DNA from: Seleniivibrio woodruffii
GTDB taxonomy: Bacteria > Chrysiogenota > Deferribacteres > Deferribacterales > Geovibrionaceae
Assembly: GCF_004339245.1 (NCBI RefSeq)
Contig: NZ_SMGG01000004.1
Span: forward strand, 372,001-436,000
Direction: 5' to 3'
Length of the DNA stretch: 64,000 bases
Shown: piece by piece, positions 1 to 64,000 of the stretch
Position numbering within the stretch: position 1 is the stretch's first letter
Layout of the letters: each line of letters begins with the position of its first letter
Position numbers and translations under genes: made by a program
The notes under the pieces: model-generated
The model's database searches: none
What the model was told of the DNA's origin: nothing
The model's input: only the letters and a program-made list of their open reading frames with translations

Positions 1-2
1 TT

Positions 3-464
3 AAAAAGGATGTACTTGAGACCGAAGGCTTTATATCGGGCAAGTGGATAGGTCAGCTGAAAAAATGCGTTCTGGCGGGCGAACTGGACGGCACTGTCGA
101 TGCTGAAAGCAGAGGCGGCGTTGTAACAATGAGCGTCCGTGAGGCGCAGGCAAGGTTTCTGGAGGATGTTAAGCCACAGTCGGTGACCTTCATAACCGAT
201 ATCGCCCCCAGCGATGAAAATTTTGAGAAGGCTGTCGCTCTGGCGAAGGATACCAGCGTTCTGCTAATCGAGTGCGTCTTCCTTGAAGAGGACAAAGAAC
301 ATGCCGATTTCAAAAAACACCTCACAATGACCCTCTCCAAAGAGATCTTCAGAAAGAGCGGTGCGGACAAAGTGCGGTTTTTCCACTTTGCGCCCCGATA
401 TGACCAGTTCCGCAGAGAGTTTTATGACAGGCTCTACAGCGATATGGAAGGGTTTATTCTCTGA
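3..464 (+). CDS. Ribonuclease Z-like metallo-beta-lactamase-fold protein (C-terminal part)
   Basis: The reading frame is open from the window edge, so the N-terminus and the main metal-binding HxHxDH motif are missing. The visible 153 residues end with HFAPRY, which resembles the conserved HFSPRY metal-ligand region of RNase Z (tRNA 3'-end processing) and related MBL nucleases. An aspartate in FITDIAPSD sits where these proteins keep a metal-bridging Asp. The stop overlaps the ATG of the next gene (ATGA), so the two are translationally coupled. Family placement is good; assignment as true RNase Z rather than a related MBL hydrolase is uncertain without the N-terminal half. Confidence 0.65.
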   Translation, partial: KKDVLETEGFISGKWIGQLKKCVLAGELDGTVDAESRGGVVTMSVREAQARFLEDVKPQSVTFITDIAPSDENFEKAVALAKDTSVLLIECVFLEEDKEHADFKKHLTMTLSKEIFRKSGADKVRFFHFAPRYDQFRREFYDRLYSDMEGFIL

Positions 465-1294
465 TGCTTAAACCATTTGTAGACCTCACGGAAGTTGAGG
501 ACATAGAACTTCTTGATCTGGATTTCAAACGTGCCGAATCGGAGAACGTTGCGCTTCAGGCCAACTATCCGTCTTTTGTCAATAACGGCGGAATCGGCGT
601 TCTGCTGGTGCACGGGTTCACATCCAGCCCCCTTGAAATGCAGCCTCTGGCGGACTATCTGGCAGGGCAGGGTTTCAGCGTGTATAACGCAAGGCTGGCC
701 GGACACGGCTCCGACTACAGATATCTCAACGTGACGACCTTTGCCGACTGGTACGATTCGGTAAAATACGGGCTTCATCTTCTGAAACGGAACTGCAAAA
801 ACGTTTTTGTTATAGGCTGTTCCATGGGCGGGCTTGTGTCGCTCATGACAGCGCATCTGAACGGGCTTGACGGTGCGGTTCTTCTGGCACCGTGCATCCG
901 GATAAAAGCTCCTCTGGCATCCCTGACACCTCTGGTGGGCAGGTTTGTTCCTGCAATGCCTAAGATGGGATTCGACATGCAGTATGCGGATATTTTCTAT
1001 CCCTACTGGCCCATGAAGGGCGTTGCAAGTCTTTATAAGTTCACAAAGTACGTCGAATCGGTGAGTTCTGAGTTCAGAATGCCGCTGATGGGATTCCAGT
1101 TTCCCGGCGATAAGGTTGTCAGTGCTCAGGCTACGAAAGATTTTTTCGGGCGTGTCGGCTCAAAAGATAAATTATACGTTGAATTTCCGCCAAAAGACGG
1201 GCAAACTCATATATTGACGTCTCATCTGAACCAGCATAGGGACGAGATGTTTACGAATATTGCCGTATGGCTGAACCACAGAGGTGATAAATGA
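464..1294 (+). CDS. Alpha/beta hydrolase (esterase/monoacylglycerol lipase type)
   Basis: 276 residues with the classical alpha/beta-hydrolase layout. The oxyanion-hole region is LLVHGFTSSP (about residue 47) and the nucleophile elbow is GCSMGG (Ser about residue 120). A late acid/His pair is plausible near GDK and QTHI. The spacing resembles carboxylesterase Est30 and bacterial monoacylglycerol lipases, which cleave short acyl or glyceride esters in the cytoplasm; the true substrate is unknown. It is coupled to the upstream RNase Z-like gene by ATGA and overlaps proC downstream by four bases, forming a compact three-gene unit. Confidence 0.85.
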   Translation: MLKPFVDLTEVEDIELLDLDFKRAESENVALQANYPSFVNNGGIGVLLVHGFTSSPLEMQPLADYLAGQGFSVYNARLAGHGSDYRYLNVTTFADWYDSVKYGLHLLKRNCKNVFVIGCSMGGLVSLMTAHLNGLDGAVLLAPCIRIKAPLASLTPLVGRFVPAMPKMGFDMQYADIFYPYWPMKGVASLYKFTKYVESVSSEFRMPLMGFQFPGDKVVSAQATKDFFGRVGSKDKLYVEFPPKDGQTHILTSHLNQHRDEMFTNIAVWLNHRGDK

Positions 1295-2100
1295 CGGGAC
1301 TTAAGATTGGATTCATCGGAGCGGGCAACATGGCCGAGGCGATGATAAAAGGAATACTCGCATCCGGAATAAAGGCCGAGCTTGCCGTCAGCGACTCCAG
1401 CGTGGAGAGGCTGGAGGTCATCCGCACGGTTTACGGTGTTGAAGCGGTCAGCAAGGACAACAAAAGAGTGTCCGATTTTGCGGATATAATTTTTCTGGCT
1501 GTAAAACCCCAGATACTTTCGGTAGTTCTGCGCCAGCTCAAGGGCAGGGTGCGTGACAAGCTCATCGTGTCCATCGCTGCGGGAAAAACCATTGAATACA
1601 TCGAGAGCATTCTCGGCGACGAAATCCGTATTGTCCGTGTTATGCCGAACACACCTGCGCTGGTTTTGAGCGGTGCTACGGCTGTATGCGGCGGGAAATC
1701 GGCTCTGGACGAAGATCTTGAGACGGTCAGATCACTTTTCAGCTCGGTGGGAAGCTGTGTCATTGTTGAAGAAGAGAAGATGGATGTGGTTACAGGTCTT
1801 TCCGGCAGCGGACCCGCATACGTTTATCAGTTCATAGAGGCTCTCAGCGATGCAGGGGTTAAAATGGGGCTTACAAGGGCGGATGCAACTCTCCTTGCGG
1901 CTCAGACAGTTCTTGGTGCGGCCAGAATGGTTATCGATACCGGAATCCACCCCGCACAGCTTAAAGACAACGTGACATCTCCCGGCGGAACGGCCATCTG
2001 CGGTCTCCATGAGCTTGAGAAGGGCGGAATGCGTGCGGCGGTGATAAACGCTGTTGAGGCGGCCACTGAAAAATCAAAGGAACTGGGCAGAAAAAAATAA
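1291..2100 (+). CDS. proC: Pyrroline-5-carboxylate reductase
   Basis: 269 residues, normal length for ProC, which reduces pyrroline-5-carboxylate to proline with NAD(P)H in the last step of proline synthesis. The Rossmann motif GFIGAGNMAEAM is at residues 7-18. The family signature is SPGGTAICGLHELEKGG near residue 230, preceded by the GSGPAYVYQF helix of the dimer domain. The start overlaps the hydrolase gene by four bases, so it is the last gene of that operon. No arginine or proline genes are nearby. Confidence 0.96.
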   Translation: MTGLKIGFIGAGNMAEAMIKGILASGIKAELAVSDSSVERLEVIRTVYGVEAVSKDNKRVSDFADIIFLAVKPQILSVVLRQLKGRVRDKLIVSIAAGKTIEYIESILGDEIRIVRVMPNTPALVLSGATAVCGGKSALDEDLETVRSLFSSVGSCVIVEEEKMDVVTGLSGSGPAYVYQFIEALSDAGVKMGLTRADATLLAAQTVLGAARMVIDTGIHPAQLKDNVTSPGGTAICGLHELEKGGMRAAVINAVEAATEKSKELGRKK

Positions 2101-2229
2101 GTGTGCATTATTTTCCCGCAGGTGTGAAAATGCTGTCAGGGGTAATGTTTGTAACTGATTTATAAATAACAAATATGTGGATATTGTGTGCGGGCAAATT
2201 AATTGCTCTATATTTTTTCGGAGGAAACG

Positions 2230-2493
2230 ATGAAAAAATATAGATCTTCTGTTTCAATTATTGTGTTTGCACTGTTTGCTGTTTCTGCGGTCACAGGTTT
2301 TGTGATCTACTTTATGCCCCATCCGAAAGGTCCCAGACCGGAGGTTGTTGATGCTGTCAGGACTGTCAGCTTCGGGCTTGTTATGAAAAAGACCCACGAG
2401 TACGTATCAATGGTGATGGCGGGTGCGGCTCTTTTTCATATTTATCTTAACTGGAATTCTCTGAAGAGTTATATTTTCAGTGCAAAGAAATAA
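2230..2493 (+). CDS. DUF4405-like small membrane protein
   Basis: 87-residue protein with two predicted membrane segments (about residues 8-28 and 50-70) and histidines in KKTHEYVSMVMAGAALFHIYLNW. This matches the DUF4405 pattern, a small cytochrome-b-like membrane domain of unknown function. ATG at 2230 was chosen over an upstream in-frame TTG at 2203 because GGAGG lies seven bases before it. It is monocistronic, with about 130 bases of leader after proC and a strong terminator directly after the stop. A haem-binding role for the His residues is conjecture. Confidence 0.7.
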   Translation: MKKYRSSVSIIVFALFAVSAVTGFVIYFMPHPKGPRPEVVDAVRTVSFGLVMKKTHEYVSMVMAGAALFHIYLNWNSLKSYIFSAKK

Positions 2494-2494
2494 G

Positions 2495-2524
2495 AAAGGG
2501 CGGTCAATCGACCGCCCTTTTTTG
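2495..2524. terminator. Bidirectional rho-independent terminator
   Basis: A perfect 11-bp stem (AAAGGGCGGTC / GACCGCCCTTT, loop AATC) has a T-run on the plus side and A-runs giving T-runs on the minus side. It lies between the convergent DUF4405 and leuB genes and can stop both. The core GCGGTCAAT(C/T)GACCGC recurs in the terminator at 38640. Confidence 0.9.
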
Positions 2525-2526
2525 TT

Positions 2527-3655
<1,129 letters not shown>

Positions 3656-3673
3656 GGAATGCATTGCCTTCAT

Positions 3674-3700
3674 GTCATTCTGAACGCAGAGAAGAATCTC
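3674..3700 (+). repeat. GA-loop hairpin repeat, copy 2
   Basis: Starts GTCATTCTGA and ends GAAGAATCTC. The outer stem is ATTCT/AGAAT, a compensated version of ATCCT/AGGAT in other copies. The inner stem is weak here (a single A opposite A). It is inverted relative to copy 1 and lies 18 bases from it. Confidence 0.75.
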
Positions 3701-3719
3701 ATAAATTATTAACCAATGA

Positions 3720-3748
3720 ATTTTATTCTATTCTTTGGGTAAAGTCAA
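3720..3748 (-). promoter_or_regulatory. Sigma-70-type promoter of leuB
   Basis: Minus strand TTGACT (-35, 3743-3748), 17-bp spacer, TAAAAT (-10, 3720-3725). Predicted transcription start near 3713 gives a leader of about 110 nt carrying both hairpin repeats. Confidence 0.7.
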
Positions 3749-3769
3749 ACTTTAATATGTTCAATAAAA

Positions 3770-4855
3770 CTACATTGCATGCTCACGACGGTAAACGATA
3801 TAAACCGCCACTGCCGAGAACAGGATGATGGGAACGAAGCTGGACATAAAGGGGCTGAGTACGCCGTTTTTACCCAGCGAAGCACAGGACGCAACGGTCA
3901 TCCAGAATGCAAAGCCCACCAGAAGGGATTTTGCCGCAACTTTTATGTAAGAGTGGTTACGGTTGAAGTCGACGCACAGCGGGAATATTACGAGGATGAT
4001 AACGAGAACACTGATGGCATGTGCGAAAATTTTATATATCTGCATCATATATTTGGATGTGTTGACCTTCTGATTTTTCATTACCTCTGCCACTTTGTAG
4101 ATATCGCCTATGGAGACGTACTGAGGTTTCAGGAAGGGCATTGTCGAGAGTTCGTCAAAAATCTCTTTAGTGGTGGTTATGTTTCTGACGTCATAGGTTT
4201 TTTTGGGAACTTCCATCATGTCGTACTTCTTCTGGTTAAATAGCTTCCATTTGTCTCCGGCACGCTTTGCGGAGTTGTAGGTTTCTATGGATTCAACCTG
4301 AAGTTTATCGTTCAGGGTATATTCGGTGACGTAGTGAAATTCCATTTTTTCAGGGTCGAGGGCGGTTATGTGTATGAAACGGTTGCCTTTCAGCTTCATC
4401 CAGATGTTGGTGAGCGAGGGGCGCACGTCTATCTCTTTCTTGTAAATTATTTCTGCGGCGTATTTCTCACGCATATACATGACTTTGGGGTTTATGGTGT
4501 TAGCCATGAGGATAAGCAGAAGGGAGACGACTATGCCGGAATAGAAGAAGGGCATTATAAGGTCTCTTATCTTGCCGCCCAGCGATACGAATGCCACCAG
4601 TTCATTGTTTTTTATGAGGGTCAGCATCACCAGCATGGTGGAGATGACTATGGACATTGGCATTGTGGTGTAGAGCAGGTATGGGACTTTCATAAAGTCA
4701 TAAACTATTACCTGCCAGAGAGTTACCTGATATTTATCCACGAGGTCGGTGTGCATTGCGGCATTGGCCAGCAGAGAAATAACCGCAACAACAATCTGAA
4801 CCACAACTGTATATTTCAGGAATAAAGCCATGATGTATCTGTCAAATTTTCCCAT
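3770..4855 (-). CDS. lptG: LPS export permease LptG-type (YjgP/YjgQ family)
   Basis: 361 residues with about three N-terminal membrane helices, a periplasmic beta-jellyroll domain (roughly residues 120-270) and three C-terminal helices, the standard YjgP/YjgQ fold. LptF and LptG form the inner-membrane core that LptB2 uses to extract lipopolysaccharide and pass it to LptC/LptA. Its ATG overlaps the upstream stop by one base (TAATG). Being second in the pair and having the family's LptG-like N-terminus (MGKFDRYIMALFLKYTV) supports LptG, but F/G assignment is less certain than family membership. Confidence 0.88.
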   Translation of the reverse strand: MGKFDRYIMALFLKYTVVVQIVVAVISLLANAAMHTDLVDKYQVTLWQVIVYDFMKVPYLLYTTMPMSIVISTMLVMLTLIKNNELVAFVSLGGKIRDLIMPFFYSGIVVSLLLILMANTINPKVMYMREKYAAEIIYKKEIDVRPSLTNIWMKLKGNRFIHITALDPEKMEFHYVTEYTLNDKLQVESIETYNSAKRAGDKWKLFNQKKYDMMEVPKKTYDVRNITTTKEIFDELSTMPFLKPQYVSIGDIYKVAEVMKNQKVNTSKYMMQIYKIFAHAISVLVIILVIFPLCVDFNRNHSYIKVAAKSLLVGFAFWMTVASCASLGKNGVLSPFMSSFVPIILFSAVAVYIVYRREHAM

Positions 4856-5907
4856 TAAAGCACTCTCTCATAGGCGTAGATGCTGATAACCCCGAAAACA
4901 ACGTTGGGAACCCATGCGGCGAAGAAAGGATCGATCTGTCCGCTGAGTGCAATGTTCTGTGCGACGAGGAACATTGTGTTGTAAAGAACCACTATCAGCA
5001 CTGTGGATGGGATGGCCATGGCCTTTCCGCTTCTGTGGAAGAACATTCCGATGCTCATTCCGAATATGCACATTATGATTGCCGCAAAGGGCATTGAAAA
5101 CCTTTTTGAAAACTCGAATTTGAATATGGGGTCTTCGCCGAAGTTGGCTATCAGCTCATTGAGCGGCATCAGCCTTTCTGTTTTGATGGTTACTCTGGAA
5201 GCGTCCGCCAGAGGAGCGTTTATGCTGAAAGTTTTAAAATTTATTGTTGAGTGCAGGTTGTCCTCACGGATGGTGGCTATTCTGCCGTCTGTAAGCTCCA
5301 GCAGAAGACCTGCGGACCCTGTGGGGATTATTTTTGCGGATTCAGCCGTTATGACAGAGTTCTTTTCCTTATCGATTATCATGAGCCTTTCGTACTCAGT
5401 GGTGCTTATCTTCTTCTCGGCATAGAATACATAGCCTTTAAGTTCTTCATAAAGCTCTTTTTCTTTTATGTCTTTAATGGACACGAGCTTAGCCATTTTA
5501 AGCACGTTCTCTGCCGCCAGAAAACTCCCCTTAGGCATGAAATATGAACTCATCAGAACGCCGATGATGAACACTCCGATGGCGAATATCATTGCAGGAA
5601 GAAGGAAAAAACGTCTGCCCGCACCAAAGGAGCGCATGGCTACGATCTCGCTTTCAGACGACATTCTGCCGAAAACGAACATAACGGCCAGCAGAGCCGA
5701 AGTGGGTATGGTTATTACGAAAAACGAAGGGAGATAGTATATCACCGTCTGGATTATGAGCCATCCGGGGACGCTTTTTGTGAAAAAAAGGTCTGAAAGA
5801 TCAACAAGTTTGTCCAGAAGGAGCAGGAGAACGAAAAATATGTTGCCCAGAAAGAAAACGGGGAGCAGTTCTTTCAGAATGTATTTATGAATCAGCTTGA
5901 GTTTCAC
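4855..5907 (-). CDS. lptF: LPS export permease LptF-type (YjgP/YjgQ family)
   Basis: 350 residues, six predicted membrane helices around a periplasmic jellyroll. MSSESEIVAMRSFGAG in the cytoplasmic loop after helix 2 is the conserved coupling-helix region of LptF/LptG that contacts the ATPase LptB. It is the first of the lptF-lptG pair and starts inside the end of the DUF1820 gene (23-base overlap), so all three are probably co-transcribed. Presence of the pair implies an outer membrane with LPS or lipooligosaccharide. No lptB, lptC or lptA is in the window. Confidence 0.9.
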   Translation of the reverse strand: MKLKLIHKYILKELLPVFFLGNIFFVLLLLLDKLVDLSDLFFTKSVPGWLIIQTVIYYLPSFFVITIPTSALLAVMFVFGRMSSESEIVAMRSFGAGRRFFLLPAMIFAIGVFIIGVLMSSYFMPKGSFLAAENVLKMAKLVSIKDIKEKELYEELKGYVFYAEKKISTTEYERLMIIDKEKNSVITAESAKIIPTGSAGLLLELTDGRIATIREDNLHSTINFKTFSINAPLADASRVTIKTERLMPLNELIANFGEDPIFKFEFSKRFSMPFAAIIMCIFGMSIGMFFHRSGKAMAIPSTVLIVVLYNTMFLVAQNIALSGQIDPFFAAWVPNVVFGVISIYAYERVL

Positions 5908-6181
5908 TGTACAGCCTTATAACGGGTGTTTCTTTTTTCATGGTCACTTCGTCGATGCGGACAATATAGTTCAGCGGAATGTATGATCGCTCAACGTTTT
6001 TGAAGGTTTCTTTCAGCTTGCCGTCGTCCGGTGATATGATTATATCAGACTGGCCGATGAAAACAATGTCTGAAATCTCTATCAGCCCCAGAAAAGATGA
6101 CGGGTTCAGATAGCTTGCGTGAATTGTCTGCACTTTTTTATCTTCATCAATAAAGACGATCTTATAGAGTTTTTTGTTCAT
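5885..6181 (-). CDS. DUF1820 family protein
   Basis: 98 residues. The pattern YKIVFIDEDKKVQTIHA, LGLIEISDIVF and later RSYIPLNYIVRIDEV fits the DUF1820 family as I know it: small soluble proteins of unknown function with a conserved SYIP...IRIDEV core. It lies three bases downstream of the holin-family gene and overlaps lptF by 23 bases, placing it in the envelope operon. No catalytic motif is visible. Function unknown. Confidence 0.7.
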   Translation of the reverse strand: MNKKLYKIVFIDEDKKVQTIHASYLNPSSFLGLIEISDIVFIGQSDIIISPDDGKLKETFKNVERSYIPLNYIVRIDEVTMKKETPVIRLYSETQADS

Positions 6182-6184
6182 GGA

Positions 6185-6577
6185 TCAATTGCCTTTGTGG
6201 TAAAAAACTTTTACGGACGAACGGGAGGAGAACCCGTCGAAGATCAGGTTCACCAGACTGATGACTATCGCCCCCAGAAAAGCTGTCCAGAAGCCGCCCA
6301 CCTGAAGTCCGTCAATGAAATTTGCAGTGAGCAGAAGGAGCAGGGAGTTTATGACCATGTAGCCTATGCCGAGGCTGAGAATCTGGAAGGGCAGGGTCAG
6401 AAAAAACAGCAGAGGGCGCAGAAACGCCTGAAAGAACGTCAGAATGAGCGCCGCCGATATCAGAGCAGTGTAAGACTGGACGTTCACCTTCTCCATTATG
6501 AGCGAGGTGAACCCGATTCCAATAACGTTGACACATATTCTGTAAAGGATATACTGTAGCTTATGCATAGTGGACAT
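6185..6577 (-). CDS. Phage holin family IV-type (PF04020-like) membrane protein
   Basis: 130 residues with four predicted membrane helices. The motif FLRPLLFFLTLPFQILSLG is typical of the superfamily-IV holin-like proteins that are common chromosomal membrane proteins, usually not lysis proteins. It heads the operon with DUF1820 and lptFG. Two starts are possible: ATG 6577 or ATG 6568 (MHKLQY). A minus-strand TTGTTA-N17-TATTAT ends almost at the first ATG, which would favour a leaderless start at the second. Function unknown; an envelope role is inferred from the neighbours. Confidence 0.75.
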   Translation of the reverse strand: MSTMHKLQYILYRICVNVIGIGFTSLIMEKVNVQSYTALISAALILTFFQAFLRPLLFFLTLPFQILSLGIGYMVINSLLLLLTANFIDGLQVGGFWTAFLGAIVISLVNLIFDGFSSRSSVKVFYHKGN

Positions 6578-6599
6578 AATATATTGTTAAAATGATAAT
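6571..6599 (+). promoter_or_regulatory. Sigma-70-type promoter of the PHP phosphatase gene
   Basis: TGGACA (6571-6576), 17-bp spacer, GATAAT (6594-6599), each one mismatch from consensus. The predicted start is near 6606, only about 10 bases before the ATG at 6615, with AAGGGG as ribosome site. It overlaps the divergent gene's start region. Confidence 0.55.
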
Positions 6600-6614
6600 A
6601 ACAAGGGGTTTTTC

Positions 6615-7448
6615 ATGATAGATCTGCATTGCCACTCAACCTATTCGGACGGTACGTTTTCTCCTTCGAAACTGCTTGAATACGCTGAAAAAAGAGGGGT
6701 TGAGGTGCTTGCGCTGACCGACCACGACACTGTTGACGGGCTTCACGATTTTTTCTCCCATGTAACGTCTGTGGAGAGAGTGGCGGGAACGGAGCTGAGT
6801 ATAGATTACGACAGCGGAACCTTTCATGTTGTGGGTCTGTTTCTGGATTATAAGGAGAAAAGGCTGAACGAAACGCTGGATTTTCTGAAAAATGCCCGCA
6901 GAACCCGCAATGAGAAGATAGTTGCCGCTGTAAGCGGACTTTTGGGACGCAAAGTGACCCTTGAGGACGTTTCCGACGGAAACGAAGGGGAACTGGGCAG
7001 GCCGCACATTGCAAAGTATCTGATAAAGTGTAAGGTTGTCTCAACGATGCAGGAGGCGTTCGATAAATATCTGGCGAAGGGCCAGCCGCTGTATGTTGAT
7101 AAGGCCAGACTGGGTTTTGATGAGGCGGCAGAGATCATCCACGGAGCAGGTGGAATAGCTGTTCTGGCACATCCGGCAAGTCTGCGCCTCAGCGATGAGG
7201 AGCTTGTTCCTTTCCTTGGGGATCTTAAAGAGAGAGGGCTTGACGCCATAGAGGTTTTCTGTTCGGAGATAAAACCCGACAGATGGCCATTCTATCATGG
7301 AATTGCTGAAAAGCTGGGGCTGGGTGTTTCAGGCGGCAGTGATTTTCATGGTGACAATAAGCTGAAAATAGCTCTGGGCACAGGGCCTGACACGCTTAAT
7401 ACCCCATATTCCGTATATCAGGCGCTGAAAGAGCTTACGCAGAGATAG
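6615..7448 (+). CDS. PHP-domain phosphoesterase (RNase AM / 3',5'-nucleotide phosphatase type)
   Basis: 277 residues. The PHP motifs are IDLHCHSTYSDGT (residues 2-14), LTDHDTVDGL (about 34-43), a central GRPHIAKYL, AHPAS and the late GSDFHGD. This matches the TrpH/YciV family, whose members hydrolyse 3',5'-bisphosphonucleotides (pAp) and trim RNA 5' ends in a Mn-dependent way. The gene is monocistronic; its 3' end overlaps the convergent HAD gene by 31 bases. Exact substrate is inferred from family only. Confidence 0.88.
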   Translation: MIDLHCHSTYSDGTFSPSKLLEYAEKRGVEVLALTDHDTVDGLHDFFSHVTSVERVAGTELSIDYDSGTFHVVGLFLDYKEKRLNETLDFLKNARRTRNEKIVAAVSGLLGRKVTLEDVSDGNEGELGRPHIAKYLIKCKVVSTMQEAFDKYLAKGQPLYVDKARLGFDEAAEIIHGAGGIAVLAHPASLRLSDEELVPFLGDLKERGLDAIEVFCSEIKPDRWPFYHGIAEKLGLGVSGGSDFHGDNKLKIALGTGPDTLNTPYSVYQALKELTQR

Positions 7449-8053
7449 TCGAAAACCTCTGTATGATCCTTTATGAGTATACTGTCTTCAAGCCTGTTCT
7501 CATATGCCAGAAAATGGACATCCGCTGCTTTTGCTGCCAGATAGTCTGTCATTGAGTCGCCAATGAACAGCAGAGCATCTTTTTCCGTTCCGAAATAATC
7601 CATAATCTTGTAAAGCCCTTCGGGGTTTGGCTTCGGTTTTGCTACATCCATGCATGTGACGGTATAGGAGAAAAAATTTCCCATGCCGAAATGTGTTAAA
7701 AGGTATGAAAGCGATATGCCTCTGTTTGTGAAAACAGCGAGGCTGCGGCCGGAAGACTGAAGCTTTTCGAGGGTATCATGAATGTTAGGGTTTGGTTTCA
7801 TAAGATCTATGAACAGTTTGAAGTTCATGTTCGTGGCAAACTCCAGCATCTCGCCTATCAGCTTTTCGTCTGTGACGAAGTTTCTGATGATGCCTTCGTT
7901 TGTGCCCATCATGGCAAGACTGACAAGGGAAGGGTTTTCCCAGTCTATCTTCGGTATTCCGTATTTTCCGAAAAGGAAATCATAATAGCCTTTGACGGCG
8001 GCTGTGCTGTCGAAGAGTACCCCGTCGCAGTCGTAAACAATAATATTTTTCAT
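7418..8053 (-). CDS. HAD-superfamily hydrolase (phosphoglycolate-phosphatase-like)
   Basis: 211 residues from MKNIIVYDCDGVLFDS. The nucleophile motif is DCDGVLFDS (motif I), then VFTNRG (motif II), KPKP (Lys of motif III) and GDSMTDYLAA (motif IV), so it should be a Mg-dependent phosphatase of the Gph/PGP type. The ATG at 8053 was chosen because further upstream codons run into the fliD sigma-28 promoter and are not family-like. Substrate unknown. It is divergent from fliD. Confidence 0.85.
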   Translation of the reverse strand: MKNIIVYDCDGVLFDSTAAVKGYYDFLFGKYGIPKIDWENPSLVSLAMMGTNEGIIRNFVTDEKLIGEMLEFATNMNFKLFIDLMKPNPNIHDTLEKLQSSGRSLAVFTNRGISLSYLLTHFGMGNFFSYTVTCMDVAKPKPNPEGLYKIMDYFGTEKDALLFIGDSMTDYLAAKAADVHFLAYENRLEDSILIKDHTEVFDYLCVSSFSA

Positions 8054-8097
8054 ACCTACTGCTTTAATACATTTTTCAGGTTTGGGCAATTTGTTTC

Positions 8098-8124
8098 TAA
8101 AGCTAAAATTTTGCAGGCCGATTA
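8098..8124 (+). promoter_or_regulatory. Sigma-28 (FliA) promoter of fliD operon
   Basis: TAAA (8098-8101), exactly 15 bases, GCCGATTA (8117-8124), one mismatch from the flagellar consensus TAAA-N15-GCCGATAA. It is 26 bases upstream of the fliD ATG, which is the expected class-3 flagellar arrangement. Confidence 0.88.
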
Positions 8125-8150
8125 GGCTGGTATCCATCGGAGGTTGACTC

Positions 8151-10841
8151 ATGGCTGGAATTCAGATAGGCGGTATTATGTCCGGTCTGGACACCAATGC
8201 GCTCGTTGAACAGATGACAAAACAGGCAAACGTATCTGTGGACAGGCTGAAAGGACAGTTATCATATAAAGAGGTTGAGTTTGGGGTTTATTCGTCGGTC
8301 AATGACATGATGACGGATATGTCCGGCAGTCTGCTTTCGCTGAAACTGGAATCAACGTATCTCACCAAAAAAGTTAACTCCACCAACAGTGCCGTAGCGA
8401 CGGCAACAGCGACAACGGATGCGAGCATCGGTTCCCACTCCATAAAAGTGAACAAGCTGGCCAAAAACTCGGAAGCTGTAAGCTCATATACCAAAGTGGG
8501 CATAGTTACAGCGGGAGCTAACGTCACCAAGATAACCGGAAACGCCACTGAATCCCTTGAAGGCAAGCACACGGTGACCGTTTCAGTTACAGGAGCCAGT
8601 AAATATCTTTCCACAGATGTTTTCGAGGTTCAGAACGTCGGTTCTGTGAAAAAACAGGCAGGTTCCACCTTTTCAAACGTTGATGCCAACGGAAATCTCA
8701 CTGCTGATGTTTCGGGACAGCTTACTTTTGCATATACTGATTCCGACGGCAACGCCCAGTCGGTGACCATCAACGGAACTTTCGGCACCACAGGGCAGGA
8801 TATAAATACTGTTTCCACCAATATTCAGGATACCCTGAACACAGCGCTGAATTCTGCCATGGGAACAAACAACGTTCAGTATGCGGCTTTCAGGGCGGAT
8901 TTTAACAGTACAGGAAGCACATGGAACTTCTCCATGTACGAAACTACCATCGCAAACCACAACATAACGTTCAGCGGAACTGACGCAGGTACACTTCGCA
9001 ACGAGATAGGCTTCTCCGAGAGCACCAGCCCGTCAGTGTCCACATCCACAAAGATAAACAAATATCATCTGGCAAACACCGCCTCTGATCTTCAGAACAA
9101 GCTGGCAAGCTCCACAGCGGGGCTTATTCCGGGGGCGACCATAACCCAGTCGGCAACCATTACCACCGGAACCTTTGTTTTCGCACAGGATGCCTCGCTG
9201 AAAGTTTCTGCTGCAACCTATTCGACCTACGTTTCTGACACCGTTACTGCGGGAACACTGAACCTGACGGCTGTCGGTCTTAACAATGCCGGATTTTCAG
9301 TTGCGGCCAACTCAACTCTCAACGGATCATTCACAATCAACGGTGTATCCATAACCATCAGCGACTACACAAAATTAAGCGTTAACGACCTTCTGGGTAT
9401 GATAAACTCATCCGGAGCCGGAGTCACAGCATCATACGACTCCACATCCAAGAAAATCACTCTTCAGTCCAACACAAGCGGTGCACAGTCAATAACATTC
9501 GGCGACTACACCGACACCAGCAGTATATTTAAACTGCTGAAACTGGATACCACCAGCAACACTACATATACGAAAGGCTCCACGGCGGGGAACATAAGTA
9601 CTACTTCGCCCCTCACAGGAGCAGGGCTTACGACCTATCCATATTCGGGCACGTTCACCATAAACGGGGTGTCTATATATGTTGATGCCACAAAGGATAC
9701 CATTCAGACAGTGCTGGATAAGGTGAATAAATCCGGTGCTGGTGTAACAATGACCTATGACACCTCTTCGGATAAGGTTCTGCTGAAATCAAACTCTGTG
9801 AATCCCATAACCGTCGGTGCTGCAACTGACACCAGCAACATACTTGCGGCCTTTAACCTGACGAACAATGCCACAACTACAAAAACAATAGGGCAGGAGG
9901 GCACAAGAGCCGCATTTGTTGTCAACGGCACAACATATGTGCGTGATACCAACGTGATAAGCGATGTTATCAGCGGCGTGACCTTCACCCTCAACTCCGA
10001 GAGCAACGAGACCACAACAATAGATATCTCGGTCGACCCTTCGAAAGGCGTAAAGGCGTTTGCAAGTTTTATCCAGAACTACAACAAACTTATGGATAAG
10101 CTGAACGTTCCGGAAAAGGACGATAATGAGGATGACTACACCACGTATCTTGCGGATTCTGACAAGGAGAGCATGAGCGAAAGCGACGTAGCCGACTATC
10201 AGGAGAAGTATGAGCTTTATAACGGCTATGACGTGGTCAGACGAAGCTCGGAACTCAGATATCTTAAAACCAATATCCGAACCTCATTTTTTGAGGAGCG
10301 TTCAGGCATAAACTCCAAAATAAACGATATGTCTGATCTTGGAATAAAGGTTGCGGGTGCCGGAGACCTCACAAAAGAGGTGTACGGATACATGGTGACA
10401 ATTTCTACTGATTATGACGAAATTGTTGCCGCACTTGAAGAAAACTCAACTTTTATGAATGCACTGCAAAATAATCCTAAAGATGTTTATACATTTTTTT
10501 CGAATTCATCCGATTTAGATGTAGATGACGCTACGAGTGCGAAAGAAGCGGCTGCCATGCAAAAGACCATAAAGAACGAAACCGGCTGGGCCAGATACTT
10601 CGATACCTACGTCTTAAAGACCTATACTGACAGTATCAGCGGTATCATCGGAAACAAACTGGGCACAAACGGAACGCTTATGTCTTTCATGAACAACCTG
10701 GATACCAAGATCAGTAATCAGGAAGACAGGGTTCAGCAGCAGCTCGAAAGATATTGGGCTCAGTTCACCGCTATGGAAAAGGCAATAGCGAATGCACAGT
10801 CCCAGTCTTCGGCTCTGGGCAGCGTCACATCATCAAAATAG
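8151..10841 (+). CDS. fliD: Flagellar filament cap protein (HAP2)
   Basis: 896 residues, about twice E. coli FliD. The N-terminal FliD domain (GIMSGLDTNALVEQM, residues 7-21) and the C-terminal coiled-coil end (MSFMNNLDTKISNQEDRV) are intact, so it should cap the filament and guide flagellin folding. The extra length is a Ser/Thr/Asn-rich exposed region that includes two related flagellin-IN-like blocks, each with TINGVSI followed by (N/K)SSGAGVT-type strands (about residues 395-440 and 495-545). RBS GGAGG lies seven bases before the ATG. It is first in the sigma-28 operon. Confidence 0.95.
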   Translation: MAGIQIGGIMSGLDTNALVEQMTKQANVSVDRLKGQLSYKEVEFGVYSSVNDMMTDMSGSLLSLKLESTYLTKKVNSTNSAVATATATTDASIGSHSIKVNKLAKNSEAVSSYTKVGIVTAGANVTKITGNATESLEGKHTVTVSVTGASKYLSTDVFEVQNVGSVKKQAGSTFSNVDANGNLTADVSGQLTFAYTDSDGNAQSVTINGTFGTTGQDINTVSTNIQDTLNTALNSAMGTNNVQYAAFRADFNSTGSTWNFSMYETTIANHNITFSGTDAGTLRNEIGFSESTSPSVSTSTKINKYHLANTASDLQNKLASSTAGLIPGATITQSATITTGTFVFAQDASLKVSAATYSTYVSDTVTAGTLNLTAVGLNNAGFSVAANSTLNGSFTINGVSITISDYTKLSVNDLLGMINSSGAGVTASYDSTSKKITLQSNTSGAQSITFGDYTDTSSIFKLLKLDTTSNTTYTKGSTAGNISTTSPLTGAGLTTYPYSGTFTINGVSIYVDATKDTIQTVLDKVNKSGAGVTMTYDTSSDKVLLKSNSVNPITVGAATDTSNILAAFNLTNNATTTKTIGQEGTRAAFVVNGTTYVRDTNVISDVISGVTFTLNSESNETTTIDISVDPSKGVKAFASFIQNYNKLMDKLNVPEKDDNEDDYTTYLADSDKESMSESDVADYQEKYELYNGYDVVRRSSELRYLKTNIRTSFFEERSGINSKINDMSDLGIKVAGAGDLTKEVYGYMVTISTDYDEIVAALEENSTFMNALQNNPKDVYTFFSNSSDLDVDDATSAKEAAAMQKTIKNETGWARYFDTYVLKTYTDSISGIIGNKLGTNGTLMSFMNNLDTKISNQEDRVQQQLERYWAQFTAMEKAIANAQSQSSALGSVTSSK

Positions 10842-10870
10842 GATAAATTCTGATAAAGGAGTTTTAAGAT

Positions 10871-11299
10871 ATGCAAAGCCCTTACAAAAACTACATCAAG
10901 CAGGAAGTTGAAGGCGCTACCAAAGGAAAACTGGTTCTTCTGCTCTATGACGGCGCAATCAAGTTTATGCGTGTTGCTGTTAAGGCTATCGATGAAAAAA
11001 ATGTGCAGGAAGCGCACAATAATATAATGAAAGCTCAGAACATAATTTATGAGCTGATGTCTACTCTGAACATGGATGCAGGCGATATTTCACAGAACCT
11101 TCTTCGTCTTTACGACTTCATGGTGTGGCAGCTTATCGAAGCAAATAAAGACAAAAACAAAGAAAAGGTTGAAAGTGTGATAAAACTGATGTCTAATCTA
11201 AGAGAGGCATGGCGCGAGGTTATCCAGAAAGAAGAGGGTGCCGCCGCCAAACCCGAACAGAACACCACAGAGGTAAGATCGGTAAATTTTGCCGGATAA
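10871..11299 (+). CDS. fliS: Flagellin export chaperone FliS
   Basis: 142 residues. The start SPYKNYIKQEVEGATKGKLV and KLVLLLYDGAIKFM are characteristic of FliS, the four-helix chaperone that binds the flagellin C-terminus before export. RBS AAGGAG lies upstream. The last 25 residues are a Lys/Glu/Ala tail beyond the core. It is the second gene of the sigma-28 operon, the usual place after fliD. Confidence 0.93.
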   Translation: MQSPYKNYIKQEVEGATKGKLVLLLYDGAIKFMRVAVKAIDEKNVQEAHNNIMKAQNIIYELMSTLNMDAGDISQNLLRLYDFMVWQLIEANKDKNKEKVESVIKLMSNLREAWREVIQKEEGAAAKPEQNTTEVRSVNFAG

Positions 11300-11303
11300 A
11301 CTT

Positions 11304-11639
11304 ATGACCATCAACTCAAACGGTTCAATTATCAATCTGCGGGAAAAACTCCTGCAGATGGATAAGAAGAAAACACAATCTGAAGCTGAAGGTGTGCAGG
11401 GTTCTAAATCTGCCGACAGTTCCGTTTCGGCTGAAAAGCAGCAGATATCCGACATAATCGGAATCCGGAACGAGAACAGGCTTGCGGTTCAAAGCTCAAA
11501 CTCCATAACGTCCAGAGATCAGGCCTATGATATGCTGGAAGAGCTGAAGCGCAGGTTTGAGGACGATTCGCAGAATGCTCTGAATGCACACAAAAAGGCT
11601 GATCCGAACACGGTGATGAAGTTCTATCCCTTTGAATGA
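11304..11639 (+). CDS. Small hypothetical protein of the fliDS operon
   Basis: 111 residues from MTINSNGSIINLREKL. It is hydrophilic, Ser/Gln/Lys-rich and largely helical or disordered, ending in DPNTVMKFYPFE. No family is recognised. The gene begins four bases after the fliS stop and overlaps the following gene by ATGA, so co-expression with late flagellar genes is likely. A TTG at 11289 is in frame but would overlap fliS and lacks a ribosome site. A flagellar role is inferred only from position. Confidence 0.6.
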   Translation: MTINSNGSIINLREKLLQMDKKKTQSEAEGVQGSKSADSSVSAEKQQISDIIGIRNENRLAVQSSNSITSRDQAYDMLEELKRRFEDDSQNALNAHKKADPNTVMKFYPFE

Positions 11640-12019
11640 TCACCGTTTCGAACATTCTGATAAGGAAACAATCCTGTATGAGCCAGTCTGACTTTGACGT
11701 TCTTTTTAAACAATCGTATGAAGCCGCTAAGGATCTGATAACCAGAGAGTTTGATGATTCATTCTTGGAAAAATATCAAAATTACAGTTTTTATATTGAT
11801 CAGCTTGTTGAATTTCTGGACAGTGTTCCTGAAAAATCTGAACACATTATCTCACAAACAAAAAACCTTCTTGCTGAACACAAGAAGGTCTTAAATCGTC
11901 TTGAAAACGAAAAAACGGAGATTGGGAAAAAGATAAGCGATAAGATATGCAATGAGCATATCAGGCAAAAATATACTGCAAAAAGTATTCAGTCCGCTCT
12001 TCTGAATAAGAAGATCTAA
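11636..12019 (+). CDS. Hypothetical helical protein, possible FliT-like chaperone
   Basis: 127 residues from ATG 11636 (ATGA overlap), or 113 from ATG 11678, which has AAGGA upstream at a long spacing. The sequence is predominantly helical, with charged heptad-like stretches (KNLLAEHKKVLNRLENEKTE) and size like FliT, the FliD export chaperone often encoded just after fliS. Direct similarity to FliT is not evident by eye because that family diverges fast. The assignment is positional and low confidence. Confidence 0.5.
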   Translation: MITVSNILIRKQSCMSQSDFDVLFKQSYEAAKDLITREFDDSFLEKYQNYSFYIDQLVEFLDSVPEKSEHIISQTKNLLAEHKKVLNRLENEKTEIGKKISDKICNEHIRQKYTAKSIQSALLNKKI

Positions 12020-12032
12020 AAAACGCTGATTA

Positions 12033-12317
12033 TTATTCGGCGTCGATCAGAAGTTCTTTAATCTCTTTTCCGGGCTTGAAGTAGGGTACGTTCTTGGAAG
12101 GTACTTCCACTTTGTCTCCGGTTTTGGGGTTGCGGCCGAGCTTAGAGTTTTTCTCTCTGATTTTGAAACTGCCGAAACCACGGATTTCAACTTTGTCGCC
12201 TGCTTTCAGAGCGTCTTTGATGTTCTGAAAAACACCGTTAACGATGAATTCGATCTGCTTTTTTGTCAGTTCGGGGTTCAGTGTAGCAATTACTTCGATC
12301 AGTTCTGATTTAGTCAT
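12033..12317 (-). CDS. HU/IHF-family DNA-bending protein
   Basis: 94 residues from MTKSELIEVI. The DNA-binding arm EIRGFGSFKIREKNSKLGRN and the C-terminal VPYFKPGKEIKELL are typical of the family; FKPGKE-type endings and the T-K-S-E-L start lean toward IHF beta. It would bend DNA in nucleoid organisation, recombination and sigma-54 promoters. The ATG at 12317 is preferred to 12323 because GGAG is then nine bases upstream. It has its own strong promoter (12370-12398). Confidence 0.9.
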   Translation of the reverse strand: MTKSELIEVIATLNPELTKKQIEFIVNGVFQNIKDALKAGDKVEIRGFGSFKIREKNSKLGRNPKTGDKVEVPSKNVPYFKPGKEIKELLIDAE

Positions 12318-12369
12318 AACCATAATCTCCGTGCAAATATCGTTTATTTATGATATTTTTCAATGTCTC

Positions 12370-12398
12370 ATTATATCCGATGTGTTTTTGCGTGTAAA
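12370..12398 (-). promoter_or_regulatory. Sigma-70-type promoter of the IHF/HU gene
   Basis: Minus strand TTTACA (12393-12398), 17-bp spacer, TATAAT (12370-12375). One mismatch in total from consensus, in line with a highly expressed nucleoid protein. Confidence 0.75.
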
Positions 12399-12433
12399 GT
12401 GAATTTACATTTTTTTTTAAGGAAATAATTGTC

Positions 12434-13915
12434 ATGGCAGGATTTGTTAGGAAAGTTCTGAAATCCGGGCTTGGAATATTCACAAGCAGGGTTCTCGGAA
12501 TGGTTCGGGATGTGCTTGTGGCGGGATTTTACGGCGTAAATGCCGTAACTGATGCATTTTTTGTCGCATTTGCAATCCCCAATCTTTTCAGGGCTTTTTT
12601 TGCCGAAGGTGCTTTGTCTTCTGTGTTTGTTCCCGTCATGAGCGATAAGATAACCAGACAGGGGGAGAGGGAGGCATCAAGATATCTGACCAGTCTGATT
12701 CTGGGTGTTTCGTTAATAATCTTTTTGATCCTCGTTTTTGTTTTTATTTTTCCTGAGTCTGTAGTTTCCGTTTTTATGCCCGGCTACAGAAACGACCCCG
12801 CAATTCTCATTCCGGCGGCCAATATGCTCAAGGTTCTGATGCCTTATCTTTTTTTTATTTCAATCTGTGCGCTTCTCAGCGGATATCTTAATATCAAAAA
12901 CAGTTATTACATCCCGGCTTCATCCACTGCGCTTCTGAATATTGCAATGATAATCGGAGCATGGGTGGGCTATAAAGAATCCGGAGATATATATTTTCTG
13001 TGCTACGGCGTTCTTTTCGGCGGTCTGCTTCAGCTTGCGGGAGTGCTTATATTTGCTGTCATAAAGGGGTACAGGCCTGTTTTTTCAGGCGGACTGGATC
13101 CGGAAGCTAAAAAAACTTTCCATCTGGTGCTTCCATCCCTTGCCAGCGTGGGCATAAATCAGCTCAACTTCATGATGGGACGTATAATCGCCTCCTACCT
13201 TGCGGTGGGGAGCATAACCTATCTGTATTATGCAAACAGGCTGTTTCAGTTCCCTCTTGGAATGTTTGCCGTGGCGGTGGGAACGGTCACGCTCACCGAA
13301 ATCAGCGTTTCAAACTCAAAAGGCGAATACGAGCAGAGGGATATGCTGATAAATAAGGCGGTGAACTCCATTTTTGCCATAATGATACCCGCCAGCGCAG
13401 GGCTTATCATTCTTGCCTACCCTATAATAGATATGATATACGGCAGAATGTCTTTCGGGCGTTCAGATGTGGAGGCCACTGCTTTCGCTTTGCAGATGTA
13501 TTCAGTCGGCCTGCTGTTTTATTCGCTCATAAGTGTTTTCAGCAGGATATATTATTCCGACAGTGACGTTAAAACCCCTCTCAGGGGTGCTTTTATAAGC
13601 TTTATATTGAATGTTGCACTCTGCTTTGCATTTATGAAGCCTCTGGGGCATGCCGGAATAGCTCTTGCATCATCGGTATCGGCACTGTTTAACGGCGTTT
13701 ATCTTTATGCCAATATTAAAAAATACAGCTATCCCATCCGCAGGGACATAAATTTTATCTTAAAGGTTGCGGCTTCGTCCGCCGCCATGACTATTGTTGT
13801 TTATTATGCCGGTACATACGGTCTTAACGTTATTGCCAACATTGTTCTGGGCTGTTTTGTGTATTTTGGTATCATGTATATGTTCAGAGTGAATTTATTG
13901 AGGGTTATCAGATGA
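12434..13915 (+). CDS. murJ: Lipid II flippase MurJ (MviN)
   Basis: 493 residues with about 14 predicted membrane helices. Family motifs are GLGIFTSRVLGMVRDVLVA (residues 13-31, with the essential Arg cluster) and FRAFFAEGALSSVFVPV (about 53-69). MurJ moves the peptidoglycan precursor lipid II across the inner membrane. RBS AAGGAAAT precedes the ATG. The end overlaps dtd by four bases. Confidence 0.95.
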   Translation: MAGFVRKVLKSGLGIFTSRVLGMVRDVLVAGFYGVNAVTDAFFVAFAIPNLFRAFFAEGALSSVFVPVMSDKITRQGEREASRYLTSLILGVSLIIFLILVFVFIFPESVVSVFMPGYRNDPAILIPAANMLKVLMPYLFFISICALLSGYLNIKNSYYIPASSTALLNIAMIIGAWVGYKESGDIYFLCYGVLFGGLLQLAGVLIFAVIKGYRPVFSGGLDPEAKKTFHLVLPSLASVGINQLNFMMGRIIASYLAVGSITYLYYANRLFQFPLGMFAVAVGTVTLTEISVSNSKGEYEQRDMLINKAVNSIFAIMIPASAGLIILAYPIIDMIYGRMSFGRSDVEATAFALQMYSVGLLFYSLISVFSRIYYSDSDVKTPLRGAFISFILNVALCFAFMKPLGHAGIALASSVSALFNGVYLYANIKKYSYPIRRDINFILKVAASSAAMTIVVYYAGTYGLNVIANIVLGCFVYFGIMYMFRVNLLRVIR

Positions 13916-14367
13916 AAGCTGTTGTGCAGAGGGTTAGCAGCGCCAGCGTGCGTATCGACGGGCGTGTGCATTCGGAGATAGGGAAGGGACTGGTTGTGCT
14001 TTTGGGTGTTGAGCGGGGAGATACTGAGGATATGTGTGCCGAGATGGCGCACAAAACGGTCAATCTGCGCATATTCGAAGATGAACACGGCAAAATGGGC
14101 AGATCTGTTAAGGATATAGGCGGCGGGATAATAATTGTCAGCCAGTTCACCATAGCCGGAAACTGTAAAAAAGGCCTTCGTCCGGATTTTATGAACGCAA
14201 TGAATCCCGACACGGCAAACGCCTATTATGAAAAATTTATCTCGCTCTGCAAAGGGCTTTACGATCCATCGAAGATAGGAACCGGAGTTTTTGCGGCCGA
14301 TATGAAAGTAGGGCTTGAAAATGACGGTCCGGTTACAATAATATTAGAACTGGCTCCGAAACAGTGA
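13912..14367 (+). CDS. dtd: D-aminoacyl-tRNA deacylase
   Basis: 151 residues, typical length. MKAVVQRVSSASVRIDG is the canonical N-terminus, SQFTIAGNCKKGLRPDF contains the SQFTL-type active-site motif, and the late D-N-D-G-P-V-T block matches the conserved NxGPVT motif. Dtd removes D-amino acids and glycine from mischarged tRNAs. ATGA overlap with murJ indicates coupling. Confidence 0.95.
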   Translation: MKAVVQRVSSASVRIDGRVHSEIGKGLVVLLGVERGDTEDMCAEMAHKTVNLRIFEDEHGKMGRSVKDIGGGIIIVSQFTIAGNCKKGLRPDFMNAMNPDTANAYYEKFISLCKGLYDPSKIGTGVFAADMKVGLENDGPVTIILELAPKQ

Positions 14368-14379
14368 TGAGAGGTTAAT

Positions 14380-14997
14380 ATGCATCTTGAAATAGTAGTA
14401 ACTGGCCCTTTGGGCGTAAACACATATATATTGGAGAAGAACGGCAAGGCTGTTGTGGTGGATGCCGGAGGCAACGAGGAGGAGATCGAAGAGTATCTTC
14501 GCTCCAAAAACCTTTCTCTGGCAGCACTTCTCAACACCCACGGTCACTTCGACCACATAGGCGCAATCGCTCCCCTGATGAAAAAATTCTCTGTTCCTTT
14601 TTATATGCATCAGGACGATTCGTTCCTGCTCCCTCAGGGGCAGAAGGTCATGCAGATGTACGGTTTCGGCGATATGGAGACACCTGCCGTCACCCACGGC
14701 ATAGAGCACGGCCAGAAACTTGATCTGGGCGGCATCGAGATAGAGGTCATCCATACTCCGGGACATACCCCCGGCGGATGCTGTTTTTATATAAAAGAGC
14801 TTGGATGCGTGATAACCGGCGACACTCTGTTTCTGGAATCGGTGGGCCGCACTGATTTCCCCTACAGTAGTACCCAGAGCCTTGTCGACAGCATAAACAA
14901 CAGGCTTTTCACTCTGGATGATGCAACAGTGGTTTATCCCGGACACGGGGAAGAAAGCACCATCGGCCACGAGAAAAACCTGAATCCCTTTATGTGA
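14380..14997 (+). CDS. Metallo-beta-lactamase-fold hydrolase (glyoxalase II-like)
   Basis: 205 residues with motif THGHFDHIG (about residues 53-61), then EHG, HTPGHTPGG (about 126-134), TGDTLF and YPGHGEES, the complete set of di-metal ligands of the glyoxalase II-like MBL group (YcbL type). It would hydrolyse a thioester such as S-lactoylglutathione or a related thiol ester in the cytoplasm. Substrate choice cannot be read from sequence. It lies in a run with murJ, dtd and tsaB. Confidence 0.88.
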   Translation: MHLEIVVTGPLGVNTYILEKNGKAVVVDAGGNEEEIEEYLRSKNLSLAALLNTHGHFDHIGAIAPLMKKFSVPFYMHQDDSFLLPQGQKVMQMYGFGDMETPAVTHGIEHGQKLDLGGIEIEVIHTPGHTPGGCCFYIKELGCVITGDTLFLESVGRTDFPYSSTQSLVDSINNRLFTLDDATVVYPGHGEESTIGHEKNLNPFM

Positions 14998-15040
14998 TTC
15001 GGGAATTGACTTATAACGCATATCTGATAAGATAGCTGAA

Positions 15041-15628
15041 ATGAAGTATATGCTTGCGGATACATCGGGAAAAGGACTGGCTGTCACCATTTGCGATGAG
15101 CACAGAAAGCCCTTCTCGTCTATCTTTCTGACGCTTGAAAACTCCTTAAGTGAAAAAATGCTCTGGGCGCTGGACGGTCTTCTGTCCGGCTCGGGTCTTT
15201 GTCCTTCGGACATTGACAGGTTTTTCATCGTCAAGGGACCCGGTTCTTTCACAGGGATCAGGGTGGGTGTTGCAACTCTTCTGGGGTTCTGCATGGCGCA
15301 TGGAAAAGTTTTGCAGGGCATCAGCTCTCTTGATGCGGCGGCAATAGTCAGCGGCAGAGAGAAGGTCACTACGGCTGTAAGGCTCCGCGGCAGACTCTAC
15401 GGATACAGACACTATGATTTCGGAAATAACGATTTTTCCGGATATCTTACGGATAAATTTGACAATATTGACGACTTTCTGCTGGTGAACAGCGTTGGCG
15501 GGCAGCAGCTAAACCTTTCGGAGGCCATTCTCTCCGACAGATTCGAGAGCTTTCTGGGCGACTACGCTCCCATGTATATGAGACCCAGCGAAGCGGAGAT
15601 AAATTTTGATAAGAAATGCGGAGCATGA
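15041..15628 (+). CDS. tsaB: tRNA threonylcarbamoyladenosine biosynthesis protein TsaB
   Basis: 195 residues. MLADTSGKGLAVTI near the start and FFIVKGPGSFTGIRVGVAT (about residues 62-80) are TsaB signatures. TsaB partners with TsaD and TsaE to make t6A37 on ANN-decoding tRNAs. It is followed by rimI with a 23-base overlap, a very common bacterial pairing. The C-terminal half is shorter and less conserved, as usual for this family. Confidence 0.93.
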   Translation: MKYMLADTSGKGLAVTICDEHRKPFSSIFLTLENSLSEKMLWALDGLLSGSGLCPSDIDRFFIVKGPGSFTGIRVGVATLLGFCMAHGKVLQGISSLDAAAIVSGREKVTTAVRLRGRLYGYRHYDFGNNDFSGYLTDKFDNIDDFLLVNSVGGQQLNLSEAILSDRFESFLGDYAPMYMRPSEAEINFDKKCGA

Positions 15629-16055
15629 GGATATTGACCGGATTCTGGTCATAGAAAATACCTCGTTTCCCCGCCCATGGAGCAGAAAGTCCTTCGAAAC
15701 TGAACTTTTTAAGGATAACTGCGATTTTTTAGTATACGATATAGATGGGAGTATAGCAGGATACATTGTTTTCTGGTATATTCTTGATGAGGCAGAGCTT
15801 GCGGTTGTTGCTGTTGCGGACGGTTTCCGCAGGCAGGGGATAGCAGGGCGTCTGCTGACGTATTGCGTTGAGAAGAACAAAAATATAAACGTCATATACC
15901 TTGAGGTGGAAAAGACAAACTCTTCCGCCGTAAAGCTATATGAAAAAAAAGGCTTTCGCACTAACGGCGAGATTAAAGATTATTACGGTGAAGGCAGACA
16001 CGCCCTCAGAATGTCCTGCCTCCGTAAAGATTACAGGGGTGACGAGTATGCTTAA
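15606..16055 (+). CDS. rimI: Ribosomal protein alanine N-acetyltransferase
   Basis: 149 residues from TTG 15606 (MIRNAEHEDIDRILVIE), the GNAT-family start expected for RimI. The acetyl-CoA loop is VADGFRRQGIAGRLL (about residues 70-84), followed by LEVEKTNSSAVKLYEKKGF. RimI acetylates the N-terminus of ribosomal protein S18. The start overlaps tsaB by 23 bases, and no ATG gives a complete GNAT beta-1 strand, which supports the TTG start. Confidence 0.88.
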   Translation: MIRNAEHEDIDRILVIENTSFPRPWSRKSFETELFKDNCDFLVYDIDGSIAGYIVFWYILDEAELAVVAVADGFRRQGIAGRLLTYCVEKNKNINVIYLEVEKTNSSAVKLYEKKGFRTNGEIKDYYGEGRHALRMSCLRKDYRGDEYA

Positions 16056-16278
16056 AGACAGCGCACTGGTGGAAAAGATGATTCAGGTGGACGAGGAATT
16101 CAAGGCTCTTTTTGAAAACCACATCCGTTTTGAACAGGACCTTGAGGCTCTTTACAGTCTTAAGTATTTTCCGCCGGAGGTTGAGGCGAAAATGAAGGAG
16201 CTGAAGGTTCTTAAACTCAGAGGAAAGGACAAAATGGAGCAGCTCATGGTTAAATACAAGTCCGATAATGGTTTATAG
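16048..16278 (+). CDS. DUF465/YdcH-like small protein
   Basis: 76 residues, charged and helical (MLKDSALVEKMIQ ... KELKVLKLRGKDKMEQLM). The late LK-x-x-KL-x-x-KD-x-x pattern resembles the DUF465/YdcH family of short coiled-coil proteins of unknown function. The ATG at 16048 is preceded by AGGGGTG and overlaps rimI by eight bases, so it closes the tsaB-rimI operon. Confidence 0.65.
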   Translation: MLKDSALVEKMIQVDEEFKALFENHIRFEQDLEALYSLKYFPPEVEAKMKELKVLKLRGKDKMEQLMVKYKSDNGL

Positions 16279-16288
16279 GAGATAGTTG

Positions 16289-17428
16289 ATGAATAATAAG
16301 AAGTATTTATTCACATCGGAGTCTGTGAGCGAGGGACACCCCGACAAGATTGCAGACCAGATTTCAGACGCAATTCTTGATGCAATGCTTGCCGATGATC
16401 CCAACAGCCGTGTGGCATGTGAAACGCTTGTAACAACAGGCCTCGCTGTCATTTCCGGTGAGGTCACCACAAACACCTATGTGGATATTCAGTCAACAGT
16501 CAGAGAAACGATCCGCCAGATAGGCTACACCAGAGCGAAATTCGGTTTCGATGCCGATACTTGTGGCATCATCATAACACTGAACAAACAGTCCCCAGAC
16601 ATCGCAATGGGCGTTGACACAGGCGGCGCAGGCGACCAGGGTCTTATGTTCGGTTATGCATGTGACGAAACTCCCGAGCTTATGCCCATGCCTATCATGC
16701 TGGCTCACAAAATCACTAAGAAACTCTCCGAAGTTCGCAAAAGCGGGGAACTCAGCTATCTGCGCCCCGACAGCAAATCTCAGGTTACTATAGAATACGA
16801 CGGCTTCACTCCTCTGCGTGTGGACACTGTCGTTGTCAGCTCTCAACACTCCGAAGACATTAAAATGGACACTCTGAAGCGTGACATCATTGAAAAAGTA
16901 ATCAAACCTGTCATCCCCAGCGATATGCTCGATGACAATTGCAAATATCACATCAACCCCACAGGCCGTTTCGTAATAGGCGGACCCATGGGAGACTGCG
17001 GTCTCACCGGCCGTAAGATTATCGTTGACACATACGGCGGCATGGGACGTCACGGCGGCGGCGCTTTCAGCGGAAAAGACCCGTCAAAGGTTGACCGTTC
17101 GGCAGCTTATGCGGCCAGATGGGTTGCCAAAAACATAGTTGCCGCAGGACTTGCGAAAAGATGCGAGATTCAGGTTGCCTATGCAATAGGTGTTGCAGAA
17201 CCCGTCAGCGTTATGGTCAACACTTTCGGAACCTCCGAAGTTGATGAGAAACTTATCGAAAAAGCGGTTAAAGAGGTGTTCGACCTCACTCCCAAAGGTA
17301 TCATGTCCGCCCTTGATCTCCGCAAACCCATATACAGAAAAACAGCCGCTTACGGTCACTTCGGCCGCAACGAGTTTTCATGGGAACAGACCGACAAAGT
17401 TGACGCACTTCTTGCAGCAATACGCTGA
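16289..17428 (+). CDS. metK: S-adenosylmethionine synthetase
   Basis: 379 residues. Motifs are [18 protein letters not shown] (about residues 10-27), the signature [12 protein letters not shown] (about 114-125), and the P-loop-like [19 protein letters not shown]. MetK makes SAM from methionine and ATP. AGGAGATA precedes ATG 16289; the TTG three bases upstream is less likely. It is directly followed by ahcY, linking SAM synthesis with removal of its product SAH. Confidence 0.97.
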
Positions 17429-17442
17429 TAAACTAAATTTTC

Positions 17443-17474
17443 ACACCCGCAGAGGCATAAAACCCTGCGGGTGT
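17443..17474 (+). terminator. Hairpin between metK and ahcY
   Basis: A 10-bp perfect stem (ACACCCGCAG / CTGCGGGTGT) with a 12-base loop, followed by TCTATA rather than a solid T-run. It could be a partial terminator that lowers ahcY read-through. No known SAM or SAH riboswitch core is visible in this short gap. Confidence 0.5.
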
Positions 17475-17495
17475 TCTATATTCAGGAGAATATAA

Positions 17496-18908
17496 ATGGA
17501 TAACTCGCTCAAATATAAAGTTGCTGATATCTCCCTTGCTGATTTCGGCCGTAAGGAAATCGATATCGCAGAACACGAAATGCCCGGTCTCATGGCCACC
17601 AGAGAGAAATATGCACCGCTTAAGCCTCTGGCCGGCGTGCGCATATCCGGTTCTCTGCATATGACCATCCAGACTGCCGTGCTTATAGAAACCCTTACAG
17701 CCCTCGGTGCTGAGGTCAAATGGGCGAGCTGCAACATTTTCTCCACTCAGGATCATGCCGCCGCTGCAATTGCGGCCGCAGGAACCCCTGTTTACGCATG
17801 GAAGGGTGAAAACCTTGAGGAATACTGGTGGTGCACCGATATGGCACTCCGCTTCGATGGTGGCAAAGGTCCTCAGCTTATAGTTGACGACGGCGGCGAT
17901 GCCACGATGATGATACACATCGGCTACCTCGCAGAGAAAGATCCTTCAATCCTCGACAGAACGCCCCATGGCGAAGATGAGGCCGAACTTTACAAACGCC
18001 TTAAGATAATCCTGAAAGAGAACCCCACCAGATGGCACGACACTGTGAAGGAGTGGAAAGGGGTGTCAGAGGAGACCACAACAGGTGTCCACAGGCTCTA
18101 TCAGATGATGGAAAAAGGTGAACTGCTGGTTCCGGCAATCAATGTAAACGACTCTGTTACAAAATCAAAATTTGATAACCTTTATGGCTGCCGTGAGTCT
18201 CTCGTGGATGGCATAAAAAGAGCCACCGACGTTATGATCGCAGGTAAGGTTGCGGTTGTCTGCGGCTACGGAGACGTGGGCAAAGGATGCGCCGAAGCTC
18301 TTAAAGCAATGGGCGCAATCGTAATGGTCACAGAAGTTGACCCGATCTGCGCACTTCAGGCCTCTATGGCTGGATACGCAGTTAAAACCGTTGAGGACAC
18401 TCTGGGAACAGGCGACATATATGTCACCACCACAGGAAACCTCGACATCATCCGCATTGAGCACATGGAAAAGATGAAAGATCAGGCCATCGTGTGCAAT
18501 ATCGGACACTTTGACAATGAGATACAGGTTTCCAAACTCGAAGAGTTCAAGGGAATCAAAAAACTGAACATCAAGCCTCAGGTTGATAAATACACTTTCC
18601 CTGCGGGCAACTCAATATATCTGCTTGCCGAAGGCAGACTGGTCAACCTCGGATGCGCCACCGGCCACCCGTCGTTCGTTATGAGCAACTCGTTCACAAA
18701 CCAGACCCTTGCACAGATAGACCTCTGGGTGAATAAAGAGAAATACGAGCCCAAGGTTTACAGGCTCAGCAAGAAACTTGACGAGGAGGTTGCAAGACTG
18801 CACCTCGCAAAGATCGGTGCCAAGCTCACTGTGCTTACAAAAGAGCAGGCCGATTACATCGGCGTACCTGTGGAAGGCCCTTACAAGCCTGAGCACTACA
18901 GGTATTAA
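17496..18908 (+). CDS. ahcY: Adenosylhomocysteinase
   Basis: 470 residues, the longer bacterial form. NAD-binding [18 protein letters not shown] (about residues 254-271) and the C-terminal KPEHYRY, whose Lys and Tyr contact NAD of the partner subunit, are both intact. It reversibly splits SAH to adenosine and homocysteine, relieving inhibition of methyltransferases. AGGAG lies eight bases before the ATG. It probably shares a transcript with metK. Confidence 0.97.
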
Positions 18909-18914
18909 TCCTCT

Positions 18915-20282
18915 ATGGTTAAACAACATTTCGACATTGTTGTCATCGGTGCCGGCCCTGCCGGCATCGAATGTGCCAAAATGCTGGCTGACAATGGAAA
19001 ACAGGTTCTGCTGATAGATAAGAACATCGGAGGGAGCTACTGCTTCGCCGGAAGCGTTGTTTCCAATCTGCTTCTGCACATCAGCTATCTGTATGAAAGG
19101 AGCGTCAACAAGGCCTCCAACTTCATTAATGTCGAATACGATAAATCTCCGTCATTTGACTTTAAAAAGGCCAAAAAGTACATAGACGGGGTGACCTCAA
19201 AGCTGGTCAAAGACTTTCAGGATGATCTTGAGGAATCTGGCGTCCAGATAATTCGTGGAACAGCTGTTTTTGAAGATGCGAACACCTTCCGTGTCACCGA
19301 TGACAAACAATCGTTTCTCATCGGTTTTTCAAAGGCTGTCATAGCCACAGGCTCCAACAACATGGGGGCAAATGTCCCTTCAACAAAGAAACTCCTTGAT
19401 TCCACAAATATTTTCGAGCTTACGGCAGCGCCCAAGAGCGTGATTGTCGTTGGCGGCGGTTTCATAGGAACCGAGTTTGCGACATTTTTCAGAAGAATCG
19501 GGTCAACGGTGACCATTATAGAAAAAACTGAAAAAGTTCTTGCCACCATCGACAGGCAGGTTGTCAAAGACTATGAAGACCAGATGAAGAAGAACGGCGT
19601 GGAGATAGTTAAGGGCGTATCGGTGGAGCGCATCGAAAAAGTGGGCAACAAGACCATCGTTTTCCTGAGCAACGACACGAAACTTGAGTCCGAAGAGGTG
19701 TTTCTGTCCATCGGCAGGAAACCGAACATGGGCAGGCTGAGTGTTGATGCCGCAGGAATAAAGCTCTGCGAAAAGGGATTTCCCAAGCTGACTAAAAACC
19801 TGAGAACCACCAACAGGAACGTTTATGTTGTGGGCGACTGCACAGGAATAAATATGTTCGTGAACTGGGCGTACATGTCTGCGGATATGGTTGCCAACGA
19901 CATTCTGGAGCGCAGCAAGATTATTTCAGCGGATTACTGCCCCAGAATCCTGCATCTCGATCCTGAGATAGCAGCCGTAGGCCTCAGCGAGGACAAGGCG
20001 AAGGAGCAGGGCATAGAGTGCAAGGTGATAAGGCATACTTTCAAGAACTTTGAAAAGGCCATAATGTCGGGCACTTTGAAAGGTTTCATAAAGATAATTT
20101 ACGATGATTCCACAAAAAAAATTCTGGGATGCCATGCCATCGGAAGCGGTGCGGCTGACCTTGTCACTACATTTTCAATGATGATCCAGTCAAAAATATC
20201 TCTCAACAAACTGGAGGATTTCGTCTTTAACCACCCGACCTTTTCGGGGGTTCTGGCCGACATCGCAGGTAAGGTTAAATGA
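18915..20282 (+). CDS. Dihydrolipoamide-dehydrogenase-like flavoprotein lacking the redox disulfide
   Basis: 455 residues with a FAD Rossmann motif VVIGAGPAGIECAKML (residues 9-24), an NAD-binding VVGGGFIGTEFATFFRR (about 178-194), a FAD-ribityl motif VYVVGDCTG and the dimerisation domain. Where relatives have the GGTCLNxGCIPSK disulfide, this protein has GGSYCFAGSVVSN: aligned by the glycines, both cysteines are replaced (Tyr and Ser). At the C-terminus HPTxSE reads HPTFSG, so the catalytic Glu is also lost. It may still bind FAD and NAD(P)H, but dithiol chemistry is unlikely. It lies between ahcY and plsC, overlapping plsC by four bases. Confidence 0.85.
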   Translation: MVKQHFDIVVIGAGPAGIECAKMLADNGKQVLLIDKNIGGSYCFAGSVVSNLLLHISYLYERSVNKASNFINVEYDKSPSFDFKKAKKYIDGVTSKLVKDFQDDLEESGVQIIRGTAVFEDANTFRVTDDKQSFLIGFSKAVIATGSNNMGANVPSTKKLLDSTNIFELTAAPKSVIVVGGGFIGTEFATFFRRIGSTVTIIEKTEKVLATIDRQVVKDYEDQMKKNGVEIVKGVSVERIEKVGNKTIVFLSNDTKLESEEVFLSIGRKPNMGRLSVDAAGIKLCEKGFPKLTKNLRTTNRNVYVVGDCTGINMFVNWAYMSADMVANDILERSKIISADYCPRILHLDPEIAAVGLSEDKAKEQGIECKVIRHTFKNFEKAIMSGTLKGFIKIIYDDSTKKILGCHAIGSGAADLVTTFSMMIQSKISLNKLEDFVFNHPTFSGVLADIAGKVK

Positions 20283-20998
20283 AAACAATCTACAGTCTCT
20301 GTGTCTGGATAATATTCGGTCTCATGACCGCTTTTCTTGTTGTGTGCGGTGTTCCGTTCGTTCTTATGGGTAAAAATCCTTTCTTTTTTCTGGCAAAACT
20401 CTGGGCAAGGATAAGCTCGAAACTTTTTCTTGTTAATTATGAAGTTGAAGGCATTGAAAAGATCGAGAAGGACAAAAACTACGTTTTCATGGGCAACCAC
20501 CAGAGCTACGTCGATATCTTTTCCATGATATCCATAATCGATAAACAGTTTCTGTTCATGGCCAAGAGGGAGCTTTTTTCAATTCCCTTTTTCGGCTATG
20601 CCATCAAGCACATGGGTCTTATTCCCATCGACAGGGGCGAGAGCCGTGAGTCGCTGAAAAGCCTTTTTGAGGCGGCAAAAAAGATTCAGGAGGGCTACTC
20701 TGTCCTGCTGTTCCCCGAAGGCACAAGATCTGAGGACGGCGTTATGCTGCCCTTTAAGCGTGGTGCGTTCACTCTGGCGGTCAGAACCGGACAGCCCATT
20801 ATTCCTTTTGTGATAGACGGTTCGGGCAAAGTCATGAAGAAGGGTGCGTTTTACATAAACCCTTTCAAAAAGGTCAGAATACGCTTTCTTGACCCTGTAA
20901 GCCCCGACGGAATCAAGGACAGGGAGATGCTGGATCTTATCAGGGCGAGGATGGAAGATGCACAAAAAGAGCTTGGCGGTTCTGGGGCTGGGAAGTAA
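20279..20998 (+). CDS. plsC: 1-acyl-sn-glycerol-3-phosphate acyltransferase
   Basis: 239 residues. One N-terminal membrane helix precedes the catalytic NHQSYVD (HX4D motif, about residue 74) and LFPEGTRSEDG (motif III, about 144). PlsC acylates lysophosphatidic acid to phosphatidic acid at the inner membrane. It overlaps the flavoprotein upstream by four bases and folK downstream by 41 bases, so the three genes are co-transcribed. Confidence 0.93.
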   Translation: MKTIYSLCVWIIFGLMTAFLVVCGVPFVLMGKNPFFFLAKLWARISSKLFLVNYEVEGIEKIEKDKNYVFMGNHQSYVDIFSMISIIDKQFLFMAKRELFSIPFFGYAIKHMGLIPIDRGESRESLKSLFEAAKKIQEGYSVLLFPEGTRSEDGVMLPFKRGAFTLAVRTGQPIIPFVIDGSGKVMKKGAFYINPFKKVRIRFLDPVSPDGIKDREMLDLIRARMEDAQKELGGSGAGK

Positions 20999-21464
20999 CC
21001 TCGGGCGCAAGTCCGGAAATCTTGCCGATGCTGTCAGGGAGATATCCCGTTTCTGCGAGGTTGTGAGGGTTTCATCGGTCTATAAGACCGCTTCGCTTCT
21101 GCGTGATTCTCAGGACGGATATTTCAACCTATGTATGCTTGTACGGACTGATTTTTCTCCTGAAAATCTTCTCACGGCAGTTAAAAACCTTGAAAAGGTC
21201 ATGGGCAGGGAGAATACCGGACGATGGTATACCCGCCTTATAGATATAGATATAATCGATTTTGACAGAACAGTTCTGACCCTTCCTCAGCTTAATCTGC
21301 CACACATAGAGATGCAGAACCGCAGTTTCGTTCTGTATCCCATGGCGGAAATTTATCCGGACTACGTTCACCCTGTAAGTTGCCAAAACATTCATGATAT
21401 GATAAAAAATATTAAAGACGATCTTGGCATAACCAGACTGGGGGTGTGCGTATGGCGATTATAA
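20958..21464 (+). CDS. folK: HPPK, 6-hydroxymethyl-7,8-dihydropterin pyrophosphokinase
   Basis: 168 residues. LGLGSNLGRKSGNLADAV is the HPPK N-terminus, FNLCMLVRTDFSPENLL follows, and TRLIDIDIIDFD carries the Mg-binding DxD pair. FolK activates the pterin for folate synthesis. The start lies inside plsC in another frame (41-base overlap), an unusually long but credible overlap because HPPK needs this N-terminus. folA is elsewhere in the window (52088-52573). Confidence 0.93.
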   Translation: MHKKSLAVLGLGSNLGRKSGNLADAVREISRFCEVVRVSSVYKTASLLRDSQDGYFNLCMLVRTDFSPENLLTAVKNLEKVMGRENTGRWYTRLIDIDIIDFDRTVLTLPQLNLPHIEMQNRSFVLYPMAEIYPDYVHPVSCQNIHDMIKNIKDDLGITRLGVCVWRL

Positions 21465-22150
21465 CAGTTTCAAGACAATACGGAAGCGGCGGAGAGTATG
21501 TTGCGGAGCGTGTGGCGGAAAAACTTGGATTCAAGTTTCTTCATAAAGAGCTGATACGCATAGCTTCTATCCTTATGAGCACAAACGAGGACAAGCTGAA
21601 GCAGTTCGACGAGGAGGAATTTTCCACCACAAGAGCCTTCCTTTCCAAATATTTCGACTTCGGCATGTTTCACGACATGCTGAACACCACAGACTATTCC
21701 GAAAAGACAGCGAAAGAGGTTGCAATGCAGGAAGCGGAGACCTTTTTCAGCAAATATAACCCCGACACCACAGCTTTTGATAGCGAGACCTTTCAGGAGA
21801 TGATCAAAAAGATAATCATCAAGGCATCGGACACCACAAATGCGGTGATAATGGGGCGGGGCGGTGTCAGTATTCTGGCGGGCGTGCCCGACACGCTTCA
21901 TTTCAGACTGGTTGCGGATTTTGAAGACAGGGTGCGCTGGCTCAGCGCCCGTGAGAACATCTCCAAAAAAGAAGCGGGGGAACGCATTAAGGAAGTTGAT
22001 AAGAGAAAGGAAAAGTATTTTAAACATCATTTTTCCAGACAGATAGACGACCCCATGATCTACCACGGAGTACTGAATCTCTCCAAACTGGACATAGAAG
22101 AAGCCTCGCTGGCGATCGCCGCCACAGCAAGGATAAAATTCAAGCTCTGA
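21452..22150 (+). CDS. Cytidylate-kinase-like family protein
   Basis: 232 residues. MAIITVSRQYGSGGEYVAERVAEKLG has the P-loop variant GSGGEYVAE instead of GxxGxGKS, typical of the cytidylate-kinase-like (PF13189) family. AVIMGRGGVSIL and a late RKEKYFKHHF lid-like segment also fit. These proteins are presumed nucleoside or nucleotide kinases, but physiological substrates are mostly unknown. GGGGG seven bases before ATG 21452 argues for it over GTG 21446. It overlaps folK by 13 bases. Confidence 0.8.
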   Translation: MAIITVSRQYGSGGEYVAERVAEKLGFKFLHKELIRIASILMSTNEDKLKQFDEEEFSTTRAFLSKYFDFGMFHDMLNTTDYSEKTAKEVAMQEAETFFSKYNPDTTAFDSETFQEMIKKIIIKASDTTNAVIMGRGGVSILAGVPDTLHFRLVADFEDRVRWLSARENISKKEAGERIKEVDKRKEKYFKHHFSRQIDDPMIYHGVLNLSKLDIEEASLAIAATARIKFKL

Positions 22151-22213
22151 AACCTTATTATTGACTGCAAAGGGTTTTGTGCGTAAAATAACAGTTTTGG
22201 AGGATTATATCCC

Positions 22214-23476
22214 GTGTATCAAAAAGTCAAAGGTTTCAGAGATATATACGGACTGGAAGCCAGATACTGGAACAAGGTCGAAAAAGTATTCAGACAAACT
22301 TTCCGCACGTTCAATTTCGAAGAGTTCTATCTTCCTATTCTTGAGAAATCAGAAGTATTTAACAGAGGAATAGGCTCAACGACCGATATCGTTGAGAAAG
22401 AGATGTTCGCTTTTGAGGACAGAGACGGAACTCAGGTTGCACTCCGTCCGGAGGGAACAGCGTCCCTCGTTCGTGCCTACGTTGAAAACAAGCTGTTCTC
22501 GACTCCCGGCATATCAAAATATTACTATGTCGGTCCTATGTTCCGCAGGGAACGCCCCCAGAAGGGCAGATTCCGCCAGTTCACTCAGGCGGGGATCGAG
22601 GTTTTCGGTTCAGGCGGCCCCTCGATAGATGCAGACGTTATCTATCTGCTGTATAAACTTGCGGAGAACCTCGGTATTCAGAATTTCGTCAGCATGGAGA
22701 TAAACTCAATAGGCTGTCCCGCATGCCGTCCCGCATACAACGAAAAACTCATAGAATATTTCAAATCAAACATAGAACACCTCTGCGGCGACTGCCTGCG
22801 CAGGCTGGACAAGAACCCAATGAGGATTATGGACTGCAAGAACGAGTCCTGCAAAAAGATAACCGCTGATGCGCCTAAAGCGGTGGACTATCTCTGCGGC
22901 GAATGCAGAGACCACTTCGACGGCGTAAAATCCTATCTGGATGCCCTTCAGGTGCCCTATAAGGTAAACCCTATGATGGTCAGAGGGCTTGACTATTACG
23001 TCCGCACGGCTTTTGAGATGATAACCGACAGACTCGGCTCACAAAGCGCAGTAGGGGCGGGCGGCAGGTACGACGGACTCATTCAGCTTCTGGGCGGACC
23101 CGACACTGCGGGCATAGGCTTTGCGGTGGGAATAGACAGGCTGGTCAGCCTCTGCATGCTGAACGAAACGGAGAAAGAGAACGACCTTGACGTATTCATA
23201 ATCAGTTTCAGGGACATTTCCGATAAAATTGCGTTAAAATTAGCGAACGAAATGCGCTCTCAGGGTGTCAGTGTAGATATGGACTATGATTTCCGTAAGA
23301 TGAAGAAGCAATTCAGCCTTGCGGACAGATATGGTTCACTGTTTACAGTGGTGCTTGGCGAGGATGAAACAGCGAAAGGAACCGCCGCAGTGAAAGATAT
23401 GCAGGCGGGAACGCAGGAAGAGATTGAGATTGCCAAGGTTACGGAATATATTACAGATAAACTCAGGAGGAACTAA
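22214..23476 (+). CDS. hisS: Histidyl-tRNA synthetase
   Basis: 420 residues starting at GTG 22214 ([13 protein letters not shown]), with TTGGAGGA upstream. Class II motif 2 is [14 protein letters not shown] (about residues 111-124), the His-specific block is [11 protein letters not shown], and motif 3 contains [10 protein letters not shown]. Residues about 174-230 contain CxxC-type cysteine pairs (CPAC, CGDC, CGEC) in the insertion domain, a possible zinc site seen in some bacterial HisRS. It lies one base upstream of aspS. Confidence 0.97.
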
Positions 23477-23477
23477 C

Positions 23478-25268
23478 GTGCTTTCTAACATGGGCGAATG
23501 GCGTAGAAGCCACCACTGTGCACAGCTTACCGGAAAAAATATCGGCGAAAAAGTCTGCCTTATGGGCTGGGTTCAAAGACGCAGAGACCACGGCGGCGTT
23601 ATTTTCGTTGACCTCAGAGACAGAGAGGGCATCACTCAGGTTGTGATGAGCCCCGAATATAACAAAGCAGTTCATGAACTTGCGGAAAGCATCAGAAACG
23701 AATTTGTTATCGCTGTTAAAGGTACTGTCGGCGGAAGACCCGACGGAACAGTGAACACCAAACTCCCCACAGGCGAAGTTGAAATCGTTGTGGACGAGCT
23801 TAAAATCCTGAACAACGCCAACACTCCTCCTTTCCTTATAGACGACTATAACAACGCCAACGAAGACGTTAGGCTTAAATACAGATATCTTGACCTGCGC
23901 AGACAGAAGCTTCAGAACAACCTGAGACTTCGTCATGACCTCACACGCACAGTGCGTGAGTTCCTCTACAGCAGAAACTTCATGGATATCGAGACTCCCT
24001 TCCTGACAAAAAGCACGCCCGAAGGCGCAAGGGACTACCTTGTACCCAGCCGTGTTAACCCCGGCAAGTGCTATGCGCTGCCCCAGTCGCCCCAGATGTT
24101 CAAGCAGCTTCTGATGGTGGCCGGCTATGAAAGATACTTCCAGATAGTGAAATGCTTCCGTGACGAAGACCTCCGTGCCGACCGTCAGCCTGAGTTCACT
24201 CAGCTGGATATGGAGATGTCCTTCATCGACAGGGAAGACCTTATGGATCTCATCGAGGATATGTACATCCTTATCTTCGACAGAATAAAAGGCATCAAAC
24301 TTGAAAAAGGTTTCCCCAGAATGTCCTATGACGACGCTATGGAGAAATTCGGCCACGATGCACCCGACACCCGTTTCGCAATGTATCTTAAAACCGTTAA
24401 CGAACTCGTTAAGGACAGCGGATTCAAAGTGTTTGTTGATGCTGTTAAAAACGGCGGCGTGGTTAAAGCTGTTGTTGCAGAAGGTGCAGGCGAGAAATTC
24501 ACCAGAAAAGATATCGACGATCTCACAGACATGGTTGTTGCCCTCGGCGCAGGCGGTCTGGCATACATCAAAGTTAACGAAGACGGCCTCCAGTCGCCGA
24601 TCGTAAAGTTTCTGGGCGATTCAGCCGATACTATCGTTAAGGAACTGGGCGCAAAACCGGGCGATATCATTTTCTTCGGCGCAGGAAAAAAAGAGACCGT
24701 AAACCTTTATATGTCAAAACTGCGTATAAAACTCGGTCATCTCCTCGGTCATATCAAAGAGGGGCAGTACTCTTTCACATGGGTTCTGGACTTCCCCCTG
24801 CTCGAGTATGATGCGGAAGAGAAAAGATACGTCGCTGTCCACCATCCCTTCACAGCTCCGCTGGACGAAGACGTGGCATACTTCGACACAGACCCCGGCA
24901 AGATGAGAGCAAAAGCCTATGACCTCGTTCTGAACGGTTCAGAGATAGGCGGCGGTTCCATCAGGATCCACAGAAGCGACATTCAGGAAAAAATGTTCGA
25001 CGCTCTTGGTTTCACCGAAGAGGAGCGTGAGTATAAATTCGGCTTCTTCATCGAGGCTCTGCGTTACGGAACACCTCCCCATGGCGGTATCGCCTTCGGT
25101 GTGGACAGACTTTCGTCCATTCTGACAGGCTCCGATTCCATCAGGGACGTTATTGCGTTCCCCAAAACACAGAGAGCCACCGATATGATGAGCGAGGCTC
25201 CCAGCAAAGTGGACGAAAGACAGCTCAAAGAGCTTTTCATGAAGTTTGACGTCCCTGAAAATGACTGA
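23478..25268 (+). CDS. aspS: Aspartyl-tRNA synthetase (bacterial type)
   Basis: 596 residues from GTG 23478, one base after the hisS stop and seven bases after AGGAGG. The OB-fold anticodon domain comes first ([20 protein letters not shown]), then class II motifs [18 protein letters not shown] and [13 protein letters not shown], with the bacterial GAD insertion between (about residues 290-410). Whether it is discriminating or also makes Asp-tRNAAsn cannot be decided here. The hisS-aspS pair is a common bacterial arrangement. Confidence 0.97.
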
Positions 25269-25295
25269 AACCTGATTAATTAAGGGTTTTATCAT

Positions 25296-25324
25296 TTTAC
25301 AATATGTTTCATGTATGATATTAT
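25296..25324 (+). promoter_or_regulatory. Sigma-70-type promoter of the LysM lipoprotein gene
   Basis: TTTACA (25296-25301), 17-bp spacer, TATTAT (25319-25324), each one mismatch from consensus. It is about 30 bases upstream of the ATG at 25353. Confidence 0.7.
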
Positions 25325-25352
25325 TAAGAGTAAATAAAGTCCGGAGGATGTA

Positions 25353-26222
25353 ATGAGCAGAACAACTAAATTACTGTTTACAGCTGTTATATCAGCTGCT
25401 GTGTTAGTCTCAGGCTGCACAAAACCTCCCGTACAGGAGTTGGACAACGCCAGGGCGGCTATGAAGGCTGCTCAGGAGGGCGGCGCAGAAGTTTGCGCCG
25501 GAACGGAGTATATTCTGGCAAAAGAAAAGCTCGATAAGGCTGAAGCAAAGATGGCTGAGGCTGAGAAGGGTGGAAATAAATCCGCACTTTACAAAGAAGC
25601 TAAGCTGGAACTGATTGCCGCTGTTGCTGATTTTGAAAAAGCAAAACAGGTTGCGGCAGACAGGGCAAAGGTTAACGAGCAGGCCAAAGCCGAGCTGGAA
25701 TCTTATAAAAAGAATCTGGCAGCAAATGCTGAAGACGGCGCTAAATACTCCGCAACTTACAAAACAGCAAAAGCCAAGGCTGACGAGGCTCAGGCTCTGA
25801 TAGACAAATGCGAAGGCGAAAAAGCCCTTGCTGTCCTGAAAGAAGCCGCAGTTTCCGCTGATGTTATTCAGAAAGAGATAGTGGAAGGCAAGGCCGCCGC
25901 TATGAAAGCTGATGCACAGGCAAGATCGGCAGCTTCCAAAGGAACTGTTGTTGCTGCTCCCGCCGCTGCGGTTGCAATGCCCGAGTTTGATAAGTACAAA
26001 GTTGTCAGAGGCGACAACCTTTGGAACATCTCAAAAGCAAAATATCTGAACCCCTTTATGTGGCCGCTCATTTACTGGGCCAACAAAGAGCAGATAAAAG
26101 ACCCCGACCTTATCTTCCCCGGTCAGGTTTTCAAGATCCGCAAGGATGTTGATGCTGACAAAGATAAGGCTGTGGACTACTCAAAACGCAGAGGCCCCTG
26201 GTCGCTGTTTGACGGCAAATAA
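25353..26222 (+). CDS. LysM-domain lipoprotein with helical repeats
   Basis: 289 residues. A signal peptide ends in the lipobox LVSGC (Cys about residue 22), so it should be lipidated. The middle (about 25-195) is an Ala/Lys/Glu-rich coiled-coil region similar in style to DUF4398 proteins. The C-terminus (about 213-262) is a LysM module (YKVVRGDNLWNISKAKY ... DPDLIFPGQVFKI) that binds peptidoglycan. It probably tethers the outer membrane to the cell wall or assists an envelope machine. RBS CGGAGGA is strong; monocistronic, with promoter and terminator both visible. Confidence 0.88.
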   Translation: MSRTTKLLFTAVISAAVLVSGCTKPPVQELDNARAAMKAAQEGGAEVCAGTEYILAKEKLDKAEAKMAEAEKGGNKSALYKEAKLELIAAVADFEKAKQVAADRAKVNEQAKAELESYKKNLAANAEDGAKYSATYKTAKAKADEAQALIDKCEGEKALAVLKEAAVSADVIQKEIVEGKAAAMKADAQARSAASKGTVVAAPAAAVAMPEFDKYKVVRGDNLWNISKAKYLNPFMWPLIYWANKEQIKDPDLIFPGQVFKIRKDVDADKDKAVDYSKRRGPWSLFDGK

Positions 26223-26246
26223 GAGATCGATCTTATAAAACACAAA

Positions 26247-26275
26247 AGCGGAGGTTTTTGCCTCCGCTTTTTTTA
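26247..26275 (+). terminator. Rho-independent terminator after the LysM lipoprotein
   Basis: Stem AAGCGGAGG / CCTCCGCTT with a short T-rich loop, followed by a run of seven T. It also faces the convergent carbonic anhydrase gene. Confidence 0.9.
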
Positions 26276-26305
26276 TGTCCGGTTTAAAAATCTTGTAACT
26301 TCTCG

Positions 26306-26836
26306 TTAAATGCTTTTATATCCGTTTTCGAGATACATCTGTTTGTATTTTATGTATCTGTCGGCATAGTTTCTGATACCGTCAATGTCGCTCTGTTCAA
26401 GAGTTTTAACCACTTTTGCGGGGCTTCCCATGATAAGGGAGCAGGGGGGGAACTTCTTGCCTGGGGGAACCAGTGATCCGGCGGCAACTATCGAGTTTTC
26501 TCCTATCTCGGAGTTATCAAGGATAATAGCACCTATACCCACCAGCACATTATCGTTAATTTTGCATCCGTGGAGCATGGCATTGTGTCCGATGGTGACG
26601 TAATCTCCTATTATTGTAGGATATTTATCAAGTGTGGTATGTATTACCGTTCCGTCCTGAACGTTTGACCCCTTGCCTATAACTATCCTTTCAACATCGC
26701 CTCTTAATACGACATTAAACCAGACGCTTGAGTCATCTTCGAGAATAACCTCGCCGATAACATCTGCACTATCAGCAACAAAAATTCCCTGACCCTTTAC
26801 GGGAGAGGTGTTTAACCTGCGCAATACCGATTCCAT
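26306..26836 (-). CDS. Gamma-carbonic anhydrase family protein
   Basis: 176 residues of left-handed beta-helix hexapeptide repeats (for example SSVWFNVVLRGDVERIVIG). The metal ligands appear as His in TVIHTT, GHNAMLHGC and the following HG, the pattern of gamma-class carbonic anhydrases such as CamH/YrdA. Many members have weak or no measured CO2 hydration, so activity is not certain. It is monocistronic and converges on the LysM gene. Confidence 0.88.
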   Translation of the reverse strand: MESVLRRLNTSPVKGQGIFVADSADVIGEVILEDDSSVWFNVVLRGDVERIVIGKGSNVQDGTVIHTTLDKYPTIIGDYVTIGHNAMLHGCKINDNVLVGIGAIILDNSEIGENSIVAAGSLVPPGKKFPPCSLIMGSPAKVVKTLEQSDIDGIRNYADRYIKYKQMYLENGYKSI

Positions 26837-26998
26837 ATCATCACCTGCTCATTTAAATTCTGAAACAGGATATGTGTTAAAACAAATTCAGTCAACTGTT
26901 AAAGAGATATTTGACGAGATATTAATAAAATATGGAGACGCCTGTTTAATATACTAATAAAATAGAGAAAATTTAGGATTAGTTATTAACGAAAGATG

Positions 26999-27028
26999 TT
27001 GACAGGTCATATTTTTTTAATATATAAT
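26999..27028 (+). promoter_or_regulatory. Consensus sigma-70 promoter of the XRE-cupin gene
   Basis: TTGACA (26999-27004), 18-bp spacer, TATAAT (27023-27028): both hexamers are exact consensus. The region 26837-26998 upstream is AT-rich and holds no gene I can see. Confidence 0.85.
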
Positions 27029-27055
27029 CCCCATTATTAACTTGAGGGGTGTAAT

Positions 27056-27592
27056 ATGCCTTATGGTATTAAATTAAGGGAAATCAGAAAAAAACTTGGT
27101 ATGACTCTGGAGGATATTTCTCAGAAAACGGGATTTACCAAAAGTTTCATCAGCCAGATAGAGAACGGAAAAAACTCACCCTCAATAGCTTCTCTTAAAA
27201 AAATCTGCATGGCTCTGGGAACAACCATCAGTGAGCTTTTCGAGGACGAGCGCAACATTGTTAACGTGTTCAGCCCTGCCGAATATAAGGTTTTTAAGAA
27301 TAAGAGCATTTCAATGTCGTTCATTGCCTCCAAGCTTGTTAACAGAAAGCTTGAGCCTATGCTTATAGAGCTTGACCCCTACGGCGAAACAGGCTCCGAG
27401 TATTATCAGCACGTCGGCGAGGAATTCGGCTATGTTATCGAAGGCGAGATCTGCGTTGTCATCGGTTCAGATGAGTACCATCTTCCCGCAGGACACAGCA
27501 TCTATTTCAGCTCGAACATGCCCCACAAAATACGCAACAGAACGGATAAGCCCGCAGTTGCTCTCTGGGTGGATACACCTCCCAGCTTCTAA
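27056..27592 (+). CDS. XRE-family regulator with C-terminal cupin domain
   Basis: 178 residues. The HTH is in the first 65 (LREIRKKLGMTLEDISQKTG, then SFISQIENGKNSPSIASL) and a cupin barrel occupies about 105-178 (GEEFGYVIEGEICVVIG, AGHSIYFSSNMPHKIRN). Similar regulators (PuuR, MlaR-like) sense small metabolites through the cupin. It has its own perfect consensus promoter and terminator; the panBCD operon follows, but a regulatory link is only a guess. Ligand unknown. Confidence 0.88.
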   Translation: MPYGIKLREIRKKLGMTLEDISQKTGFTKSFISQIENGKNSPSIASLKKICMALGTTISELFEDERNIVNVFSPAEYKVFKNKSISMSFIASKLVNRKLEPMLIELDPYGETGSEYYQHVGEEFGYVIEGEICVVIGSDEYHLPAGHSIYFSSNMPHKIRNRTDKPAVALWVDTPPSF

Positions 27593-27602
27593 TTTACACC
27601 AG

Positions 27603-27640
27603 AGCCTCCCGGAGAAATTCGGGAGGCTTTTCTTTTTTTC
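27603..27640 (+). terminator. Rho-independent terminator after the XRE-cupin gene
   Basis: Stem AGCCTCCCG / CGGGAGGCT, 8-base loop, followed by a T-rich tract. It separates the regulator from the panB promoter, which begins one base downstream. Confidence 0.92.
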
Positions 27641-27669
27641 TTGACGTAAGTTCTTCAAATCACTATATT
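27641..27669 (+). promoter_or_regulatory. Sigma-70-type promoter of panBCD
   Basis: TTGACG (27641-27646), 17-bp spacer, TATATT (27664-27669). Predicted leader of about 85 nt before panB. Confidence 0.7.
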
Positions 27670-27760
27670 TCAATTGCTTGGATCTTCGGACCGAGACACT
27701 GACAAATCTTCCTTTTCCATTTTGCCATGTCTTGCGTCTGTAATCCCTACAGAGGTTGAT

Positions 27761-28570
27761 ATGAGCAAGCATATTGAAATCAAAAAGATTACAGTCAACA
27801 GCATCAGAAAAATGAAATCCGCAGGCGAAAGGATTTCATGTCTCACTGCGTACGATTTCACATCAGCATCAATACTTGATAAAGCCGGTATAGATATGAT
27901 CCTTGTTGGGGATTCCCTCGGTATGGTCGTAAACGGCTATGAAAACACACTTCCTGTCACCCTTGATGAAATAATCTATCATTGCAGGTCGGTGAAGCGT
28001 GGTGCTCAGAACGCATTTCTGATAGCCGACATGCCTTTCGGAACGTATCACGTTTCAGATGAGCAGGCGGTTGAAAACTGCATAAAGGTCATAAAAGAGA
28101 CCGGATTCGACGCTGTAAAGCTTGAGGGCGGTGCAGAGAGGGCGGCGCTGGTTAAAAAACTGACCGCATGCGGGATAAATGTCATGGGGCATATCGGCCT
28201 GATGCCGCAGATGGTGAGCACTATGGGCGGCTACAGGATTCAGGGCAGAGAAGGGCACGAAAAGCTTCTTGCGGATGCGAAAGCGCTGGAAGAGGCCGGA
28301 GCTTTTTCGATTGTTCTGGAAGGCACTGTAACGTCTGTTGCAAAGACCATAACCGAAAATCTGAAAATTCCCACAATAGGCATCGGAGCAGGTGTCCACT
28401 GCGATGGTCAGGTTCTGGTGTTTCATGATGTGTTCGGCATATTCGACGGTTTCACTCCTAAGTTCGTAAAGCAGTACGCTAACGTCAGCAAAATAATCTC
28501 TAAAGCAGCAAAATCGTATATAAAAGAAGTAAAAACAGCTCAATTTCCGGAAGATAAGCATTCTTTCTGA
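27761..28570 (+). CDS. panB: 3-methyl-2-oxobutanoate hydroxymethyltransferase
   Basis: 269 residues from MSKHIEIKKITV; ATG 27761 has AGAGG upstream. Motifs are LVGDSLGMVVNGYENTLPVT (about residues 46-65), KLEGGAE and VMGHIGLMPQ. PanB makes ketopantoate from ketoisovalerate and 5,10-methylene-THF, the first committed step to pantothenate and CoA. It is first in the panB-panC-panD operon. Confidence 0.97.
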   Translation: MSKHIEIKKITVNSIRKMKSAGERISCLTAYDFTSASILDKAGIDMILVGDSLGMVVNGYENTLPVTLDEIIYHCRSVKRGAQNAFLIADMPFGTYHVSDEQAVENCIKVIKETGFDAVKLEGGAERAALVKKLTACGINVMGHIGLMPQMVSTMGGYRIQGREGHEKLLADAKALEEAGAFSIVLEGTVTSVAKTITENLKIPTIGIGAGVHCDGQVLVFHDVFGIFDGFTPKFVKQYANVSKIISKAAKSYIKEVKTAQFPEDKHSF

Positions 28571-28578
28571 GGTAACGC

Positions 28579-29433
28579 ATGAAAATATTTAATAAAATAA
28601 CTGATATGAAAGCTGAAATAAAGAAATTAAAATCCGAAGGCAAGTCTGTGGGCTTTGTTCCCACCATGGGGTTTCTTCACGAAGGCCACATGAGTCTGGT
28701 GCGTGAGTCTGTGAGCAATAACGACGTGACGGTCACCAGTATATTTGTTAACCCTACTCAGTTCGGTCCAACGGAAGACCTCGCGGCTTATCCGAGAGAT
28801 TTTGAGCGTGACTGTGCCATGCTCGACAAGAATGGTGCGGACATTATTTTCCATCCCGAACCCTCAGAGATTTACGGAGAGGGCTTCTGCACAAAGGTTG
28901 AGCTTTCAGGAATAACCGAGGTGCTTTGCGGAATCTCCCGTCCTGTGCATTTTGCAGGTGTTGCAACAGTCGTCACAAAGCTGTTCAACATAGTGAACCC
29001 CGACAGAGCCTATTTCGGCTCAAAGGATTATCAGCAGCTTCAGGTTATCAGACGCATGGTGAAAGATCTGAACATGGATGTTGAGGTCGTTGGAATGCCT
29101 ATCATCCGTGAGGCGGACGGGCTGGCCATGAGCTCCAGAAACGTTTATCTGGGTGCACCGGAACGCAGGTCTGCTCTGGCTCTCAGCGGCAGTTTCAAGG
29201 TTGTTGAAGACCTGCTTAAGCAGGGCGTCACCGACTCGAAAACAATTAAGGAAAAAATTGCGGAGTTCATCCTGAGCCATCCGCATACAAGAATAGATTA
29301 CATCGAAACAGTGCACCCCGAGTCACTTGTTTCGGTGGACAGCGCAGAGGCGGATTTCGTTGTTGCGCTGGCTGTATATGTTGGTAAAGCAAGATTGATA
29401 GATAACAGATATTTTGAGGTGAACCATGCTTAG
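28579..29433 (+). CDS. panC: Pantothenate synthetase
   Basis: 284 residues. [14 protein letters not shown] (about residues 29-42, HIGH-like) and [16 protein letters not shown] (about 149-164, KMSKS-like role) are PanC signatures. It condenses pantoate and beta-alanine with ATP. The gene starts nine bases after panB and overlaps panD by eight bases. Confidence 0.97.
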
Positions 29434-29794
29434 AGAGATGTTCAAATCAAAGATTCACAGAGCCACCGTCACAGATGCAGACCTTCACTATGAAGGCAGT
29501 ATAGGCATCGACCTCGACCTTATGGAGGCCGCAGGCATCAGAGAATATGAAAAGGTCGACATCTGGAACATAACCAACGGCGAGCGTTTTCAGACCTATG
29601 CCATCGAAGGCAGAAGGGGAAGCGGCGAAATATGCCTTAACGGCGCAGCGGCACGAAAAGTGCACGTAGGCGATATGGTCATTATAGCCACATTTGCCAT
29701 GTTCGACGAAAAAGAGCTTGAAAACTTCAAACCCACTGTGGTTCAGGTTGACGCAAACAACAGGATTATCCAGAAAACCGACGCTTTAGTATAA
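29426..29794 (+). CDS. panD: Aspartate 1-decarboxylase
   Basis: 122 residues. [20 protein letters not shown] contains the Gly-Ser self-processing site (Ser about residue 28 from the first ATG) that yields the pyruvoyl cofactor; the conserved Tyr and NGAAARKV are also present. It makes beta-alanine from aspartate for PanC. The longer start at 29426 overlaps panC; ATG 29438 (MFKSKI) is an equally plausible start and matches the usual family N-terminus. Confidence 0.95.
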
Positions 29795-29797
29795 TAT

Positions 29798-29826
29798 TTG
29801 CAATCTCCCGATGAAACTGATATGAT
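29798..29826 (+). promoter_or_regulatory. Sigma-70-type promoter of cheW-recG
   Basis: TTGCAA (29798-29803), 17-bp spacer, TATGAT (29821-29826). About 26 bases upstream of the cheW ATG. Confidence 0.6.
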
Positions 29827-29852
29827 TGCTGAAAAACACAAAGAGGTTTTCT

Positions 29853-30305
29853 ATGTCTGAGTATAAACAGTATGTCCGTTTATTGCTTGCTGAAGACAAA
29901 TACGGCATAGATATCATGGATATAGAAGAGATTTTGAGAATGGTCGACATAACCACCGTTCCCAAGGCTCCTTCGTTTGTTGAGGGGATCATAAACCTGA
30001 GAGGGAGGGTAATCCCTATTGTTGACCTCAGAAAGAAACTTGGGCTGTTTGCAGGCGAGTTTACGGGCGCTACCCGTATAATCGTTGTTAACCTAAGCGG
30101 CCGAAAGATAGGCTTTGTGGTTGATAATGTTGAGGATGTTCTGCGTGTCAGCAGTGATGTCGTCGACAAGGCTCCCAGCGCATCAACAGGTGCGGATACA
30201 AAATATGTACAGGGCGTTGCCAAAACCGAGCAGGGAATGGTCATTATTCTTGACGTGCATAAGATATTCACCGGTAATGAATCATCAGCTCTGAATATGT
30301 TCTAA
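29853..30305 (+). CDS. cheW: Chemotaxis adaptor CheW
   Basis: 150 residues from MSEYKQYVRLLLAEDKYGID. GIINLRGRVIPIVDLRKKLG (about residues 49-68) is the hallmark CheW/CheA-P5 segment, and the two SH3-like subdomains are complete. It links chemoreceptors to CheA. It is a lone cheW with no other che gene in the window, and the recG ATG follows its stop directly, an odd functional pairing. ATG 29853 has AGAGG upstream; an in-frame upstream start is not needed. Confidence 0.94.
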   Translation: MSEYKQYVRLLLAEDKYGIDIMDIEEILRMVDITTVPKAPSFVEGIINLRGRVIPIVDLRKKLGLFAGEFTGATRIIVVNLSGRKIGFVVDNVEDVLRVSSDVVDKAPSASTGADTKYVQGVAKTEQGMVIILDVHKIFTGNESSALNMF

Positions 30306-32579
30306 ATGGCAAACGACAGAGGACGACTTTTAAGACTGCTTGCAGATATTAAAGACAATACGGCGGACTATTTCAAAAATCCCCGTAAATATCTGGATGC
30401 ATTGAAAGATATCACCACCCGCAGCGGTTTTGACTCTGCGGGTTTTGTTTTTAAGGACAGCTACGAGCGAAAAGAGCTTGAGGCTATTCTGGCTGAGCTC
30501 ACACTGCTTACTCAGGCTGCCACCACCACCGAAGAGTTCAAAACGGTGGACATCCGCAGTCTGCCCCGCATCGGCAAGAAGATGGCGGAATCTCTGGATA
30601 AACAGGGCATCCGCACCGTCGAGGATATGTTCTATCATTTTCCCTACAGATACGAATACATTGGCGAAACACTCAGCGGCAAGAAGGCTCTGACAGGAGT
30701 TTTCAAAACCGGCGGCATCATGCTGACAAAGAACCGCAAAAGGCTTTATAAGGCCGTGTTTCAGGCTGATTTCGGTCAGTTTGCGGCGGTATGGTTTCAT
30801 TTTTCGGCAAAATTTCCCGCCGGAGTGCTGAAAGAGGGCGAAAAATACACTCTTTACGGTCAGTCGGGCACTTTCGGCGGACTGGATTCCATTGTCCATC
30901 CGCAGTTCATCAAAGAGAGCGAGATGGGCGAGATAATGCCTGTCTACACTCTGCCCAAAACCGTTGCGCAGAAGGTCTATCATGCGGCTGTGAAGGCGGC
31001 TCTGGAGAGATATCTGGGGCTTGTGCCGGATTATCTGCCCGCCAGATACGAAACCAGATACAAATATCCTTCGGCGAAGGAATCGCTGAAGCTGATACAT
31101 AACCCGGACACACCCTATGAGCTTTCGGCACTGTCAGACAGAAGCCATCCGGCATATCAGAGATTCATCTACGAAGAACTTTTCTATCTCCAGATGGGGC
31201 TTCTATACAAAAAGAAGGCTTACACCCGTCAGGAGGGCATCCGTTTCGATATCAAAATGGAATATCTTGAATGGATAAAAAAACTGCTGCCGTTCAAGTT
31301 CACCCATGCACAGAAGAAGGTAATGGCCGAAATATTTAACGATATGTCCGCCACCGGACAGATGAACAGGCTGGTTCAGGGGGATGTGGGAAGCGGAAAG
31401 ACCATCGTTGCTTTCACGGCGGGGCTTGTTGCCGTCAAAAACGGCTGGCAGGTGGCCGTAATCGCCCCTACGGAGGTTCTGGCGCGCCAGCATATGGCTA
31501 ACCTTGTTAAGCTGATTCAGGGCACTGATGTCACTGCTGCGCTTCTGACAGGTTCTATGACCAACGCTGAGAAAAAACGGACAAAAGAGATGATAGCCGC
31601 AGGGCACATGGATTTTGTGGTGGGCACTCATGCGGTGATTCAGGAGAATGCCGATTTCATGAGGCTTGGGCTTGCCATCATCGACGAACAGCACCGCTTC
31701 GGTGTTGAACAGCGGAAAACGCTGATAGAGAAGGGCTATATGCCCGATATCCTGCTTATGACAGCCACGCCGATACCCAGAACTCTGGCTCTGTCGTTCT
31801 ACGGCGACCTTGATATCAGCATAATAGACGAGATGCCTCCGGGCAGAACACCCATAATAACAAAACACAGCAATAAGATAGAGGATGCGCACAGGCTCAT
31901 TGCGGACGAGATTGCAAAGGGGCATGGTGCCTATGTGATATATCCGCTGATAGATACAAGCGAAAAACTGGATCTGAAAGCGGCAACGGATGAATATGAG
32001 AAGCTCTGCGAAATATTCGGCGAGGCAAACGTGGGGCTGCTCCACGGGCGGATGAAGCACGAACAGAAGCAGGCGCTCATGGACGCTTTCAAGGCCGGAA
32101 CCATAAAGATTCTGGTATCAACAACCGTGGTTGAGGTTGGTGTGGACGTTCCGCAGGCAACAGTCATGGTCATTGAAAACTCCGAGCGGTTCGGTCTTTC
32201 GCAGCTGCATCAGCTGAGAGGACGGGTTGGCAGAAGCCACAGGCAGTCGTATTGCATGCTCATAACCGGAAAAGAGGTTTCCGAGGAGGGCAGGGAACGC
32301 ATAAACGCCATGTGCAGGCATGCCGACGGTTTCCGCCTGAGCGAGATCGATCTGGAGATGCGAGGCCCAGGCGATTTCTTCGGAACAAGGCAGTCAGGCC
32401 TTCCGGAGTTTCAGTTTTCAAACATTGTAAGAGACGTTAAAGTGTTGCAGGCGGCGAGAAACGATGCCGCAGAGGTGCTGGCGGAAGACCCGTCGCTGTC
32501 CATGCCGAAAAATGCTGTAATAAAACAGGTTTTAGCGAAAAAGTGGAAAAAGGAACTAGAGTATATAGATATTGCCTGA
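30306..32579 (+). CDS. recG: ATP-dependent DNA helicase RecG
   Basis: 757 residues. The N-terminal wedge/OB domain (about 60-240) is followed by the SF2 motor: Walker A QGDVGSGKTIVA, DEQH in IIDEQHRFGV, LLMTATPIPRTLAL, and the C-terminal QLRGRVGRS motif VI. RecG regresses stalled forks and resolves recombination intermediates. It starts immediately after the cheW stop with no gap, so translation is probably coupled. Confidence 0.97.
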   Translation: MANDRGRLLRLLADIKDNTADYFKNPRKYLDALKDITTRSGFDSAGFVFKDSYERKELEAILAELTLLTQAATTTEEFKTVDIRSLPRIGKKMAESLDKQGIRTVEDMFYHFPYRYEYIGETLSGKKALTGVFKTGGIMLTKNRKRLYKAVFQADFGQFAAVWFHFSAKFPAGVLKEGEKYTLYGQSGTFGGLDSIVHPQFIKESEMGEIMPVYTLPKTVAQKVYHAAVKAALERYLGLVPDYLPARYETRYKYPSAKESLKLIHNPDTPYELSALSDRSHPAYQRFIYEELFYLQMGLLYKKKAYTRQEGIRFDIKMEYLEWIKKLLPFKFTHAQKKVMAEIFNDMSATGQMNRLVQGDVGSGKTIVAFTAGLVAVKNGWQVAVIAPTEVLARQHMANLVKLIQGTDVTAALLTGSMTNAEKKRTKEMIAAGHMDFVVGTHAVIQENADFMRLGLAIIDEQHRFGVEQRKTLIEKGYMPDILLMTATPIPRTLALSFYGDLDISIIDEMPPGRTPIITKHSNKIEDAHRLIADEIAKGHGAYVIYPLIDTSEKLDLKAATDEYEKLCEIFGEANVGLLHGRMKHEQKQALMDAFKAGTIKILVSTTVVEVGVDVPQATVMVIENSERFGLSQLHQLRGRVGRSHRQSYCMLITGKEVSEEGRERINAMCRHADGFRLSEIDLEMRGPGDFFGTRQSGLPEFQFSNIVRDVKVLQAARNDAAEVLAEDPSLSMPKNAVIKQVLAKKWKKELEYIDIA

Positions 32580-32656
32580 TGTGTGCAATTCGATTTGATT
32601 TATACTGTTTTCTGCGGTTTAATTGATGTATAAGTATCAGACAGGAGGCAACCCCG

Positions 32657-33193
32657 ATGCAGCTAATTAAACTTACTGAAGAACAGCTCAAAAACATCTG
32701 CTCCGGCATCAACCTGCAGAGAGCGGAAAACTATGTCGGGAAATTCCAGAACTGCTCCATTGACGGTGCCATCGTCAAAGGCACAATCAAAGGCAACCAC
32801 GGTGACTATGAGGTCACACTTGACCTTTCAACCGATCCCATCGGCTACAAATGCTGCTGTGAAAACTCGAAAGAACACTTCTGCAAGCATGCCGCCGCTC
32901 TGGGTCTTACCTACATCTACACTCCGTGGGTGTTCGCCAGCAAAGTTAAGATGGATAGAAAAAAGCTCCAGACCACAAACGAGATACAGTTTTTTGTAAA
33001 GACAACCCCCCTAAAAGACCTTCTGGACGAGCTTAAGAAAGCTGACGTTTCGCTTTCGACCCTCGCCGAGCTGACGGGAATCTCCGTTCAGCAGATATCA
33101 GTTATGGTCAAAGAGGACTCGACGGGAAGGCATCACGCCCTCACAGATCCATTGAAGATGTCGTGCCTTTTCCTTCTGGAAAAATATGCATAA
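32657..33193 (+). CDS. SWIM zinc-finger protein
   Basis: 178 residues. YKCCCENSKEHFCKHAAAL (about residues 55-73) fits the SWIM motif CxCx(n)CxH, a zinc-binding module found in proteins that act on nucleic acids or proteins. The C-terminal part contains an HTH-like stretch (STLAELTGISVQQISVMV, about 138-155), which suggests DNA binding. Stand-alone; RBS AGGAGG at 32643. It is monocistronic with a terminator after the stop. No enzymatic domain is recognised. Confidence 0.82.
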   Translation: MQLIKLTEEQLKNICSGINLQRAENYVGKFQNCSIDGAIVKGTIKGNHGDYEVTLDLSTDPIGYKCCCENSKEHFCKHAAALGLTYIYTPWVFASKVKMDRKKLQTTNEIQFFVKTTPLKDLLDELKKADVSLSTLAELTGISVQQISVMVKEDSTGRHHALTDPLKMSCLFLLEKYA

Positions 33194-33194
33194 C

Positions 33195-33225
33195 AAAAAG
33201 CCCTGTTAAGTCAGGGCTTTTTTTT
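33195..33225 (+). terminator. Rho-independent terminator after the SWIM gene
   Basis: Stem AAAAAGCCCTG / CAGGGCTTTTT, 6-base loop, followed by more T. Confidence 0.93.
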
Positions 33226-33246
33226 GATAAAACACAAAGGATTAAT

Positions 33247-33522
33247 ATGACTGAAACTACTAAGAAAAAAGACCCTTTTCACGGAATCACACTGGAAATG
33301 ATCGTAACCAGACTGATGAAGCATTACGGTTGGGAAAAACTGGGGGAGCTGATAACCATCAAATGCTTCATGAAAAATCAGAGCATTCCGTCCTGCCTTA
33401 AATTTCTCCGGCAGACCCCCTGGGCGAGAGCAAAAGTCGAGGAACTTTATCTGGCTACAGAGTTCACCGATGAGGAACCCGTTAAGGTTAAGAAGGTTAA
33501 GTCCGATGCAGAAGAGGCTTAG
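33247..33522 (+). CDS. VF530 (DUF2132) family DNA-binding protein
   Basis: 91 residues. The core FHGITLEMIVTRLMKHYGWE, then IKCFMKNQSIPSCLKFLR and TPWARAKVEELYL, matches the VF530/DUF2132 family, first studied structurally from Vibrio fischeri and annotated as DNA-binding. ATG 33247 was chosen because upstream codons overlap the terminator hairpin. The C-terminal tail is Lys/Glu-rich. Cellular role unknown. Confidence 0.88.
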   Translation: MTETTKKKDPFHGITLEMIVTRLMKHYGWEKLGELITIKCFMKNQSIPSCLKFLRQTPWARAKVEELYLATEFTDEEPVKVKKVKSDAEEA

Positions 33523-33620
33523 ATATAATTTATGCCTGAAACGCATTATCACCTTGTAAAACGGAATGAAATCTGATAGAAAATTGAAGTTTTGCCCATA
33601 GCGGTTCATCGGAGGATATT

Positions 33621-36600
33621 TTGGCTAAGAGAACAGACATTAAGTCTATCATGATAATAGGTTCCGGACCTATCGTCATCGGACAGGCATGCGAATTCGA
33701 CTATTCGGGAACTCAGGCTGTTAAAGCACTGAAAGAAGAGGGATACAGAGTTATTCTCATCAACTCAAACCCTGCAACAATCATGACAGATCCCGAGATA
33801 GCCGATGCTACATACATCGAACCCCTTAACGTGGAAATGGCGGAAAAGATAATCGCAAAGGAACGTCCCGATGCGATACTGCCCACTGTCGGCGGTCAGA
33901 CTGCGCTTAACCTCGCAAAAGACCTTCATGCGGCAGGCGTTCTGGAAAAATACAACGTTGAACTCATCGGTGCAAAGATAGAAGCCATCGACAAAGCGGA
34001 GGACAGAGAGCTTTTCAAGCAGGCCATGAAGAAAATAGGCCTCACTCTGCCTGAAAGCTACGTTGTAAACACCTATCAGGATGCCCTTGACTGCATCGAT
34101 AAAATCGGCTTCCCCGCAATCATCCGCCCCTCGTTCACCCTTGGCGGAACAGGCGGAAACGTCGCCTACAACATGGAAGAATACAAAGAATATGTGGAGT
34201 GGGGGCTTGAGGCCTCACCCGTAACCGAGATCCTCGTTGAGGAATCAGTGCTCGGATGGAAAGAGTACGAGCTTGAGGTCATGCGTGACCTTAACGACAA
34301 CGTTGTCATCATCTGCTCCATCGAAAACATAGATGCAATGGGCGTTCACACAGGCGACAGCATCACTGTTGCACCTGCGCAGACTCTCACCGACAAAGAA
34401 TATCAGGTCATGCGTAACGCCGCACTGGCGGTTATCCGTGAGATAGGCGTTGATACAGGCGGTTCGAACGTTCAGTTCGCCGTTGACCCCAAAACAGGCA
34501 AGCAGATAATCATCGAGATGAACCCCAGAGTTTCCAGAAGCTCCGCTCTTGCATCAAAAGCAACAGGATTCCCCATCGCAAAAATTGCGGCTAAACTGGC
34601 TGTGGGCTACACTCTTGACGAGCTTAAAAACGACATCACGCTCAAGACCCCTGCGTCTTTCGAGCCTACTATAGACTACTGCGTAACAAAGTTTCCCAGA
34701 TTTACATTCGAGAAATTCCCCGGAGCGGATAACACCCTGACAACTCAGATGAAATCCGTAGGCGAGGCAATGTCTATCGGCAGAACCTTCAAAGAGTCAA
34801 TGCAGAAAGCCATCAGCTCTCTGGAGATAGGTAAATCGGGCTTTGACGAAGTTTACTCCGACGAAGAGAGAATGACCGAAACTGCCATCGAAAACATAAA
34901 ATCACTGCTCAGACGCCCTACGGCAGAGCGTATGTGGTATGTTGGCGAGGCTTTCAGAGCGGGCTTCTCCGTTCAGGAAGTCCACGAGCTTTGCTTCATC
35001 GATCCGTGGTTCCTCGACAACATCAAACAGATAATAGATTTCGAAGAAGTTCTTAAGAAATATTCAATCACATCAATAGATGATGCGACATTCCTTAAAG
35101 CAAAGCAGATGGGATTCAGTGATAAACGTCTGGCAAAACTCATGAAATGCACTGAACTTCAGGTCTGGGAAAAGACCAGAGGCAAGGCTGTCTACAAGCG
35201 TGTGGATACCTGCGGCGCAGAGTTTGAGTCGTTTACTCCCTATCTTTACAGCACATATGAAAAAGAGTGCGAGGCTGAACCCACCGATAAGAAGAAAATA
35301 ATGATCCTCGGCGGCGGTCCCAACCGTATCGGTCAGGGTATTGAGTTCGACTACTGCTGTGTCCACGCATCCTTCGCCCTTGAGGAGATGGGATTCGAGA
35401 CCATCATGGTCAACTGTAACCCCGAAACGGTTTCAACCGACTACGACACCTCCGACAGACTCTATTTCGAACCCCTCACAAGGGAACACGTTCTCAATAT
35501 AGTTGAAAAGGAGAAACCCTTCGGCGTTATCGTTCAGTTCGGCGGTCAGACACCTCTGAAACTGGCTGTACCCCTTGAAAAAGCGGGAGTGCCTATTCTG
35601 GGTACGTCACCCGACAGCATCGACATTGCAGAGGACAGAGAGCGTTTTAAAGACCTCATAACCAGACTGAATATCAAACAGCCGCCCAACGGCATCGCAA
35701 AGACAGCCGAAGAGGCCTATAAAATTGCCGAGGAGATCGGCTATCCCGTGGTTGTGCGCCCCTCATACGTTCTTGGCGGACGTGCCATGGAGATAGTGTA
35801 CGACACGGAATCACTGCAAAGCTATATGGTTCACGCTGTTCAGGCCAGCGATGAGCACCCAGTGCTTATTGACAAATACCTTCAGCATGCAACCGAGGTG
35901 GACGTTGACTCCATCAGCGACGGCGAAATAACCGTTATAGGCTCAATCATGCAGCATATCGAAGAGGCGGGAGTTCACTCCGGCGACTCTGCATGCTCAA
36001 TCCCTTCCAGAACCATCAACGACAAGGTTCGTGCTCAGCTTCTGGAACACACAAGAAACATCGCAAAAGAGCTGAAGGTCATCGGTCTGATGAACATTCA
36101 GTATGCAATCAAAGACGACGAAATATACATGCTTGAGGTAAACCCCAGAGCATCCAGAACAATTCCCTATGTAAGCAAGACAATAGGCGTTCCCCTTGCA
36201 AAAATGGCCGCAAAGGTCATGGCTGGTGCGAAGCTGAAAGACCTCGGATTCACAAAAGAGGTGGATATAACCTACTTTACAGTTAAAGAGTCCGTGTTCC
36301 CCTTCGTAAAATTCCCCGGAACAGACCTCGTTCTCGGACCCGAGATGAAGTCGACAGGGGAGGTAATGGGTATCGATTCTCACTTCGGCAGTGCTTTCTA
36401 CAAGGCTCAGATAGCCGCCGGAAACAAACTGCCCAAGAAAGGAAACGTGTTCATCAGCGTTAAAGATTCCGTTAAAGACGAAATACTCGGCGTTGCGAAA
36501 GAGCTTGTTAAAATTGGCTTCAAACTCGTATCCACAGCAGGAACCTATGGATTTCTGAAAGAGAACGGGCTTGAGGTAGAAAAACTTGCTAAAGTACATG

Positions 36601-36839
36601 AAGGTGTCCGCCCCAACGTTATCGACAAGATAAAGAACGGCGAGATCGCCTTTGTAATCAATATCCCCGAGAGTAAAAAGTCCAGACTGGACAGCGAATC
36701 CATCAGAAGGACAATACTCAGCTACAGCGTGCCCTACGTTACCACCGTTGAAGCGGCGAAGGCATGCGTTGTGGCCATTGAGGCCGGACAGAAAGGCCTC
36801 ACCGTTACGCCCATTCAGGATTACTACAAAAGAGGATAG
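33621..36839 (+). CDS. carB: Carbamoyl-phosphate synthase large subunit
   Basis: 1072 residues, full length, with two ATP-grasp halves ([20 protein letters not shown] near residue 13 and [20 protein letters not shown] near 563) and a C-terminal MGS-like allosteric domain. It makes carbamoyl phosphate for pyrimidines and arginine. Start TTG 33621 has CGGAGGA upstream. No carA is in the window. The stop overlaps the GTG/ATG start region of pyrK, so carB-pyrK-pyrD form one pyrimidine operon. Confidence 0.97.
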
Positions 36840-36841
36840 TG

Positions 36842-37621
36842 ATGAAAGGAAAAGTGGTTAAAAACCAGAGACTTAACGATAAATACTTTTTCCTTGAAAT
36901 AAAATCGGAGGAGTTTGTTACTCAGGCGCATGTCGGTCAGTTTCTCATGATCAAACCCGGCAGTCAGGAGTATACCCACGATCCGCTTCTGCGCCGCCCG
37001 CTGGGTGTCGCAGATGTTCACGACGGCAAGTTCAACCTTGTCTATATGGTTGTGGGCAAAGGAACAAAACTCCTCAGCGAGTTCCACGAAGGGGGCATGA
37101 TAGAGTTCTCCGCACCGCTGGGCAACAGCTTCACTCTGCTTGAGAACAAACGTGTGGCTCTGGTTGCAGGCGGAATAGGGATAGCCCCTGTTTTCTGGCT
37201 CGCAAAAACCCTCAAAAACCGTGGTTGTGTTGTCGACCTTTACTACGGCGGCCGTACTGTTGACGATGTTGTCCTGCTTGAAGAGCTTAAGGAGAACACC
37301 GATCACCTTATCGTGACAACAGACGACGGCTCTGCGGGAATCAAAGGGTTTGTTACACTGCCTTTCAAAGAAAACGTCGAAACGTATGACATGGTCTATG
37401 CTTGCGGCCCTAAGCCCATGCTTAAAACCGTCAGTGAAATATGCGTTAATGCTGAAGTACCTGTTGAGGTTTCCCTCGACGAGCGCATGGCCTGCGGACT
37501 TGGCGCATGCCTCGGCTGTATCATCTATCTGAGAGAGGGTGATGAGATAGTTCAGAAAAGATGCTGTGTGGAAGGCCCCGTTTTTGACGGAGCCAAAATC
37601 GCTTGGGACAAATTAAGTTAA
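36842..37621 (+). CDS. pyrK: Dihydroorotate dehydrogenase electron-transfer subunit
   Basis: 259 residues. The FAD/NAD ferredoxin-reductase fold shows RRPLGVAD and VAGGIGIAPVFWLA, and the C-terminal [2Fe-2S] motif has cysteines in ACGLGACLGCIIY and KRCCVEGPVF. PyrK passes electrons from PyrD type 1B to NAD+. ATG 36842 was chosen; a GTG three bases upstream overlaps the carB stop. Its position between carB and pyrD agrees. Confidence 0.94.
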   Translation: MKGKVVKNQRLNDKYFFLEIKSEEFVTQAHVGQFLMIKPGSQEYTHDPLLRRPLGVADVHDGKFNLVYMVVGKGTKLLSEFHEGGMIEFSAPLGNSFTLLENKRVALVAGGIGIAPVFWLAKTLKNRGCVVDLYYGGRTVDDVVLLEELKENTDHLIVTTDDGSAGIKGFVTLPFKENVETYDMVYACGPKPMLKTVSEICVNAEVPVEVSLDERMACGLGACLGCIIYLREGDEIVQKRCCVEGPVFDGAKIAWDKLS

Positions 37622-37636
37622 TCCGGAGAATGCTTT

Positions 37637-38557
37637 ATGTCTGACAGACTGAAAACCACCTTTTGCGGAATAGAGTTCAAGAACCCGGTGATAACCGCCA
37701 GCGGAACTTTCGGCTATGGACTTGAATACGCAAAATACATAGATATCAGCAAATTAGGCGGAATCTCAGTTAAGGGTATCTCCCTTAAAGAGGTTCAGGG
37801 CAACCCCATGCCCAGAATAATGGAGACCACCTCCGGCATGCTGAACGCAATCGGCCTTCAGAATGTCGGTGTGGAGCGTTTCATCACGGAAAAACTGCCT
37901 GAGCTGCGCAAGCACGACACAAAGATAATCGTAAATTTCTGGGGCAAAACTATTGAAGAATATGTTGAAGTTGCCAGAATCCTTGACGAGGCGGACGTGG
38001 ATATGCTTGAAATGAACATATCCTGCCCTAACATCAAAGAGGGCGGCATCGCTTTCGGAACAGACCCCAAAATGACCCATGAGGTCACATACAACGTTAA
38101 GAAAGTTCTTAAGAATAAACCTCTGATGGTAAAGCTTTCTCCTAATGTGACAAACATTAAGGTATATGCTCAGGCCTGTGAACAGGCGGGTGCGGATGCC
38201 ATCAGCGCTATAAACACTCTGCTTGGAATGTCGGTTAACATCCATAACAGAAAGCCTAATATCTACAACATCACCGGCGGGCTTTCAGGTCCTGCCATTA
38301 AACCAGTGGCCATCCGTATGGTTCACGAGACTTTCCGCACGGTCAAAATTCCGATAATGGGTATCGGCGGTATAATTGACTGGAAAGACGTTGTTGAGTT
38401 CGGTCTGGTGGGTGCGTCTGCGGTGCAGGTTGGCACGGCAAACTTCATTGATCCCGAAATTCCTCTTAAGATAATCAGCGATCTTGATAAGTATATGGCT
38501 GAGAATAATATAGGTAATTTCAGCGAACTGACCGGAACGGTCAATCTGGACAGATAA
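37637..38557 (+). CDS. pyrD: Dihydroorotate dehydrogenase, type 1B
   Basis: 306 residues. TASGTFGYG near residue 21, the catalytic Cys in EMNISCPNIKEGG (about residue 134), and IMGIGGIIDWKDVVEF are typical of class 1B enzymes, which work with PyrK. It oxidises dihydroorotate to orotate in the cytoplasm. CGGAG lies upstream. It is the last gene of the operon, followed by hairpin repeats and a terminator. Confidence 0.96.
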   Translation: MSDRLKTTFCGIEFKNPVITASGTFGYGLEYAKYIDISKLGGISVKGISLKEVQGNPMPRIMETTSGMLNAIGLQNVGVERFITEKLPELRKHDTKIIVNFWGKTIEEYVEVARILDEADVDMLEMNISCPNIKEGGIAFGTDPKMTHEVTYNVKKVLKNKPLMVKLSPNVTNIKVYAQACEQAGADAISAINTLLGMSVNIHNRKPNIYNITGGLSGPAIKPVAIRMVHETFRTVKIPIMGIGGIIDWKDVVEFGLVGASAVQVGTANFIDPEIPLKIISDLDKYMAENNIGNFSELTGTVNLDR

Positions 38558-38563
38558 TTTGCA

Positions 38564-38593
38564 GTCATCCTGAGGCTGCGGCCGAAGGATCTC
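38564..38593 (+). repeat. GA-loop hairpin repeat, copy 3
   Basis: ATCCT-GA-GGC-TGCG-GCC-GA-AGGAT flanked by GTC and CTC. Both stems pair perfectly and the GA/GA internal loop is conserved. It lies seven bases after the pyrD stop. Confidence 0.82.
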
Positions 38594-38600
38594 ACAATTT

Positions 38601-38626
38601 AGATTCTTCATTTCATTCAGAATGAC
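38601..38626 (-). repeat. GA-loop hairpin repeat, copy 4
   Basis: Minus strand ATTCT-GA-AT-GAA-AT-GA-AGAAT flanked by GTC and CT. Its stem pairs differ from copies 1, 3 and 5 by compensatory changes. Confidence 0.78.
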
Positions 38627-38639
38627 AACAAAAAAAGAG

Positions 38640-38662
38640 GGCGGTCAATTGACCGCCTTTAT
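38640..38662. terminator. Terminator between convergent pyrD and purB
   Basis: Palindromic stem GGCGGTCAATTGACCGCC followed by CTTTATT on the plus side and preceded by an A-run (T-run on the minus side). It shares its core with the terminator at 2495. Confidence 0.82.
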
Positions 38663-38674
38663 TGTTTCTTTATC

Positions 38675-38703
38675 GTCATCCTGAGGCAAAGCCGAAGGAT
38701 CTC
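38675..38703 (+). repeat. GA-loop hairpin repeat, copy 5
   Basis: ATCCT-GA-GGC-AAA-GCC-GA-AGGAT flanked by GTC and CTC. Same stems as copy 3 with a three-base loop. It ends three bases before the purB stop codon. Confidence 0.82.
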
Positions 38704-38705
38704 AA

Positions 38706-40142
38706 TTAAACTTTAATATCAACATCCATGCCGAGAAGTTTTTCATATTTCTCGATAATGGGGTCTACTTCTTCTGTTATGAACTGGTCGACCTGTTCGG
38801 GGGAACGTCCCACAAATTTGACCGGATCCAGCAGATTCATTATCTCGTCTTTGTTCAGGGGAACTGCTGTATCAGCGGCAAGCCTGTCCAGAAGGTCGTT
38901 GGATTCGCCCTCCATCTTGACACGCTTTCCGGCCTCCATGGAGTTCACACGGATAACTTCGTGCATCTCCTGTCTGTCGGCTCCACGCTTCACTGATTCC
39001 ATTATTATGTTTTCTGTAGCCATGAAGGGAAGCTCCTCCATAACTCTCTTGGTTATCATTTTTTCATAAACAACAAGGCCGTCGGTTATGTTGTAGAGCA
39101 GTTCGAGGATAGCATCGATTGCAAGGAATGCCTCGGAAATGCCGATGCGTCTGTTTGCGGAATCATCCAGCGTTCTTTCGAACCACTGTGTGGCATGGGT
39201 CATGTAGGGGTTCAGGCTCAGTGTTATGACGTGGCGGGCGAGGGAGCATACACGCTCACTGCGCATGGGGTTGCGTTTGTATGCCATTGCGCTGGAGCCT
39301 ATCTGGTTCTTTTCAAAGGGTTCTTCAACCTCTTTCAGGTTAGCCAGCAGACGAAGGTCGGTTGCCATCTTGTGGGCTGACTCAGCTATTGCGGCGAGCA
39401 CAGCGAGGACTCTTGTGTCCTGCTTGCGGGTGTAGGTCTGTCCTGCGATGGTGAGAACCTTGTCAAAGCCCATTTTGGCGGATACTGTTTCGTCCAGCTT
39501 GCGTACTCTTGCATGGTCGCCGTCGAAAAGGTGGAGGAAGGAGGCCTGAGTGCCTGTGGTTCCTTTAACCCCTCTGAAACGGAGATTTTCGTGAGCAAAC
39601 TCAAGTGCTTCGAAATCAAGAACAAAATCCTGAAGCCACAGGCATGCACGCTTACCGACGGTGGTCAGCTGTGCAGGCTGGAAGTGGGTGAAGCCCAGAG
39701 CCGGCATATTTTTGTATTTCAGGGCAAATTTCTTCATGTTGCCCATAACGTTTATCAGTTTTTTGCGGACTATCTCCATACCTTCTTTCATAACGATAAG
39801 GTCGGTGTTGTCGCCAACGAATGCACTGGTTGCTCCCAGGTGGATGATTGGCATCGCTTTGGGACAGCACTCGCCGTAGGTGTGGACATGCGCCATAACG
39901 TCATGACGGAACTTACGCTCCATCTGCGCCGCATATTCAAAATCTATGTTGTCGATATTGGCTTTCAGCTCTGCGATCTGCTCGTCTGTGATGTTCAGTC
40001 CCAGCTCTTTCTCGGACTCAGCAAGAGCAACCCACAGCCTGCGCCATGTGGTGAATTTTTTGTGAGGGGAGAAGAGGTACAGCATTTCGGGGCTTGCGTA
40101 TCTCTCCTGAAGGGGGTTTGAATAGCTTTTGTAATCTTTCAT
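38706..40142 (-). CDS. purB: Adenylosuccinate lyase
   Basis: 478 residues. The fumarase/aspartase-superfamily signature [15 protein letters not shown] (about residues 289-303) contains the mobile catalytic loop, and [14 protein letters not shown] (about 104-117) contains the conserved substrate-binding block. It releases fumarate in two steps of purine synthesis. A deaminase gene of purine type lies 12 bases upstream, probably in the same operon. Confidence 0.96.
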
Positions 40143-40154
40143 GAATCTCCTCTG

Positions 40155-41438
40155 TTAGCCTTTCTTTATCTTTTCCGCCCATGCCCGGGCGTTATATTTA
40201 ATCTTCTCTTCGTCCACAGTCAGGATAACCCTGTCTTTCATCAGGCATTTACCGTTAACATACATGGCGGTGACATCGGAAGCCGATGCGGAATAGACCA
40301 GATGGGAAACGGGATTGAAAACGGGAGTGGTTTTCGGGCTGTCGAAGGAAACGGCGATGAAATCCGCCTTATTGCCTTTTTTCAGCTCGCCTGTGTTGTC
40401 GACGGCCAGAGCCTTTGCGCCGCAGGAGGTAGCCATGTGGAGCACAGTGTCCGCCGAAAGGGCGGTTGCGTCCTTTAGAACTCCTTTGTGCACCAGTGCC
40501 ACACTGCGTGTTTCGTCAATCATATCAAGGTCGTTGTTGCTTGCGGCTCCATCGGTTCCGATGGTGACGTTAATTCCGGCATCCATCATTTTTTTGACGG
40601 GAGCAAAGCCGTTTGCCAGCTTCATATTGCTCTGAATGCAGTGTGCAACGCTGACCTTTTTCTCGCCCATCAGAGCTATCTCTTCATCGTTCAGCTGAAC
40701 GCAGTGGGCAAAAATACTTTTGATATCAAAGGCTCCCACTTCATTCATTATCTGCACGGTGGTTTTGCCGTATTTTGCCACCGAATCGGCCGATTCGTGG
40801 TCTGCTTCCATCAGGTGTGTGTGCAGAACCAGCCCGTGTTTTGCGCAGAATTCGACGCATTTAGTGTAGTTCTCAGGGTTTACGGTGTATGGAGCATGGG
40901 GGCAGAGAGATACGCTTATCAGCTCATCCCCTTTATATTTCTCGCAAAGTTTTGATGCATTGGTGATGTAGTCGTCTGCATTGTTGCCGAATTTGGTGGG
41001 AAAATCCAGAACTCCGACACCGACAACACCTTTAAGGCCGCTTTTTCTGATGGATTCGGCTATAAAGTCCGATAAAAAATACATGTCGTTGGAAAGGGTT
41101 GTGCCGCTCTTAATCATCTCCACAGCCGCAAGATCGGTTGCAGCCTGAATGAACTCCGGAGACAGCCATTTGCCCTCGGCAGGCCAGATATGCTTCTGGA
41201 GCCATTCCATAAGCGGCAGATCGTCCGCCATCCCTCTGAAAAGACCCATGGGGAGGTGAGTATGGGTGTTCACCAGTCCGGGAAAGATTGCAGAGTTGGC
41301 AAATTTTTCTATTTTGAAATCATCGGAAGGGTGCTCGGCTATACCTGCGATGGTGTCGCCGTCTACCAGGAGATGGGTGTTTGTGTGTATCTTGTTGTTA
41401 TACCAAACATAATCAGCATAGAAAGCAGTTCTCGTCAC
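40155..41438 (-). CDS. MTA/SAH deaminase-type amidohydrolase (MtaD-like)
   Basis: 427 residues of the amidohydrolase superfamily. HTHLPMGLFRGMADDLPLM (about residues 58-76), IWPAE, the metal His in LHTHLMEADHES and FAHCVQL, and the Asp in IGTDGAASNN are all intact. This is the pattern of 5-methylthioadenosine/S-adenosylhomocysteine deaminase. Because the cell has MqnD, aminofutalosine deaminase is a real alternative; the families are similar. It overlaps the downstream-coded phosphatase by four bases and precedes purB. Confidence 0.85.
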   Translation of the reverse strand: MTRTAFYADYVWYNNKIHTNTHLLVDGDTIAGIAEHPSDDFKIEKFANSAIFPGLVNTHTHLPMGLFRGMADDLPLMEWLQKHIWPAEGKWLSPEFIQAATDLAAVEMIKSGTTLSNDMYFLSDFIAESIRKSGLKGVVGVGVLDFPTKFGNNADDYITNASKLCEKYKGDELISVSLCPHAPYTVNPENYTKCVEFCAKHGLVLHTHLMEADHESADSVAKYGKTTVQIMNEVGAFDIKSIFAHCVQLNDEEIALMGEKKVSVAHCIQSNMKLANGFAPVKKMMDAGINVTIGTDGAASNNDLDMIDETRSVALVHKGVLKDATALSADTVLHMATSCGAKALAVDNTGELKKGNKADFIAVSFDSPKTTPVFNPVSHLVYSASASDVTAMYVNGKCLMKDRVILTVDEEKIKYNARAWAEKIKKG

Positions 41439-42070
41439 TTGATGCCCTCCAGAATGGTTATTATCTCTTCAGGACTGTTGACCGTAAAGTCAGGCTTGAC
41501 CTCACTCACAGTACCATAGCCGAAAGCGCAAAAGCAAGTTTTTACCCCTGCATGAAAGCCGGATTCGATGTCTGTGTGGTTATCGCCAATCATTATGGTG
41601 CGGGATTTGTCTGCGCCGTAGTCGCTGACTATGTTCTCCACCGGAACAGGGGAGGGTTTTTTCTTGCCGAAACTGTCGCCCCCGTACCACTTGTCAAAGT
41701 ATCTGTCGATGCCGTAATGCACGACAAGTTCGCCTGTTAATGATGCGATTTTATTAGAAAGGATAACGGTTTTAATGTCATTTTTAGACAGATAGTCAAA
41801 TATTCTGTCATAACCGTCTATTACTTTGGTGTTTAATGTCATTCTTTCAGCATAAAGAGATCGGAAAAAGGTTTCCATCTCATCTTTGAAATTCTCTTCT
41901 CCGGCGGCACGGATAACCAGCTTGCGGATGCCGTCGCCGACGTAGCTTTTGGTTGTATCAATGGAAAATCTGGCCAGACCGAAATGCTTCATGGTTTCGT
42001 CGAGGCATTCATGTATATCCTGAAGTGTGTCGAGAATTGTGCCGTCCAGATCGAATATTGCAAGAATCAT
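41435..42070 (-). CDS. HAD-family phosphatase (phosphoglycolate-phosphatase type)
   Basis: 211 residues. LAIFDLDGTILDTLQD (motif I), ILSNK (motif II), the Lys in GKKKPSPVPV (motif III) and MIGDNHTDIESG (motif IV) are complete. Helical cap residues 15-80 fit the Gph/PGP group that hydrolyses 2-phosphoglycolate or similar small phosphates. First gene of the unit with the deaminase and purB. Confidence 0.88.
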   Translation of the reverse strand: MILAIFDLDGTILDTLQDIHECLDETMKHFGLARFSIDTTKSYVGDGIRKLVIRAAGEENFKDEMETFFRSLYAERMTLNTKVIDGYDRIFDYLSKNDIKTVILSNKIASLTGELVVHYGIDRYFDKWYGGDSFGKKKPSPVPVENIVSDYGADKSRTIMIGDNHTDIESGFHAGVKTCFCAFGYGTVSEVKPDFTVNSPEEIITILEGIK

Positions 42071-42171
42071 TAAATCCCCCGAAAATATAAATAATATTGG
42101 TATTTTGGGTTTTCAGTTATACGACTAATAAGATTGCTAGTCAATACACTAAGGCGATGGTATAAGAGTTT

Positions 42172-42630
42172 ATGCATGAATGGCTGATGGAATACGGATA
42201 TTTTTCAATGTTTCTGCTGGCGTTTCTGGCGTCAACCGCTCTGCCTCTGGCTTCGGAATGGCTGCTGGTTGCGCTTGTCTTAAAAGGGCTTAATCCCGTC
42301 ATTCTGCTTTTCTGTGCCGTTTCCGGCAACTTTCTGGGCGCCTGTACAACCTATGCAATAGGCTATTACGGCAGCGACTTCGCCATCAAAAAAGTGCTTA
42401 AGATCAGTGATGAGGGCAGGGCAAAGGCCGAACGTATCTATAATAAATACGGGTCGGTATCTCTGCTTTTTTCGTGGATTCCGGTGGTGGGCGACCCTCT
42501 GTGCCTTGTGGGCGGTCTCCTGAAGATGAACTTTGCAAAATACGCCGTTCTGGTCTTCATAGGGAAACTCGCCCGTTATGCGGCAACAGTCTGGCTGGCT
42601 CTTAAAGGAGCCGAAGCCTTTATTCAATAG
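42172..42630 (+). CDS. YqaA-family membrane protein (DedA-like)
   Basis: 152 residues with four predicted membrane segments. LASTALPLASEWLLVALVL, then GNFLGACTTYAIGYYG and FSWIPVVGDPLCLVGGLLKM, match YqaA, a small SNARE-associated/DedA-like family. Function unknown; relatives are thought to act on membrane lipids or homeostasis. It is convergent with the TerC gene, overlapping it by 11 bases. Confidence 0.85.
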   Translation: MHEWLMEYGYFSMFLLAFLASTALPLASEWLLVALVLKGLNPVILLFCAVSGNFLGACTTYAIGYYGSDFAIKKVLKISDEGRAKAERIYNKYGSVSLLFSWIPVVGDPLCLVGGLLKMNFAKYAVLVFIGKLARYAATVWLALKGAEAFIQ

Positions 42631-43603
42631 GTTCGTTCTTTGTTTTCACAAGAGAGAAGATAACTCCGGACGCAAGCAGAAAAAGTGTTATGCAGAGCGA
42701 CTGGAGTGATGAAAAGTGGTACCATCCGAACACATCGCCGATGAATATCTTTGATCCGATAAACACCAGCACAAGTGAGAGTGTATATTTAAGGTAGTGG
42801 AAACGCTTTATCATGGCCGAGAGTGCAAAATAGAGTGCACGAAGACCGAGAATTGCGAAAATATTGCTGGTAAAAACAACGTAAGGGTCTGTTGTTATGG
42901 TGAAAACAGCAGGAACAGAATCCACGGCGAATATAACGTCTGCGATCTCCACCATAAGCAGGGCAACGAAGAGGGGAGTGCAAAAGAGCTGAAGTTTTCC
43001 GGTTGCCGGGTTCATCTGTCTCACAAAGAAATCGTGCCCATGGAGATTGTCGGTTATTCTGAGGTGATTGCGCAGAAATTTCAGCAGTGAATTGTCCACA
43101 AGGTCGCTGTCGTCGTCATCCTTTGAAAACATCATCTTGATTCCGGTGTAAACCAGAAACGCTGCGAAAATGTAGAGCACCCATTCGAAACGGGTAACAA
43201 TGGCCGAACCGAGACCTATCATTATACCTCTGAGAATTATAACCCCGATGATACCCCAGAAGAGGACTCTGTGCTGATAGATTCTGGGCGTTTTGAAGTA
43301 TGCGAATATCATGGCTATGACAAATATGTTGTCCATGGCCAGAGATTTTTCGACCACAAAGCCCGTCAGATAATTAAAACCGCTGTCTGCCCCGAATTTC
43401 CACCAAACCCAGACTCCGAACAGGAGACCTATGCCGATGTAGAAAGCGGACATCTTGAGGCTTTCTTTGACGCCGATCTCATGATCCTTTTTGTTGAACA
43501 GCCCAAGGTCAAGAATCAGCAGGAAAATGACCAGAGCGAAAAACACTATCCACGACCATACAGGTTTTGAAAGAACCTCTACGAACAGAAAATCTAAATT
43601 CAC
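42620..43603 (-). CDS. TerC-family integral membrane protein
   Basis: 327 residues with eight or nine membrane helices. The motif MVEIADVIFAVDSVPAVF with acidic residues inside the membrane, and EKSLAMDNIFVIAMIF, are typical of TerC/Alx proteins, linked to metal (Mn) export and tellurite resistance. GTG 43603 is chosen: GAGGG lies 8-12 bases upstream, while a longer reading would run through the dif site and into the GC-rich mobile element. It is the last chromosomal gene before dif. Confidence 0.88.
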   Translation of the reverse strand: MNLDFLFVEVLSKPVWSWIVFFALVIFLLILDLGLFNKKDHEIGVKESLKMSAFYIGIGLLFGVWVWWKFGADSGFNYLTGFVVEKSLAMDNIFVIAMIFAYFKTPRIYQHRVLFWGIIGVIILRGIMIGLGSAIVTRFEWVLYIFAAFLVYTGIKMMFSKDDDDSDLVDNSLLKFLRNHLRITDNLHGHDFFVRQMNPATGKLQLFCTPLFVALLMVEIADVIFAVDSVPAVFTITTDPYVVFTSNIFAILGLRALYFALSAMIKRFHYLKYTLSLVLVFIGSKIFIGDVFGWYHFSSLQSLCITLFLLASGVIFSLVKTKNEPIE

Positions 43604-43683
43604 AATTTTACCCTCATAAAATAATAGGTTAGACAATCTAATCCATATGCGGTTCAAACGCAAATACATATTCTTGTGGTTTA

Positions 43684-43711
43684 ATTTAACATAATATATC
43701 TTATAGGACGT
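43684..43711. other. dif: Chromosomal dif-like XerC/XerD site (left junction)
   Basis: XerD arm ATTTAACATAA (43684-43694), identical to the E. coli dif XerD arm, six-base centre TATATC, then XerC arm TTATAGGACGT (43701-43711). The reading is the reverse complement of the usual dif orientation. The XerC arm continues into a 14-bp direct repeat shared with the right junction. This is the intact dif left after integration. Confidence 0.88.
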
Positions 43712-43712
43712 T
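43699..43712 (+). repeat. Left direct repeat of the element
   Basis: TCTTATAGGACGTT, identical to 46464-46477. Confidence 0.9.
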
Positions 43713-43893
43713 TTCGCTACCACCTTTTGCCTTGTAACCGCTTGCCCTGCGGCCTCCTCCCGCCGCCATCGTGGCGGCAGTCGTCCGCTTTTCTTGGGCT
43801 TCGCTGTTGGGTTGCATGCGCCGGGTTGTGCCGCCCGGCTCTTCCTGCTCGTTGCCCGGCGCAACGTGCCCGGGCTTCTACGAAGACCCGACC
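43713..43893 (-). other. GC-rich structured non-coding left end of the element
   Basis: Strongly GC-rich, purine-rich on the minus strand. It contains perfect hairpins GCCGCCA-TCG-TGGCGGC (43762-43778), GCCGGG/CCCGGC (43819-43838) and GCCCGG/CCGGGC nearby. The motifs AACGAGCAGG and ACAACCCGGCGCA (minus) recur in the central GC-rich block. No credible gene. Confidence 0.6.
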
Positions 43894-43922
43894 CGGAGTT
43901 ATTCGTTTTCTCCGAATAACTC
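43894..43922. repeat. 11-bp perfect hairpin at the end of the RHH-like gene
   Basis: GGAGTTATTCG (43894-43904), 7-base loop, CGAATAACTCC (43912-43922), extended by further C/G pairs. It covers the last codons and stop of the minus-strand gene. It has no T-run, so it may be a replication, packaging or RNA-stability structure rather than a classical terminator. Confidence 0.75.
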
Positions 43923-44135
43923 CCGGGCTATTCTTTTAGTGATATCTTCCCGGATAGCGGCAGTGAGCGTTCTTTCAGTATCGACTGCATTTTGAACCCT
44001 GAGCCTTAAATACTTTCTGGCTTTTTTCTCGTCCCCGTCAAAGTATTTAACGAGGATCTCCCATAAATACACCTCAAGTCTGAACGTGTACACACAGCCC
44101 TTGTATCTATTCGAGAATCTTTTGTAATCTTTCAT
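43899..44135 (-). CDS. Small basic protein, possible ribbon-helix-helix regulator
   Basis: 78 residues from MKDYKRFSNRYKGCVYTFRL. The FRLEVYLWEILVKYF segment resembles the strand-helix of RHH_4-type DNA-binding proteins (FRLEPEFWEAL-like), followed by a second helix and a basic C-terminal helix. If so, it could be the element's repressor. A palindromic CATATGTCATATG (44149-44161) and a weak promoter (TTGACG...CATAGT) lie just upstream. ATG 44135 was chosen over an ATG at 44171 because of family fit; no strong SD is seen. Low to moderate confidence. Confidence 0.5.
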   Translation of the reverse strand: MKDYKRFSNRYKGCVYTFRLEVYLWEILVKYFDGDEKKARKYLRLRVQNAVDTERTLTAAIREDITKRIARELFGENE

Positions 44136-44171
44136 GAGAAGACTATGCCACATATGACATATGCACGTCAA

Positions 44172-44980
44172 TAGATCCTACAGTATTTCACGAATATTAT
44201 TCAAATCAACAGGTAGTGATTATAGAAAACGTCAGTGGCCATTCTGTTTCGCCGGAGACAGTGCAGGCAGAGCGAGGCAACACAACCCGGCGCACCCCTG
44301 CCCCGCCAAGAAAAGCCACCGCACAGAAGCGAAGCCGAAGGAACGCCCGGCTGAAACCCTCGCCGGGTGCAACGAAGTGAAACGGAGTTTCAACGGGCTT
44401 CCGGCGGCAGAGCGGCGACAACACTTGTCGTTTCTCGGCCAGTCAATATTACGAATGGTTTATGTTGTTTTCCACATCCTCTTTAGATGGCCTGACACGT
44501 CAGGTATATTTCCCACTGTTCCGGAGGGAAGCAGGCCGGGAGGCGGGGCGAGGAACGAGCAGGCGCAACCCGGCCGAACTGAGCGGGGGCGCACGGGCGG
44601 GAGAGAGCGAAGCGAACGGGGGCGACCCCGCACCACAGCGACTAAAGCAAGTACAGAGGGGAAAGAGTGCATAGACGTGTCAGGAGTGCGGCAGGGCGAC
44701 AAGCGCACGGGCGAACGCACGCCGGAAGGCGGCGAGGCGGCAAGCCGACCCACAGGGCGGCGTAGCCTCACAGCGAAGCCCGCAGGCCGCAGGCCGAGGA
44801 ATGCGGAGCGGCCGAGCCGACAACGAAAGCGGGCGGCGCACCGGGAGCGAGAGAGCGGAGGCGGGAGGCTTTGCCCGAAGGCGGCGAGCGAAGACGAAGC
44901 CGACAAGGCAAAGCAAGCCGACTGCCGTAGCGGGTTCTTTTGACGTTCGACCGCAGATCTGCAGTTGGATCTGCAGAATG
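44172..44980. other. GC-rich central block of the element without a convincing gene
   Basis: About 800 bases, very GC-rich and purine-rich on the plus strand, with recurring short motifs: AGCGAAGCC-like (near 44328, 44610, 44770, 44890), ACAACCCGGCGCA (44282-44294), AACGAGCAGG (44554-44563) and CAACCCGGC (44566-44574). Reading frames of 260 codons (plus) and 198 codons (minus) are open only because GC-rich DNA lacks stops; their composition (Arg/Ser/Pro/Gly) is not protein-like. It may hold replication origins or a structured RNA. Confidence 0.55.
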
Positions 44981-45024
44981 AAAAAAGCCCGAAAGATCTC
45001 TGCCAAGACCAAACGGGCTTTCGC
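44981..45024 (-). terminator. Rho-independent terminator of the rep operon
   Basis: On the minus strand, stem AAAGCCCG / CGGGCTTT with a 22-base loop, followed by a T-run (plus strand AAAAAAG at 44981-44987). It ends the rep, 20-aa and 57-aa gene transcript. Confidence 0.82.
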
Positions 45025-45070
45025 CTTAGACTATTCAGTGTTGTAAAGTATACCACCTTTATTTATAAAA

Positions 45071-45244
45071 TCAATCCTCATCGTTTGCGGCAGATAACCA
45101 GAACTCCCCCGATTCTTCCAGAGCTGAAAGCGTGTACAGTTCGTCCAGAAGAGAATCTATTGTCATGCTTGCCTGAATAGTAATCATCTCTCTGTCGATG
45201 CTCTCAAGGTTTGCTATGACCTCAGAATGTATAAACCCGGACAT
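45071..45244 (-). CDS. 57-residue acidic protein of the element
   Basis: MSGFIHSEVIANLESIDREM ... ends in WLSAANDED. Acidic and helical with no membrane segment; no family recognised. GCGGAGG lies six bases upstream of ATG 45244, an excellent ribosome site, and the gene starts one base after the stop of the 20-residue ORF. Size and place after rep recall the small single-strand-DNA-binding or copy-control genes of filamentous elements, but similarity to either is not visible. Confidence 0.6.
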   Translation of the reverse strand: MSGFIHSEVIANLESIDREMITIQASMTIDSLLDELYTLSALEESGEFWLSAANDED

Positions 45245-45245
45245 G

Positions 45246-45308
45246 TTACCACCTCCGCTTTCTGTAGAACAGAGCATACAAAATACTTATCAGTATATCT
45301 TTCAACAT
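45246..45308 (-). CDS. 20-residue hydrophobic peptide
   Basis: MLKDILISILYALFYRKRRW: a single short membrane segment with a strongly basic C-terminus, the profile of tiny inovirus virion or membrane peptides and of type I toxins. GAGGTG lies four bases before the ATG, the ATG lies nine bases after the rep stop, and the next gene starts one base after its TAA. The ORF is short, so translation is plausible from the context but unproven. Confidence 0.5.
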   Translation of the reverse strand: MLKDILISILYALFYRKRRW

Positions 45309-45316
45309 TTCGCACC

Positions 45317-46168
45317 TCACACATGTATAGATATGGCCTTGCGGCCGAGCTTTGCAAGTTCTGCGTAAAACTCTGTGTCATCTCCTCCGGTGATTGCCCG
45401 GAAGTCTCCATGTAGTAATGCCAGAGCTTTGTAAATCCGTTCTTTTGTCCTCTGCCCGGTGTGTTGCCCGGTTGTGGATGCCTTGTACTGTATCACTCCC
45501 CCGCCTATCTCCTCTTCCAGTCTGTCAGCAAGGAAACCTAACTCAACCGGGCGACACTCCCGAAGGTGTTTAATAATAAAGGCTATGCAGTTCTTGAAAC
45601 TACGTTCTTTCAGGTTTTTAAGATAATCCTTCTGATACTCTGCTTCGATTCGGATAACGCCGGAGGCGTATTCCGGATCATATCTATGGCCAGTCATGTT
45701 GTCGGAGATCTCCCGGCTTTTGTCGTATCTCCGGACTGTCCACGAGTGAGAACGATTGAACAGGTATGAAGTCTCTGTACCGGTGTCACCTGAGAACTTG
45801 CCCGTCTTAGTCTTTGACTTTCCCCTGTAGTCTTCGTTTGTCAGCTCTTCAATGGAATCCCCTGTATAGTCTGCGAAAACGTCAACCCGACTGATTCTAG
45901 GGTTCTCGTATCTTTCAAACATATCTGAAAGGAATCCTGATACTTTTGGCCATACTTCTGACATGGTGCTCACCTCGGTGATGAACCAAAGAGAAAAGAA
46001 CTCGATAACACAATAACCGTCTGAAATGCCAAGAGCATACTTTGCATTGCTGAACCATCTGAAACCATTTGACATTCCTTTAGGCTCTAGGCCTTCTAAA
46101 TCTGTAGTACGAAACACATAATTTGAAACAGACACCTTTAATCTGTCAAACCCGTAATGAACAATCAT
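45317..46168 (-). CDS. Rep_trans-type replication initiation protein (rolling-circle)
   Basis: 283 residues from MIVHYGFDRLKVSVSNYVFR. ISRVDVFADYTG (R-x-D-x-x-x-D core), VRRYDKSREI (YDKxxE) and VIRIEAEYQKD (RxE) are the three landmarks of the Rep_trans/PF02486 family that initiates rolling-circle replication of filamentous phages and related plasmids. ATG 46168 has AGGA upstream and removes an unlikely Pro/His-rich extension that would run into hairpin DNA. It is first of three genes in an operon. It would nick the element's double-strand origin, probably in the hairpin region just upstream. It lacks any Zot partner. Confidence 0.82.
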   Translation of the reverse strand: MIVHYGFDRLKVSVSNYVFRTTDLEGLEPKGMSNGFRWFSNAKYALGISDGYCVIEFFSLWFITEVSTMSEVWPKVSGFLSDMFERYENPRISRVDVFADYTGDSIEELTNEDYRGKSKTKTGKFSGDTGTETSYLFNRSHSWTVRRYDKSREISDNMTGHRYDPEYASGVIRIEAEYQKDYLKNLKERSFKNCIAFIIKHLRECRPVELGFLADRLEEEIGGGVIQYKASTTGQHTGQRTKERIYKALALLHGDFRAITGGDDTEFYAELAKLGRKAISIHV

Positions 46169-46227
46169 CTGAATAGTCCTGAGTTCTACCCCCGTGTTAC
46201 ACATAGGGGGTGGATGGTTATGAGAGT

Positions 46228-46320
46228 GGACGGGCATGCCCGACAGATATCCAAGATATCTACCGCTCAGGCCTGCGGGTTGCTTACGCCCTCCGGGGCG
46301 TTCAGCCCGCTACGGGCGAG
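46228..46320. other. Hairpin cluster upstream of rep, candidate replication origin
   Basis: Tandem structures: palindrome CGGGCATGCCCG (46231-46242), GATATC-CAA-GATATC (46246-46260), ACGCCC-TCCG-GGGCGT (46286-46301), GCCCG-CTA-CGGGC (46305-46317). Filamentous-phage intergenic regions carry such stacked hairpins as double- and single-strand origins. The nick site cannot be fixed by eye. Confidence 0.6.
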
Positions 46321-46390
46321 CAAGCCGCCCGCCTTCGCTGTTCTCTCGTGTTCAATCTGCATTGGCAGTGCAGACAGGTTTGAGGCGAAA

Positions 46391-46418
46391 TCATCCTATA
46401 AGCCAGTTTATGCCAAAT
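46391..46418. other. attP2: inverted dif-like site of the element
   Basis: XerC-like arm TCATCCTATAA (46391-46401, 9/11 to the reverse complement of the local XerC arm), six-base centre GCCAGT, XerD-like arm TTATGCCAAAT (46408-46418, 9/11 to the dif XerD arm in this orientation). It is in opposite orientation to attP1, 25 nt away. Confidence 0.8.
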
Positions 46419-46442
46419 ATGTGGAAAGCCACAGATATGGCA
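46411..46442. repeat. Inverted repeat between the attP sites
   Basis: TGCCAAATATGTGG (46411-46424), loop AAAG, CCACAGATATGGCA (46429-46442): 12 of 14 pairs. It forms the tip of the folded attP hairpin. Confidence 0.8.
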
Positions 46443-46443
46443 T

Positions 46444-46476
46444 CTTTGACATAAACTAAGACCTCTTATAGGACGT
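46444..46476. other. attP1 / right Xer junction
   Basis: XerD-like arm CTTTGACATAA (46444-46454, 9/11 to ATTTAACATAA), an unusually long 11-base centre, then XerC arm TTATAGGACGT (46466-46476), identical to that of dif. The long centre recalls the extended spacer of CTXphi attP1. Confidence 0.82.
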
Positions 46477-46477
46477 T
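46464..46477 (+). repeat. Right direct repeat of the element
   Basis: TCTTATAGGACGTT, identical to 43699-43712. Confidence 0.9.
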
Positions 46478-46487
46478 ATATGCTGGT

Positions 46488-46536
46488 AAGGGAGGCAGGC
46501 CATGTGGCCTGAAATCCTTGATGTTCAAGGGTTTCC
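46488..46536. other. Three-stem structure next to the right junction
   Basis: CAGGCC-ATGT-GGCCTG and CCTTGA-TGT-TCAAGG are perfect hairpins, framed by AGGGA ... TCCCT. Lies between the element and the stop of the minus-strand binding-protein gene, so it may act as its terminator or a 3'-end structure. Confidence 0.5.
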
Positions 46537-46541
46537 CTCTT

Positions 46542-47330
46542 TTATCTGTTTGAGCAGTGGTTGTTGAAGATATTATTGAGGAATCTGACGTTTTCGAATG
46601 CGTTTGTGTTGGCTCTGGAAAACTCGGTCTCGTCTACCCTGACATATTCCGCTTTCAGTGATCTGTATTCGTTTCTACTCTGCGGCGGCATTGGGTTTTT
46701 GTTCATGGGGCCAATCTGATATATATAGATGTCCGGCTTGCCTGTAATTACGGTCTCAATACCCGTCTTGAATACTTTTTTGCTTTCTTTGACAGACATA
46801 TAGCCTCCGGCACGGGTGACTATATCGCTGACTATGCTGTCGGTTCCGGCGGACATGAGCGGTATCTGAGATACCTCAAAGAAGACGTTTATTCTGCATG
46901 CAGGTTTTTTCAGCCCGCTTATTTGCGTTTTAAGCGACTTTTCAACTGTGTCAGCTACTTCTGCCTTTCCGAACTCTTTTCCCAGGTCTCTGAGGGCAAG
47001 CAGAATCTCCGCCAGATTGCTTGGGTCGTAAATATAGGTTCTCACCCCTATTGCGGCCTTTATTTCATCTGTGAAATATTTTCCGCTGCCGGCAATGATG
47101 AGATCCGGCCTGAGGGACTTGATTATCTCTATGTTGGGCTTAAGATGCGAACCGACTTCCGCAGCCGCAGGAAAGCCTTCCAGATTCTTTGTCACGCCGA
47201 CTATCTTGCTCTCTGCGCCAAGTTTATGGATGATATCTCCGGCCGCAGGAGCCAGAATTACGACTCTTTCGGCTGAAAAAGCGTTAAATGACAAAAGAAT
47301 AAGCGTTATTATAAGGAGAAACCTTGACAT
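46542..47330 (-). CDS. Periplasmic substrate-binding protein of a BtuF/FepB-type importer
   Basis: 262 residues from MSRFLLIITLILLSFNAFSA, a clear signal peptide. AAGDIIHKLGAESKIVGVT and LRPDLIIAGSG are typical of class III metal-chelate binding proteins (PF01497) that carry siderophores, haem or cobalamin. ATG 47330 has GAGGT upstream and overlaps the ATPase gene by 47 bases, a long overlap that the signal peptide requires. Together with the ATPase and FecCD permease it makes a complete importer. Substrate unknown. Confidence 0.88.
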   Translation of the reverse strand: MSRFLLIITLILLSFNAFSAERVVILAPAAGDIIHKLGAESKIVGVTKNLEGFPAAAEVGSHLKPNIEIIKSLRPDLIIAGSGKYFTDEIKAAIGVRTYIYDPSNLAEILLALRDLGKEFGKAEVADTVEKSLKTQISGLKKPACRINVFFEVSQIPLMSAGTDSIVSDIVTRAGGYMSVKESKKVFKTGIETVITGKPDIYIYQIGPMNKNPMPPQSRNEYRSLKAEYVRVDETEFSRANTNAFENVRFLNNIFNNHCSNR

Positions 47331-48009
47331 TATAGACCTCTTCGATGATCTGCGGGGTGACTTCTTTGTTTGATACATCATACAGTATCCGGCCGTCTTT
47401 CATGAAAATGAGCCGCTTGAAATATCTTATAGCCAGATTGACATCATGCATTGATGCAATTACGGTTTTCATCGTATCTTCAATGATATTCATGATCTCA
47501 AGCGAATGCCGGATGTCCAGCATGCTGACAGGTTCGTCCAGAAAAAGATAAGGAGTCTCCTGGTTGAAAGCTCTCGCCAGAAGCACCCGCCGTTTTTCGC
47601 CTCCGGACAGCTCGTCGAGACGTTTGTCCTTATAGCGGACTATGTCGAAAAGAGTAAGTTTTTCAATGGTTTTCTCATCATCTTTTCGGGAGTAGTTGCC
47701 ACCGCACATACGGAATCTGCCCATGCGGACAACTTCGAAAACGGTGAACGGGAATGCCACGTCCGGATTCTGGCTGAAAAGAGCGAAAATATTAGCCCGT
47801 TCCTCGGTGTTCAGGGTTTTCAGCGGTCTGTCCATGTAGCTGACATTTATCTCAGAATCCAGAAGTCCACAGCTGTAGTTTATAAAAGTGCTTTTGCCAC
47901 AGCCGTTTTCGCCGAGTATTGCAACTTTTTCATGGTTTTTGATTGATAACTCGTTTATATCAAGCGCAAAATCAGGTCTTTTGTAGTATATTTTGCCGTA
48001 TTTAATCAT
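47284..48009 (-). CDS. ABC ATPase of a metal-chelate importer (FepC/BtuD type)
   Basis: 241 residues. Walker A GENGCGKST (about residue 34), signature LSGGEKRRVLLARA, Walker B PYLFLDEPVS and the H-loop ASMHD are intact. It drives import with the FecCD-type permease encoded immediately upstream (8-base overlap). The binding protein gene follows. Confidence 0.92.
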   Translation of the reverse strand: MIKYGKIYYKRPDFALDINELSIKNHEKVAILGENGCGKSTFINYSCGLLDSEINVSYMDRPLKTLNTEERANIFALFSQNPDVAFPFTVFEVVRMGRFRMCGGNYSRKDDEKTIEKLTLFDIVRYKDKRLDELSGGEKRRVLLARAFNQETPYLFLDEPVSMLDIRHSLEIMNIIEDTMKTVIASMHDVNLAIRYFKRLIFMKDGRILYDVSNKEVTPQIIEEVYNVKVSPYNNAYSFVI

Positions 48010-48940
48010 GCCACATCTCCGAGCGTCGTTTCACGAGGATGTAAAAGAAGAACACGCCTCCTATGACCGCAGTCACTATTCCGACAGGCAGTTCAGCTCC
48101 GGAAGATATTGCCGAGCGTGCGAAGGTGTCCGCCGCCAGCAGAAGAAATCCGCCGAATATCATTGAATAATAAAGGTTTGTGCGCATATCCGGACGGAAG
48201 ATGCTGCGGGCTATGTGGGGAACGATAAGTCCCACAAAACCTATCAGCCCGCTGTAGCTAACTGCCACTGAAACAAGGATGGTTGCCGTGATGAACGCCC
48301 CCGCCCTCTCCTGCTTAATGCTAACTCCTGCGGTTCTGGCCGTGCTGTCATCAAAGATAAGCATGTCAAGCACAGGAGCTCTCTTGTTCAGATAGATGAA
48401 TGCTCCCGTAAGAACGCAGAAAACTATTGCCAGTTCAGTATAATTTATGAAGTTGAACCCGCCCATCAGCCAGAAGACCACGGACGAGAGCGATTCGTCG
48501 AAGTAGAATTTTATGAACCCCATTATGGCTGATGCAACTATATTGACTATCACTCCGCAGAGGATCATGGTCACAGCTCCCTTAGCGCCTCCGGAAAGCT
48601 TGTAGACTATGAAAAGCCCCAGAATCCCTGTGATAAAAGCGAACGGCGGTACATATACCGGAGAGAAACCCGCTGCAATGGCAAAAACAGCCCCCAGAGC
48701 AGATGATGATGCCGCTCCGGTGGTGAAGCTGTCTGCAAGAGGATTTCTCAGCACAAGCTGATATACCGAGCCTGACAGCCCGAGCATTGCCCCCACCATG
48801 AACGAGAAGACCGCTCTGGGCAGGCGCAGGTTAAGGATGATGTCGGAATTGGCTTTATCAAACAGGTCGATGTTCGCCGAACCGAAGAATAGCGATGCCG
48901 CAACGGCAATCAGAGCGAACAGCAGCCATAAATATCTCAT
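48002..48940 (-). CDS. FecCD-family permease of a metal-chelate importer
   Basis: 312 residues with about nine helices. LRLPRAVFSFMVGAMLGLSGSVYQ and RNPLADSFTTGAASSSALGA are the family's conserved coupling and membrane motifs (BtuC/FhuB-like). ATG 48940 (MRYLW) was selected with GAGGGAA upstream; an alternative 30 bases earlier overlaps the preceding gene more. It overlaps the ABC-2 permease by four bases. Confidence 0.92.
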   Translation of the reverse strand: MRYLWLLFALIAVAASLFFGSANIDLFDKANSDIILNLRLPRAVFSFMVGAMLGLSGSVYQLVLRNPLADSFTTGAASSSALGAVFAIAAGFSPVYVPPFAFITGILGLFIVYKLSGGAKGAVTMILCGVIVNIVASAIMGFIKFYFDESLSSVVFWLMGGFNFINYTELAIVFCVLTGAFIYLNKRAPVLDMLIFDDSTARTAGVSIKQERAGAFITATILVSVAVSYSGLIGFVGLIVPHIARSIFRPDMRTNLYYSMIFGGFLLLAADTFARSAISSGAELPVGIVTAVIGGVFFFYILVKRRSEMWHD

Positions 48941-49674
48941 GGTTCCATTTCCCTCACAATGTGCAGGCACAGCCAGAAGAATCCTCCGGCGATGAGTGCG
49001 GAAACACCGAAATTCAGCAGATAGTCAATTTCAGTTCCGATAACAGAACCTCTTATGAGCGACGTTGTGTAGGTCAGCGGGAAGATATGCGCTATATATT
49101 TGATAACAGAGGGCATTTTTTCCACAGGAAAGAAGGTGCCCGAAAGGAATGTCATAGGTGTGATTATAAAAGCGTTCACTGCGAACTGATCGCCGTGGTT
49201 CTTAACCTTTAATGCGACCATAATTCCCAGTATTGAGAAGATGATAAGATGTATAAGCAGAGACGGCACAAGCATCAGTGACGGAATATGCTTCATTCCT
49301 GCTATATAGCCGTAGGTCAGGACGATCATGACGGGGATAAGCCCTTTTATGATACCGTAAATAACCTCTCCCGCAATGATCTCCCATCTGGCCACAGGAG
49401 CCAGAAGGTATTCATCGAAGGTTTTGAAATAGAAGCGTGATATGTTGATATCGCTGGATATTCCGTAGCTCTGGTTCATGCTGGTCATGGCCACAAGACC
49501 GGGGATAAGGAAATCTATGTAACCTGTTTCACCCACAGAAGAATTTCTGCCTATGCCATACCCGAACGCAAGGAGGAACAGCAGGGGCGAAACTGAGGAC
49601 GCAAGGATATTTCTGTATATCCGGCTCTTTAAAACCCTCATCTCACGATAGAAAATACCCTTTATGCCGTTCAT
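48937..49674 (-). CDS. ABC-2 type transporter permease
   Basis: 245 residues with six predicted helices and the ABC-2 signature FLSGTFFPVEKMPSVIKYIAH (cut here to its key residues: FLSG, FFP, P). The N-terminal REMRVLKSRIYRNI fits DrrB/NodJ-like exporters. It pairs with the ATPase gene upstream (4-base overlap). Exported substrate unknown; the tight link to a metal-chelate importer suggests export of a chelator or detoxification, but this is a guess. Confidence 0.88.
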   Translation of the reverse strand: MNGIKGIFYREMRVLKSRIYRNILASSVSPLLFLLAFGYGIGRNSSVGETGYIDFLIPGLVAMTSMNQSYGISSDINISRFYFKTFDEYLLAPVARWEIIAGEVIYGIIKGLIPVMIVLTYGYIAGMKHIPSLMLVPSLLIHLIIFSILGIMVALKVKNHGDQFAVNAFIITPMTFLSGTFFPVEKMPSVIKYIAHIFPLTYTTSLIRGSVIGTEIDYLLNFGVSALIAGGFFWLCLHIVREMEP

Positions 49675-50510
49675 GCGTCCATCCTTCTGCCGGTTATCCT
49701 GAGATACACGTCTTCAAGGGTCACCTCACGGATGCGGGCTTCGGCTGTTATGTTTTCCAGAGTTTGCAGAGCTTCCTGTCTGGTGTCGAAATACATGGTT
49801 TCGATGTCACTTTCCTTATATATATCAAGAGCAAACCGACCTACGGATTCTTTCAGTTCTCCGGTTTTGCCCTCTGCGGCAATTTTTCCGTTATCAATGA
49901 TCACCACATGGTCGGAGAGCATCTCCGCCTCTTCAATGTAGTGGGTGGTCATTATCACCGTACAGCCGTGGGTCTTGTTTATAGACCTGATAAAGCTCCA
50001 TAAAGTTCTGCGGACACTGGCATCAAGCCCTGTCGTAGGCTCGTCCAGAAACAGAACTTTAGGCTTGTGCATCAGCGCACGGGCTATGACCAGACGTCTT
50101 TTCATGCCGCCGGACAGTTTTTCGGCCTCTTTTGTGCGGTGGGCTTCCAGTCCCGAAAAGGTAACTGCCTCGTCGACAGCGGCTTTTATGTCTTTAATGC
50201 CGAAGAGTTTCGCATGGACAATGAGATTCTGCTCAACCGTGAGGTCACGGTCGACGTTATTATGCTGTGGAACGACCCCTATGGTCTTTTTTATCTCTAT
50301 ATCCTTGTTGTCAAACTCTTTTCCATTATAAAATATTTTGCCGGAGGTGGGTTGTGAAAGTCCTGTCAGCATATTGACCGTGGTGGTCTTCCCTGCTCCG
50401 TTCGGGCCCAGGAGCGCTACGGATTCACCCTCTGCGATGGACAGAGATATGCCGTCCACTGCGGCTTTTTTATCGAATTTTTTTACAAGGTCAACGGTTT
50501 CAATAAGCAT
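49671..50510 (-). CDS. ABC-2 exporter ATPase (DrrA-like)
   Basis: 279 residues from MLIETVDLVKKF; AGGAG precedes ATG 50510. Walker A GPNGAGKTT, signature LSGGMKRRLVIARAL, Walker [13 protein letters not shown] and a TTHY H-loop are present, with a C-terminal tail typical of DrrA. First gene of a five-gene cluster in which an exporter pair precedes a complete importer. It is transcribed from a promoter that overlaps the divergent thioesterase promoter. Confidence 0.9.
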   Translation of the reverse strand: MLIETVDLVKKFDKKAAVDGISLSIAEGESVALLGPNGAGKTTTVNMLTGLSQPTSGKIFYNGKEFDNKDIEIKKTIGVVPQHNNVDRDLTVEQNLIVHAKLFGIKDIKAAVDEAVTFSGLEAHRTKEAEKLSGGMKRRLVIARALMHKPKVLFLDEPTTGLDASVRRTLWSFIRSINKTHGCTVIMTTHYIEEAEMLSDHVVIIDNGKIAAEGKTGELKESVGRFALDIYKESDIETMYFDTRQEALQTLENITAEARIREVTLEDVYLRITGRRMDA

Positions 50511-50534
50511 TTGCGCTCCTGACGGTAAAAACCT

Positions 50535-50563
50535 ATTGTATAAGAGTGATGGATATTTGACAA
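50535..50563 (-). promoter_or_regulatory. Promoter of the ABC cluster
   Basis: Minus strand TTGTCA (50558-50563), 17-bp spacer, TACAAT (50535-50540). Its -35 box overlaps that of the opposite promoter. Confidence 0.6.
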
Positions 50564-50586
50564 GAACAGTCTTTTGAAAGTAAGAT
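50557..50586 (+). promoter_or_regulatory. Promoter of the thioesterase gene
   Basis: TTGACA (50557-50562), 18-bp spacer, TAAGAT (50581-50586). The expected start falls at or next to the ATG at 50593, which has no ribosome site, hinting at a leaderless mRNA. Confidence 0.6.
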
Positions 50587-50592
50587 GGCGCT

Positions 50593-51045
50593 ATGAACAC
50601 AAAGATCTATGAATGCATGAAAGAAGTTTTTGAAACCAACACCCCTTTCAGCAACTTTCTGGGGGTGAAAGTGCTTCTGGATGATGCTCAGAATCCCTAT
50701 CTGAGGCTTGATATGCAGCCCCACTGCATCGGCAACTATATGCAGAGCATTCTCCACGGCGGGGTAATATCCAGCCTGCTTGACATTATGGGTGCCATTG
50801 TCGCCGTAGAGGGTGTCATAAGCCGGATGGCAGACGAGCCGAAAGAGAATATCATGAAGAAGTTCGAGAAACTCGGAACCATAGACATGAGGGTGGACTA
50901 CCTCCGCCCCGGAAGAGGCACGTTTTTCATAGCCACAGGTGAGGCCATGCGTACGGGTAATAAGGTCTCTGTGGTCAGAACCAAGCTTAAAAACAACGAA
51001 AATACTCTTATTGCTGCCGGAACAGGCACATATATGGTCGGCTGA
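50593..51045 (+). CDS. Hotdog-fold thioesterase family protein (PaaI/YigI-like)
   Basis: 150 residues. MQSILHGGVISSLLDIMGAI carries the HGG(V/A) motif with the acidic residue of hotdog thioesterases, and VDYLRPGRGTFFIATGEAMR is the usual strand pair. Members hydrolyse acyl-CoAs of various types. No Shine-Dalgarno is visible and the promoter ends seven bases before the ATG. The stop overlaps the glycosyltransferase start (TGATG). Confidence 0.82.
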   Translation: MNTKIYECMKEVFETNTPFSNFLGVKVLLDDAQNPYLRLDMQPHCIGNYMQSILHGGVISSLLDIMGAIVAVEGVISRMADEPKENIMKKFEKLGTIDMRVDYLRPGRGTFFIATGEAMRTGNKVSVVRTKLKNNENTLIAAGTGTYMVG

Positions 51046-52127
51046 TGAAAATACTTCATATTGACACAGGAAAAGAATGGAGAGGCGGACAGAGGCAGGT
51101 TCAGTTCCTGCACGAAGGGCTTCTGGAGTGCGGTTTCGAATCGATTCTGGTCTGTAACGCAGACGGACAGTTTCCTAAAAAAGGGTTCCCTGCAACAGTT
51201 GCCCTGAAGTTTAAAGGCGAAGCCGACATCAGCTTCATAAGTGGCCTTAAAGCTATCATACGCAAAGAAAAACCTGATATAATACACACCCACGATGCCC
51301 ATTCGCTCACCCCTGCTGTGTTTGCGAAGCTTATGACAGGCGGTTTTAAGCTCATAAACACCAGACGTGTGGCTTTTTCCATAAACAAGGGATATTTCAG
51401 CAGAAAAAAATACAACAATTCTCAGGTGGACAGGATTGCGGCCATCTCTCAGGCTGTTAAAGACGCACTCATCGGTGACGGCATACCTGCGGCCAAGATA
51501 AGTCTGGTTCACAGCGGAGTCAGATTTCCGAAAAGCATCAACTACCGGATGCGCAGCGAGTTAAGGGAGAAATACGGCCTTCAGGGCAGATTTGTGATAG
51601 GAAACGTCGCAAACATATCGCCTATGAAAGGCCACCAGACGCTGATAGACGCCTTTGTAAAGTTCAGGGCGGAGGCGGAAGATGCTGTCCTTGTGCTTGT
51701 GGGCGGCGGGCCTCAGGCTGATGAAATGAAAGCCTATGCGCAGGCAACTCCTTATGCGGACAGTATTATTTTTACAGGACACACGGATGATGTGTACGAA
51801 CACATGGCACTTTTCGATATATTCTGCATGCCCTCTCTCTCGGAGGGGCTTTGCACGTCCATCATCGATGCAATGTTCATGATGCTTCCCGTGATCGCTT
51901 CCGACACGGGCGGGATACCTGAGCTTGTAAAGCCCGGTTTCAACGGTATTCTTGTACCTGTCAAGGATGCTGAAGCGCTTTCAGAGAGCCTGAACGAGCT
52001 TTATGACGATTCAGAAATGCTGAAAAAATACTCCAACAACGGATTTCATACGGCGTTGAAGTTTTCTGAAACGGCGATGGTGTCAGCCTATATCAGGCTG
52101 TATGAGGAACTTTGCCGACGGGTGTAG
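51045..52127 (+). CDS. Glycosyltransferase family 4
   Basis: 360 residues, GT-B fold. The acceptor domain comes first (KEWRGGQRQVQFLHEGL, residues 11-27) and the donor domain shows GNVANISPMKGHQTLIDAF, then MPSLSEGLCTSIIDAM with the EX7E-like pattern. It probably adds a sugar to an envelope glycan or lipid from a nucleotide sugar. Overlaps the thioesterase by one base and converges with folA, overlapping it by 40 bases. Confidence 0.88.
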   Translation: MKILHIDTGKEWRGGQRQVQFLHEGLLECGFESILVCNADGQFPKKGFPATVALKFKGEADISFISGLKAIIRKEKPDIIHTHDAHSLTPAVFAKLMTGGFKLINTRRVAFSINKGYFSRKKYNNSQVDRIAAISQAVKDALIGDGIPAAKISLVHSGVRFPKSINYRMRSELREKYGLQGRFVIGNVANISPMKGHQTLIDAFVKFRAEAEDAVLVLVGGGPQADEMKAYAQATPYADSIIFTGHTDDVYEHMALFDIFCMPSLSEGLCTSIIDAMFMMLPVIASDTGGIPELVKPGFNGILVPVKDAEALSESLNELYDDSEMLKKYSNNGFHTALKFSETAMVSAYIRLYEELCRRV

Positions 52128-52573
52128 TGAACCATTGTGAAGTCGTCGTAATATGCTTTATCCGCTTCGTGCCACTCTGAAAAATCTATTTCGGGAAAAT
52201 AGCTGTCACCTTTGTGGCTGCCGTTGATCCATGAGATAAGCATGTGTGACACTATATTTATCACCTGACCGTAAACCTCTGCCCCGCCAATGAAAAACAG
52301 CTTTTTATCAGACAGCTCCCCTATTCTCACAGCTTCCAGAATTGATCCGCAGACTGTAACCCCTTCAACCGGTGTGTGAGACAGGACTATATTCTCCCTT
52401 TCCGGCAGCGGCTTTCCGATGGATTCATAGGTTTTTCTTCCCATGACGACTATATTTCCTGTGGTTATCTTCCTGAACATCTTAAGATCCTGAGGAATAT
52501 GCCATGGCATTTTTCCATCGGAACCGATAACTCTGTCCTTTGTCATTGCGGCTATCAGATAAAGTTCTTTCAT
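52088..52573 (-). CDS. folA: Dihydrofolate reductase
   Basis: 161 residues. IAAMTKDRVIGSDGKMPWHI with the catalytic Asp further on (IPQDLKMF), VVMGRKTYESIG and FIGGAEVYGQ are the classical DHFR blocks. It regenerates tetrahydrofolate. The 3' end overlaps the convergent glycosyltransferase by 40 bases. Its start overlaps the end of the upstream transferase gene by four bases. Confidence 0.94.
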   Translation of the reverse strand: MKELYLIAAMTKDRVIGSDGKMPWHIPQDLKMFRKITTGNIVVMGRKTYESIGKPLPERENIVLSHTPVEGVTVCGSILEAVRIGELSDKKLFFIGGAEVYGQVINIVSHMLISWINGSHKGDSYFPEIDFSEWHEADKAYYDDFTMVHYTRRQSSSYSLI

Positions 52574-53220
52574 CTTCCGTCACCGTAATATCTTTTAAGC
52601 TCGTCAGGATGGGTTCCTGTGAGATATCTGATTGTTATCAGCCAATTTCTGATGGTTGTATGCATAACTCCCTCTTTCTCCCATCGTCTTGCGGAGGTTT
52701 TTACCCTATCTTTTATCAAAGCGAACCGTAATCCGGCTCTTTTGGCATCCTGCATCAGTCTGAAATCTTCAAACAGCGGATAGTCTTCATAGCCTTTGAA
52801 GTGCTCTTTTTTCATGAAAATGGCCTGATCGCCGTATGGAATGCGTGTTATCCGTGTCCGCAGGTTCACAAGAGCCTCTATAATACGATATATAGGCCTT
52901 TTGTTGTCAATTCCCAGGGAGAATGCTCCGTAGTCGGCATTTTTCAGAGCGTTTTCAATTAATGAGTGCCAGTTTTCGGGTAAAACTGTGTCAGCATGGA
53001 GAAACAGCAGAACGTCTCCGGTTGCATATTTTGCACCAGAGTTCATTTGTGCGCTTCTGCCCTGTTTTGATGTGATTTTGATGATATTTTGAGCTGTTAT
53101 TGCGTCATTAGTAGCATTATTGCAATCTGATACTATTATTTCGTGGGCAGAAATCCGGTTTATCGTTTCATCGATGGTATTTTGCTCGTTAAAGACCGGA
53201 ATTATGACCGAAATTTTCAC
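52570..53220 (-). CDS. GT2 glycosyltransferase, TIGR04283-like (rSAM/selenodomain-associated transferase 2)
   Basis: 216 residues, GT-A fold. SVIIPVFNEQNTIDETI at the N-terminus, GRSAQMNSGAKYATGDVLLFLHADT (DxD-like HAD) and GDQAIFMKKEHF fit TIGR04283, described as rSAM/selenodomain-associated and later as arsenosugar biosynthesis glycosyltransferase. It lies beside a TVP38-like protein and TIGR04282-like protein, the usual companions. Its real acceptor is unproven; no arsenic gene is in the window. Confidence 0.82.
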   Translation of the reverse strand: MKISVIIPVFNEQNTIDETINRISAHEIIVSDCNNATNDAITAQNIIKITSKQGRSAQMNSGAKYATGDVLLFLHADTVLPENWHSLIENALKNADYGAFSLGIDNKRPIYRIIEALVNLRTRITRIPYGDQAIFMKKEHFKGYEDYPLFEDFRLMQDAKRAGLRFALIKDRVKTSARRWEKEGVMHTTIRNWLITIRYLTGTHPDELKRYYGDGR

Positions 53221-53888
53221 TTTTTTGACCTGATTTTATTATAAATGACGGGGAGCAATGCAAGAGCGCCGAACAGCACAAGAACAATGAGCATCTTTTG
53301 TGAGAAGATATCTCCAGGAGAATTTATCTCACTTAACCTGCTGCCTGCCAGAAATATTACAAATCCTGCCGGAAACATACCTGCGGCTGTTGTCCAGAGG
53401 AAGGTTCTGAATGGTATTTTTGTCAGCCCTGCCAATATGTTGATTAGAAAAAACGGAAAAATCGGGATCAGTCTGAGTGTCAGCATATAGAGATGGCCGT
53501 TTGCGGAAAGTTCCTTGTTGAAATAGTCCAGCTGAACGGCATATTTGCTCTGGATATAGCCGCCGAACAGGTATCTCGACATAAAAAACGCCGCAGACGC
53601 TCCTGCTGTGGATGCGCATATCGCCATGGGCAGACCTGCCGCAACACCGAAAACATAACCTCCGAAGAGACTCAGAACGATTGCTCCCGGCAGAGCAAAG
53701 GCTGTGAAAACGAAATATCCCGCCAGATACATCAGGACTGATGCGGCATAGTGCCCGTGCACATAGTATTTCAGCTCGTCAGCATGGGTTTTAAGATAAT
53801 CGAATGTGATGATGTCTGCGTAAGGGCTGTTTCTGAGCAGAATTATGCAGAAAACGACCATTATCAGAAGTACAGATTTTTTAAGCAT
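53217..53888 (-). CDS. TVP38/TMEM64 (VTT/DedA-superfamily) membrane protein
   Basis: 223 residues from MLKKSVLLIMVV. Five or six predicted helices with FALPGAIVLSLFGGYVFG and LRLIPIFPFFLINILAGLTKI, the conserved VTT-domain motifs. Such proteins are thought to move or scramble lipids. It starts eight bases inside the upstream transferase gene and its stop overlaps the next gene, so the operon is tightly coupled. Confidence 0.88.
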   Translation of the reverse strand: MLKKSVLLIMVVFCIILLRNSPYADIITFDYLKTHADELKYYVHGHYAASVLMYLAGYFVFTAFALPGAIVLSLFGGYVFGVAAGLPMAICASTAGASAAFFMSRYLFGGYIQSKYAVQLDYFNKELSANGHLYMLTLRLIPIFPFFLINILAGLTKIPFRTFLWTTAAGMFPAGFVIFLAGSRLSEINSPGDIFSQKMLIVLVLFGALALLPVIYNKIRSKK

Positions 53889-54489
53889 AGCCGGCTCCGA
53901 AAGCTTTGAGGTCTTCCTCTGTGTCGATGTCTGCAAGAGTTTGAAGCAGCTGACAGCTTTTTCCTGCATCACCAAGACGTTTCAGTGAGATTTCCAGTAC
54001 CGAGTCTGTGCTCCATATCATATTGGTAAATATTGAATATTCTTTTGATTCCGCAGACATGCCCACAAGGTAGTAACCGCCGTCTTTCGCTTTTCCGAAA
54101 ACAGCATCAGAACTGTCAAGTTCTGCCAATCCGTTTTCAATTATATTTTTATTCAGCAATGGTATATCACTGCCCGCTATGACGCATTTCTGAAATCCGC
54201 CTTTAAATGCATATTCCATGGCGCTTTTCATCCTTTCACCGAGGTCTGAGCTTTTCTGGGGGATGAAATCGTATTTTCCGAGCCATTTTTCAAACTCAAG
54301 CCTCATTTCGAACGGTTCAATTGCCAGAAAAAGGGCGTATTTATCGCTCTTACAGTTTTTGACGGTGGTTTCAGCGAGCTTTTTGTAGATTTCGGCGGCT
54401 TTTTCCATGCCTATCCGGCTGCCAAGACGGGTTTTCACCCTTCCTGCTTCAGGATATTTCAGGAAAACTATGCATGCGTTATTTTGCAT
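53881..54489 (-). CDS. TIGR04282-like (DUF2064) nucleotidyl/glycosyltransferase
   Basis: 202 residues. CIVFLKYPEAGRVKTRLG at the start, QKSSDLGERMKSAM and VIAGSDIPLLNKNII (GSD in place of DxD) match TIGR04282, transferase 1, rSAM/selenodomain-associated, related to CofC-type guanylyltransferases. Its partner TIGR04283 gene lies two genes down. Function in arsenosugar or another glycan pathway is by association only. Starts 11 bases inside the methyltransferase-like gene. Confidence 0.82.
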   Translation of the reverse strand: MQNNACIVFLKYPEAGRVKTRLGSRIGMEKAAEIYKKLAETTVKNCKSDKYALFLAIEPFEMRLEFEKWLGKYDFIPQKSSDLGERMKSAMEYAFKGGFQKCVIAGSDIPLLNKNIIENGLAELDSSDAVFGKAKDGGYYLVGMSAESKEYSIFTNMIWSTDSVLEISLKRLGDAGKSCQLLQTLADIDTEEDLKAFGAGYA

Positions 54490-55075
54490 TTTTCGCCCCG
54501 AAACGGGGTATCAGAGCCGGAACCCTCTTTTTGTAGTCCACATATTCCTGTCCGAACTCTTCAATGAGTTTTCGCTCCTCGTTCTTATATCCCAGAATAA
54601 AATAAGCCGTCAGAATCAGGTTTATGATAAGATCGGTGCGGTTCATAGGTCTTGACCAGATGATGAGCAGTGCCGCTGTGTAGTAAGGGTGTCTGACAAC
54701 GGCTAAGGCACCTTCGGTTTTGAGTTTTTTCGGCTGAACGGGCAGTTTTTCACCTCTGAGGTGAGCCTTTATCTGTGAAATCCCTAAGAAAAACATGTTA
54801 TCGTATGACTTTGCCGCAATAATGCCGAACCCTATTCCGTAAAAAGTTATCATCCATAGAATTATCCGGGAAATGAACATGGGCGTGAAAAATGGTTTAT
54901 GGTCTATTCCCGAATAGATGAACCCTACAGGTATCAGAAGGATAAGCGATTGGCAGACATAAAAAAATCTGAACCACCAGTTGTCGTAGAGCCTGCCCAT
55001 GAGTTTTTTTTCGGCCAGAAGGCTATGCAGAAGGCAATATAGTATCAGATAGATAGAAAGATGTAATTCTGTCAA
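54479..55075 (-). CDS. Isoprenylcysteine carboxyl methyltransferase-like membrane protein
   Basis: 198 residues with four or five helices. The conserved C-terminal block VRHPYYTAALLIIW ... YKNEERKLIEEFGQEYVDYK is the SAM-binding PEMT/ICMT motif (RHPxY...EE). Bacterial members methylate unknown small or lipid substrates or bear NnrU-like roles. First of the operon with the transferases; overlaps ptsP's end by four bases. Confidence 0.78.
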   Translation of the reverse strand: MTELHLSIYLILYCLLHSLLAEKKLMGRLYDNWWFRFFYVCQSLILLIPVGFIYSGIDHKPFFTPMFISRIILWMITFYGIGFGIIAAKSYDNMFFLGISQIKAHLRGEKLPVQPKKLKTEGALAVVRHPYYTAALLIIWSRPMNRTDLIINLILTAYFILGYKNEERKLIEEFGQEYVDYKKRVPALIPRFGAKNAK

Positions 55076-57189
55076 GTATTTATTACCGTATTAAGAAGAT
55101 GGTGCTTAAGCTCGCTTATTGCATATGGGCTGACGCTGAAGTCTCTGTAGCCTATTTCAATAAGTTTTACGAGGATCTCCGGGTCGGCCGCCATTTCGCC
55201 GCATATTTCCACCGGAGTGTTTATGCTCTTCGCACGTTCGAGAATACGGCGCAGAAGGCTCAGGAATGCCGGATTATCGAGCTTGTAAAGTGAACTGACC
55301 ATGGGGTTGCCCCTGTCCAGAGCGAAGAAATACTGGAACATGTCGTTTGTTCCGATGCTGAAGAATGAACATTCACCCTCCATCTGCTCTATCTGATAGA
55401 TAACAGACGGGATTTCCAGCATAACGCCGAAATCAGGCAGAGGGAGCTCAAGCTCTGCGGCTATCTCTTTTGCTCTGTTCTTTACCTTGAAAAACTCTTC
55501 AACGTCCGCAATGAACGGAACCAGAATCTTTATATTAGGGTATGTTTTATGCAGTGTTATAAGTGCTTTGAGCTGATCGTCCAGCATGTGTTTATAGTCT
55601 GTGAGCAGAAGCCTTACGCCTCTGTTGCCCAGAGCGGGGTTGTCCTCATCCGCTTCATATGCGGACTTTTTGTCCGAACCGATATCAAGCAGGCGGAACA
55701 CCACATGCTTGTCGGTGAACGCCCTCATTATCTCTCTGTAAATCTCTATCTGGTTTTCTATCGTGAACGGAACATCCTGACGCAGATAGAAAATTTCCGT
55801 GCGCACCAGCCCTATTCCCTCTGCGCAGAACTGGCCTGCCTTTTCAGAATCAAGGACGCTGGAAATGTTTGCATAGAAATGCACCATTGAGCCGTCTTTC
55901 AGCGGCACAAGCTGACATGCAATATCCCTTCCTTCCGGCTGGGTATGCTTGGCGGTCATTTTTGTTTTATATTTTTCAATGGTTTCCTGCGACGGGTTGA
56001 AGATGACCACGCCATCGTAGCCGTCGACGATTACAGATTGAGCCGACTCAAGTTTATGATGAATATTGGTTATTCCGGTAACAGCTGGAATCTTCCGGCT
56101 TTTTGCCAGAATTGCCGTGTGACTGGTTACGCCGTCCTTCTCCGTCACAAACCCGCTCACCCTTTCAAGGTCAAGGGTTGCAGTTTCTCCCGGTGTCAGC
56201 CTGTTGGCAAAAATCACACTGTTATCAGTGAGATTGGTCTCCTTGCTGACTGCTCCCAGATGCTCCAGAAGCCTTGTGGCTATATCCTCTATATCCTGCG
56301 CACGTTCTTTCAGGTAGGTGTCGTTTATGGAGCGGAATCTGCGGATATATTTATCAGCAACGTGGCGGACGCTGAAAGAAGCACTTTTTCTGCGCTCGGC
56401 TATGTGGGTTTCTATATCTCTTTTGAAGGAAATGTCGTTCAGCATCATCAGGTGGGTTTCAAATATGCCTGACGCAATCTCCTGACTGCTGACTTCCATT
56501 TTGTTTATCAGTTCTTTAAGGTCGTTTGTGGTTTTTTCGACTGCATTCTTGAATTCGATCAGTTCCTCTTCAGGAGATATGTTGTCGTGTGTCTTTTCAA
56601 CCAGCTTCGAGAGAACCATGACAGGTTCACCCATGGCTATGCCGCTTGATAGCGGGATACCCTTTTCAGTCCGTTCGGAATAGTCCAGTTTTTCAGATTC
56701 GTCCTGCTGAAAGAGATAATGGCGCAGAACGAGTCCCGAAACCTGCGCCGCAACTGCCGTCAGCAGTTTCTGCAGGGTGTCGGTGTTGATTTTGTTTTTG
56801 CGGAACTGGAATACCAGAACTCCGAATTCGTGTTCCCTGCTTTTAAGCGGAACTCCGATAAATGTCTGATAAGGTTCTTCGTTTATGCCGGGAAAGTAAT
56901 GGAATTTTTCGTGGTTTTTTGCATTTCTGATGAAGGTGTACCTGTTTTCAGAGAATGTAAGCCCTGTCAGACCTTCATCAAAACCGAGGGAAATGCTGCC
57001 GACTGCGTTCTCGCTGAGGCCTTCTGTGGCCGCAAGTGCCAGTCTTCTGCCGTTTTTGAGATAGATTGAGCAGACGTCACTGCCGATGGCATCCTTAACA
57101 TATGCCGCAATGTTGGACAGAGTTGTGTTCGTGTCGTCAGAGTTAAGGATTATATCGCTGATGCCGAGAAGCAGTTCAATCTTTTTCAT
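55072..57189 (-). CDS. ptsP: GAF-containing phosphoenolpyruvate-protein phosphotransferase
   Basis: 705 residues. An N-terminal GAF domain (about 1-165) is followed by the EI-like part: PEP-utilising N domain (LSSGIAMGEPVMVL), phosphohistidine loop GVTSHTAILAKSRKIPAVTG (His about 360), and the TIM barrel with the active Cys in EICGEMAADPE. PtsP feeds the nitrogen-PTS regulatory chain (NPr, PtsN). No other pts gene is in the window. The GAF domain probably senses a small metabolite such as glutamine or 2-oxoglutarate in relatives. Confidence 0.93.
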   Translation of the reverse strand: MKKIELLLGISDIILNSDDTNTTLSNIAAYVKDAIGSDVCSIYLKNGRRLALAATEGLSENAVGSISLGFDEGLTGLTFSENRYTFIRNAKNHEKFHYFPGINEEPYQTFIGVPLKSREHEFGVLVFQFRKNKINTDTLQKLLTAVAAQVSGLVLRHYLFQQDESEKLDYSERTEKGIPLSSGIAMGEPVMVLSKLVEKTHDNISPEEELIEFKNAVEKTTNDLKELINKMEVSSQEIASGIFETHLMMLNDISFKRDIETHIAERRKSASFSVRHVADKYIRRFRSINDTYLKERAQDIEDIATRLLEHLGAVSKETNLTDNSVIFANRLTPGETATLDLERVSGFVTEKDGVTSHTAILAKSRKIPAVTGITNIHHKLESAQSVIVDGYDGVVIFNPSQETIEKYKTKMTAKHTQPEGRDIACQLVPLKDGSMVHFYANISSVLDSEKAGQFCAEGIGLVRTEIFYLRQDVPFTIENQIEIYREIMRAFTDKHVVFRLLDIGSDKKSAYEADEDNPALGNRGVRLLLTDYKHMLDDQLKALITLHKTYPNIKILVPFIADVEEFFKVKNRAKEIAAELELPLPDFGVMLEIPSVIYQIEQMEGECSFFSIGTNDMFQYFFALDRGNPMVSSLYKLDNPAFLSLLRRILERAKSINTPVEICGEMAADPEILVKLIEIGYRDFSVSPYAISELKHHLLNTVINT

Positions 57190-57224
57190 AGTATATGTTT
57201 AGCAGATTCTTTTTCAGTCCGCAA

Positions 57225-58016
57225 TCAAACAAATACAGACCTGTCCGCTCCTAAAAAGGAGCATAAACCGTCGATGGCAGGTTCAACGTCCTTTGAATAT
57301 TTGTTAACGTACAGTTGTATATGATTTTTTACGACGGAGTCATCCAACTCCTGAGCGTGGAATCTGACAAAATCCTCTATTTTTTCATAATTTTCGTCTG
57401 CAAACCTGATGGATTTCCTGATGGTCTCAGTTATCTCGGCGGCATACTCCAGAAGCTCATTGCGGATTATTATGGCGCCAAGAGGTATGGGGGAGCTGAA
57501 TTTTTTCTCGTACAGTTCGCCGAGATCGCAGAGTTTCTTAAGCCCCTGCTGTTCATAGATAAATCTGCCTTCGTGGATTATAACCCCTGCGGCCACCTGT
57601 TTTGCGGCTATTGCAGGCATAATGAGGTCGAAGCGGAGTTCGACAAACTCAAAATCCTCTCCGAAGAACATTTTGAAAAACCTGAATGCGCTGGTATTTA
57701 CGCCTGGAATGGCTATCTTATTGCCACGGAGAGATTCAACAGGCACATCTTCCGCAGAGACCACAAGGGGGCCGCAGCCGAATCCGAGTGCGCCGCCGGC
57801 CTTCAACACCTTATATCTGTCCATAACATGGGGCACAACGCCGTATGACACTTTTATAAAGTCCGCCCTGCCATCAATGGCAAGTTTGTTGAGCACCTGA
57901 ACATCGTCCATATAAACGTCCAGATCGAATCTGTGTTCAACCAGTCCCTTTATCATGGCTCCGAAGATGTAAGTATCGTTGGGGCATGTAGAAATGCCCA
58001 GTTTCAGCTTTATCAT
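57225..58016 (-). CDS. mqnD: 1,4-dihydroxy-6-naphthoate synthase (futalosine pathway)
   Basis: 263 residues, periplasmic-binding-protein-like fold but cytoplasmic. LGISTCPNDTYIFGAMIKG (residues 6-24), KVSYGVVPHVMDRYKVLKAG and GCGPLVVS are MqnD hallmarks. It converts cyclic dehypoxanthinyl futalosine to 1,4-dihydroxy-6-naphthoate on the way to menaquinone. Its stop lies 35 bases from the ptsP start, and it overlaps mlaD's end by one base. Confidence 0.93.
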   Translation of the reverse strand: MIKLKLGISTCPNDTYIFGAMIKGLVEHRFDLDVYMDDVQVLNKLAIDGRADFIKVSYGVVPHVMDRYKVLKAGGALGFGCGPLVVSAEDVPVESLRGNKIAIPGVNTSAFRFFKMFFGEDFEFVELRFDLIMPAIAAKQVAAGVIIHEGRFIYEQQGLKKLCDLGELYEKKFSSPIPLGAIIIRNELLEYAAEITETIRKSIRFADENYEKIEDFVRFHAQELDDSVVKNHIQLYVNKYSKDVEPAIDGLCSFLGADRSVFV

Positions 58017-59584
58017 CAGTTAGGAAGCGGCACTTTGCCGAGCAGATATTTCAGGTCGTCGTCACGGAACTGAACGCCGCCGCCCACAAACCATGACTTA
58101 TCGTCTTTGTTGAGGAAGTTGTCGTAACCTGCCTGCATGAAAAGGTTTTTATAGAATACATATTTAGCCGTTGCCTTTGCGTGGGCTTTTCTGTCTTCGT
58201 CTTTGTTGGGGAAGTCGAACAGGTCGGCAGAGAGCACCAGCTTATCCTCATCCTTCAAAGGGTGATAGTCGATACCCACTCCCGCCTCGGACTCTTTCAG
58301 ACCCACACGGAAGAAGTAGTTGTCCCAGAATCTGTTGGCATACATAGCTGTGAATGTCATAGCACCGGGTGTGCGTTTTTTGGTGACAGTGTTTCTTACA
58401 TAGTCACCATCAGTACCGCCATCTTCTCCGTTAGGGTATGTTACAACTTCATTTGTGATAGTCTTTTTCTCCAGACCATCAGGATGGCTGGAAAGTCCAA
58501 GAAGGTAGTATCTCTCTTTGCTAGGTGTTATCTTTATTGTTGCGTGGCCTTTGCCTTCGTCTGTCTGGCCGTATCTTTCTGCGAAGAAAGCAAGGTCTAC
58601 CTTGAACTCGTTAAGCTTGCCCAGAGTGTCTTTCAGACCCACAAGAGCACCGTTCAGGTTGTCCACTGTGGTTTCATCGTTAACCAGTTTGCCTATGGTT
58701 CCTTTGCCTTCGTTTATCTTGCCTGAGATTCCGTTTATGTTGTCCACAGTCTTCTCAAGCTTCTCTGTGACCCTGTTCATAGTTTTGATGGTATTGGAGA
58801 TATCGTCTTTGTTGCCGCTGACTATCTCGTTAACGTCACCTGTTATGTTTGAAAGGTTTTTTGCAATGGCCGGAGTCTCGGCTCTCATGTCCTTTGTGAT
58901 GGCGTTTATGTTAGCGATTATCTGGTTTATGTTCTGTGCGTTTGCAGTTGTGACATCGGCAAGCTGTTCTGTCAGCCTGTCAACGTTGTACATTATTGCA
59001 TTAACACGGTTTTCGTTGTTTTTGACTATAGAGTTCACCGCATCAGTGATGTCTCTGATGTTTGAAATGGTTGTGGCCATGTTGTCCTGTGCTTCGTTGG
59101 TCGCAAGGACTTTGCGGAGCGAGGATGTGATAGCTTTAATGTCGTCCGCAATATCGCCTATCTTGTTGCTGAGCTGGTCGAAATCAGTTCCTGCGGATTC
59201 GGAGGCTATTGTTGCTCCGTTTGAAATGACTCCTTCCGCTTTGCCGCCTGCAACTTTCAGTTCGGCATATTTCTCACCCAGAAATCCTTTCGAGCGTACA
59301 GCAAGCACAAGGTTTGAAGGCAGTGTATACTGAGGATCGAGAAGCATGTCTACAACGGCCTTTCCGTTCTCCAGAGTGATATCCTTCACCTTGCCTACTT
59401 CAACGCCGCTGAAAATAACTCCTGCGTCCTTAGTCAGGCCGGAAGCGTCATCGACAATGGCTTTAATGTGCACGCCGCTGCTTTTGGTGAAAGAAAAATC
59501 CACCAGTTTCATCGACATGGCACCTATAAGCAGCAGACAGCCCACCACAAATAATCCTACTTTAGCCTCAAGTCCCATTTTCAT
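58016..59584 (-). CDS. mlaD: MCE-domain lipid-transport protein (MlaD family) with C-terminal extension
   Basis: 522 residues, far longer than E. coli MlaD (about 180). One N-terminal membrane helix, an MCE domain (about residues 35-115: IKAIVDDASGLTKDAGVIFSG, then LVLAVRSKGFLGEKYAEL), a long helical region with many NINxI/NxI repeats (about 130-300) and a C-terminal beta-rich part (about 350-522) with aromatic alternating strands (YYLLGLSS, FFRVGLKE, KYVFYKNLFMQAGYDNF). The last part looks like an outer-membrane barrel or barrel-docking domain. ATG 59584 has GGAG at 8 bases. Works with MlaE/MlaF. Confidence 0.88.
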   Translation of the reverse strand: MKMGLEAKVGLFVVGCLLLIGAMSMKLVDFSFTKSSGVHIKAIVDDASGLTKDAGVIFSGVEVGKVKDITLENGKAVVDMLLDPQYTLPSNLVLAVRSKGFLGEKYAELKVAGGKAEGVISNGATIASESAGTDFDQLSNKIGDIADDIKAITSSLRKVLATNEAQDNMATTISNIRDITDAVNSIVKNNENRVNAIMYNVDRLTEQLADVTTANAQNINQIIANINAITKDMRAETPAIAKNLSNITGDVNEIVSGNKDDISNTIKTMNRVTEKLEKTVDNINGISGKINEGKGTIGKLVNDETTVDNLNGALVGLKDTLGKLNEFKVDLAFFAERYGQTDEGKGHATIKITPSKERYYLLGLSSHPDGLEKKTITNEVVTYPNGEDGGTDGDYVRNTVTKKRTPGAMTFTAMYANRFWDNYFFRVGLKESEAGVGIDYHPLKDEDKLVLSADLFDFPNKDEDRKAHAKATAKYVFYKNLFMQAGYDNFLNKDDKSWFVGGGVQFRDDDLKYLLGKVPLPN

Positions 59585-59597
59585 AAAACAATCTCCG

Positions 59598-60353
59598 CTA
59601 CATTATTTTGATCGGCCCTTCTTTTGAAGCGGAGAAGAACTGCTTCACATAAGGGTTATCAGTGGTTTTGAAAACTTCTGTCGGGCCGTAAAGCACGACC
59701 TTTCCGTCATAGAGCATAGCGATGTAGTCCGCAATTTTCAGCGTACTCTCTATGTCGTGGGAGATAACAACTGAGGTTATTCCCAGTTGTTTCTGAGTAT
59801 CGTTTATCAGGTTGTCCACCACATCGCACATGATGGGGTCAAGACCTGTAGTCGGTTCATCGTAAAGCATTATTTCCGGCTCAAGGGCTATTGCACGGGC
59901 AAGCCCCACCCTCTTTTTCATACCGCCTGAAAGTTCGGAGGGGAGTTTCTTTTCAACGTCCCTCAAGCCCACCAGACGGAGCTTTTCAGCAACGATTTTG
60001 TCAATCTCCTCTTTTGGCAGTTTGGTATGCTCAACAAGGGGGAAAGCCACGTTCTCGTATACGTTCATAGAGTCGAACAGTGCGGCGTTCTGAAAAAGTA
60101 TACCGAATTTTTTGCGCATCTGCACAAGCTCGTTCTGGCTCATAACGGTGATATCCTGACCGTTCACCAGAACCTTTCCTCTGGTCGGCGGCATAAGCCC
60201 GCATATTTGCTTTAGCAGGACGGATTTACCCGTTCCGGAAGGACCTATTATGTATGTTATGGCTCCCTTGACTATCTTAAAGTCGATGCCTTTGTGGATC
60301 TTGTGGGAGCCGAAACTTTTATGCAGGTCGATACATTCTATTGCGTATTCCAT
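59598..60353 (-). CDS. mlaF: Phospholipid transport ATPase MlaF
   Basis: 251 residues. Walker [13 protein letters not shown], signature [16 protein letters not shown], Walker [13 protein letters not shown] and the H-loop VVISHD are all present, with the MlaF-type ending. Powers the MlaE permease. Lies 13 bases from mlaD and 8 from mlaE in the same direction. Confidence 0.93.
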
Positions 60354-60361
60354 TTTCCACC

Positions 60362-61132
60362 CTAGAACATAAACGCTGTAAGTATATAGTCAAAAACAAG
60401 AATAAGCACGCAGGCCATAACCACTGATTCCGTTGTTGCCCTGCCGACCCCTTCCGCTCCGCCACGGGTCATAAATCCTTTGTAGCATCCCACCAGAGTA
60501 ACTATGGCTCCGAAAACAACGGATTTGATCATCCCGTTCATGAAGTCATCAAACTCTATGTAAGTGTACATATAATCAAGATAAAGCGTTTTGTTTATTC
60601 CAAGAACTTTTATGCTAACCAAGTAGCCGCCTATTACACCGCAAAGAACTGTTATTGCGTTCAGCATAGGCATGACGATTATTCCGGCGAGAATCCTCGG
60701 TACGAAAAGGTAGTGTACGGGATCAACCGCCATAGCGTTCAGCGCATCGACCTGTTCCGTGACCTTCATTGTGCCTATCTCGGCTGTAATGGCCGAGCCT
60801 GCACGGGCGGCGACCATAATGGCCGAAAGCACCGGTCCCAGTTCTCTGGCCATTGCAAGGGCAACAACTGTGCCCACAAGCTGTTCCGCACCGAATTTAT
60901 GGAAGCCGATATAACTCTGAAACGCAAACACCATCCCCGTAAAGCTTCCTGTCAGGATTATTACGGACATGGAATTTACGCCGATGAACTCCATCTGCTT
61001 GATGAGGAGTTTTGTGCGGAAAGGTTTCTTAAACATAAGTTTAATCGTAGTGTAAAACAAAAGGGCCATATGCCCCGAAACCTCAACAACACTTACAAGC
61101 GGTCTTCCGAAAAAACTGAAAAATTTATCCAT
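60362..61132 (-). CDS. mlaE: Phospholipid transport permease MlaE
   Basis: 256 residues with five or six helices. [31 protein letters not shown] is the MlaE signature (cut: RELGPVL, ARAGSAI, EIGTM). It forms the inner-membrane pore of the Mla/Mce system and may act in retrograde or anterograde lipid transport. The first Mla gene after alr, nine bases away. Confidence 0.93.
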
Positions 61133-61140
61133 TCAGCCCC

Positions 61141-62229
61141 TTAGCCAAGATATATTCTCGGTATCCTGTCAGAAATGCCGCAAAGCATTTCATATGATAT
61201 GGTTCCTGCCCAGTCCGCCCACATGTCGGCGGTGATGTTTTCGCCCAGAATTTCGACGTGCATCTCTGAGTTGGTGTCAACCCCTGAAAGGTCTATCATG
61301 GTCATATCCATGCACACAGAGCCCACCACAGGGCATTTGACGCCGTTAACAAGCATGTGGCTGACGTTTGAAAAACTGCGCTGATAACCGTCGGCATAGC
61401 CAATTGGAACAACGCCGTATGTCATATCTGCCTGAGCGAAGAACCGCCTGTTATAGCTTATCGATTCGCCCTTTCTTATCTGTTTGACATGAACAACTTT
61501 CGAATGGATGCTCATGACTTTTCTGAGTGTAACATTATTTTCACCGTAAAGGTAGCCGTAAAGCATTAAACCCGGTCTGACCAGTGAAAATTTATTGTTA
61601 AATCCGGAAACGCCCGAAGAGTTGAAAAGGCTGGTGTTGCAGGTGATTCCGTTGTTAACGATATATGTGTCGAAAATACGGATTTGTTCGTTAGAGTAAT
61701 CCACATCCGAATCCGACGACGACAGGTGACTCATCACATGGATGGGTCTGAGATTTTCATATTTCGCAAGAAAATCGCTGAAAGGCATTTCCGGCGAAAA
61801 GCCGAGCCTGTTCATCCCTGTGTCAATCTTGACAGACACATAGGCTGTGCGGTTCATTTTGCCGAGAAACCTGTTGAATGCGGAGGCGAACTTTTCGTCC
61901 ACCATGGTGAGCACAAGGTTGTACTCGAGCACATCGTCAAAAAAATCGCCGTCAACGTATCCCAGAATGAAAATCATAGGCTCCGAGCCGAGATATTCAC
62001 GCAGGATCATCCCCTCAAGGATAGTGGCTACGCCGAATTTTTTAACCCTGTGCTTTTCATAAGCGTATGCGGCGAGTTTCATCGCCCCGTGTCCGTAGCC
62101 GTCGGCTTTAACGATGGCTATAATGTCCGTTCCGGCCTTCTCTCTGGCCTGTTCAATGTTGTGTCCGAATGCCTTAAGGTCGATTTCGGCGTAAGTTGGT
62201 CTTAGTGATTTAATCTTAGTCTTTGTCAT
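61141..62229 (-). CDS. alr: Alanine racemase
   Basis: 362 residues from MTKTKIKSLRPTYAEIDL. The PLP lysine is in AIVKADGYGHGAMKLA (about residue 40), the catalytic Tyr is in ISYNRRFF, and the GSVCMDMTMIDLSG loop near the C-terminus is conserved. Supplies D-alanine to peptidoglycan. ATG 62229 overlaps the end of prfB by 14 bases; the longer reading from 62274 is rejected as non-family. Confidence 0.95.
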   Translation of the reverse strand: MTKTKIKSLRPTYAEIDLKAFGHNIEQAREKAGTDIIAIVKADGYGHGAMKLAAYAYEKHRVKKFGVATILEGMILREYLGSEPMIFILGYVDGDFFDDVLEYNLVLTMVDEKFASAFNRFLGKMNRTAYVSVKIDTGMNRLGFSPEMPFSDFLAKYENLRPIHVMSHLSSSDSDVDYSNEQIRIFDTYIVNNGITCNTSLFNSSGVSGFNNKFSLVRPGLMLYGYLYGENNVTLRKVMSIHSKVVHVKQIRKGESISYNRRFFAQADMTYGVVPIGYADGYQRSFSNVSHMLVNGVKCPVVGSVCMDMTMIDLSGVDTNSEMHVEILGENITADMWADWAGTISYEMLCGISDRIPRIYLG

Positions 62230-63331
62230 ACTCAATCCCTGCGTTATGTAACAGATACGCACGGATGAAAGCATCGAGGTTTCCGTCCATCACAGAGTCC
62301 ACATTGCCTGTTTCGTGGCGGGTACGCAGGTCTTTCACCATTTTGTATGGGTGCATAACATATGATCTGATCTGGTTGCCCCAGCCGATATCGGTCTTGG
62401 TGCTTTCCAGTTTCTGTTTCTCTTCATTCTTTTTTTCCAGTTCATATTCATAGAGTCTGGATTTAAGGATCTTCATGGCGTGAGCCTTGTTCTTGTGCTG
62501 GCTGCGTTCGGACTGACATGTGACCACGATTCCTGTGGGAGCGTGGGTGATCCGTACGGCGGAGTCTGTTGTGTTGATGTGCTGTCCGCCTGCTCCGCCC
62601 GCACGATAGGTGTCTATCTGCAGGTCGGATTCGCTTATCTCGATTTCGATGTCATCCTCTATCTCAGGCATAACGAAGACAGCCGCAAATGACGTGTGCC
62701 TTCTGTTTGCGGAGTCGAAGGGGGATATGCGCACAAGTCTGTGAACGCCTGTCTCGCCTTTCAGGTAGCCGTAGCAGAATGCGCCTTTTATGTTGATGAC
62801 GGCGTTTTTGATTCCCGCTTCGTCACCCTCCATGTAGTCCATTATCTCGTATTTGTATCCTCTGGTCTCTGCAAAGCGGATATACATGCGATAGAGCATG
62901 GATGCCCAGTCGCTGGCCTCTGTTCCGCCTGCTCCTGAGTTGATGGTTATGATTGCGTTGTTGGAGTCGTTGGGGCCGCTGAGAACAAGCTGAAGCTCGA
63001 ACTCACGGACTTTCTTGCCGAACGCCTTAACTGCGTCCTCAACATCGGAATCAAGCCCCTCCTCGCCCTCTTTTATAAGCTCGAAAAGAACCTCAGTATC
63101 ATCTTTCAATGTCAGAAGCTCTTCCCATGATTCAAGTTTTTTCTTAAGCACAGACTGTTCTTTCAGAACGAGCTTGGACTCTTTCTTGGTCCAGAACTCA
63201 GGATCGTTCATGGACATTTCATCTATCTTTGCTATCTTCTTTCTGAGTTCGTCCTCGTTCATGGCAGTTGCGAAGCTTGCAACCTCTTTGTTCAGTTTTT
63301 CCGCTTCGCTTACAAGTTCGTCGATCATCAT
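62216..63331 (-). CDS. prfB: Peptide chain release factor 2
   Basis: 371 residues. GGQ in RAGGAGGQHINTTDSAV and the tripeptide SPF (ISPFDSANRRH) mark RF2, reading UGA and UAA. The frame is open from the start, so the programmed +1 frameshift (in-frame UGA near codon 26) found in many prfB genes is absent. The start is ATG 63331 or 63328. A GGAG lies about 11 bases upstream. Confidence 0.95.
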   Translation of the reverse strand: MMIDELVSEAEKLNKEVASFATAMNEDELRKKIAKIDEMSMNDPEFWTKKESKLVLKEQSVLKKKLESWEELLTLKDDTEVLFELIKEGEEGLDSDVEDAVKAFGKKVREFELQLVLSGPNDSNNAIITINSGAGGTEASDWASMLYRMYIRFAETRGYKYEIMDYMEGDEAGIKNAVINIKGAFCYGYLKGETGVHRLVRISPFDSANRRHTSFAAVFVMPEIEDDIEIEISESDLQIDTYRAGGAGGQHINTTDSAVRITHAPTGIVVTCQSERSQHKNKAHAMKILKSRLYEYELEKKNEEKQKLESTKTDIGWGNQIRSYVMHPYKMVKDLRTRHETGNVDSVMDGNLDAFIRAYLLHNAGIEYDKD

Positions 63332-63337
63332 ATAAGT

Positions 63338-64000
63338 TTATTCTCCGCTGACAGTCATTTTATCGAAAAGTGCCGAGGATGCCGTTATGCCCCCGAATGT
63401 TCTGTGGTCTTCAAAAACGCCCACAAGGCTTTTAAGCAGGTCTTTCAGGTTGCCGGAAAGCACAGCCTCACGGAAAGGATGAACCGTTCTGCCGTTTTTT
63501 ATGAGAAGTCCGGATATGCCTACGGAAAAATCACCGCTGACGGTGTCTGCCGTGTGCATTCCCATGACATCGGTGACTTTAACATATTCATTCATAAATT
63601 CATAAGGCATTTTGTCGGTGCTGGCTTTCAGAATAAGGTTTGAGGCACCTATTCCCATGCTGCCGCCCCTGCCCGCTCTGGCGTGTGCGGTGTTGCGCAT
63701 TCCCAGTGCCGATGAGGTGTAGCTGTTGTGCATGAAGGTGTCCAGAACGCCCTCTGTGAATATGGGTGTTATGCCTGTGCGCAGTCCCTCATCGTCAAAG
63801 TTGCAGGATCCTGTGCCGCCCTTCATGTGCGGGTCGTCAAACAGGGTGAACGCTTCCGATGCGGCGTTTTTTCCCAGACTGTCGCCCAGAACGCTTATGT
63901 TCTTGTACACGTTGTCGGCGTTTACCAGCTCAAGGATTATGCTGAGGAAATCCGCAGTTACGTTAGGAGCGAAAAGCACTCCGTATTTTCCGGTCTTCAG
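63338..64000 (-). CDS. PmbA/TldD-family metallopeptidase (C-terminal part)
   Basis: Frame open to the window edge; the N-terminus is missing. The visible 220 residues contain LFDDPHMKGGTGSCNFDDEG, GVLDTFMHNSYTSSALG, a Gly-rich NLILKAS strand, and EYVKVTDVMGMHTADTVSGDFSVGISG, all typical of the C-terminal part of PmbA/TldE (TldD partner). These process peptide antibiotics and antitoxins. Metal ligands (HExxxH) are in TldD and are not visible here. The gene lies upstream of prfB with a seven-base gap. Confidence 0.88.
   Translation of the reverse strand: MKTGKYGVLFAPNVTADFLSIILELVNADNVYKNISVLGDSLGKNAASEAFTLFDDPHMKGGTGSCNFDDEGLRTGITPIFTEGVLDTFMHNSYTSSALGMRNTAHARAGRGGSMGIGASNLILKASTDKMPYEFMNEYVKVTDVMGMHTADTVSGDFSVGISGLLIKNGRTVHPFREAVLSGNLKDLLKSLVGVFEDHRTFGGITASSALFDKMTVSGE

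Follow-up and report, generated by a model that had tools for sequence, protein, structure and literature searches.

A cysteine-less variant of the dihydrolipoamide dehydrogenase fold in the Deferribacterales

Two relatives of dihydrolipoamide dehydrogenase (Lpd) are direct precedents for a protein of this fold without a working disulfide. In yeast Irc15p, Tyr and Ala replace the two cysteines; NADH reduces this protein at 250 per second, and it in turn reduces ferricyanide, DCPIP, MTT and menadione, but not disulfides (PMC6296175). LpdA of Mycobacterium tuberculosis, in which one cysteine and the His-Glu dyad are missing, is a quinone reductase (PMC6296175). Both are distant relatives of the protein described here, and their own physiological roles are unsettled.

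We have analyzed a 64,000-nucleotide stretch (the window) of a 2.9 Mb Seleniivibrio genome; among named genomes, Seleniivibrio, Denitrovibrio and other Deferribacteraceae MAGs come closest to it. One of the genes in the window encodes an Lpd-like protein with neither cysteine.

Fold and active site of the gene product

The gene and the motifs discussed below lie at the following positions of the window.

18915-20282, + strand: cysteine-less Lpd-fold FAD/NAD protein, 455 aa (open reading frame and translation, Pfam, AlphaFold model)
18948-18965, + strand: FAD-binding motif GAGPAG, residues 12-17 (G12, G14 and G17 invariant in the family)
19029-19067, + strand: remodelled disulfide site GGSYCFAGSVVSN, residues 39-51 (by alignment, Tyr42 and Ser47 for the cysteines and Asn51 for Lys)
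19161-19238, + strand: helix 83-108 with a conserved basic face (column counts; helix in the AlphaFold model; face by helical wheel)
19452-19523, + strand: NAD-binding motif GGGFIGxE...E203, residues 180-203 (G180, G181, G182, G185, E187 and E203 in 36/36 members)
20232-20249, + strand: HPTFSG, residues 440-445, counterpart of the HPTxSE dyad (alignment)

The reading frame opens with ATG and runs for 455 codons with zero internal stops. Its product comprises the Pfam domains PF07992 (Pyr_redox_2) and PF02852 (Pyr_redox_dim), and the AlphaFold model (pLDDT 89.4, pTM 0.87) adopts the Lpd fold, with Lpd structures as its top PDB matches (TM about 0.92). The FAD motif, the NAD motif, the second FAD motif (GD) and the C-terminal dimerisation domain that define the flavoprotein disulfide reductase superfamily are all present. 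The top-scoring curated model is that of lipoamide dehydrogenase (TIGR01350), at 339.8 bits against a cut-off of 408.8; across 16 orthologues the lowest E-value for this model is 5.5e-103, little better than that of the Seleniivibrio protein. Neither the SthA model NF003585 (276.4 bits, cut-off 465) nor the LpdA-type NAD(P)H quinone dehydrogenase model NF005883 (221.1 bits, cut-off 479) is reached, and among the equivalog models listed there is none that the protein passes at the model's own cut-off. Judged by these scores and motifs, it shares the superfamily fold but lies outside every subfamily tested.

The disulfide site of the protein is remodelled. In alignment with the CxxxxCxxSK segment of E. 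coli Lpd, Tyr42 takes the place of C45, Ser47 that of C50 and Asn51 that of K54. An earlier note, made on the window's sequence, had read Tyr and Ser at the two cysteine positions and a single displaced Cys; the alignment bears out both points and places the latter, Cys43, one residue past the first cysteine position. None of the 36 aligned orthologues has either cysteine. The loss of the active-site Lys is additional to the losses named in that note, and is family-wide: residue 51 is Asn in 30 and Glu in 6 of the 36 members, as against Lys in 38/38 comparison proteins. On these alignments, Lys loss is as diagnostic of the family as cysteine loss. A Tyr in place of Cys is seen in the Seleniivibrio protein, in Irc15p and again in three same-phylum SthA-like proteins, and this recurrence suggests that Tyr can suitably fill the site of the first cysteine.

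The second catalytic motif, HPTxSE, does read HPTFSG in the Seleniivibrio protein, as the note had stated; His440 is retained, and the Glu of the dyad is replaced by Gly445. Its description of the protein as having lost the acid holds for Seleniivibrio but not for the family, in which position 445 is acidic in 26/36 members (Glu in 23/36, Asp in 3/36). In the sister genera g1 and g4 (the Seleniivibrio/Denitrovibrio pair) this residue is Gly, Ser or Asn, and family f8 has Ser there; His440 is retained in 20/36 members. Since the acid or the His has been lost in parts of the family and the cysteines in all of it, the whole clade shares the disulfide loss, and dyad erosion is later and repeated.

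The cofactor sites were correctly described as intact: GAGPAG, the GD motif at residues 307-308, GGGFIGxE and Glu203 are all present, and G307 and D308 are invariant in the family, as are K393 and P441. Glu203 is an NAD-type residue and points to NADH as the likely donor. Family-specific invariants include K88, G244, K246 and F263, with W318 and S322 almost so. K88 is part of a basic stripe of Lys or Arg at positions 84, 85, 87, 88, 96 and 99 of helix 83-108. F101 of this helix aligns with Tyr99 of E. coli glutathione reductase (GR), a substrate-pocket residue, and a helical wheel puts the stripe on the opposite side. Read in this way, the stripe may be a docking surface. We rejected the idea that the basic helix lines the substrate channel, because by the same helical-wheel reasoning the stripe points away from F101 and surface docking is the likelier role.

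Descent and gene neighbourhood in the Deferribacterales

A full-length orthologue, at 36-100% identity, is present in 38 of 46 Deferribacterales genomes (own genome counted), and one more carries an orthologue fragment at a contig edge. Two genomes of family f6 have no match, and in these metK is undetected or cut at a contig end, so the two absences are likely to be assembly gaps. Family f4 has no match in 5/5 genomes. In one f4 assembly with space downstream of metK-ahcY (G014), the gene is absent from that place; this family seems truly to be without it, and we saw no obvious replacement there. Apart from a 34-residue match and a Colwellia protein that has the cysteines, a scan of 84,980 species genomes with two short motifs, which distant members elsewhere could escape, returned Deferribacterales members only.

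In a tree built without the motif columns, the 36 aligned members form one clade (support 100/100, stem 0.9), and the cysteine-bearing paralogues of the same genomes fall outside it. Most genome families are recovered within the clade, which indicates vertical descent across the order. Values of dN/dS, which are rough since synonymous sites are near saturation, are 0.03-0.04 against three 91%-identical genomes and 0.10 against a 73%-identical one; the former resemble those of ahcY, plsC and hisS. The gene is under strong purifying selection. The family tree proposed in the earlier note as a check thus returns the cysteine-less form as a conserved clade, and the outcome that it had named as refuting, in which close homologues keep the cysteines and the gene is a sequence error or an isolated pseudogene, is excluded by the 36 orthologues and a dN/dS of about 0.03. 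The clade is an order-wide, cysteine-less branch of the flavoprotein disulfide reductase superfamily and, as far as the two-motif scan reaches, specific to this order.

The gene lies in a conserved block with these neighbors.

15606-16055, + strand: rimI-like acetyltransferase, which opens the conserved block (PF00583, synteny)
16286-17428, + strand: metK, constant upstream neighbor (synteny; named by sequence and order-wide conservation)
17496-18908, + strand: ahcY, immediate upstream neighbor, absent at the locus in families f2, f3 and f7 (open reading frame list, synteny)
20279-20998, + strand: plsC-type acyltransferase, with a 4-bp overlap with the lpd-like gene (TIGR00530 above cut-off, synteny)
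20958-21464, + strand: folK (HPPK), constant downstream neighbor (PF01288, synteny)

The full order, rimI - small ORF - metK - ahcY - lpd-like gene - plsC - folK - cytidylate-kinase-like gene - hisS - aspS, is kept over the Deferribacterales, with some losses. The reported coupling to plsC and adjacency to ahcY are both real: the lpd-like and plsC frames overlap at ATGA, and the ahcY stop lies 6 bp upstream. Families f2, f3 and f7 lack both ahcY and plsC at the locus, yet the lpd-like gene stays between metK and folK, which rules out an obligatory partnership with AhcY or PlsC. The locus is of a housekeeping type, and this neighborhood offers no hint of the electron acceptor.

Two further observations concern the block itself. 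The ahcY at this locus is of two types, one about 80% identical to the Seleniivibrio gene, in family f1, and the other only 36-42% identical to it, in f4, f5, f6 and f8 (loci compared: L046-L052 and L120-L124), and both occupy the same position. The small ORF between rimI and metK (15940-16278, + strand) is conserved across the order at 50-74% identity by tblastn, and the called frame matches no Pfam family; because this frame runs into the end of rimI, its true start may be further downstream.

Proposed reaction and its alternatives

We consider it probable that the protein works as a flavin enzyme, depends on NADH and acts on a target other than that of Lpd. With a probability of roughly 0.6, it would be a functional enzyme of the Lpd fold that passes electrons from FADH2 to a non-disulfide acceptor without a thiol relay. 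NADH would first reduce FAD, as the intact, invariant FAD and NAD motifs suggest; FADH2 would then reduce the non-disulfide acceptor directly, both cysteines and the Lys being gone in every orthologue. More tentatively, the basic face of helix 83-108 could be the docking site for a partner of acidic character or for some other surface carrying negative charge. Because the NADH and FAD sites are intact and the thiols gone, transfer from NADH through FAD to such an acceptor would be the simplest mechanism. By analogy with Irc15p and M. tuberculosis LpdA, the protein should behave as a diaphorase or quinone reductase without disulfide reductase activity. Reduction of its flavin by NADH may be slower or altered, since the active-site Lys has been lost though it is present in all the comparison proteins. 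The earlier suggestion, that this may be a new flavoenzyme using NAD(P)H or a protein that transfers electrons, survives as the best reading, with NADH the likely donor.

A bolder form of this proposal, which we hold tentatively and at less than even odds, is that the clade is an enzyme dedicated to a physiological reaction of a new kind. It would be an NADH-dependent flavoprotein, part of Deferribacterales core metabolism, that reduces a specific non-disulfide partner by means of its remodelled Tyr/Ser/Asn active site and basic docking helix. Candidates for the partner include an electron carrier of acidic character and centres of the cobalamin, quinone or pterin type.

An unlikely alternative is a non-catalytic or sensory flavoprotein, in which turnover would have lost its importance and bound FAD and NAD(H) would serve a partner structurally or in redox sensing. 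The loss of the thiols, of the Lys and, in several lineages, of the His and Glu is consistent with this, as is the apparent surface location of many family-specific invariants (K88, G244, K246; basic helix). However, the motifs for NAD and FAD show full invariance, and Irc15p, a similar protein, does turn over with NADH.

We also considered a reductase that reactivates methionine synthase (MetH) by reducing cob(II)alamin, alongside MetK and AhcY in the methyl cycle, and regard it as improbable. Every genome examined has the gene beside metK; almost all carriers have MetH with its activation domain, which gives a weak match or none in the gene-less family f4; and many carriers have no stand-alone flavodoxin. 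Against this, the ratio of activation-domain to B12-domain identity in f4 (0.70-0.76) is like that of f6 carriers (0.66-0.79), so that per-domain divergence shows no specific decay of the activation domain in f4 and leaves the proposal unsupported. Moreover, f10 has MetH without the lpd-like gene, the Seleniivibrio genome has a flavodoxin-sized match, and there is a single loss event to judge from.

Flavodoxin is the usual partner in MetH reactivation. Most f6 genomes (MetH loci L143-L146) have the activation domain and no flavodoxin match above cut-off, and another MetH reductase is therefore needed there; nothing but gene order singles out the lpd-like protein for this role.

About as improbable is a soluble NAD(P) transhydrogenase of the SthA type. 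SthA works without a disulfide, a similar FN(H/Y)PT motif is found, SthA-like proteins of the same phylum also carry Tyr at the first cysteine position, and a tree constrained to make them the sister group is not rejected (p-AU 0.178). The free tree, in contrast, puts the SthA-like proteins in a separate 100/100 clade; these proteins retain the active-site Lys that is lost in the Seleniivibrio protein, and the SthA model score of the latter is far under the cut-off.

The SthA-like proteins with Tyr come from f10 (L074, L079 and L091, from genomes G050, G048 and G049, respectively). In these, both cysteines are absent (GGNYLHNGTIPSK), with Tyr at the first cysteine position and the Lys retained.

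A single-cysteine enzyme, akin to NADH peroxidase or oxidase and acting through the displaced Cys43, is highly improbable. Cys43 is present in 27/36 members, but it is Ser, Lys, Leu or Val across families f7, f2 and f8, and among the 36 aligned members no cysteine is invariant at any position of the protein. We therefore rejected Cys43 as a catalytic thiol.

We give equally little credence to a flavin-dependent dihydrofolate or dihydropteroate reductase that substitutes for FolA next to folK. The gene adjoins folK in f2, f3 and f7, and FolA is confined to g1 and g4, the sister pair that lacks the dyad acid and has a changed FolP; this coincidence of FolA and acid loss is one event on the tree. 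In genus g1, however, strong selection maintains the gene although FolA is present. FolA-less genomes mostly have a long FolP with an N-terminal extension that would make up for the missing FolA, and f4 and f10 have neither FolA nor the lpd-like gene, yet have folK or folP. The lpd-like protein is thus not needed as a dihydrofolate reductase.

The folate genes themselves offer a separate observation, from loci L151-L180 and one gene of the window.

52088-52573, - strand: FolA (DHFR)

Within the order, FolA is found only in g1 and g4, which have a short FolP (frame of about 280-302 aa); where FolA is lacking and folP is complete, the folP frame is mostly about 390-460 aa long. In the sequences inspected, the long FolP has an extension of about 125 aa before the DHPS domain. 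Fusion of DHPS to a flavin-dependent dihydropteroate reductase is known as a replacement for FolA (PMC1971073), and the extension looks like such a flavin-type domain, swapped with FolA.

Least probable of all is a diverged dihydrolipoamide dehydrogenase (E3) or a decayed pseudogene: the top curated model and the fold are those of Lpd, but the thiols are absent, purifying selection excludes a pseudogene, and the two GcvH-bearing genomes inspected (G009, G011) have a cysteine-bearing Lpd about 5 kb away. In a check of lipoyl complexes that used GcvH alone, GcvH was not found in the Seleniivibrio genome or in most carriers, so an E3 role without thiols of its own is very unlikely. The sole other PF02852 protein of the source genome is, on reading its sequence, CoA-disulfide-reductase-like with a rhodanese-like C terminus.

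Comparison with known systems

Similarity-based annotation is likely to label these proteins dihydrolipoyl dehydrogenase or generic FAD oxidoreductase, and the former label would be wrong because they are incapable of dithiol chemistry. The clade, in which two cysteines and a Lys have been lost and the NADH and FAD sites retained, is a natural series on what the fold can do without its disulfide. Neither Irc15p nor M. tuberculosis LpdA, the cases known to lack a working disulfide, has a settled physiological acceptor; the conserved neighborhood and the single loss within the order (f4) make the clade well suited to finding one.

The canonical Lpd/E3 proteins (1EBD, 6UZI, E. coli Lpd) share with the Seleniivibrio protein full-length homology, fold, FAD and NAD motifs, dimerisation domain and HPT motif, whereas the latter has neither CxxxxC nor the active-site Lys, scores below the Lpd cut-off and, by the GcvH check, is not linked to lipoyl systems. 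SthA/UdhA resembles it in being disulfide-free, in the FN(H/Y)PT motif and, in three same-phylum SthA-like proteins, in Tyr at the first cysteine position; the SthA-like proteins differ in forming a separate clade, retaining the Lys and having Thr at the second cysteine position. M. tuberculosis LpdA (Rv3303c), an NAD(P)H quinone reductase, is likewise Lpd-like, without a working disulfide or disulfide reductase activity (PMC6296175), and lacks the dyad, as does the HPTFSG protein. In LpdA, however, only one of the two cysteines is missing, and the Seleniivibrio protein falls far under the related model NF005883. As judged from its published description, Irc15p is also an Lpd homolog in which both cysteines are replaced, the first by Tyr as in the Seleniivibrio protein, and the NADH and FAD sites are retained (PMC6296175). 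In contrast to the Seleniivibrio protein, it is a duplicate of yeast Lpd1, is microtubule-associated and retains the His-Glu dyad.
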